Positions 1 to 35,554 of a DNA stretch of 35,554 nt are shown one piece after another. Source of the stretch: Acidimicrobiia bacterium (lineage in GTDB: Bacteria; Actinomycetota; Acidimicrobiia; Spongiisociales; UBA5794). The notes below the pieces were generated by a model, which was not told where the DNA came from, made no database searches, and worked only from the letters and a program-made list of their open reading frames with translations. A program made the translations under genes and the position numbers. The stretch covers positions 1 to 35,554 of the forward strand of contig JARFRN010000265.1 of NCBI GenBank assembly GCA_029287195.1. The letters are read 5' to 3'. Numbering within the stretch: the first letter of the stretch is position 1; each line of letters starts with the position of its first letter.

Positions 1-2222
1 GCCCCATGGATTTGCCCCCACTCCCACTCGTCCGGCTTGTCCCCCAGCAGCTCTTGCAGTTCTTCCACGCCGGCGCGGAACGCAGCGTCCAGGATGGCGT
101 CGCGGTCTTCGACTTCGGACGTTGTGGAATCGTCCCAGACGGACCATTTCGGCAGGTCCATCATTTCGCTAACAGCGAGCGACCACCTGGTGCCACCCGT
201 CGGCCAGGAGTCCTCAACCAGATCGTCGTGAAAGGTCAGGCTGAGCAGATGCCGCCACGTTGCTTCGAATATTGCCGCTCCGGATGAGTCGACGGCGTTG
301 AGCCGATCCCAAGCTGCGAGAAGCTCTCGAGCCCGGACCAGGGCACCATCTTCACCGGAAACGTCCAAGCCGAGGATCCACGGCAGCAACCGATCTGCAT
401 GGCGGTTGTAGTTGTCGAACTGCATCCCTGCCATGTAGTCGAGATCGATTGCCGGATTGGCTTCGATCAGTTCGACGATGCGGGCGGCCCGGTCTCCGTA
501 GTTCCAGTCGGTCGTAAGCAAATAGGGATAGCTGCCGTCGATTACCGGGTTGTTGGCGGTGACTATGTAGCCCTCTGCTGGGTTGTATACCGACGGCAGC
601 TCCTCGAAGGGTATGTAGCCGGTCCACTCGTACTCATTGGTCCATCCGGGCACCGGGATGCGACCATCACCGTTGCTGCGGATCGGAATCAGGCCGGGCG
701 CCTGATAGCCGATATTGCCGTCGACATCGGCATAGACCATGTTCTGTGATGGCACGTCGAAGAGCCGCAGTGCGTTCCTGAAGGACTCGAAGTCGCGCGC
801 CAAGTCGAGTTGCAGGACCGCATCGACCAGTGACGAGTTCTCCTCGAGCGCCGTCCACCGCATTGCTATCGCATACTCGTCCGGCATGGGTATTCCGGCG
901 CTGTCCGCGAAGTCCTCGAGCACTCCGTAGTCGTCGCTGATGATCGGACCGTGCCGGGTATTACGTATGGTCACAGTCGCTGCATCGCCCCCGGCCACCT
1001 CGATCGTTTCGGTGCGCACCTCCATGTCAACCCATTCACCGTTGACCTCGTACTGAAAGGGGTTGGACGGGTTGATTCGCTCGACATAGAGGTCGACGAC
1101 GTCGGGGCCCAGATTGGTCAGTCCCCAGGCAACTCGATCGTTGTGACCGATGATCACCCCGGGCATACCGGCGAAGGAGAACCCGGCGACGTCAAACGGG
1201 CAGGCTGCATTAAGCGGCACGCAGTGAAGGCCAACCTGGTACCAGATGGACGGCATGCGAATACCCAGGTGAGGATCGTTGGCCAGAATGGCGGCACCGG
1301 TCGTACTCCGCTCGGGGGCGATCACCCAACTGTTTGACCCGATACCGACACCTGATCCGCCCGTCGCCGAGTCGAGCAGGGCTGCGTTGTGAGCCGTCCG
1401 GCCGATGGTCTGGAAGACTTCCAGAGGTAGCGGGTCGAGCCCCGGACCTGTGACCCGCGGAGCCGAATTGCCGACGATGACCGGGTGGTCATCTGGATAT
1501 GGAGGGTAGAACATGTCCACCTGGGCGGGAGTGAAGTCGTCGAGGAGGAACGACCGAGCAATCTCCTCCATCATGTTGCCGCGGAGATCCCATGCCATCA
1601 CCTTTCCCCACAAGATCGAGTCGATCGCGGTCCACGGTTCCGGCGTGTAATTTCGGTTCACCGCTTCCATCACCGTGTACTCGAATCCCAGTTCAGCCGG
1701 AGACCTCTGTCCGAGATAGCTGTTGACCCCGGCGACATATCCGGTGAGGGCGTCCCTACCGAGATCGCTGGTAGAGGCGTACTGGGCGCTTGCCAGATCG
1801 CCCCATCCCATCGTCCGCAAGAAGGCGTCGGTCTCCACCTGATCCTCGCCAAACATCTCCGCAAGCCGCCCCGACCCGATGTGCCTCCAGGTATCCATCT
1901 GCCAGAAGCGGTCTTGGGCGTGAACGAAGCCTTGGGCAAGAAACAGATCGTGCACGGTGGAGGCATAGATGTGAGGAACTCCGTATTCGTCGCGGATCAC
2001 ATCGACGGTGGCGTCTAGACCGGAGATTGTGATATCCCCGGAAATCTGGGGGAAAGGCCGTCGCGTCGACCAGACGAGGAAGAGAAGCAGGAGAGCAACA
2101 CCCACCGCCAGCCCGGTTGCTGCCCACTTCAGGACCAACAGGGTCCTGCGAAAACGAGGCGGTGACCCGAGTACTGCCTGGTCAAAGCCGTCGTCGAACT
2201 CGACAGTCCCATCTCCACTCAC
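1..2222 (-). CDS. Penicillin acylase (penicillin amidase, Ntn-hydrolase) family protein; 3' end truncated by window start
   Basis: Manual translation from GTG at 2222: MSGDGTVEFDDGFDQAVLGSPPRFRRTLLVLKWAATGLAVGVALLLLFLVW (N-terminal TM), then VIRDEYGVPHIYASTVHDLFLAQGFVHAQDRFWQMDTWRHIGSGRLAEMFG and, near 1270-1345, GIGSNSWVIAPERSTTGAAILANDPHLG (Ser nucleophile SNSW motif). Absent from ORF track because it runs off the window. Confidence 0.9.
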   Translation of the reverse strand, partial: MSGDGTVEFDDGFDQAVLGSPPRFRRTLLVLKWAATGLAVGVALLLLFLVWSTRRPFPQISGDITISGLDATVDVIRDEYGVPHIYASTVHDLFLAQGFVHAQDRFWQMDTWRHIGSGRLAEMFGEDQVETDAFLRTMGWGDLASAQYASTSDLGRDALTGYVAGVNSYLGQRSPAELGFEYTVMEAVNRNYTPEPWTAIDSILWGKVMAWDLRGNMMEEIARSFLLDDFTPAQVDMFYPPYPDDHPVIVGNSAPRVTGPGLDPLPLEVFQTIGRTAHNAALLDSATGGSGVGIGSNSWVIAPERSTTGAAILANDPHLGIRMPSIWYQVGLHCVPLNAACPFDVAGFSFAGMPGVIIGHNDRVAWGLTNLGPDVVDLYVERINPSNPFQYEVNGEWVDMEVRTETIEVAGGDAATVTIRNTRHGPIISDDYGVLEDFADSAGIPMPDEYAIAMRWTALEENSSLVDAVLQLDLARDFESFRNALRLFDVPSQNMVYADVDGNIGYQAPGLIPIRSNGDGRIPVPGWTNEYEWTGYIPFEELPSVYNPAEGYIVTANNPVIDGSYPYLLTTDWNYGDRAARIVELIEANPAIDLDYMAGMQFDNYNRHADRLLPWILGLDVSGEDGALVRARELLAAWDRLNAVDSSGAAIFEATWRHLLSLTFHDDLVEDSWPTGGTRWSLAVSEMMDLPKWSVWDDSTTSEVEDRDAILDAAFRAGVEELQELLGDKPDEWEWGQIHG

Positions 2223-2281
2223 ACCGGAACAGTACCGAGCCGTGCGGACAGCTTCCAGCGGCAGCGGCTTATCATCTATGT

Positions 2282-2794
2282 ATGACCACTCCAGAGGAAA
2301 ACAACGAAGCCACGGAACGGCCCAAGGAGCTCCCGCTCCAAGCTCACGTGGTCGAGGAGGAGGATCAGGCGGAGTCTCAAGACGAGACCGGCTCCTTCAT
2401 AACGGAGCCTTCCAAGCTGATCCGAATCGCCTCGATGACCAGAGCGATGCTGGAAGAGGTGCGACAAGCCCCTCTCGATGAACTAGGTCGGCGCCGCCTC
2501 GGTGAGATCTACACAAACTCACTCGACCAGTTGCGAGAGTCGCTGAGCGACGATCTTCAGGAGGAGCTCGAGTCGATCTTCCAGCCGTTGCATCAGGAAG
2601 AGACGTCAGAGTCGGAGCTCCGCATCGTCCAAGCCCAGCTGGTGGGCTGGCTCGAGGGTTTGTTTCACGGCATTCAGGCATCTCTGTTCAGTCAGCATGC
2701 TGCAGCCGCAGCACAGCTAGATGAGATGCGGCGGAGACGCGCACTGGAGGCTGCTTCCGAGGAAACCGGAAGGACTCCGGGGCAGTACCTCTAG
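2282..2794 (+). CDS. bpa: Bacterial proteasome activator (Bpa/PafE family, DUF2587)
   Basis: 170 aa MTTPEENNEATERPKE...; family-typical helical core (PSKLIRIASMTRAMLEEVRQAPLDE...RLGEIYTNSLDQLRESLSDDLQEELESI) and C-terminal GQYL, the known 20S-proteasome docking motif. Confidence 0.9.
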   Translation: MTTPEENNEATERPKELPLQAHVVEEEDQAESQDETGSFITEPSKLIRIASMTRAMLEEVRQAPLDELGRRRLGEIYTNSLDQLRESLSDDLQEELESIFQPLHQEETSESELRIVQAQLVGWLEGLFHGIQASLFSQHAAAAAQLDEMRRRRALEAASEETGRTPGQYL

Positions 2795-2851
2795 ACGGGC
2801 CCGGCCGCTCGGATGGGCCCGGCCGCTGCGGCGCCTCATGGTGCAGGGAGT

Positions 2852-5434
2852 TCAGTCGCCCACACCGCCGCGCAATGCGGCTTGGGCCGCAGCCAACCGG
2901 GCAATTGGCAACCGGGGAGGACTGCACGACACATAGTCCACACCCCATCTGTGGAAATGGCCGATGGACACCGGGTCTCCCCCATGTTCACCGCAGACCC
3001 CGATCTCGAGTCCGGGATTGGCGGCTCGCCCCGCCACAATCGCCTGCTCGATGAGCCGTCCCACACCGTGCTCATCGATCCGTTGAAACGGATTGACCGG
3101 CATCAGGCCCTGCTCCACATAGGTCCGCAGGAATGCCTCCTCGGCGTCGTCGCGGCTGAGACCCATCGTCGTCTGGGTCAAATCGTTGGTCCCGAATGAG
3201 AAGAAGTCCGACTCCAGTGCCAGATCACCGGCCATCAGGGCTGCGCGAGGCAGCTCGATCATTGTCCCGATCGCGACCTCGAGGAGCCGGCCCGCTGCGT
3301 GCACCTCCTCTTCGATCATGTCGCGCACCAGGTGGAGCTCTTCGATGCTGCCCACCAGGGGGATCATGATTGCCAGCCGTGGGTCCCCGCCCGCATCCAG
3401 CCTGCGACGAACAGCCTCCAGCGCTGCAAGGACTTGCACCCGGTAGATCTCCGGCATCACAACGGCCAGCCTCACCCCGCGCAGACCGAGCATCGGGTTC
3501 ACTTCAGACCACTGTTCGATGGCGTCGTCCAGCTGCTCGAGGTCTTCAACGGGAAGCCCGTCACGTCGGCGTTCGGTGATCTGCAGCTCGACATCGAGCC
3601 TTGAAGGAAGGAATTCGTGCACCGGGGGATCCAATAGTCGCACCACAACCGGAGTGCCGTCCATCGCCTCCAACAGTTCCTCGAAGTCGCCAACCTGCAA
3701 ATTCTCGAGTTCCTCGAGCGCCTCGGCCCGATCATGGCCGTCCTCGGACAGCAAGATACGACGCACGACGGCGAGTCGTTCACCGTGGAACATGTATTCG
3801 GAGCGAGCCAGGCCGATACCGTCGGCACCGGCGGTTCGCGCCATCGTCGCCGCCCGCGCTGTATCGGCGTTGGCCCACACCCCGAGCCTGCGAACCTCAT
3901 CGGCCCACTCGAGGAGTTGATCGAGGTAGGAGGCGGCAGGAGGTTGCGCGATTTCGTGGCTTCCGGCATAGACCTGTCCGGCTCCTCCATCGATTGTGAT
4001 CGAGTCGAAGCCGGTAAACGTCACCGCTCCAATTCGGATCGAGCCTGCCGACAGCACGACGTCGGCGATCCCGGTGATTGCCGGCGTCCCCGCGGCGCGA
4101 GCAGCAACGGCGGCGTGAGAGGTTTGCCCGCCGTGGCTGGTGATCAGACCGGCCGCGCTGACAACACCGTCGAGATCTCGCGGTAGCACTTCGCGCAATA
4201 CGAGGATCACATCTTCCTCTCGCTCGCCGGCAGCAATCGCGTCTTCCACCGAGAAGACCGGCCGGCCACTTGCCGCCCCCGGAGAGGTGGCCGACCCGGA
4301 AGCCACCGGCTCCCCCAACGGTGTGGATGCCAGCCGGGGATGCAACATGCCGGCAAGACACTCCGGATCAACCGCAAGGAGCGCCTGATCCCGGGTCATC
4401 AGCCCTTCACCAACCATGTCGACGGCAACTCGAACTGCAGCCTCCGGCGACCGATCGGCGGGACGAGCCTCGATCAGCCAGATCCGACCTTTCTCGCGAA
4501 TGAACTCGAGCCGCACCATGTCGGCTCGCGATCGCTCCATGCGAGAAGCCGCAGCGACGACCAGGTCATGCGCTTCGGGTGCCGTGTCTCTCAGGTCCGC
4601 CAGTCCCGGGTACGCCGCCCGCGACTCAGGCCGGTTGGTTCGGGGGGAATAGACGCCGGTTGCGACACCGGAGCCGGCTGCCGGATCACGGCTAATGACG
4701 ACGCCCGCTCCCGAGTCATCGTCGACGACCCCGAAGATCATCGGGTGGATCACCACCCCCATGCCTACGTCGTCAGAAATCCCGCGGGTGCGACGGAAGC
4801 GTCGCGCCTCTATCCGATCCCACGAAGCGAAGACCGCCTCGATCCCTTCGAGGATTTGGCTGTGCAGGTTCGTCGGAAGGGGACGCTGCGACACATCGAC
4901 CACAACGGCCTCGTATGCCCTGCAAACGGCTTCGATCTGTGCAGGGCTCCACTCCGTTCGGTGCAGCGGCCCGACAATCTCGGCAACGATCCCTGCGTAG
5001 CGAGCAGGCGAGAGGCCGCGGAGCCGACCGATCGCTTTCAGGTACCCCAGCCTCGTCCCCAACGCAAGCGGCTGACCGCCCCACACGGCAACCTGCTCGA
5101 ATGTATCCGCAGTGGCACCCAGGTGGAGAGCCGAGTTGAAGAGTCCGGGCATCTCGACGGCCGGGCTCGAACGAACAGAAAAGAGAACGGGCCTATCCGG
5201 ATCGATTGCCCGCATCTTGGAATGCGATCGTTCCAGCGCGCCCTTGACCTCGTCCCAGGCGTCGTCGGGCAGATCTCCCGTCTCCAAGAAGCGACGACAG
5301 GCAACGTCGCTGATGGCAAAACCTGGAGGAACTGGAAGATCCAGTGCTGCCATCTCCGCCAAAGCGCGCCCGCGGACCCCAACCCGGGAAGCCAGGTCAC
5401 CCAAGTCTGCGTCGTAGTCGACGACGTACTTCAT
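2852..5434 (-). CDS. ppdK: Pyruvate, phosphate dikinase / PEP-utilising enzyme (divergent ATP-grasp region)
   Basis: 860 aa; swivelling-domain His motif ITSHGGQTSHAAVAARAAGTPAITG; VRLLDPPVHEFLP; NPMLGLRGVRLAVVMPEIYRVQV; GTNDLTQTTMGLSRDDAE; IGVCGEHGGDPVSI. Confidence 0.88.
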   Translation of the reverse strand: MKYVVDYDADLGDLASRVGVRGRALAEMAALDLPVPPGFAISDVACRRFLETGDLPDDAWDEVKGALERSHSKMRAIDPDRPVLFSVRSSPAVEMPGLFNSALHLGATADTFEQVAVWGGQPLALGTRLGYLKAIGRLRGLSPARYAGIVAEIVGPLHRTEWSPAQIEAVCRAYEAVVVDVSQRPLPTNLHSQILEGIEAVFASWDRIEARRFRRTRGISDDVGMGVVIHPMIFGVVDDDSGAGVVISRDPAAGSGVATGVYSPRTNRPESRAAYPGLADLRDTAPEAHDLVVAAASRMERSRADMVRLEFIREKGRIWLIEARPADRSPEAAVRVAVDMVGEGLMTRDQALLAVDPECLAGMLHPRLASTPLGEPVASGSATSPGAASGRPVFSVEDAIAAGEREEDVILVLREVLPRDLDGVVSAAGLITSHGGQTSHAAVAARAAGTPAITGIADVVLSAGSIRIGAVTFTGFDSITIDGGAGQVYAGSHEIAQPPAASYLDQLLEWADEVRRLGVWANADTARAATMARTAGADGIGLARSEYMFHGERLAVVRRILLSEDGHDRAEALEELENLQVGDFEELLEAMDGTPVVVRLLDPPVHEFLPSRLDVELQITERRRDGLPVEDLEQLDDAIEQWSEVNPMLGLRGVRLAVVMPEIYRVQVLAALEAVRRRLDAGGDPRLAIMIPLVGSIEELHLVRDMIEEEVHAAGRLLEVAIGTMIELPRAALMAGDLALESDFFSFGTNDLTQTTMGLSRDDAEEAFLRTYVEQGLMPVNPFQRIDEHGVGRLIEQAIVAGRAANPGLEIGVCGEHGGDPVSIGHFHRWGVDYVSCSPPRLPIARLAAAQAALRGGVGD

Positions 5435-5506
5435 CGTGGCCCACCTCGCGCGGAGATCCGATCGGCGGGGCGGCTACGAACAGTGTGAACTGAACATGAA
5501 AATTTC

Positions 5507-5535
5507 TTGACCGGACCTGGATGTGGGTGCATTAT
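5507..5535 (+). promoter_or_regulatory. Putative sigma70-type promoter for whiB-like gene (TTGACC-N17-CATTAT)
   Basis: TTGACC at 5507-5512, 17-bp spacer, CATTAT at 5530-5535, about 80 bp upstream of the WhiB start. Confidence 0.5.
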
Positions 5536-5543
5536 CGGCACCC
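5525..5543. promoter_or_regulatory. Inverted repeat GGGTGC-ATTATCG-GCACCC overlapping the -10 of the whiB promoter
   Basis: Perfect 6-bp arms read directly; centre falls on the candidate -10 hexamer. Confidence 0.4.
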
Positions 5544-5613
5544 GCCCTCTCTCATAGATGGAATACGTGAAATCCAGTATGCGTTTTAGAGGGTACTTGC
5601 GCCCGAGAAAGGG

Positions 5614-5910
5614 GTGTTTGCAATGGTGATGGCACTGGACGGGCAGATTTGGGAGCCCGAGCACGAGTGGCGTGATGATGCCGCGTGTTCCGGTGCCGAT
5701 TCTGAGCTCTTCTTCCCACCCGGGGAGGACGAAGCCGCCGCCATGCCCGCCAAGCGCATATGTGCCGCCTGCCCGGTGCAGGAGCAGTGTCTGCAATACG
5801 CCCTCGCCACCAACCAGACCGAAGGCGTTTGGGGCGGAATGAGTTCTGGCGACCGTCGACGCCTCCGCAGGCGGATTCGCGACCGGGAGCGCCGCAAGCG
5901 CGCCAGCTAG
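5614..5910 (+). CDS. WhiB-family Fe-S transcriptional regulator
   Basis: MFAMVMALDGQIWEPEHEWRDDAACSGAD...RICAACPVQEQCLQYAL...EGVWGGMSSGDRRRLRRR: four Cys (C, CxxCxxxxxC-type) and GVWGG turn. Start could be GTG 5614, ATG 5623 or ATG 5629. Confidence 0.93.
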   Translation: MFAMVMALDGQIWEPEHEWRDDAACSGADSELFFPPGEDEAAAMPAKRICAACPVQEQCLQYALATNQTEGVWGGMSSGDRRRLRRRIRDRERRKRAS

Positions 5911-5981
5911 CCCTGCCTTCTAGTGCATCTGGCGAAGCCACCCCCCTATAGGCGTCCCGGCTACGCCCCACCGAGTGAGGG

Positions 5982-6488
5982 TCAGCTTTCGGTGATCGTT
6001 ACCGAATTGATGACGCAGTCGTCGTGGGGACGATCCTGGGCCCCGGTTGGGGTGGCTGCGATCGAATCAATCGCGTCCATGCCTGCGGTGACCCTGCCAA
6101 AGATGCTGTAGGAGTGAGGCAGGCCGTAGTCGCGGTGCATGATGAAGAACTGCGAACCGTTGGTATTGGGGCCGGCATTGGCCATCGCAACGGTGCCGCG
6201 GCTGTAATCCCCCGGACCTTCGAGTTCATCGCGGAACCGGTATCCCGGACCACCTGTTCCTGTGCCCGTCGGGTCACCACCCTGAATCATGAACCCGGAG
6301 ATCACCCGATGAAAGATGACGCCGTCGTAGAAGCCATCTCGGGCCAGAAAGACGAAGTTGTTGACGGTCTGCGGTGATTTGGCGGCATCGAATTCGATGG
6401 TGATATCGCCGTGGTTGGTGTGCAGAGTGGCCGAATATGACTTGGCGAGATCGATGGTCATCTCGGGCGGAGCGTTGTATTGAGCCAT
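5982..6488 (-). CDS. Peptidyl-prolyl cis-trans isomerase (cyclophilin type)
   Basis: 168 aa; GVIFHRVISGFMIQGGDPTGTGTGGPGYRFRDE...GTVAMANAGPNTNGSQFFI. Confidence 0.95.
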   Translation of the reverse strand: MAQYNAPPEMTIDLAKSYSATLHTNHGDITIEFDAAKSPQTVNNFVFLARDGFYDGVIFHRVISGFMIQGGDPTGTGTGGPGYRFRDELEGPGDYSRGTVAMANAGPNTNGSQFFIMHRDYGLPHSYSIFGRVTAGMDAIDSIAATPTGAQDRPHDDCVINSVTITES

Positions 6489-6529
6489 TGGGTCTCCGTT
6501 CTTGTCGCGTAATCGGATTGATTGGTTCG

Positions 6530-7759
6530 TCAGCGGCGGCGCCTGCCGCGTGACATCGGATGGGATCGCTTACCCCGGAAAGGGGCAAGTTCGGGATCGG
6601 GCTTCCAGGCGGCCAGGTCTTTGACCCGGTCGTCATTGGAGAACATCTTGATGATGGGCACATTCAGCCCGGCGCGACGCTGGATACCGAGCACCTCGTT
6701 GACCTGGTCCCACTCCACGAACGTGACCACCAGACCCGACTCGCCGGCGCGTGCAGTCCGGCCGGATCGGTGCACATATGTCTTGGGATCGTCTGGAGGG
6801 TCGTAGTGAACGACGACGTCGACATCGTCGATATGCAGGCCCCGAGCCGCAACATTGGTGGCCACCAGGACCGGGCTCTTACCCGACGCGAAACCCGCCA
6901 ATGCCCGATCGCGCTGCCGCTGATGAAGATCACCATGGATAGGATTCGCCTCGACACCCAGTTTCTGGAGTTCCCGAGCGACCCGATCGCACTCGGCTTT
7001 GGTCCGGGTGAACAGGAGGATTCGCCCCGACGCCTGCGCAATGGCCGCCGCCATCTTCACCTTGTCCATGTGGTGAACCTTGAGGAAGCGATGCTCCATG
7101 GTCTCGACAGTCTCCTCGCCCGGTTCGGCGTTGTGTCGCGCGGGATCTTCCATGTAGGCGCTGACCAGCGTGCCCACTTGACCATCGAGCGTTGCGGAGA
7201 ACAGCAGTGTCTGATGCTCGACGGAAACCCCGCTCATGATGCGCCGCACTTGCGGCAGGAAACCCATGTCCGCCATCTGGTCGGCTTCGTCGATAGTGAC
7301 CATCTGGACGTCGTCGAGGAATATCTCGCGCCGCTCGATCAGGTCGATCAATCTTCCCGGTGTGGCGATCACGATTTCGACCCCGCTGCGCAGCGCCTTC
7401 GTTTGGGCTCCCATCGAAGAACCCCCGTAAATCGCCGAAGTCCTGAAACCGCGAGAACCGGCAAGATCCTCGAGCACGATCGTTACCTGCTGGGCCAGCT
7501 CCCGGGTGGGGACGAGCACAAGTGCACGCGGCCTCTTTGGTCGCGCCTTCTCCAGTTGTTGGACCATCGGAAGGCCGAACGCCAGCGTCTTCCCGGATCC
7601 GGTCTTCGCCTTGCCGCATACGTCCCGACCGTCGAGCGCATCAGGGATAGTCAGCGCCTGGATCGGGAATGGAGAGCCGATCCCCTGGGACTGCAGGAGG
7701 GCTACGAGGTCGTCATCAACACCGATAGATTCAAAGGTTGCGGTCTCGGTCAAACTCAT
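6530..7759 (-). CDS. DEAD-box ATP-dependent RNA helicase
   Basis: 409 aa; Q-motif region (FPIQALTIPDAL), Walker A AKTGSGKT, PTRELAQQV, TPGRLIDL, DEAD-like IDEADQMADMGF, SAT, and HRSGRTARAGESG. Confidence 0.95.
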   Translation of the reverse strand: MSLTETATFESIGVDDDLVALLQSQGIGSPFPIQALTIPDALDGRDVCGKAKTGSGKTLAFGLPMVQQLEKARPKRPRALVLVPTRELAQQVTIVLEDLAGSRGFRTSAIYGGSSMGAQTKALRSGVEIVIATPGRLIDLIERREIFLDDVQMVTIDEADQMADMGFLPQVRRIMSGVSVEHQTLLFSATLDGQVGTLVSAYMEDPARHNAEPGEETVETMEHRFLKVHHMDKVKMAAAIAQASGRILLFTRTKAECDRVARELQKLGVEANPIHGDLHQRQRDRALAGFASGKSPVLVATNVAARGLHIDDVDVVVHYDPPDDPKTYVHRSGRTARAGESGLVVTFVEWDQVNEVLGIQRRAGLNVPIIKMFSNDDRVKDLAAWKPDPELAPFRGKRSHPMSRGRRRR

Positions 7760-7819
7760 CAGTCATCTTGTTTCGAGGTGCGCCCGGAACCGTCCCCCCG
7801 GCGGCAGAGCACCCCCAAC

Positions 7820-7978
7820 CTAGTCGGCGTCAGCCGGGCTGATGTCGATTAGTACCAAGATTCCAGCGCGCTGATGACGACTGCCCGCACTGCGATGCTC
7901 GAGTTCCGCGTTCAAATCCGCTCCGACAAGCACGATGAGACCGGATATGAAGAACCACAGCAAGCGCACGATGGCGCC
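7820..7978 (-). pseudogene. C-terminal remnant of a YihY/BrkB (ribonuclease BN-like) family membrane protein
   Basis: Frame ending at TAG 7820-7822 reads GAIVRLLWFFISGLIVLVGADLNAELEHRSAGSRHQRAGILVLIDISPADAD*, matching the typical YihY tail (LLWLYLSGLIVLLGAELNAELE). No upstream YihY sequence; the acyl-CoA dehydrogenase 3' end abuts at 7983. Confidence 0.6.
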
Positions 7979-7982
7979 GCTA

Positions 7983-9773
7983 TCAGCCGAGCATGTCGAT
8001 GTCGATGGCAAACAGCTGATCTGCTCCGGCCTTGACCGCCGGTGCCCATCCGGCAGCCTGGGGAAGGATCTGGTCGGCGTAGAACCGGCAAGTGTCGATC
8101 TTGGCCTGCATCCACGGATCCTCACCGTTGTCCCCAAGCAACTCAGCCGCCACCACCGCCAGACGTGCTAGGTAGTAGGCACCGGCGACGACGCCGAACT
8201 GCCTCAGATACGGCGCAGCTCCGGCGAGACTTTCGTTGGGATCGGTCGTCGCCAGCAGCCAATCGGTGGTCTCCCGCAGACCGGCGATGGCGGTGGCGAG
8301 CGACCGCCCGATATCTGCCAGACCGTTGCCGTCGGCGTGCAGCCTGTCTGCTGTTGCCTGCATCTCGTCGAGATATCCGGCGACGACGGTGCCTTCAGCC
8401 ATCGGGAGCTTGCGCATTACCAGGTCGATGGCCTGGATACCGTTGGTGCCTTCGTAGATAGGCGCAATCCGCGAGTCTCGCCAGTGCTGCGCGGCGCCGG
8501 CTTCTTCCACGAAACCCATGCCGCCGTGGATCTGCACACCGAGCGACGTGAGTTCTACTCCGAGATCGGTCGCCCACGCTTTGGCCACCGGCGTCAACAG
8601 CGCCATCCGGTTGGTACCCCGCAATCTCGCTTCCTCGTCGGCACCGTGATGCCGCAGGTCGCCCGCTGCCGACGTATCGAGGATCAGTGCTCGCATCGCC
8701 TCGATATTGGCTTTCATCGTCATCAGCATCCGGCGAACGTCGGGGTGTTCGATGATCGGAGAAGCCTCGCCTTTGGGAGCGCCGATGGCCCTGCCTTGTC
8801 GGCGTTCCTTGGCGTAAGCCAGGGCGAGTTGGTAGGCGCGCTCGGAGAGGCCGAGTCCTTCCAAACCGACATGCAAACGGGCGTCGTTCATCATGGTGAA
8901 CATGCAGCGCATCCCAGCATTCACCTCACCGACGAGGTAGGCGACGGCTCCCCGCTGCTCGCCGTACGCCATGACCGCGGTGGGACTGGCGTGGATGCCG
9001 AGCTTGTGCTCGACGCCGACGCATTCAACGTCGTTGCGCTCCCCGAGACTGCCATCGGCGTTGACCAGGTACTTGGGGATCAGAAACAGCGAGATGCCCT
9101 TTGTTCCCGGAGGCGCCTCAGGTGCCCGGGCGAGAACGAAGTGAATGATGTTGTCGGCCATCTCGTGCTCACCCCACGTGATGAAGATCTTGGTCCCCTG
9201 TACGCGCCACGTGCCGTCGTCCGCCGGCCATGCCTTGGCTCGCAACGCCCCCACATCGGACCCGGCCTCGGGCTCGGTCAGTGCCATCGTGCCCGACCAT
9301 TCGCCGGTGGTCAGCTTTTCGAGGTATGTGGCTTTGAGTTCGTCGCTGCCGTGGGCCCCGAGAGCTTCCACAGCACTCGAAGTGAGCATCGGGCAGAGAG
9401 AGAAAGCCATATTGGATGCAGTCAGCATCTCCTGAACGGCAGTGGACATAACGCCGGGGAACCCGTGACCGCCGTATTCCATATCACCCTTGATCGCGCC
9501 CCAACCGGATTCGACGAACTGCCGGTAGGCCGCAGTCAGTTCATCGGGGACGGTGACGGAGCCATCGTCGCCGCGCCGGATCCCCTGGCTGTCGCCGATG
9601 CTGTTGGTCGGGGCAACCACCTCGGAGAAGAAACGCCCCGCCTCATCGAGAGCGTCGTAGACATCTTCGGCTTCGACGTGTTCGAAACCCGGGAGGTCGG
9701 ACACAGCTTCCAAATCGGCTATGTGCTCGAGGACGAACTTGATATCGCGCAGCGGGGGCCGGTAGTCACTCAT
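7983..9773 (-). CDS. Acyl-CoA dehydrogenase family protein (DmdC-like architecture)
   Basis: Start ATG at 9773 (MSDYRPPLRDIKFVLEHIADLEAVSDL...); GTMALTEPEAGSDVGALRAKA; QIHGGMGFVEEAGAAQHWRDSRIAPIYEGTNGIQAIDLVMRKL. The ORF track extends it spuriously to 10019. Confidence 0.92.
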   Translation of the reverse strand: MSDYRPPLRDIKFVLEHIADLEAVSDLPGFEHVEAEDVYDALDEAGRFFSEVVAPTNSIGDSQGIRRGDDGSVTVPDELTAAYRQFVESGWGAIKGDMEYGGHGFPGVMSTAVQEMLTASNMAFSLCPMLTSSAVEALGAHGSDELKATYLEKLTTGEWSGTMALTEPEAGSDVGALRAKAWPADDGTWRVQGTKIFITWGEHEMADNIIHFVLARAPEAPPGTKGISLFLIPKYLVNADGSLGERNDVECVGVEHKLGIHASPTAVMAYGEQRGAVAYLVGEVNAGMRCMFTMMNDARLHVGLEGLGLSERAYQLALAYAKERRQGRAIGAPKGEASPIIEHPDVRRMLMTMKANIEAMRALILDTSAAGDLRHHGADEEARLRGTNRMALLTPVAKAWATDLGVELTSLGVQIHGGMGFVEEAGAAQHWRDSRIAPIYEGTNGIQAIDLVMRKLPMAEGTVVAGYLDEMQATADRLHADGNGLADIGRSLATAIAGLRETTDWLLATTDPNESLAGAAPYLRQFGVVAGAYYLARLAVVAAELLGDNGEDPWMQAKIDTCRFYADQILPQAAGWAPAVKAGADQLFAIDIDMLG

Positions 9774-9861
9774 GGGGCCAGGATAGATGCGCCGGGCGCA
9801 CGCCATCACAGCCGGCCGGAGGTCGATAGTCTTGACATAGACCCGATTACGGAGGCACACC

Positions 9862-10035
9862 ATGCCGAAGAACCGCCGGCGTCGCCGGCGACCTTGGAGG
9901 CACTCGTCCGCACCGTCGGAACGATCCACGCCAGCACCGGATGCCAAGGCCCCTCCGGCATGGGACACCATTCCGCCGACAGTCGGACTGGCCGCCCAAC
10001 CCGATTCGTATCTCCGCAAGAAGAGCCCTAGGTAG
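9862..10035 (+). CDS. Candidate small Arg-rich protein (57 aa)
   Basis: MPKNRRRRRRPWRHSSAPSERSTPAPDAKAPPAWDTIPPTVGLAAQPDSYLRKKSPR*, with GGAGG 7 nt upstream of ATG and TTGACA at 9832-9837; below the 60-aa ORF-track cutoff; lies in the divergent intergenic region. Confidence 0.45.
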   Translation: MPKNRRRRRRPWRHSSAPSERSTPAPDAKAPPAWDTIPPTVGLAAQPDSYLRKKSPR

Positions 10036-10176
10036 GCGCGGCAGTGCCGATCCTTGAGCTTCTACCGGAGGAGGCTGGTGCGGCCGTCGGCCAGGGTCTG
10101 TTCGCGAGTAAGTCGCACCGCCAGTCCGCAATGCGATTCGTTCCGGTGCTGGACCTCGCCCCTGCCCGCCGCGAAC

Positions 10177-11124
10177 ATGGAGGCTATGGACGTCGACATT
10201 CGTAACACGCCGCCACCGGCCGACTGGGGTGTGACCGTTTCCGACGATGAGGTCGAGCAGCTTGCTGAACGATGGCGCCACCGCGACTTTCCACTGCCGG
10301 CATGGGACTACCCGGGGCTGCCACGAGGTTTGGACGCCCCGAATTGGTACACCCTATGCGTGGTGGCGTGCTCGGTGTTGGCGTGCATTTGGCCACCTGA
10401 AGGCAAGCAGATGTGGACGACCCATTTCGAGGGTGACGACCTCGATGACGCCCCCGCGATCTTCTCCTGTTTCACCCGCAGAATCCGCAGTGGCACTGTA
10501 GATCTCACCGTCTTCTCCCGGCTGACCCCGGAGAAGTTCTTTGCAGGCGACGGAACCCTGCAGTTGCTCGCCGAACGCTGGAACCGGCTCAACCAGGTGG
10601 CAGACGCGCTTTGTTCTGAGTGGGGCGGGTCGGCGGCAAACCTGGTCGCCGCCGGCCGGTTCGACGCAGAGCAGGTAGTGCAACTGCTGATAGACACTGT
10701 GCCGGGATTCAACGATGCCCCCAATTCGCCGGCGGGCCGGCTCCCGTTTCACAAGCTGGCTCGACTGGCCACCGCGATGATGTCTGCTGGAGGCAGCATC
10801 GCCTTCAGCGGTCTCGAGCGGCTCCCGGTGTACCCCGACTACATGCTGCCGCGGGTCTTGAGACATTCCGGCGTCCTCAACTACTCGCCCGAGCTGGCAA
10901 CTGCCGTGGACAACCGAAAGCTGATACCGAAGGAATCGCGTTGGGAACTGGCCATCCGCTGGGCCACCGTCTACAGCGGTGACCGACTGGCGGATGCGCT
11001 CCGCAGCCGCAGTGTTGCGGTAACGACGCCGGCTCTCGACTACGCGCTTTGGGAGAGCGCCGTTCTCGGCCCGGATGCGGCTGACATGGGTGAGCATCAC
11101 CGAACGCTCACCCTGGCTTACTGA
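10177..11124 (+). CDS. Queuosine-salvage-like protein (DUF2419 / Qng1 family), divergent
   Basis: LTPEKFFAGDGTLQLLAERWNRLNQVADALCSEWGGSAANLVAA...VPGFND...GRLPFHKLARLATAMM...LPVYPDYMLPRVLRHSGVLNYSPELATAVDN...LDYALWESAVLGPDAADMGEHHRTLTLAY, colinear with eukaryotic QNG1 motifs (EERxRILNE, GGSF, FYKRAQIL, FADYRLPQVL, LDYYLWD...HRxRxIYY) recalled from memory. Confidence 0.65.
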   Translation: MEAMDVDIRNTPPPADWGVTVSDDEVEQLAERWRHRDFPLPAWDYPGLPRGLDAPNWYTLCVVACSVLACIWPPEGKQMWTTHFEGDDLDDAPAIFSCFTRRIRSGTVDLTVFSRLTPEKFFAGDGTLQLLAERWNRLNQVADALCSEWGGSAANLVAAGRFDAEQVVQLLIDTVPGFNDAPNSPAGRLPFHKLARLATAMMSAGGSIAFSGLERLPVYPDYMLPRVLRHSGVLNYSPELATAVDNRKLIPKESRWELAIRWATVYSGDRLADALRSRSVAVTTPALDYALWESAVLGPDAADMGEHHRTLTLAY

Positions 11125-11169
11125 GGTTTTCGGGCGTAGTACGGTTCCTTCCTGGAGCCGGGCAGGATC

Positions 11170-12420
11170 ATGACCTATTCGTCAACGAATGTGGAGCAGA
11201 ATCGGCTCGGCCGCGCCCATTTCACAGCACTGTTGTCGATGATCATGGCCTTGGGCGCCCTCGCGATCGACATGATGCTGCCCGCCTTCGACGACATGCG
11301 GACCCACTTCGGACTCCCCGCCGACTCCACCCAGGTGGCCCAAGTAGTCACTGCTTTCTTGGTTGGCATGGCCGTCGCCCAGGCCTTCTACGGCCCGCTC
11401 GCCGACCGGTTCGGGAGGAAACCCGTCCTCTATGCAGGATTTGTGATCTACGGGCTGGGAGCACTTGGTTCGCTCCTCGCCCCCACGCTCGAACTCGTGC
11501 TCGTCAGCCGATTCATCTGGGGAATAGGGGCGGCATCACCCCGAGTCGTAGCCGTCTCCATCGTGCGCGACACCTACGCCGGAGATGAAATGGCCAAGGC
11601 GATGTCGTTCATAATGGCGGTCTTCATCATGGTGCCCGTAGTGGCGCCCACCGTCGGGGCGGGGCTGATCCTCGTGTTCCCCTGGCAGTCGGTGTTTGCC
11701 GCCGGGCTCGTGTTTGTTCTCGTTGTGGCTATCTGGGCAAGGGTGTTGCCGGAAACCCTGGATCCTCAGAACCGGCTACCCATCGATCGAAGAGCTATTG
11801 CTGCGGCCACCAAGGAAGTACTCACCAACCGGCAAACGTTTGGTTACATGATGGCAATGACCATGACATTCGGGGTCTTCAGCTCCTACCTGGCCAGCTC
11901 CGAGCGCATCTTCGGGGAGATCTACGAGAAGCCTGACCAGTTCCCGTTCATCTTCGGCGCGCTGGCGGCCACGATGGGTGTAGCGATCCTGATGAATGCG
12001 TCCATTGTCGAGCGGGTAGGCGCCAAACGAATGGTTCATCTGGCCCTCGCAACATACGTTGCGGTCGCGCTCGGCTTCTGGGCGATCGCAGCAGCCGCCG
12101 GTGGCCGACCCTCTTTCCCGATCTTCATGGTCGGGATGATGGCGATGCTGTCCCTGCACGCCATTCTGATACCGAACTTCAACTCGATCGCCATGCTCCC
12201 CATGGGTCACATCGCCGGGACGGCATCGGCGGTCATCGGCACGATCTCGTTGGCGGGAGGCGCGTTCCTGGGGTCGATAATCGACCGCCAATTCACGGAC
12301 ACAGTCAGCCCTCTGGTTGTGTCTTTTGTGCTGTTTGGGATTGTTGCCCAGGGGTTCATTGCGTGGGCCGAACGCGGCAAGCTGTTTTCTCGCCGGACTG
12401 AGTCGCCCGGATCTCCCTGA
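11170..12420 (+). CDS. MFS transporter, Bcr/CflA multidrug-efflux subfamily
   Basis: 416 aa; ALAIDMMLPAFDDM, VTAFLVGMAVAQAFYGPLADRFGRKPVL, VSIVRDTYAGDEMAKAMSFIM. Confidence 0.9.
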   Translation: MTYSSTNVEQNRLGRAHFTALLSMIMALGALAIDMMLPAFDDMRTHFGLPADSTQVAQVVTAFLVGMAVAQAFYGPLADRFGRKPVLYAGFVIYGLGALGSLLAPTLELVLVSRFIWGIGAASPRVVAVSIVRDTYAGDEMAKAMSFIMAVFIMVPVVAPTVGAGLILVFPWQSVFAAGLVFVLVVAIWARVLPETLDPQNRLPIDRRAIAAATKEVLTNRQTFGYMMAMTMTFGVFSSYLASSERIFGEIYEKPDQFPFIFGALAATMGVAILMNASIVERVGAKRMVHLALATYVAVALGFWAIAAAAGGRPSFPIFMVGMMAMLSLHAILIPNFNSIAMLPMGHIAGTASAVIGTISLAGGAFLGSIIDRQFTDTVSPLVVSFVLFGIVAQGFIAWAERGKLFSRRTESPGSP

Positions 12421-12533
12421 CACGCCGACACCGCCGGGAGCCGCGGTCGTGATCGGCGACAGTACTCTACGTGGCAAGGCCCGAGGTGGAGGACGCATAG
12501 TGTCGCCCCGCCGTAACGAGAAGGATGAGAGGT

Positions 12534-13250
12534 ATGGCTACACCGCACATCTCCGCCGAGCCCGGGGATTTCGCCGACACCGTATTGCTGCCGGGTGATC
12601 CGCTGCGGGCCCAGCACATCGCCGAGAATTTCCTCCATGACGCTCGGCAAGTTACTGCCGTCCGCAACATGCTCGGCTTCACCGGAGCCTATGAGGGCAA
12701 GAGCATCTCCGTTATTGGGACGGGGATGGGCGTTCCCTCGGCCAGCATCTACGGGACGGAGCTGATCAACGATTACGGAGTCAAGAAGCTGATCCGGATC
12801 GGTAGCTGCGGGGCCCTTTCCTACGATCTCGAACTGCGCGATGTTGTCATCGCCATGGGTGCCTGCACCGACTCCAATGTGAACCGGGCTCGTTACGGCG
12901 GCTATGACTTCGCTGCGATCGCCGACTACGGGCTGCTGCGGGCGGCCGTGGATTCCGCAGAGGCGCACGGCAACAAGGTCCACGTGGGCAACATCTACAC
13001 CGCCGATCTGTTCTACCACCCGGACAACGAGGATCGGGTTGCCTTCAACCAACGCATGGGGGTTCTGGCGGTGGAGATGGAAGCCGCCGGCCTCTACGGC
13101 CTGGCCGCCGAGCACGGTGCGCGCGCCCTAGCGCTCATGACGGTTAGCGATCATGTTCTCACCCATGAGGCCACCAGCGCCGAGGACCGCCAGACCACTT
13201 TCAACGAGATGGTGGAGATCGCACTGGAGACCGCGGGCGCGGTCGATTGA
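12534..13250 (+). CDS. deoD: DeoD-type purine-nucleoside phosphorylase
   Basis: [34 protein letters not shown]...[17 protein letters not shown]...IRIGSCGAL...[16 protein letters not shown]...VSDH; preferred start ATG 12534 (track starts 12525). Confidence 0.95.
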
Positions 13251-13301
13251 CCGGGATTTACGAAATGTAAAAACTCGCAGTTTGTCGCTAGCCTTTTTGG
13301 T

Positions 13302-14570
13302 ATGACAACACACGACAAGCCAATCGATTGGGTCAAGAACCCGCGCGCCAAGACCATCGCATCCAGCGATGCGGTCAATGCGGTGTTCCCGCCCGGGGTA
13401 TTCGAGGAGGCCCGCCGATTCCACCGCCAGATACCCGGCTACCGGCCCAGCCCGCTCCGCAACCTCTCACACCTTGCATCGATGCTGGGTGTCGACAGCA
13501 TCTGGGTAAAGGACGAGTCGGTTCGACTCAATCTGAATTCGTTCAAGGTCCTCGGCGGATCGTTCGCCATCTACCGGTTCATCAAATCGAAGCTCGGCCT
13601 CGAAGGAGAAGACCTCTCCTACGAGGACTTGGTAGGCGAGGCAATCAAAGCCAAAATCGGCGACATCACATTTGCCACTGCCACCGACGGCAACCACGGC
13701 CGGGGGGTGGCCTGGGGCGCGTCCAAACTCAACTGCAACGCGGTGATCTATGTCCACAAGGACACATCGACCGCCCGCATCAAAGCCATCGAGAGCTACG
13801 GCGCCGACGTGCGCGTCATCGACGGCACCTACGACGATGCAGTCCATCAGGCCAGCATCGACGCAGATGCAAACGGCTGGCATGTCATCTCCGACACATC
13901 CTGGGAGGGATATACCGACATCCCGAGCTGGGTGATGCAGGGTTACACGACAATGCTCTCCGAGACCCAGGAGCAACTGGCGGGGACCGGAATCGTCAAG
14001 CCAACCCACGTCTTCGTGCAAGCCGGCGTCGGCGCCCTGGCTGCGGCAACGATCGGCTTCTACAGCAGCAGGTTCGGGGCCGATCGCCCGACCACGGTGG
14101 TAGTCGAACCGAGCGAGGCCGAGTGCCTGCTGGAGTCGGCCCGGATCGGTGACGGCAAGCCCCATGACGTTGGGGGTGATTTGCAGACGATCATGGCCGG
14201 TCTCGCATGTGGCGAGCCGAGCCCGATCGCCTGGGATGTCCTATGGGACACGGTGGATGCTTTCGTGGCCTGCCCCGATTACGTGGCCGCCAAGGGAATG
14301 CGCGTCTACGGGATGCCGCTGGCAGGCGACCACTTCATCGTCTCCGGGGAGTCGGGGGCAGTAACGCTTGGTGCGCTGATGTTCATTGCGGAGTATCCGG
14401 AGTACGCCGATCTCAAGGAGTACATCGGCCTCGGCCCCCACTCGCAGATTCTGCTGATCAACTCCGAGGGCAACACGGATCCCGAGTACTTCCGCCGCGT
14501 CGTTTGGGAGGGGGCCGATTCGGTACCCCGCGAGTACCGCTGGGCACCGCACCCGGTGGGGACCAGCTAG
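13302..14570 (+). CDS. dpaL: Diaminopropionate ammonia-lyase (PLP-dependent)
   Basis: 422 aa; WVKDESVRLNLNSFKVLGGSFAIYRFI (PLP Lys), ATDGNHGRGVAWGASKL, VISDTSWEGYTDIPSWVMQGYTTM. Confidence 0.92.
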   Translation: MTTHDKPIDWVKNPRAKTIASSDAVNAVFPPGVFEEARRFHRQIPGYRPSPLRNLSHLASMLGVDSIWVKDESVRLNLNSFKVLGGSFAIYRFIKSKLGLEGEDLSYEDLVGEAIKAKIGDITFATATDGNHGRGVAWGASKLNCNAVIYVHKDTSTARIKAIESYGADVRVIDGTYDDAVHQASIDADANGWHVISDTSWEGYTDIPSWVMQGYTTMLSETQEQLAGTGIVKPTHVFVQAGVGALAAATIGFYSSRFGADRPTTVVVEPSEAECLLESARIGDGKPHDVGGDLQTIMAGLACGEPSPIAWDVLWDTVDAFVACPDYVAAKGMRVYGMPLAGDHFIVSGESGAVTLGALMFIAEYPEYADLKEYIGLGPHSQILLINSEGNTDPEYFRRVVWEGADSVPREYRWAPHPVGTS

Positions 14571-14596
14571 GCGCCCAATTTCACGATTCGCATGTT

Positions 14597-14625
14597 GCGG
14601 GGAGGGCCCGCCGGGCCCTCCCCGC
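14597..14625. terminator. GC-rich hairpin terminator-like element downstream of dpaL
   Basis: Perfect 13-bp stem GCGGGGAGGGCCC-GCC-GGGCCCTCCCCGC with 3-nt loop, 26 bp after the stop; no U-tract. Confidence 0.65.
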
Positions 14626-14766
14626 TAGGACGACCCAGAGGCCATTAGGCCTCCACGTGTTTGTGTCCGCCGCAGCATGCACTTCACCACCCCGGTCAAC
14701 GCGACTTATTCATGGTGAGATAGCCTGAAATGAGGACACAAACTCGGCAGGGATCCGAGAGGGCAC

Positions 14767-15321
14767 ATGAACCCCGATGCCGAACGGCGTTTCCGCGAGG
14801 CCTATCAAGCTCACTTGCCGTCGGTCTATGCATACTTCAAGCGTCGCACCGATGTGCAGACTGCCCAGGACGCCACTGCGGAGACCTTCCTTGTGGCGTG
14901 GCGTCGCATCGAACGTATGCCGGAAGGGGACCGAGCCCTCCCCTGGCTCTACTCGGTGGCCCGTAGGGTGCTGGCCAACCAATACCGCAGCCAGCGGCGG
15001 CGCGCCCGGCTGGCCGAAAAAGTGGGTGCCGTCGCCCAAGAACCCACGCCCACGCCCGAGACAATCGTGATGCGCAATCGTCAGCACGAGGAAGTGCTGG
15101 CGGCTCTGGCTCGACTCAAGCCCGACGATCAGGAGTTGCTCCGACTGGCGGTCTGGGAAGAGCTCCCTCACCGTCTCATCGCCGAGGCGCTCTCCTGCAG
15201 CCGCCACGCCGTTGATCAGCGCATCTACCGGGCTGCGAAACGATTGGCGAGAGAAATGCAGCATGCCGAACACATACACGTTGGCGGGACGACCCCCGAC
15301 GAACAGACAGGAACCCTGTGA
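14767..15321 (+). CDS. ECF-type RNA polymerase sigma factor
   Basis: 184 aa; FREAYQAHLPSVYAYFKRRTDVQTAQDATAETFLVAWRRIERMP (region 2) and LARLKPDDQELLRLAVWEELPHRLIAEALSCSRHAVDQRIYRAAKRL (region 4). Confidence 0.93.
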   Translation: MNPDAERRFREAYQAHLPSVYAYFKRRTDVQTAQDATAETFLVAWRRIERMPEGDRALPWLYSVARRVLANQYRSQRRRARLAEKVGAVAQEPTPTPETIVMRNRQHEEVLAALARLKPDDQELLRLAVWEELPHRLIAEALSCSRHAVDQRIYRAAKRLAREMQHAEHIHVGGTTPDEQTGTL

Positions 15322-16967
15322 TGAATCGGCTTGACGAAGCACTCGAGAGACTGCGGATCGCCAATGCAGTGCCCCGCATCGAAGAGGTGGACGCCGATGA
15401 ACTCGAGGTCGTGACTGCCCTGTTCGACGAGAGGAGGTCGAGAATGACCGCCAGATCGAACGAGCAACCGATTCGTACCTCGCCCGGGCCCGGTCTTCCG
15501 AGGCGAGCCGTCTTGGCTTTCGCCACAGCCATGACCCTGGTCCTCGCTGCGGTCGGTGTGGTTGCCCTGATGCCGGGTGGTAAAGACGAGGTGGTCTCCC
15601 TACAGACCACTGCTCCCACCGTCATGAGCACGGTCACCCCAACCACCGTGCCGCCGACGACCACCGGGCCGGTCGACACCACCATCGCATCACTACTCAC
15701 CACCTGGACTCGGGTGCCGCACGACGATGCAATATTCGGTGACGGGTCCATGGGAGTCTCGATAAACGACTTGACCCTGGGCAACAATGGGCTGGTTGCA
15801 GTAGGGACGGTCCTGTGGCAAGACGGATCATCACAGGGAGCCGCCTGGATTTCCCCGGACGGGGATTCTTGGCTCCGCGTCCCACACGATGATGCGCTGT
15901 TCGGGTCTCGCTATGGCGATACCACCCTCAACGACGTTGTTGCGTTCCAAGGTGGGTACCTGGCCGCAGGATGCAACGACGAGAGCCCCCAGCTGCTTGC
16001 CTCAGCCGATGGACTGTCATGGTCGGCAGTAGACCTCGGTGACGATCTGTTCGCCGAACCGAGCTATGAGGACCTACTGGCCGGCTGGGCACGGCGCGAT
16101 GCTGCCTTTGATGCGGGAACACAAGGCCTTGGCTGGTTCATCTCCGGCCTGGCGGTCTCGGATGACCGGATCGTGGCAGTTGGATCCGCCGGATTCGGTC
16201 AGGGGTCACCGGTCACGGGAGTCTTCGATGGTGGCCGGTTTGCCGCCGTATGGACGTCGACGGACGGCGTCACTTGGACCCGGGTGCCGCATAACGAGGC
16301 GGTATTCGGCGGTCTCGAGGACGGGGAGCAGTCGATGACCGCGGTGGCGGCAACGTCTCGAGGGTTTACGAGCATCGGCGCCGATCGATCCGGCTCGGAT
16401 TTCGATGCTGCTGTTTGGCTATCCGAGGACGGCATTTCGTGGCAACGAGTTCCCCATGACGAGTCGATATTCGGCGGCGACATGGCGGACGGCCGCCGGC
16501 TCGATCAGACGATGGTTGATCTGGTTACGGTAGGCGATGGGTTGCTCGTGGTCGGCACCGAAATCGCCGGCCCACAGGTTCCAGAAGACCTATCGGAGGA
16601 CGACGCAGACCTCGCGGTATGGCTGTCGCCCGACGGCGCGACCTGGCAGCGCCTCCCCCACGACGAGAGCGTCTTTGGGGGCGTAGACGACCAGAACGTG
16701 TGTTGCGTGGCAATGCTGACAGAAGGATTCATGGCTGTTGGCAACGAGCGCAGCAACAGTGCGACCTGGGACCCACTGGGATACGAGGCAATCGTTTGGG
16801 TCTCTGACGACGGCGTCCATTGGAGCAAATCTGCGACCGGTGAGTTCCCCCCGGGTTCGTTCATGAAATCGGTCCTGACCGTGGGTACCCGTGTCGTGGC
16901 GGTCGGCGGAATCAACAACGACGACCCCCTTGGTGCCGGCGTCGGCGCAATGTGGATTCGGGAATAG
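15321..16967 (+). CDS. Putative sigma-linked single-pass TM protein (anti-sigma-like by context) with repeat ectodomain
   Basis: TGATG overlap with the sigma-factor stop; short N-terminal cytoplasmic part, TM RRAVLAFATAMTLVLAAVGVVALMPGG, Thr/Pro linker, then repeats with W-x-RVPHDE-x-x-FGG and S-x-DG-x-x-W motifs. No HxxxCxxC zinc motif seen. Confidence 0.8.
   Translation: MNRLDEALERLRIANAVPRIEEVDADELEVVTALFDERRSRMTARSNEQPIRTSPGPGLPRRAVLAFATAMTLVLAAVGVVALMPGGKDEVVSLQTTAPTVMSTVTPTTVPPTTTGPVDTTIASLLTTWTRVPHDDAIFGDGSMGVSINDLTLGNNGLVAVGTVLWQDGSSQGAAWISPDGDSWLRVPHDDALFGSRYGDTTLNDVVAFQGGYLAAGCNDESPQLLASADGLSWSAVDLGDDLFAEPSYEDLLAGWARRDAAFDAGTQGLGWFISGLAVSDDRIVAVGSAGFGQGSPVTGVFDGGRFAAVWTSTDGVTWTRVPHNEAVFGGLEDGEQSMTAVAATSRGFTSIGADRSGSDFDAAVWLSEDGISWQRVPHDESIFGGDMADGRRLDQTMVDLVTVGDGLLVVGTEIAGPQVPEDLSEDDADLAVWLSPDGATWQRLPHDESVFGGVDDQNVCCVAMLTEGFMAVGNERSNSATWDPLGYEAIVWVSDDGVHWSKSATGEFPPGSFMKSVLTVGTRVVAVGGINNDDPLGAGVGAMWIRE
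15705..16683 (+). repeat. Protein-level repeats: five copies of W-x-R-[VL]-P-H-[DN]-[DE]-[AS]-[ILV]-F-G plus one degenerate copy
   Basis: TWTRVPHDDAIFGDG, SWLRVPHDDALFGSR, (SWSAVDLGDDLFAEP), TWTRVPHNEAVFGGL, SWQRVPHDESIFGGD, TWQRLPHDESVFGGV; DNA copies begin near 15711, 15875, 16281, 16447, 16648. Confidence 0.85.
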
Positions 16968-17121
16968 CAGCGATCGAAAGCCGCCCGGCACCGATTGATC
17001 GATGACTTCATGATGAGGTGTAGCCGCCTCACCCGGGTTGCAGAAGCTGTCGTCCGGCCATTGACCTGGTCCGTGGCGCTACCGAGCCAGCCTCGACGCC
17101 GGATGTGCAGCACTTCTCCGA

Positions 17122-17751
17122 TCAGCCGGCGATTGGGCGAATCATCATCCAGAACGGCGCCTGGAGGTCGGTAACCGAGATCTCCCTCTCGACCTCGAAC
17201 CCGAATCGAGCGTAGAAGCCCAGGTTTCGTTGCTCGGTGGTGTCCACGTAGGTGGGCATCCTGTCGGCGTCGGCTCTCCGCAGTCCGGCTTCGACGAGAG
17301 TGGAACCGAGTCCTTTGCCTTGGCAATCAGGATCGACGCCGAGCACCTCCAGACTCCAATGCGGCTCCGGCATGAGCGCCCCCCGCTGCTTGTCGACTTC
17401 GCGAGGGAGCGCCACGACCCGTTTGAGATCCGGTCGCGGCGTTCGAACAATCCAGCGCAGCGGCGCCAGGCCCGACATGAGGAAGGCGGCCCATCCGAGC
17501 TTCCTTCCGGGTGGCATCCACAGCGCAACAGCCCCAAAATCTGGAGTTGCCTCGACTATGCCGCCCCCGGCCGCAACCATCCTGGCGGCTCCCGCAAACA
17601 TGGCGCACCGCAGCTCGGTATCGGACATCATCACCGACCACAGGGGATCCTCCGAGAAGGCCCGACCCAGCACCAGGCCGGCGTATGGGAAGTCCCTGCG
17701 GTCGAGCGGCACCACTCCCGGTTGCTGTTCCCCCTTGGGGCCGGCATTCAT
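17122..17751 (-). CDS. GNAT-family N-acetyltransferase
   Basis: 209 aa; LEVLGVDPDCQGKGLGSTLVEAGLRRADADRMPTYVDTTEQRNLGFYARFGFEVE (acetyl-CoA binding motif). Confidence 0.88.
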   Translation of the reverse strand: MNAGPKGEQQPGVVPLDRRDFPYAGLVLGRAFSEDPLWSVMMSDTELRCAMFAGAARMVAAGGGIVEATPDFGAVALWMPPGRKLGWAAFLMSGLAPLRWIVRTPRPDLKRVVALPREVDKQRGALMPEPHWSLEVLGVDPDCQGKGLGSTLVEAGLRRADADRMPTYVDTTEQRNLGFYARFGFEVEREISVTDLQAPFWMMIRPIAG

Positions 17752-17934
17752 CGGGTCCCTCCCCGGTAACTCCGCTCATCATCAACCGGAACCCGGCGAA
17801 GTGTCAGGGGTCGAACGTCACAAGAGTTTCGACCCACCGCGAACACTTGCAACCAGGGCTCCGCACCCAAGGGTAGGCAGAGGTTGCGTCCATGTTGACC
17901 GAGTTCAACCTGCTCCGCAGAGGAAAGCGGTGGA

Positions 17935-19008
17935 TCAGCGGCGCTCCGAATCCAGGAAGTAGAGCTTCTGCACGCCGAACCCCTTGATCTCGAACTCGCC
18001 ACGTTCGGAGAGGTTGAAGTCGTCGCGCAGGTACTCGGCGGTCTCCTCGTTGAGCGTTATCCGCATGGGCTCACTTATCTGCTCCATCCTGGCTGCAAGG
18101 TTGACACCGGGACCGAACAAGTCATAGACATACTTCTGAATTCCAACGAGCGAACCGATGACCGGTCCGGTATTCATACCCAGCCGTGCCCGCCACTCCT
18201 GCGGATGAGCTGCGTTGCGCCGCTCTAGGTACCGCCGCATTCGGAGCGCCACCCGGGCGATATTCACCGCATGGTCCGGGTTGAGTTCCGGCATCCCCGA
18301 GACGGCCATGTAGCCGTCGCCCATGGTTCGGATTCGCTCGCAACCGAACATCTCGACGATCTGATCGAAAGCAGAGAAGATGTCGTTCAGCTCTGAGATC
18401 GTTGCACTCGGATCATGGGAAAGCGCCATGTCGGTGAAGCCGACGAAATCGAGCATCAAGATCGACGCCGATTCGAAACGCTGTGGAGTCGTGGTCCCGT
18501 AGTCCTTCAGTTCCTCGTACACCGCACGTGGCATGACGTTGAGCAGCAGCCGCTCGACTCGCTCTTTCTCACGTTGCAGCGAGCGGGCATTCTTCTCCGA
18601 CATGTCGGAGTACGAATCGAGCATGTACTGGACTTCCTTCTCCTTGGAGACGTCCCAGACCTCCACCAATATCAGCTCGTCTTCTGTGCTTTCGAAGGGG
18701 CGAAGATGGACCCGAACCGGGAAGCTTCGCTCTCCCTTGAGACCCTCGCTCTCGAATCTGAAGGCTCCCCGTTCCTCGAGTCGTGTCGACGCCCGGTCGG
18801 ATTTGAAGTCATCCAGTCGGGAGAGCAACGTATCCTCCTCCAGCTCTGCGGCTGCAGGGAACCACTGAAAGAACTTGGCGTTCTCGAAGATGATGCGCCA
18901 GGTTTGGCGATCGACCAGCGCAACCGCGGTGTCGATCGACTGCAGCATCTGGCGGTAGTCAATTGCGGGTACCGTCGCGGCAGATTCAGATGTGGAATCA
19001 GTGTTCAT
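17935..19008 (-). CDS. PAS-like domain plus class III adenylate/guanylate cyclase
   Basis: 357 aa; PAS-like N-terminus, helical linker VERLLLNVMPRAVYEELKDYG, ILMLDFVGFTDM, RIRTMGDGYMAVSGMP, RLGMNTGPVIGSLVG, DLFGPGVNLAARMEQ (both metal Asp and the Asn/Arg present). Confidence 0.92.
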   Translation of the reverse strand: MNTDSTSESAATVPAIDYRQMLQSIDTAVALVDRQTWRIIFENAKFFQWFPAAAELEEDTLLSRLDDFKSDRASTRLEERGAFRFESEGLKGERSFPVRVHLRPFESTEDELILVEVWDVSKEKEVQYMLDSYSDMSEKNARSLQREKERVERLLLNVMPRAVYEELKDYGTTTPQRFESASILMLDFVGFTDMALSHDPSATISELNDIFSAFDQIVEMFGCERIRTMGDGYMAVSGMPELNPDHAVNIARVALRMRRYLERRNAAHPQEWRARLGMNTGPVIGSLVGIQKYVYDLFGPGVNLAARMEQISEPMRITLNEETAEYLRDDFNLSERGEFEIKGFGVQKLYFLDSERR

Positions 19009-19393
19009 TGATTATGTACACCCTGCGGCTTTGGATCTCGCCTATGACGTGGGCGATGTCGCTCTCGTCCATATCGAAATCCTCGAGTGTCTCCCGAAAC
19101 AGGGCGCACATCTCATCGAACGCAGCGTCGTCGATGTTCAGGTGCCGATGTACCCGTTCCAAGTGCTCGTTGGAATAGCTGGCGGGACCCTGCATCATCG
19201 AAGCGACGAATTTCGTCTGATGGTCGATGAGCGTCTTGGTGTCGACACCGACGAAGAACGGGCTCAGGATCGGCGATTGGAGCGCCTCGTCGTAGAAAGC
19301 CGAAACGATCCGGCTCACCATGGCAAACCCGCCTACCCTCTCGAATATCTTCTCTCGCATATCAGCAACCCCGCCGCCTTCTCGCCTTCGCAT
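18998..19393 (-). CDS. Truncated hemoglobin (group I-like)
   Basis: 131 aa; VGGFAMVSRIVSAFYDEALQSPILSPFFVGVDTKTLIDHQTKFVASMMQGPASYSNEHLERVHRHLNIDDAAFDEM; B10 Tyr, E11 Gln and F8 His positions present. Alternative start ATG 19360. Overlaps cyclase start by 11 bp. Confidence 0.85.
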   Translation of the reverse strand: MRRREGGGVADMREKIFERVGGFAMVSRIVSAFYDEALQSPILSPFFVGVDTKTLIDHQTKFVASMMQGPASYSNEHLERVHRHLNIDDAAFDEMCALFRETLEDFDMDESDIAHVIGEIQSRRVYIINEH

Positions 19394-19626
19394 GGTAGCG
19401 AGCGGGTTCTGGCGGTGTCCATGGCTCCAAGAGAGAGCCCATTCGGCGAAGCGACGCTCATCTCACGATGTGGATGAGCGTTCGTCCTCACCTCAGGTTG
19501 TGGCTTCTGCGGACTCGCTCCGGCACCACCGGGTGCGGGCTTGACTCAAGGCAACGAGCAGAGCTTGGATTTGTCTAGATCTAAAAGCGACCCCTCCGCG
19601 ACCCGCGAGTACTGGACGGCACGTAG

Positions 19627-20151
19627 ATGGAAGTTGTGGCACTCGTAGCCTTCATCACAATCATCGTTTCGATCGTGTGGACCCACTTCTGGGGCGCCCC
19701 CTGGGTACCGACGTCACGGGCGCTGGTCCACAACATGCTGACGATCGCCGAAGTGGAACCGGGCGACGTTGTCTACGACCTGGGGTGTGGCGACGGCCGT
19801 GTCATCATCACCGCGGCCAGACGGTTCGGTGCGCAGGCAGTCGGCATCGAGATCGATCCGCTGCGTTATGTCTGGTGCCAGCTGCTCATCACCTTGTTGC
19901 GGCTGCGCAAGCGCGTCAAGGTCGTCTTCGGTGATTTCTTCAGCCAAGACCTGAGCGATGCCGACGTGGTCACCTGCTACCTATTGCAGGACACAAATCA
20001 GAAGCTCGCAGTGAAGCTGCTCGGCGAATTGCGGCCTGGTGCTCGCGTCGTATCCAACACCTTCACCTTCGTCGGAATCCAACCGGTCCGCGAGCACGGC
20101 CGGGCACGAGTGTATGTGTTCCGTCCCGAGGCGGAGTCACCGACGGCATAG
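19627..20151 (+). CDS. Membrane-anchored SAM-dependent methyltransferase (resembles FAM173/ANTKMT-type)
   Basis: 174 aa; N-terminal TM VVALVAFITIIVSIVWTHFWGAPWVPTSRALVHNML, then VYDLGCGDGRVIITAARRFGAQAVGIEIDPLRYVW and VVSNTFTF. Confidence 0.8.
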   Translation: MEVVALVAFITIIVSIVWTHFWGAPWVPTSRALVHNMLTIAEVEPGDVVYDLGCGDGRVIITAARRFGAQAVGIEIDPLRYVWCQLLITLLRLRKRVKVVFGDFFSQDLSDADVVTCYLLQDTNQKLAVKLLGELRPGARVVSNTFTFVGIQPVREHGRARVYVFRPEAESPTA

Positions 20152-20480
20152 AGACCGCACGTCTCCCAGGATGCGCTCGGGGGGTTCGCCGCCGAGAACA
20201 TACTGCCCCAGCCACGATCAGGATCGGCTCGGCAGCACCGCCGGAACAGCGACCAGAAGTGCTCCGGTCACCATGCGCGGAGGCTCGGGAGGGCCGGCAA
20301 CTCCTCCCCTGCGGCCCTGAGGAGGAGCGGGTGAAATCCAGAGAGTTCTGACGGGAGCTCATCCTCACCTGCATTCGATTGAATGGTGCTCGCAAACCGC
20401 GATTCGCGGGCCGCGCGCTCCCCTATCGCCCGCTACCCAACGGCGCGACAATCTCTGTGAACCGCAAAGGAGAATCTGGC

Positions 20481-21752
20481 ATGACAGCCCGTTTTGCGTA
20501 CGTACCAATGGCTTCGACCCTCCATGACCGGGAAGCCCTCAACAGGCTGATCGCCGACTACGTGCCTCCGCTCGCACAGCTCGGGGCCGAGCGGCTCGCT
20601 CCGACCGGGGCAGGAGCGGCGCAGCCTCTCATAGTCTTCGTCGTCACCGGAGGCACCGAGCAAAGCATCTTGGAGCTATGGGAGGACCGCACCGAGACCG
20701 CGCCCGGCGAACCTCTGATCTTGCTCGCACATCCCGGCCACAACTCGCTCCCGGCCTCCCTCGAGGCGCTGGCCCGCCTCCATCAGCTCGGGGCCGCAGG
20801 GCGCATCATCTATCTGCAAGGACCCGACGATCAGAATGGATTGGAACTCCTCCGGGAAGCAATCGCCGACCTCCAAGTTCGCCGAGCCCTCCGTGAGGTC
20901 CGGATCGGCCTGGTTGGTCCGCCCTCGGACTGGCTCGTCGCCAGTAGTCCCAACCCAGGAGTTGTGCGCGAAGTGTGGGGCCCGCATGTCGTCCCGATTG
21001 ATCTCGACGCCGTGTACGAGCAGTTTCGCAGCGTGGCAGACCCAGCCCCGATGGCCGCAGAGTTGATCGACCATGCCGAAGCCATGCTCGAGGCCAGCCC
21101 GGCCGAAGTCGACGAAGCCGCCCGGTTCGCCGCGGCACTCCGATCAGTGGTTGCGGATCAGCATCTGGACGCGGTCACCGTGCGTTGCTTCGATGTTATC
21201 GAGGCTCTCGGCACCAGCGGATGCATGGCCCTCTCCCGGCTCAATGATGACGGAGTGATCGCCGGCTGCGAAGGCGACCTGGTTTCCACCGTCGGCATGA
21301 TCTGGGTCGACAGGCTCCTCGGCATCCTCCCTTGGATGGCCAATCCGGCCCGACTCGATGTCGAAGCCAACACGGTCTGGCTGGCCCACTGCACCGTACC
21401 CCGTTCCCTGGTCGAGTCCTTCTCCATACGTTCCCACTTCGAGTCAGGCATGGGAGTCGGCATAGAAGGACGATTCCCCGGCGGTCCGGTGACACTGCTG
21501 CGCATCGGCGGGACCGCCATGGACCGGTTGTGGGCTGCGGAAGGAGAGATACTGCAGACGGGATCCGACCCCAGCCTGTGCCGGACCCAGATTGAAGTTC
21601 GGCTCGGCGGCGAGAAGGTATCCGATTTGCTGGAGGCGCCGTTGGGTAATCACCTCATCGTCGTAACCGGCCATCACCGGAAACGCCTAGAACACTGGCA
21701 GTCGACCATGGTTCCCGAGCACCTCACTCTCGCGTCGGCTCCGCAGCCCTGA
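20481..21752 (+). CDS. L-fucose/L-arabinose isomerase-like protein
   Basis: 423 aa from ATG 20481 (AAAGGAGA upstream); CEGDLVSTVGMIWVDRLLGILPWMANPARLDVEANTVWLAHCTVPRSL...RSHFESGMGVGIEGRFPGGPVTLLRIGG matches the FucI/AraA C-terminal family. Confidence 0.75.
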   Translation: MTARFAYVPMASTLHDREALNRLIADYVPPLAQLGAERLAPTGAGAAQPLIVFVVTGGTEQSILELWEDRTETAPGEPLILLAHPGHNSLPASLEALARLHQLGAAGRIIYLQGPDDQNGLELLREAIADLQVRRALREVRIGLVGPPSDWLVASSPNPGVVREVWGPHVVPIDLDAVYEQFRSVADPAPMAAELIDHAEAMLEASPAEVDEAARFAAALRSVVADQHLDAVTVRCFDVIEALGTSGCMALSRLNDDGVIAGCEGDLVSTVGMIWVDRLLGILPWMANPARLDVEANTVWLAHCTVPRSLVESFSIRSHFESGMGVGIEGRFPGGPVTLLRIGGTAMDRLWAAEGEILQTGSDPSLCRTQIEVRLGGEKVSDLLEAPLGNHLIVVTGHHRKRLEHWQSTMVPEHLTLASAPQP

Positions 21753-21777
21753 GAGCCCAGGCCACCTACTGCCCACA

Positions 21778-21806
21778 CCTTGGTTTCTGTTGTACAGAAC
21801 CCAAGG
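21778..21806. terminator. Hairpin downstream of isomerase-like gene, terminator-like
   Basis: CCTTGGTTTCTGT-TGT-ACAGAACCCAAGG: 13-bp stem with one mismatch, 3-nt loop, 26 bp after stop, followed by TCCATTTCATC. Confidence 0.55.
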
Positions 21807-21822
21807 TCCATTTCATCATCCC

Positions 21823-21851
21823 TTGACACAGACTGAACGTTCATTCATAAT
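21823..21851 (+). promoter_or_regulatory. Sigma70-type promoter TTGACA-N17-CATAAT
   Basis: TTGACA 21823-21828, 17-bp spacer, CATAAT 21846-21851, 35 bp upstream of SDR start. Confidence 0.75.
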
Positions 21852-21866
21852 GAACGAATATTCAGT
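21832..21866. promoter_or_regulatory. 35-bp palindromic operator overlapping the -10 (probable TetR-family binding site)
   Basis: ACTGAACGTTCATTCATAATGAACGAATATTCAGT; reverse complement matches at ACTGAA--TTC-TTCAT-ATGAA-GAA--TTCAGT. Downstream gene 22821-23381 is TetR-type. Confidence 0.8.
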
Positions 21867-21885
21867 CAGTAAGGAGGAACACAAG

Positions 21886-22824
21886 ATGGCCTGGAACACC
21901 TCCGATATCCCCAACCTCAACGGCAAGGTCGCCGTCGTCACCGGAGCCAACGGTGGGCTCGGGCTCGAGTCCGCCAAGGCACTCGCCGGCGCCGGCGCCC
22001 ACGTTGTGATGGCGGCCCGCAACCAGGAGAAGGCTGCAACAGCTCGCAGCGAGATACTGGCCGCTCACCCCAACGCATCGCTCGAGATCGTCGAACTCGA
22101 CCTCGGTTCGTTCGACAGCGTCAAGGCAGCGGCTGAGAATATTGCCGCCAACCACCCCGAGATCGACATCCTCATCAACAACGCCGGCTTGATGGCGATG
22201 CCGGAACGAAGGACCGTCGACGGCTACGAGATGCAGTTCGGCGTCAACCACCTTGGGCACTGGCTGTTCACCGCCGGTCTGCTCGAGCCGATCCTCGCCG
22301 CCGATGCAGCCCGGGTTGTGACGGTAACCAGCACGGCTCACCTCACAGGTCGGGTAGTCGATCCCGAAAACGTCAATATGGAAGGCACATACTCGGCGTG
22401 GGGCGCCTACGGACGAGCCAAGCTGGCCAACTTCCACTTCGCTCTGGGCCTACAGCGTGAGTTCGAGAAGCACGGGGCGAAGGCACAGAGCCTCGTGGCC
22501 CATCCGGGCCTGTCTCACACCAACCTGCAAGTGCATACGGTCGAACAAGGCGGCGGCGGCCGGTCTGCTCCATTCTGGGCGTGGATGGCCAAGCACACCG
22601 GGATGCCTGCAGACAGGGGTTCACTACCCCAGCTACGGGCTGCCACCGACCCGAACGCCAAGGGCGGCGAGTTCTACGGCCCACGCTGGGGGAACAACGG
22701 GGCCCCGGTTCGCAAGCCGATCCTGCGCCGGGACATTGATGAGGGCATCGAGAGGCTGTGGCTGGTTTCGGAACGCGAGACCGGCGCAAAGCTGGACTTC
22801 GATGGTGCCATGGAGAAGGCATGA
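21886..22824 (+). CDS. Short-chain dehydrogenase/reductase
   Basis: MAWNTSDIPNLNGKVAVVTGANGGLGLESAK...NNAGLMAMPERRTVDGYEMQFGVNHLGH...YGRAKLAN; AAGGAGG 9 nt upstream. Start refined from track 21790. Confidence 0.92.
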   Translation: MAWNTSDIPNLNGKVAVVTGANGGLGLESAKALAGAGAHVVMAARNQEKAATARSEILAAHPNASLEIVELDLGSFDSVKAAAENIAANHPEIDILINNAGLMAMPERRTVDGYEMQFGVNHLGHWLFTAGLLEPILAADAARVVTVTSTAHLTGRVVDPENVNMEGTYSAWGAYGRAKLANFHFALGLQREFEKHGAKAQSLVAHPGLSHTNLQVHTVEQGGGGRSAPFWAWMAKHTGMPADRGSLPQLRAATDPNAKGGEFYGPRWGNNGAPVRKPILRRDIDEGIERLWLVSERETGAKLDFDGAMEKA

Positions 22825-23381
22825 CGGCAGCGGTTGATCGTCCAGCGGCCATCCGCAAGGCACTGCGCAACCTGGTCGCCGAGCGGGGCTTCCATGGAGC
22901 CTCGATGGGTGCCGTCGCCAAGGAGGCAGGCGTCGCCACCGGCACGGCGTATGTCCACTACGAGTCCAAGGAAGAGCTCGTCTATGCGACGTATCTGGAG
23001 CTGAAGGCGGAACTCAGTGCTGCGGTGTTGGCCGACTTCGACGAAACCGCGACACCGTTTGCAGCATGGCGTCACATCCTCACGACAGCCTACGAGTACC
23101 TGGCAGACGAGCCGGAGCGCGCTCGGTTCCTGACCCAGCTCGAAGAGTCCCCGTATTACGAGGAGGCACACTCGAGGCTGATGGCGGCCGACGACCCGCT
23201 GTATAACGCAGCCGCAGCGGAGGAGTTCGCCTCCCTGCTTGTGCCCCTGCCGACTGAGGCAATTTACGCCCTCTCCTTTGGGGTGGCCGTTCGGCTCATT
23301 GCAGCCGGCGTCCATCTCGAGCCGGAGGAGGTCGATCTGCTCGTTGAAGCCACATGGAGAGCGGTGACCAGGCCGGAATAG
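22821..23381 (+). CDS. TetR/AcrR-family transcriptional regulator
   Basis: MTAAVDRPAAIRKALRNLVAERGFHGASMGAVAKEAGVATGTAYVHYESKEELVYATYLE (HTH); ATGA overlap with the SDR stop. Confidence 0.92.
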   Translation: MTAAVDRPAAIRKALRNLVAERGFHGASMGAVAKEAGVATGTAYVHYESKEELVYATYLELKAELSAAVLADFDETATPFAAWRHILTTAYEYLADEPERARFLTQLEESPYYEEAHSRLMAADDPLYNAAAAEEFASLLVPLPTEAIYALSFGVAVRLIAAGVHLEPEEVDLLVEATWRAVTRPE

Positions 23382-23488
23382 CCGGCGTTTGCCGCGGTGA
23401 GCAGTCGCTCGCCGCACGCGAGTAACCAACCAAACAACCAGTAGCGAAGGCCACCTCTGGGTGACCGTGCGCAGAACAGGAGAAAACC

Positions 23489-24415
23489 ATGATCACCAAC
23501 TTCACCGACAAGGATGTGCCGGACCTAGCCGGCAAGACGTTCTTCATCACCGGCGCCAACACCGGCATCGGCTTCGAAGCCGCCAAGACATTCGCCGGCA
23601 AGGGAGCCCGGGTGCTCCTCGGCTGCCGGAATGCCGAGAAGGGCAAAGACGCATTGGCCCGGATCGCCGATACCTACCCAGGTGCCGACGTCGAGCTGGT
23701 CGAGATCGATCTCAGCGACCTCGCCTCCGTACGCGAGACAGCCGGGATCGTCGCGCAGGAGCCGCAACTCGACGTGCTCGTCAACAACGCCGGCGTGATG
23801 TGGAACCCGAAAACCATCACCAAAGACGGCTTCGAATCGCAGTTTGGCATCAATCATCTAGGGCACTTCGCCTTGACCGGTCTCCTCCTGCCCAAGCTCG
23901 AAGCAACACCGCAGAGTCGCATCGTGACGGTCTCCAGCAACGGTCACCGCCTGGGCAACGGCGATCTGTTCTGGGAAGACATCAATGCCGACGAGGAGTA
24001 CCACCCGAGGAAGCGCTACTACGCCAGCAAGCTCGCCAACCTACTGTTCACCTACGAACTCGACCGGCGACTCCAGGCGAAGGGCTCGTCGACAATCGCA
24101 GTTGCCGCACACCCCGGTGCATCGGACACCGAGCTCAACCGGTACGTTGCAGGACCGATGGGCGTCTTGATGCGCCTGATGACTCCGCTGATGCGGCGGT
24201 TCATGAACACCGCCGCAGAGGGCGCCTGGCCGACCGAGCTGGCGGCAACCGCAACGGGTGTCGAAGGTGGCCAGTACTTCGGGCCCGGCGGTCGCGGCGA
24301 GCTGGCAGGACCCGCCAAGCAGGTCGACTCGAGTGATGCCGGCAAGGACCCGGCCAAGGCCAAACGCCTCTGGGACCTGTCGATCGACATGACCGGCGTC
24401 GATCCCGGGCTCTGA
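23489..24415 (+). CDS. Short-chain dehydrogenase/reductase (paralogue of 21886-22824)
   Basis: 308 aa; KTFFITGANTGIGFEAAK...VNNAGVMWNPKTITKDGFESQFGINHLGHFALT...YYASKLANLLF. Confidence 0.93.
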   Translation: MITNFTDKDVPDLAGKTFFITGANTGIGFEAAKTFAGKGARVLLGCRNAEKGKDALARIADTYPGADVELVEIDLSDLASVRETAGIVAQEPQLDVLVNNAGVMWNPKTITKDGFESQFGINHLGHFALTGLLLPKLEATPQSRIVTVSSNGHRLGNGDLFWEDINADEEYHPRKRYYASKLANLLFTYELDRRLQAKGSSTIAVAAHPGASDTELNRYVAGPMGVLMRLMTPLMRRFMNTAAEGAWPTELAATATGVEGGQYFGPGGRGELAGPAKQVDSSDAGKDPAKAKRLWDLSIDMTGVDPGL

Positions 24416-24809
24416 CTGCCGCAACTTGCGCTACGAGGCCTCCAGCGCCTGTGCGACCTCTCTGGCCCGAGCGTCGGTGGCATCCCCGTCGCCAAAGCCA
24501 ACGGATCGCATCGACGGCTTGGGGGCGGGCATCAGATTCACGAATCGCTCGGCCCGGCCGGGCGCCTCATGGCGCGCTCACTTTCTCGAGGCACTAATGG
24601 ATTTAGTCGGCGGAGTCGACCACGAACGCTGCGTACTCGTAGACACTCGAGGCCTTGGACGCGTCACACGCAGCCACATCCAGTGTGTGCGCTCCCAGGC
24701 GCCCCCATGATCTCGGCGTGCCCGCCGGGCCGATCAGCGCCTGCGTGGCCCGCTGCTGCGAGTCATTGGCGACTTCTCTTCAGTCACGGATGCGAATAGG
24801 TTGGCCGCC

Positions 24810-25811
24810 ATGTCGGATCCTGAACACAAGCACGGCTCCCGGTGGTCGCGGTTCGTCCACTACTGGGCCCACGATCACGACTACCAGCTAGCCCCAGCGG
24901 CCGATCTCGGCGCCGTCGGCATCAAGGCAACCAAGGTCTCCCTGGTCGGCCTTGGCATCACCGCTGCACTGCAAGCGGTGCTCGTGCTGGTCACGGGCTC
25001 CGTGGCTCTGCTTTCCGACACCATCCACAACTTCACTGATGCGCTCACCGCAATCCCGCTCTGGATCGCCTTTGCGTTGGGAAGACGGCCCATCACCCGG
25101 AGATTCACCTACGGCTATCACCGAGCCGAGGACTTGGCGGGCGTGCTCATCGTTGTGGCAATACTGTTCTCAGCGGTTGCGGTTGGCTGGGAGTCGCTGC
25201 GACGACTCGCCGATCCCCGGGAGTTGGATTACGTCGCTCTCGTCATTGCGGCGGGCCTAATCGGCGCAGCCGGCAACGAGCTGGTTGCCCGCTACCGGAT
25301 CAAGGTAGGCAAGCGAATCAACTCGGCTGCCCTCGTTGCGGACGGGCAGCATGCCCGAGCCGATGCGCTCACATCGCTGGCCGTCGTGGCCGCCGGAGTG
25401 GGTAGTGCGGCAGGCTGGGATTGGGTCGACCCTGTTGCCGGTCTAGCAGTCTCAGCCATGATCGTCCGGCTGCTGTGGAACACCACTCGAAGCGTGCTGG
25501 GTCGTCTGCTGGATGCGGTCGATCCCGAGATCATCGATCGCATCGAGTCAACTGCGCGAGATACGGCCGGCGTCCAAGAGGTTTCCGATGTACAGGCCCG
25601 GCACCACGGCCATCGGCTGCTGATCTCGGTTTCCGTATCTGTGGTGCCGGACCTGACGGTGGCCCAAGGCCATGACATCGCACAAGATACAAAGCACCGG
25701 CTCCTCCACGAGTTCCCCACCGCAGCGCAACCGCTGGTACACGTCGACCCCGCCGGCGTACACGATGCACACGAGTCAACAGCGCACCACGAGCACCCCG
25801 CCGACGACTAG
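24810..25811 (+). CDS. Cation diffusion facilitator family transporter
   Basis: SVALLSDTIHNFTDALTAIPLW and NSAALVADGQHARADALTSLAV (HxxxD sites in both TM2 and TM5 positions), cytoplasmic C-terminal domain; His-rich tail. Confidence 0.93.
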   Translation: MSDPEHKHGSRWSRFVHYWAHDHDYQLAPAADLGAVGIKATKVSLVGLGITAALQAVLVLVTGSVALLSDTIHNFTDALTAIPLWIAFALGRRPITRRFTYGYHRAEDLAGVLIVVAILFSAVAVGWESLRRLADPRELDYVALVIAAGLIGAAGNELVARYRIKVGKRINSAALVADGQHARADALTSLAVVAAGVGSAAGWDWVDPVAGLAVSAMIVRLLWNTTRSVLGRLLDAVDPEIIDRIESTARDTAGVQEVSDVQARHHGHRLLISVSVSVVPDLTVAQGHDIAQDTKHRLLHEFPTAAQPLVHVDPAGVHDAHESTAHHEHPADD

Positions 25812-25829
25812 CGTCGCCGATGGGTGAAA

Positions 25830-26348
25830 CTAGATACTGGGAGGCGGGTCGATCTCGACTTCGGTCACAGTCAGAACCGCAAGCGCGATGCGGCCATCCC
25901 GCAGGTGCAGTGTCGCCGTTCCCGAGGCGAAGTCGGCCCACGCCCAGCCGAACGAAACTGCTTTTTCTCCTACGGCTACCGGGCTGTATATCTCCATCTC
26001 CCCACTATTGATCGAGGCTCGCCTGACGAACTCGCTCCCGTCGAGGCCCAGCAATCCGAAGTAGCTCGTGTCCCCGTAGAAAATGGCATGCATGTCATCA
26101 GTTGATATGAGTATCCCGTCATCCACATAAAGCGCCCGAATCTGTTCGATGTCTCCTGATTCGTACGCTGTGTTGAACTCAGCAACAATCGCCGGCATGT
26201 CATCGGTGGAAGACGGAATAGGCTCGTCGCTCTCGCCTCCACCCCCCGGAACCAGCGCGATAGCCACAATGACACCACCAAATCTCTGCAACACTGCGCA
26301 ACCTTTCCTACGGCCGGATCTCACGCAAACGGGCCAGGCAATCGACAC
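25830..26348 (-). CDS. NTF2-like/SnoaL-like domain protein, probably exported
   Basis: VAEFNTAYESGDIEQIRALYVDDGILISTDDMHAIFYGDTSYFGLLGLDGSEFVRRA...GTATLHLRDGRIALAVLTVTEVEI; exact start uncertain. Confidence 0.65.
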   Translation of the reverse strand: MSIAWPVCVRSGRRKGCAVLQRFGGVIVAIALVPGGGGESDEPIPSSTDDMPAIVAEFNTAYESGDIEQIRALYVDDGILISTDDMHAIFYGDTSYFGLLGLDGSEFVRRASINSGEMEIYSPVAVGEKAVSFGWAWADFASGTATLHLRDGRIALAVLTVTEVEIDPPPSI

Positions 26349-26377
26349 ATGCGTGTAAACACTGCGGGATCGCCCAT

Positions 26378-26584
26378 TTATCTATGGGGCTGACCCAACC
26401 AGGCTCGACCGGCGAACAACAGCCCCGACAACACCGGGAAGATCACCAAAGTGTTTACGTCCAGGACCCACCACGAGAGTTGGTGGATGACCAACGCCAC
26501 GCCGAGCCCGATGAAGAGCCCGCCCCAGAAACCGGCCAGGGGCTTGCCGCTTGCCCATTTTCTCGGAGGTATGCCAACAGCCAT
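26378..26584 (-). CDS. Small two-TM protein
   Basis: 68 aa MAVGIPPRKWASGKPLAGFWGGLFIGLGVALVIHQLSWWVLDVNTLVIFPVLSGLLFAGRAWLGQPHR; TGATG overlap with the upstream gene stop. Confidence 0.65.
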   Translation of the reverse strand: MAVGIPPRKWASGKPLAGFWGGLFIGLGVALVIHQLSWWVLDVNTLVIFPVLSGLLFAGRAWLGQPHR

Positions 26585-27234
26585 CACAACACCCACGACG
26601 GTCCGAGAAACCCGATCAGCCCGGTCAGCGCCGCAAACAACCCGATCGTGATGACGTCGGCGGCAGCGCGCGACCCGGTTTCGGGCGCAGCACCGCCCGC
26701 CCCCGCCGTCGCTTCGGCAAAGGCTTGTCCCCGTTTGGGACGCCGCGACCGGATAGCAGTCACCGCACCGAAGACCGCCACGAGCACGCCGAGGCCGGCG
26801 GCGGCCGTGAACGGCCCGCCCTCGACTTTCACGTAGGCGCTGCCGGTGCACACCCAACCTTCGCCCGTCGTCGTGCCCTTCACCCTGTACACACCGGGGG
26901 CAAGCTGGGTAATAACGTTCGGGACGGTAACGGTTCCGCCCCAGAACTGCCCATTCCCGGACTCGCCGGCAACTGGGATGTCACCAACCACTTCCACATA
27001 GATGTCGGTCTGGCTCGGGACATCACCGGATCCGGCAGAGGCAGGCACCGTCCCAACGAGAGCAACTGTGTCCCCTTTGGCCACCACCAGGGGGTTGTTG
27101 CGAGTGAGGGTGTCGGGGGTCTGCTCGTTGATGGTTGCTCGACAGCCGCCGGTGATCTCCTGCGCTGCGGCGGCGGGAATCGTGGCGACGACAAGGCCAA
27201 GAGCCAATGCCGCGATCAATGCAACCCTCCTCAT
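26584..27234 (-). CDS. Secreted/membrane protein with signal peptide, extracytoplasmic beta-rich region and C-terminal TM segments
   Basis: MRRVALIAALALGLVVATIPAAAAQEITGGCRATINEQTPDTLTRNNPLVVAKGDTVALVGTVP...; start at 27234 overlaps preceding gene stop by 4 bp. Confidence 0.75.
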   Translation of the reverse strand: MRRVALIAALALGLVVATIPAAAAQEITGGCRATINEQTPDTLTRNNPLVVAKGDTVALVGTVPASAGSGDVPSQTDIYVEVVGDIPVAGESGNGQFWGGTVTVPNVITQLAPGVYRVKGTTTGEGWVCTGSAYVKVEGGPFTAAAGLGVLVAVFGAVTAIRSRRPKRGQAFAEATAGAGGAAPETGSRAAADVITIGLFAALTGLIGFLGPSWVL

Positions 27235-27554
27235 GACCCACCTACCAGTCCGAGCAAAGCCACGACGACCAAGACTGCTACTGCCACACCGAGCAAGACG
27301 TATGCTCTCCTGTCGGGGTTGCGGCCGCTCGGATCTAATTGCTCGAGGAGACGACCGTCGACCCAACCCTCCCAATCGTTCTCACCGCGCACCTTGGCCC
27401 AGACCCCAGCTTCTTCGATAACAACCAGGTCCACCTTGCCGACCAGGTCATCACTGGACCGGACCGCCGGATCCGGAGACTCCCATGCGTCCATTCCTTC
27501 GGGAGGGGATCGGTGGGTCGGCGTCCAGCCCGATCTGCCAACCGTTTCCGTCAT
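27231..27554 (-). CDS. SH3-like domain protein with C-terminal TM helix
   Basis: VDLVVIEEAGVWAKVRGENDWEGWVDGRLLEQL (SH3b-like) then RAYVLLGVAVAVLVVVALLGLVGGS. Confidence 0.65.
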   Translation of the reverse strand: MTETVGRSGWTPTHRSPPEGMDAWESPDPAVRSSDDLVGKVDLVVIEEAGVWAKVRGENDWEGWVDGRLLEQLDPSGRNPDRRAYVLLGVAVAVLVVVALLGLVGGS

Positions 27555-27593
27555 CGTCCATCACCTCGCATTGGGCCGGCAAGGCCGGCCGGG

Positions 27594-29927
27594 TCATCCA
27601 CCATCATGTCTTCTCAGAACCAAGCCTGTAGCGAGCAGCAGTGCGATCGTGATCGTGAGCAGAGCCGCACTGGCCGCCAGCCACGCACCAACCGTGTGAG
27701 AGAACCGGGCCTGCCCGCCGCGCGGGCTGGTGATCGCCTCGATGAGTGGTGCCGGGTCGGTGACGTCGATCACCGGGACCGAAGTCGAGGCCGTGCCGAC
27801 CATGTTGAGGTTGTTGAGATCAACGGTTGCGGCGACGCCGGCAAAGCCCCAGTGCGAGCTCGCCAGGAAGCTCGCCTGCCGGATGCCCGGCTTGCTGGCA
27901 AAGGTCGGGAAGATGCCGCCGGCAGCGAGCACCATCATCAAGACGAAGATTATCGGCAGAAAGGTCATCGCCCGATCCACCGTATCGACCGACGCCGAGA
28001 TCAGCAGGCCGAGCGCCATAGCCGCTAGACCACTCAGTATCAGAACGACCATCATCTCACCGAACGGCCAGCCGAGCAGCACCGCTTCCTCAGGACCGTT
28101 TTGGCGGGCGAGGCTGAGGCTTGCGAGGATCACCGCTTGGACAATCGTTATCGCGCCAAAGACAACTGTCTTCGATGCAACGTAGGCGCTGATCGATAGA
28201 CCGACGGCCCGCTCCCGGCGGTATAGGGGAAGCTCTTCGACGATGTCACGAATGGTGTTGAACGCCCCCAGCTCGGTGACTCCAAGCACCACAGTCAGCA
28301 CGACGAGCGGTGCACGAGAAGTCAAGCGAAGCAAGGGAGGATCGAGCTTCCCGAGCTCGCCTTCAGGCAGCGCAACGAGCAAGAGCAAGCCGAGGATCAC
28401 GGCCAAGCCGAGCCAGAGTCCCAGCGTCTTCTTGTCGGCATAGATTGATGCGACGCGACGCCGGGTCAAGACCTTGAATTGACGAAACCACTCCCAGCGA
28501 GGAAGACTGGTCGACTCCCGTGGCCCGGTGGCAGCCGCGTAGCGCGACATAGGCTCCGCTACATAGGCGGCATAGTCGCCATGTCTCTCGAAACGAGCTT
28601 TCCATTCCGCACCATCGATCTCGCTAAGCGCGCGAAACACCTCCTGGTAGTCGGCGAGCCCGAAGTATCCGGTCAAGCGCTCTGGAGGCCCGAGCCATGC
28701 GGTGCGTCCGCCGGGAGCAAGACACAGGATCCGATCGCACAGATGGAGGCTCTCCACACTGTGGGTGACGACGATCACCGTCCGACCGGCCTTGGCAAGC
28801 TCGGCCAGCAGCTCCATCAGGCTGCGTTCGTAGCCGGGATCGAGCCCCGAAGTGGGTTCGTCGAGAATGAGCAGCGAGGGCCTGGTGAGCAATTCGAGAG
28901 CTACGCTGACCCGCTTTCGCTGGCCGCCGGAGAGATTCGCCACCGGCACGTCGCGCCGCTCCGCAAGACCGAGCTCTGCGAGAACCTCAGAGATGCGCTG
29001 TTCCCGATCGGCTGCAGACACATCCGACGGGAACCTGAGCTCGGCGGCGAACTCCAGCGTCTGAGCCACCGTCAGCTCCATGTGGAGCACATCGTCCTGG
29101 GGGACGTAGCCGATGCGCTGGCGAATGTGCTCGTATTCCGCATAGAGATCCCGGCCGGAGAAGAACACGGAACCCTCGGTCGCAGGGCGGAATCCAGTGA
29201 GCGCATTTACCAGGGTCGACTTGCCGGAGCCGGACGGACCCACCACACCGAGGAAGGATCCCTCGTCGAGCGCAAAGCTGATCCCATCGAGAATCACCTT
29301 GCCTTGCGATGTGACCACACGCAGATCCAAAGCTGCGTAGGAGACACCGGGACGGGGCTCGACCGAACGCAGCCCGTCCGGTCCGAACACCAGCGAGGTC
29401 CCGCCGACGCCGACCACATCGCCCAGCAGCACTGGGGCCCGTGACACCTTCGCACCGTTGACGAAGGTTCCGTTCTGGCTTCCCAGATCCACAATCTCGC
29501 ATGATCCGTCGCCGGCCACGAGCTCGGCGTGGTGGCGCGACACCATGAGGTCGTCTATCACGATGTCATTGCCGGGATCACGCCCGATGCTCTGACCACC
29601 GCCCGGCGCAACATCGCCGGTAGTCGTGAACGCGACCACCGGACCTTCGGTCGGATGCCCCAGCGAGATCAAGGTACTCCCACGCAGCGCAACCTCGCCC
29701 ACCCTCGATCCATCAATGAATGTACCGTTGCTGCTGCTCAGATCACGTACTACCCAGCCTGCCTCGGTATCTCTGATTTCGAAGTGGCGACGAGACACCA
29801 GTGGGTGGTCGATGACGAAATCGCATGTAGGGTCTCGTCCGATCGCAGTAGGCCCGTCGCTGGCCAGAGGGGCCACCTGCGTCCCCCAGCGCAGCCGACC
29901 GACCCCGGTGGAGGTGTCCCTAGCCAC
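27594..29927 (-). CDS. Tandem-FHA ABC transporter (ABCG-like ATPase plus permease in one chain; Rv1747-like)
   Basis: Two FHA domains (GRDPTCDFVIDHPLVSRRHFEI..SSSNGTFIDG; GRDPGNDIVIDDLMVSRHHAEL..GSQNGTFVNG), Walker A GPSGSGKST, LSGGQRKRVSVALELLTRPSLLILDEPTSGLD, C-terminal multi-TM. GTG start 29927 overlaps kinase stop by 8 bp. Confidence 0.93.
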   Translation of the reverse strand: MARDTSTGVGRLRWGTQVAPLASDGPTAIGRDPTCDFVIDHPLVSRRHFEIRDTEAGWVVRDLSSSNGTFIDGSRVGEVALRGSTLISLGHPTEGPVVAFTTTGDVAPGGGQSIGRDPGNDIVIDDLMVSRHHAELVAGDGSCEIVDLGSQNGTFVNGAKVSRAPVLLGDVVGVGGTSLVFGPDGLRSVEPRPGVSYAALDLRVVTSQGKVILDGISFALDEGSFLGVVGPSGSGKSTLVNALTGFRPATEGSVFFSGRDLYAEYEHIRQRIGYVPQDDVLHMELTVAQTLEFAAELRFPSDVSAADREQRISEVLAELGLAERRDVPVANLSGGQRKRVSVALELLTRPSLLILDEPTSGLDPGYERSLMELLAELAKAGRTVIVVTHSVESLHLCDRILCLAPGGRTAWLGPPERLTGYFGLADYQEVFRALSEIDGAEWKARFERHGDYAAYVAEPMSRYAAATGPRESTSLPRWEWFRQFKVLTRRRVASIYADKKTLGLWLGLAVILGLLLLVALPEGELGKLDPPLLRLTSRAPLVVLTVVLGVTELGAFNTIRDIVEELPLYRRERAVGLSISAYVASKTVVFGAITIVQAVILASLSLARQNGPEEAVLLGWPFGEMMVVLILSGLAAMALGLLISASVDTVDRAMTFLPIIFVLMMVLAAGGIFPTFASKPGIRQASFLASSHWGFAGVAATVDLNNLNMVGTASTSVPVIDVTDPAPLIEAITSPRGGQARFSHTVGAWLAASAALLTITIALLLATGLVLRRHDGG

Positions 29928-32250
29928 TGGTGGCAGAAATGGGCGAAGAGCTTTCCCCGACGCTGAGAGTCCCGCTGTCGCCGGCCACCACTTCGCCGTC
30001 GACCTTCAGCTCGAGTTGGTATGTGCCCGGGGAACCGCAACTTCCTTCGTAGTGCAGCACGAAAGCCTGGTAGGTACCGGGGATCGAGCCGCCTTCAGGC
30101 CAGAAAACGTTCTCCACGTTGGAGGCACTGGTGTCCCCGCAGTCGGGCACCATGTCGACATCGAGCGTTCCGCCACTCGACGAGACCGGAGCCTCGAAGT
30201 AGATCTCGAAACCCTCGGGGTCGATCACATGCAGGTCGAGATCGGCGTCCCCGGTCCAGCGCAATGTGGCTTGGACGTCGCCCGTACCAAGCTCGATCGT
30301 GGTCGTCGTCATAGCCTGCGTCGTCGTTGTGGTCTCGGGCGCCACTATCGGAAGCCCACCGACGGGCTTGACAAAGACACGCGTACTCAGGATGTCGTTG
30401 ACGTCGAACCCGAGGACCTCTTCGATCGCCCTGACGACAACCGTGTTGCCCAGATCAAACCCGGGCCATTCCGTGCCCCGGACGGTGACCGACGCGGACA
30501 ACTCGACGGCGGGAAGCAAGGGGTTGCCGCAAAAGCAGCGAACCCGGGGCAATCCGAACGTGTCGACCAACACCGCAGTGCCCGCCTGCAACACCGAGTT
30601 GATCGGGTTGGCGGCGCCGTTGCGGAAGCCATGGTTGGTTACCCGGGTATCGACCTGCAGGATCACATCCGTCAGGCTTTCGATGAATTCCGGGATGTCG
30701 GCGACGTCAATGCCCTGAACTGCGGCCCAAGCGGCGGCTTTGTCCAGGTTGTCCTGCATGAACCTGATGAGGGCGTCCTTGTCGCAGGCGGTGAGTATCT
30801 CGGTTCCACCGTAGAGCCCGGGAGCAGCGCCGGATACGGTCGACACCACCGTCTCTGCCGTCTCGGCAACTTCCTCCTCGGCAGCCGCCAGATCGGGACC
30901 CGGCGGAGCGACGCTCAATCCGGGGACTTCGAAGTCATCGAAGTCGATCCCGGAGAGTTCCCCGACGGGCGGATTCAACAAATCGACCATGCGCCGTACC
31001 ATCTCGGGATCTACCGTCGGTATCGTCGGCAGTGCCACTGGTTGCGGAACGATCGTGGGTGTAAAGGGATCGATCCCGGTAGAAGCAACCGGCTCGGCAA
31101 ACACCTCGGTGATGTCGGGACCTTCATCCTCACCGCCGGTCAGCAAGACCAGCCCCCCAACTATTGCACCGGCAACGACCACCAACCCCACCAGCGGCAA
31201 CACCAGGCCTCGCCTCTTCCTACGCCGGCTCGGTGGCGGTGGCGGGGGGGTGCCGGTGGCAGCGGGCGGTGGCGGCGGCCCTCCGGCCGATGGCTGCTGT
31301 GCCGCCGGGTTAGCGGGCGGTTGCGCGCTCGCCTGGGCAGCCAGGAATTGCTCGGCGGTCATCGTTGCAGCCATCAGCGGTGTCTCCGGCTCGGCAGGTG
31401 CGGGAGCGACGGCCGCCACCCCACCCGCGGCACGGGCACTCTGCAGCGCGTCCGCCCATTCCTCGATAGAAGCGAAGCGATCGGCAGGATCGACCGCCAG
31501 GCCTTTCATCACCGCGTCGGCAAGGGGCCCAGGAGTGTCCGGACGCAATAGCCCGATCGCCACCGGCGGAGCTGCCGACTGCGCCTTGATGACCTCAGTC
31601 ACGGAGTCGAAGGCATAGGGAACGCGCCCGGCGAGCAACTCGTAGAGGATCACTGCTGCGCTGTAGATATCGGTCCGTTGGTCGACCCGTCCTTCGGCCT
31701 GCTCGGGTGCCATGTAGTGGGGTGTCCCCGTGGCCACGGTCGTCTTGGATTTGGCGATTGACTTGGCGATGCCGAAGTCGGCGAGGACCAGCTGGGGCTC
31801 ATCGGTTCCCTGGATCGTCTGGAACAGAACTGCTGAGGGCTTGAGATCGCGATGCACGATGTCGAGGGCATGCGCCGCCTGCAGACCGGATGCAATAGCA
31901 ATCGAGAGGTCGACAGCCTCATCGACCGTGAATTGCCGCCGGGTTTGGGCCTTCTTCCGCATGCGGTCTTCGAGCGACCCCTGATCGGCCAGAGCCATCA
32001 CCATGTAGGGGCGACCATCCTCGAGCACGTCGATGTGATGAATACGAACTATGTGCGGCGACTGGGCGCGCCACAGGATCCTGGCCTCATCGAGGAAACG
32101 CTGTCGGACGTCCTCGTCGTGGACCCAGTTGTCGGCCAGCACCTTGATGGCGACATCGACCCCGAGCTCGTCATCGTGGCCCAGCCACACGGTGGCAAAC
32201 GAACCGCTCCCTAGAACCCGCTCGATGTCATAGCGGCCGATCTTCTCCAC
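29920..32250 (-). CDS. Transmembrane Ser/Thr protein kinase with DUF6777-like and YfaP/DUF2135-like extracytoplasmic domains
   Basis: LGSGSFATVWLG, VAIKVL, HRDLKPSAVLF, LADFGIAKS, GTPHYMAPEQ; Pro-rich juxtamembrane, TM RGLVLPLVGLVVVAGAIVGGLVLLTGG, YGGTEILTACDKDALIRFMQDNLDKAAAWA..DTRVTNHGF..VLQAGTAVLVDTFGLPRVRCFCGNPL, and LRWTGDADLDLHVIDPEGFEIYF. Confidence 0.92.
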   Translation of the reverse strand: MEKIGRYDIERVLGSGSFATVWLGHDDELGVDVAIKVLADNWVHDEDVRQRFLDEARILWRAQSPHIVRIHHIDVLEDGRPYMVMALADQGSLEDRMRKKAQTRRQFTVDEAVDLSIAIASGLQAAHALDIVHRDLKPSAVLFQTIQGTDEPQLVLADFGIAKSIAKSKTTVATGTPHYMAPEQAEGRVDQRTDIYSAAVILYELLAGRVPYAFDSVTEVIKAQSAAPPVAIGLLRPDTPGPLADAVMKGLAVDPADRFASIEEWADALQSARAAGGVAAVAPAPAEPETPLMAATMTAEQFLAAQASAQPPANPAAQQPSAGGPPPPPAATGTPPPPPPSRRRKRRGLVLPLVGLVVVAGAIVGGLVLLTGGEDEGPDITEVFAEPVASTGIDPFTPTIVPQPVALPTIPTVDPEMVRRMVDLLNPPVGELSGIDFDDFEVPGLSVAPPGPDLAAAEEEVAETAETVVSTVSGAAPGLYGGTEILTACDKDALIRFMQDNLDKAAAWAAVQGIDVADIPEFIESLTDVILQVDTRVTNHGFRNGAANPINSVLQAGTAVLVDTFGLPRVRCFCGNPLLPAVELSASVTVRGTEWPGFDLGNTVVVRAIEEVLGFDVNDILSTRVFVKPVGGLPIVAPETTTTTQAMTTTTIELGTGDVQATLRWTGDADLDLHVIDPEGFEIYFEAPVSSSGGTLDVDMVPDCGDTSASNVENVFWPEGGSIPGTYQAFVLHYEGSCGSPGTYQLELKVDGEVVAGDSGTLSVGESSSPISATSG

Positions 32251-32332
32251 GACGGCTCCGCTCTATCTCGGCCACCGCGACCGATGGCCGCAACCGTTCC
32301 GACTCCTCCGGTCGGCCTACGTTGCCAAACTA

Positions 32333-32347
32333 GCAGTGTGACACTGC
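32333..32347. promoter_or_regulatory. 15-bp palindrome GCAGTGT-G-ACACTGC upstream of the kinase gene
   Basis: Perfect 7-bp arms read directly, 83 bp upstream of the kinase start codon. Confidence 0.4.
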
Positions 32348-32406
32348 AGGTTGGCCTTTCCTTGACCCGTGACGGGACAGGGAAGCCCCGTGTTTACCCG
32401 ACCGGT

Positions 32407-32646
32407 TCAGACGGTGCCCATCTTGCGACGTGGCCGGCCGAACAGCACCGCCAACCCATGCGCCAGCAGACCTATCCCCCACGGCACGAACGTCCAGTAG
32501 GCCCAGTCGAGCCCACCTCCCGCAATCAGATCCTGGGCGACGATGATGGCGTTCACCACGACGTAGAAAGTGGCGTGCCACCAAAATGTGTGTACGTCGT
32601 CGCGGTGCTTCTCATCCGGCGTCTTGGGCTGCGCAGCCATTTGCAC
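32407..32646 (-). CDS. 2TM domain-containing protein
   Basis: DDVHTFWWHATFYVVVNAIIVAQDLIAGGGLDWAYWTFVPWGIGLLAHGLAVLF matches the 2TM (HxxxYxxVN...WGIGL..H) pattern. Confidence 0.8.
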   Translation of the reverse strand: MQMAAQPKTPDEKHRDDVHTFWWHATFYVVVNAIIVAQDLIAGGGLDWAYWTFVPWGIGLLAHGLAVLFGRPRRKMGTV

Positions 32647-32776
32647 CTCCAGAGCGCTCTTTCTCTATCAGACACCGAAGTGACCCTGCGAACAAGGGTG
32701 AATTCGGGACCGCCGCCCCTAGTCGGACACCCCCGACTCCTCTATGAGTGTTTCGAGTGATCTGAGGAGCTAACCC

Positions 32777-33166
32777 ATGAGACTCGCCTTCGCCATCTTC
32801 TTGTTCATCCATGGCCTCGCCCACGGCGTCGGGGCGCTCACGGTCTCCGGCATCGTGAAGGATGAGAACGCTCCGTCGGACCCAACCTTCCTGCTCACCG
32901 GATTCGATTCCGGCCACTGGATCTTCAAGCTAATGGCCGTGATCTGGCTGCTTCCGCTGATCGGTTTCGTGTTTGCCGGAATCGGGGTGATCCAGGAAGC
33001 GGAGTGGGCTCTTCCCGTCATCATCGTCTCGACGGTGCTGTCGACGATCCTCAGCCTGATCTGGGCGAAGGCGGCTCCGTTTGGACTCGTCGCCAACCTG
33101 GTCGTCATCGCAGTGCTGCTCATCCCATGGGCCAACGGCCGCATGGTTCCCCCATTCGAGTCGTAA
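32777..33166 (+). CDS. Small multi-pass membrane protein, unknown function
   Basis: 129 aa with four predicted hydrophobic segments; starts 5 bp after GAGGAGCTAACCC-type leader. Confidence 0.7.
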   Translation: MRLAFAIFLFIHGLAHGVGALTVSGIVKDENAPSDPTFLLTGFDSGHWIFKLMAVIWLLPLIGFVFAGIGVIQEAEWALPVIIVSTVLSTILSLIWAKAAPFGLVANLVVIAVLLIPWANGRMVPPFES

Positions 33167-33213
33167 CCCTCCCCCGGCTGTAACGTGCTTGCAGGACGAG
33201 AGGAGAGGTGACG

Positions 33214-34671
33214 ATGCGGATCCGAATGATGCTCCTCGCTGCCGCTCTGCTGGCGGCCGGCTGCACCGGCTCGGATCAAGCCGAAGATACAACCACCCGG
33301 GCGCCATTCACCACCGCTCCGACGACTACTAGCACCACCAACGATTCCGCCTCGAGCTCTGTGCCCGGGCCGCCGGCCGTGGCCGGCATCTGGCTGGCCG
33401 AGCTTGGCGGGGTGGTGCTTCAGTTCCGCATCGACGAGCGCCGCGACCAGGAACTGACCGGGCTATTCGACAGTCCCATGGAGGGGGCTAACGATCTACC
33501 CATCGTCATCACCACGGATGAAAGCGATGTGACAATCGAGATCCCGGTTGCGTCGGCCGTCTTTGAGGGAACTGTTACAGCCGACTCGCTGTCGGGCGTC
33601 TGGAAGCAAGCCGGCGCCGAAGTCCCCCTGGTCTTCGTGCGGCAGGGAGAAGTCTTTGCCTTTGCCCGCTCCCAGGAGCCGCAGCCTCCATATCCGTATG
33701 AATCACAAGCGGTGAGATTCGACAACGGCCCGATAGCGCTCTCCGGCACACTTGTGATCCCGGAGGGCGCTGCACCGTTCCCGGTAGCGGTGCTGATCAG
33801 CGGCTCCGGGCAACAGGATCGGGATGAATCGATCATGGGACACAAGCCCTTTCTGGTCTTAGCCGATGCGCTTGCCCGCCAGGGGATTGCGACCCTGCGC
33901 TACGACGATCGGGGGGTAGGCGAGTCGGGGGGCAATCCGGTCGGGGCAACGTCGGCGGACTTCGCAGAAGATGCACTTGCCGCCGTCGACTTTCTCTCGG
34001 ATGACAATCGTTTCTCCAGCATCGGCTTGATCGGCCACAGCGAGGGAGGACTGATCGCGCCTTTGGTAGCGGCTCGGTCGGCCGACGTCGCTTTCGCAGT
34101 GCTGCTCGCCGGGCCCGGGTTGCCTGGAGCGGACGTGCTTGCCAAGCAGACCGAGGAGCTATTGCGCGCAGAGGGGGCGGCGCGTAGCGCGGTCGACTGG
34201 CGGGTCGGCTGGGGAAGAGAGGTCATCGAACTGGCGGCCTCCGAGTTGGACTCGGATGAGGTCGCCCGTCGAATTCGCGAGATTATCGAAGCGGCCGCAG
34301 CCGATGCTCCTCCGGGGCTCGAACAACTGGTGAGCGAAACTGCAATCGACGAGACGGTTCTTGCATTCACTGATCCATGGATGCGGTATTTCCTCGCCTA
34401 CGACCCGCAGCCTGCGCTGGAAGTACTGACGATTCCCGTGCTGGCGCTGATCGGCGACCTCGATCTCCAGGTGTCGGCCGAACTCAACATCCCAGCGCTG
34501 GAGACGGCATTGGCCGGGAACCCGGATGCGACGGTTGCCGAGCTAGACGGACTCAACCACTTGCTGCAGACGGCGACCACCGGCGCAGTATCTGAGTACA
34601 GCCAGATCGAGGAGACTTTCGCCCCGGCGGCTCTCGAGTTGATCAGCGACTGGATTCTGGAGCGGTTCTGA
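33214..34671 (+). CDS. Lipoprotein alpha/beta hydrolase
   Basis: Lipobox LLAAALLAAGC; YDDRGVGESGG, LIGHSEGGLIAPLVA nucleophile elbow; AGGAGAGG upstream of ATG 33214. Confidence 0.9.
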   Translation: MRIRMMLLAAALLAAGCTGSDQAEDTTTRAPFTTAPTTTSTTNDSASSSVPGPPAVAGIWLAELGGVVLQFRIDERRDQELTGLFDSPMEGANDLPIVITTDESDVTIEIPVASAVFEGTVTADSLSGVWKQAGAEVPLVFVRQGEVFAFARSQEPQPPYPYESQAVRFDNGPIALSGTLVIPEGAAPFPVAVLISGSGQQDRDESIMGHKPFLVLADALARQGIATLRYDDRGVGESGGNPVGATSADFAEDALAAVDFLSDDNRFSSIGLIGHSEGGLIAPLVAARSADVAFAVLLAGPGLPGADVLAKQTEELLRAEGAARSAVDWRVGWGREVIELAASELDSDEVARRIREIIEAAAADAPPGLEQLVSETAIDETVLAFTDPWMRYFLAYDPQPALEVLTIPVLALIGDLDLQVSAELNIPALETALAGNPDATVAELDGLNHLLQTATTGAVSEYSQIEETFAPAALELISDWILERF

Positions 34672-34710
34672 ACCCACCAACTGACATGATATGGCTCGAT
34701 CCGTAGCCCG

Positions 34711-35526
34711 CTACGAGACGGTGAAGCTGGCAACACCGCCCTTGATACGCAGCTCCAGGCGGTCGACGGCCAAGTCGTAGTCGGGGGATTCATAGACCCC
34801 GCCCATCATTGGGAAGCGACGGGTATCCACCTTGACCTCGGCGAGACCAGTATCCGCTGCGATGCGAGCCGCTACCCCGTCGGGGATGACGAAGGTCACC
34901 GATGCAGCCCCGGCATCGACCGTCGCCCGGGTGTGTCCCTGACGCGGTGCAACAACCCGAGTCGAGCTGGCGCCGGTCTTCAGTTGCAGCGAACTCACCA
35001 TCAAGCTCTCGAGATCGATTCTCGTGTCGGTTGCGCCCGTGTTGAATTCCAGCTCGAGGTCGACCTCCGGATTTAGATCGGCGACGAAATCCCGGCGGCG
35101 GAGCCGCATCCACGAGCCGTGAGCCTGTCGCAACGACACGTCGATCCGATCCCCGGACCGCTTCACCCGCTGCTCGAGTCCATACCCCGATCCGATGCAG
35201 AGCGACCGGCTGCCGAGAGCGAGGCTGCCCACCCGCAACTCGCCGCCCCCGTGGTCGATCTTGACGCGGGCTCGACGCGCACTCTCGAGCGGCACATCGA
35301 TGACATCGCTGCGCACGGGGCGATCCCGGAGCGACGACACGATTACCAATATCCCTGCGGCAATCAGCAGGCCGGGGACGAGGAAATCGGAGTCAATGGC
35401 TTCGATGTCTCTCAGCAGGAAGAACGCGCCGAGGCCGATGAGGAGCAGTGGCGCCAACCACGAGATGCCCCGGCCCTTCAGAATCTGGTCGATGAGGATC
35501 GCCACGCCGATAACGATGAGGACGCC
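34711..35526 (-). CDS. LiaF/toast-rack-like membrane protein, 5' end truncated at contig end
   Basis: Multiple N-terminal TM segments (GVLIVIGVAILIDQILKG..WLAPLLLIGLGAFFLLRDI..FLVPGLLIAAGILVIVSS) then a beta-rich C-terminal domain (GGGELRVGSLALGS.. LELEFNTGATDTRIDLESL.. LKTGASSTRVVAP). The MYKRQ start in the track is adapter-derived. Confidence 0.75.
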   Translation of the reverse strand, partial: GVLIVIGVAILIDQILKGRGISWLAPLLLIGLGAFFLLRDIEAIDSDFLVPGLLIAAGILVIVSSLRDRPVRSDVIDVPLESARRARVKIDHGGGELRVGSLALGSRSLCIGSGYGLEQRVKRSGDRIDVSLRQAHGSWMRLRRRDFVADLNPEVDLELEFNTGATDTRIDLESLMVSSLQLKTGASSTRVVAPRQGHTRATVDAGAASVTFVIPDGVAARIAADTGLAEVKVDTRRFPMMGGVYESPDYDLAVDRLELRIKGGVASFTVS

Positions 35527-35554
35527 CTGTCTCTTATACACATCTGACGCTGCC
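35527..35554. other. Nextera transposase adapter read-through (sequencing artefact)
   Basis: CTGTCTCTTATACACATCTGACGCTGCC is the Nextera mosaic-end reverse complement plus adapter continuation; creates the spurious MYKRQ / SLIHI peptide ends in the ORF track. Confidence 0.98.

Follow-up and report, generated by a model that had tools for sequence, protein, structure and literature searches.

A kinase, FHA-ABC transporter and DUF6777 gene cluster in Acidimicrobiia: a probable link between a membrane sensor kinase and export under phosphorylation control

Introduction

FHA domains bind phosphothreonine and commonly serve as recruiting modules. In the tandem-FHA ABC transporter Rv1747, the sites phosphorylated by the Ser/Thr kinase PknF lie in the long linker between the two FHA domains. 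PknF of Mycobacterium tuberculosis phosphorylates Rv1747 in vitro and modulates it positively (PMC3908365). The FHA I domain of Rv1747 binds phosphorylated Rv2623, mutants show altered PIM levels, and phosphothreonine binding at this domain bears on both growth and PIM levels (PMC5549992).

Here we describe a related locus in a stretch of 35,554 nucleotides (hereafter the window; contig C297) from an Acidimicrobiia bacterium. The source assembly has 3.59 Mb in 305 contigs, is 83% complete and is very probably a metagenome-assembled genome. As in the PknF-Rv1747 system, a gene for a Hanks-type kinase is followed by a gene for a tandem-FHA ABC half-transporter with a fused membrane domain. Unlike that system, the kinase has an ectodomain made of DUF6777 and a YfaP-like domain, and genes for three small proteins (SH3, SECR and STM) are added. 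The operon probably links sensing by a membrane kinase to an exporter under phosphorylation control, and its core, a relative of the mycobacterial pair, is found again across actinobacteria. The kinase and FHA-ABC arrangement is of a known kind; DUF6777, SH3 and SECR-STM are a recurring, uncharacterised set of partners.

Gene organization of the locus

All five ORFs of a preliminary description are present on the minus strand at 26378-32250 (Table 1). Their coordinates bear out the tight packing that it reported: the kinase and FHA-ABC genes overlap by 8 bp, the FHA-ABC and SH3-TM genes are separated by a 39-bp gap (27555-27593), and the SH3-TM/SECR and SECR/STM junctions are overlaps of 4 bp and 1 bp, respectively. 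A promoter and terminator scan of the locus gave 0 promoter-like sites, against 1.0 expected.

Table 1. Features of the five-gene locus, in window coordinates.
Feature	Position	Strand	Remarks
Ser/Thr protein kinase	29920..32250	-	776 aa; aa 1-285, cytosolic kinase domain
DUF6777 domain (PF20568) of the kinase	30364..30840	-	Extracytoplasmic; Pfam and structure model
C-terminal beta-rich ("YfaP-like") domain of the kinase	29923..30288	-	No Pfam match; structure model
Motif AATMTAEQFL of the kinase	31345..31374	-	aa 293-302, with T296; alignment; juxtamembrane linker
FHA-FHA-ABC half-transporter	27594..29927	-	777 aa
Domains of the half-transporter			FHA1, aa 28-90; FHA2, aa 113-184; ATPase, aa 213-360; ABC2-type membrane domain from about aa 482
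SH3-TM protein	27231..27554	-	107 aa; SH3-like domain, C-terminal TM helix, no signal peptide
SECR (Ig-like membrane protein)	26584..27234	-	216 aa
STM (small 2-TM protein)	26378..26584	-	68 aa

A short 2TM-domain protein (PF13239, 2.3e-12) is encoded at 32407-32646, on the kinase strand and 156 bp upstream of the kinase. Elsewhere in the window, a sigma-factor-like ORF (14767-15321, plus strand) overlaps by 4 bp an ORF of 549 aa that has an N-terminal TM helix and repeated VPHD(D/E)(A/S)(I/V/L)FGG motifs; the pair, in the region 14767-16967, may be a sigma factor and its membrane-bound partner. The right end of the window (35528-35554, ctgtctcttatacacatctgacgctgcc) is a Nextera transposase adapter remaining in the contig, so that the ORF at 34711-35541 (minus strand) starts with a false MYKRQ.

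Conservation of the gene cluster

Orthologs of the FHA-ABC transporter were found in five other genomes of the same genus, at 68-89% identity. The content and order of the five genes are kept in all five, two of the contigs stopping inside the cluster (one cuts the kinase, the other STM). The pN/pS ratios of all five genes, including the 68-aa STM, are 0.14-0.44, as expected under purifying selection. The conserved order and these ratios together show that the cluster is not a product of chance. One more genome of the genus (G003, 97% complete) has no match for the FHA-ABC ortholog, DUF6777, SECR or SH3. Downstream of STM the window has a SnoaL-like gene (25830-26348), for which no counterpart turned up next to the cluster in the relatives; the conserved block therefore ends at STM.

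The nearest other family of the same order is represented by G042, where the gene for a full-length kinase-DUF6777-YfaP protein (815 aa) and the FHA-ABC gene downstream of it are 10 bp apart. The kinase and the FHA-ABC transporter are a real, conserved pair. No SH3, SECR or STM gene adjoins the G042 pair, so the small genes are not obligatory, and the accessory genes do vary between loci. Co-conservation of the three small genes with the kinase and transporter, the lack of which would have counted against the preliminary description by its own terms, holds within the genus (5/5) and breaks down in G042, whose pair stands without any of them. A first tblastn search had suggested that the G042 kinase lacks its kinase domain; this was ruled out by the ORF list, which contains a complete kinase.

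The transporter and its comparison with Rv1747

Pfam identifies two FHA domains, ABC_tran and ABC2_membrane in a single chain. In the alignment, the phosphothreonine-binding residues are present in both FHA1 (G30, R31, S45, H48, N67 and G68) and FHA2 (G115, R116, S130, H133, N152 and G153), and the G-R/S-H/N-G motifs of the FHA domains and the ABC motifs are intact. The inter-FHA linker of the window protein is about 15-20 aa long, and the alignment has no Thr in it that is conserved across the genus; L242, an Rv1747-like protein, has a linker of about 130 aa. A phosphothreonine ligand within this linker is therefore improbable; the ligand is probably the activation loop of the kinase, the T296 motif or a partner protein.

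In a tree of 32 FHA-ABC proteins, the DUF6777-adjacent transporters of Acidimicrobiia group together (94/98, open fork). Streptomyces-type transporters (see below) form another clade, near Rv1747-like proteins. The Rv1747-like transporters of family f78, presumably Mycobacteriaceae, belong to a well-supported clade separate from the window protein, and no DUF6777 or SH3 match was found near them. With this tree and the short linker without a conserved Thr, we consider it very unlikely that the locus is an ordinary orthologous PknF-Rv1747 system in which the kinase merely has a different ectodomain, even though the domain order of the transporter and the upstream position of the kinase gene are the same as in pknF-Rv1747 (PMC3908365). 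The earlier parallel with PknF-Rv1747 thus stands for the adjacent kinase and tandem-FHA ABC genes, conserved in relatives, and does not extend to clade membership or to the long linker.

The FHA domains could instead act as a scaffold at the membrane, to which the activated kinase or further phosphoproteins are drawn, with the ABC part exporting constitutively and without gating. Such recruiting is a common FHA role, and a linker without conserved Thr would agree with it. By analogy, however, PknF positively modulates Rv1747 function (PMC3908365) and both growth and PIM levels are connected with phosphothreonine binding at FHA I (PMC5549992), and we regard an ungated scaffold as unlikely.

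A second FHA-ABC paralog is encoded in the genome of the window (L039, G000:C158:23217-25421; 48% identity). It adjoins a divergent tandem-FHA gene and another Ser/Thr kinase, and the same arrangement was observed in G006 (L040).

The kinase and its DUF6777 ectodomain

In the kinase, the kinase domain is followed by an Ala/Pro-rich linker and a single TM helix (about aa 353-371), and then by DUF6777 and the YfaP-like domain. The kinase domain was recognized by Pfam (Pkinase, 7.8e-39), and its VAIK, HRDLK and DFG motifs are intact in the alignment. DUF6777 was found at aa 471-629 with an E-value of 1.9e-53 and 181 bits, far above the gathering score of 27, which confirms the DUF6777-like part of the ectodomain suggested before. 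In the structure model the ectodomain has two confident beta-rich domains. The second of them, previously described as YfaP-like, is thus a confident separate domain, although the name has no Pfam match behind it. A fold search with the ectodomain gave no PDB match at E<=1e-3, and weak matches to DUF4425 and MmpS5 were set aside. No paper in the literature collection searched contains the term DUF6777.

The best NCBIfam match of the kinase is the PASTA PknB/Stk1 family (NF033483), at 217 bits versus a cut-off of 450. Like the PASTA kinases, it combines a cytosolic Hanks kinase, a juxtamembrane linker, a TM helix and an extracellular sensor. Unlike them, it has no PASTA repeats; DUF6777 and the YfaP-like domain take their place.

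The AATMTAEQFL motif is conserved although the rest of the juxtamembrane linker is variable. It is also present in L163 and L177, and is missing from L160, L165 and L185. From this pattern of conservation, T296 is a candidate phosphosite for FHA docking.

In the loci surveyed, DUF6777 is mostly located behind a TM helix, and the cytosolic parts vary: kinases, an Hsp70-type ATPase (L155), Pro-rich tails, a TIR-like segment (L038, by motif only) and zinc-ribbon-like segments (L161, L168). Such a layout is what one expects of an input domain outside the cytoplasm. In L155 (G225:C190, 2271-4349) the Hsp70-type ATPase (Pfam, 4.3e-52), a TM helix and DUF6777 form one protein with a chaperone-like output. 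The L038 locus (G049:C5, 5249-14554) contains FHA-ABC, kinase, vWA-like, PP2C-like and patatin-like genes and a TIR-like-TM-DUF6777 protein, all identified by motif except Pkinase and DUF6777, which were identified by profile. It resembles a TerY-P-type stress or defence cluster. A tandem-FHA ABC gene near a kinase and a DUF6777 protein is shared with the window; the kinase is different, the DUF6777 protein is TIR-like, and the vWA/PP2C-like and patatin-like genes are extra.

Small accessory proteins

The SH3 protein matches SH3_3 (PF08239) below the threshold (E 0.022, 15.4 bits versus a cut-off of 27). One of its relatives (L156) just reaches the SH3_16 cut-off, with 25.8 bits, and the window protein is therefore SH3-like by homology. 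NCBIfam yields no name for the SH3 protein or for the STM-like-DUF6777 fusion described below, and SECR and STM match no family in Pfam or NCBIfam. Arg residues precede the C-terminal TM helix of the SH3 protein, and its relatives near DUF6777 or FHA-ABC genes also lack signal peptides. The missing signal peptide, the tail anchor and the positive-inside rule make it most likely that the SH3 domain is on the cytosolic side, with the kinase and the FHA domains. The proposal of three periplasm-facing accessory proteins consequently fails for SH3. The juxtamembrane tails of SH3-linked DUF6777 proteins are somewhat richer in Pro (medians 15.5 versus 9.5, p = 0.035, each related sequence being counted on its own), a weak lead that the SH3 domain may dock on these tails.

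The AlphaFold2 model of SECR (mean pLDDT 70, pTM 0.49) has a signal helix, an Ig-like beta-sandwich (33-137) and TM helices at 141-162 and 187-209. With two TM helices after the beta-sandwich, SECR is predicted to be membrane-anchored, and its former description as a secreted protein is not consistent with the model. Residues C31 and C129 are invariant across the family. A fold search with SECR found generic beta-sandwiches only.

Genomic linkage across Acidimicrobiia

We surveyed 296 Acidimicrobiia genomes, counting related genomes separately. With this counting, seven of ten FHA-ABC genes are located less than 5 kb from DUF6777, where 0.08 would be expected within 10 kb, and eight of the nine genomes with FHA-ABC also hold DUF6777 (p = 2e-6, kin again counted separately). 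The FHA-ABC genes of L206 and L207 have no DUF6777 nearby. Kinase-DUF6777 and FHA-ABC genes are divergent neighbours in three further families (L160, L163 and L177). Linkage of SH3 to DUF6777 was observed in six genomes.

SECR-DUF6777 pairs within 10 kb were found in five genomes, versus 0.11 expected, and SECR-STM occurs beside DUF6777 in three distant families. It is located downstream of the DUF6777 gene in L187 and beside the kinase-DUF6777/FHA-ABC genes in L160. In L159 a DUF6777 gene begins within the last part of SECR, and its product has an STM-like N-terminal segment with two TM helices. SECR and STM are also found side by side away from DUF6777 (L195, L198, L199, L202 and L203), and are fused into one ORF in L196 and L197. 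The fusion and neighbour evidence argues that SECR-STM acts with DUF6777 proteins, though not exclusively.

Alternatively, only the kinase and the FHA-ABC transporter, with SH3, would be coupled, and SECR-STM would be an independent envelope unit merely co-transcribed downstream. Its stand-alone occurrence in many Acidimicrobiia and its absence beside the G042 pair agree with such independence. The vicinity of SECR to DUF6777 genes in three other families and the L159 overlap and fusion speak against it, and we find it rather unlikely.

A related locus in a probable Streptomyces genus

Five genomes of one genus with 8-10 Mb carry DUF6777 (L236-L240). The genus is probably Streptomyces, and probably of another class than the window. 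In all five, genes for FHA-ABC, SH3 and a soluble Ser/Thr kinase follow each other in this order on one strand, and a DUF6777 membrane protein is encoded 3.6-4.6 kb away from FHA-ABC. In L236 a streptophobe-family gene (NF038391, 1.8e-163) lies on the opposite strand between the kinase and DUF6777; this gene and the size of the genomes are what points to Streptomyces. As in the window, SH3 directly follows FHA-ABC, which shows that SH3 is not specific to the genus of the window, and a kinase and a DUF6777 membrane protein are close by. Unlike in the window, the kinase is soluble and of another type, DUF6777 is a separate protein, and no match for SECR or STM was found. The kinase-DUF6777 protein of the window thus joins what are two genes in L236-L240. 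Because the transporters of the two groups fall into different clades, the shared gene set must either go back to a common ancestor, with later losses, or have come together on two occasions. A literature search on FHA-ABC systems in Streptomyces found no paper describing a locus of this type.

The SH3 proteins of L236-L240 have no TM helix but, unlike that of the window, a Thr-bearing tail. All five end in T-x-(I/L/V)-V, some with repeated EPT(R/Q)VV copies, and three kinase tails of the Streptomyces-type cluster carry APTxVD. Judged by these motifs, both kinds of tail are plausible FHA ligands; those of SH3 would be possible FHA-binding phosphosites on a cytosolic adaptor.

Proposed mechanism and biological meaning

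With moderate confidence, we propose that the five genes form one operon for envelope signalling and a phospho-FHA-controlled export complex. We infer that the genes are co-transcribed and that their products associate physically. The DUF6777/YfaP-like ectodomain, probably with SECR and STM, would sense a presumed signal from outside the cytoplasmic membrane, be it a ligand or a state, and switch on the cytosolic Ser/Thr kinase. Phosphothreonine at putative sites on the kinase (its activation loop or the T296 motif), on the SH3 adaptor or on the transporter would then be bound by the two FHA domains. This docking would turn transport up or down, the presumed direction being export and the presumed substrate a lipid or glycolipid, or less probably some other component of the envelope. 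More generally, DUF6777 might be an actinobacterial extracytoplasmic sensor cassette placed on different cytosolic outputs and working with an SH3 adaptor, an FHA-ABC exporter and a SECR-STM co-receptor; we offer this tentatively and with less than even confidence.

The uncharacterised DUF6777 and three unannotated small proteins are hereby tied to a kinase/FHA-transporter pathway. The set is found again far outside the genus of the window, so that concrete tests are possible in culturable Streptomyces. The locus also provides a comparison case for the signals sensed by PknF and Rv1747 and for their regulation. If the proposal is true, DUF6777, SH3, FHA-ABC and SECR-STM would make up a transmembrane signalling system that has so far not been described as one, and the window would contain, in one operon, every part of it.
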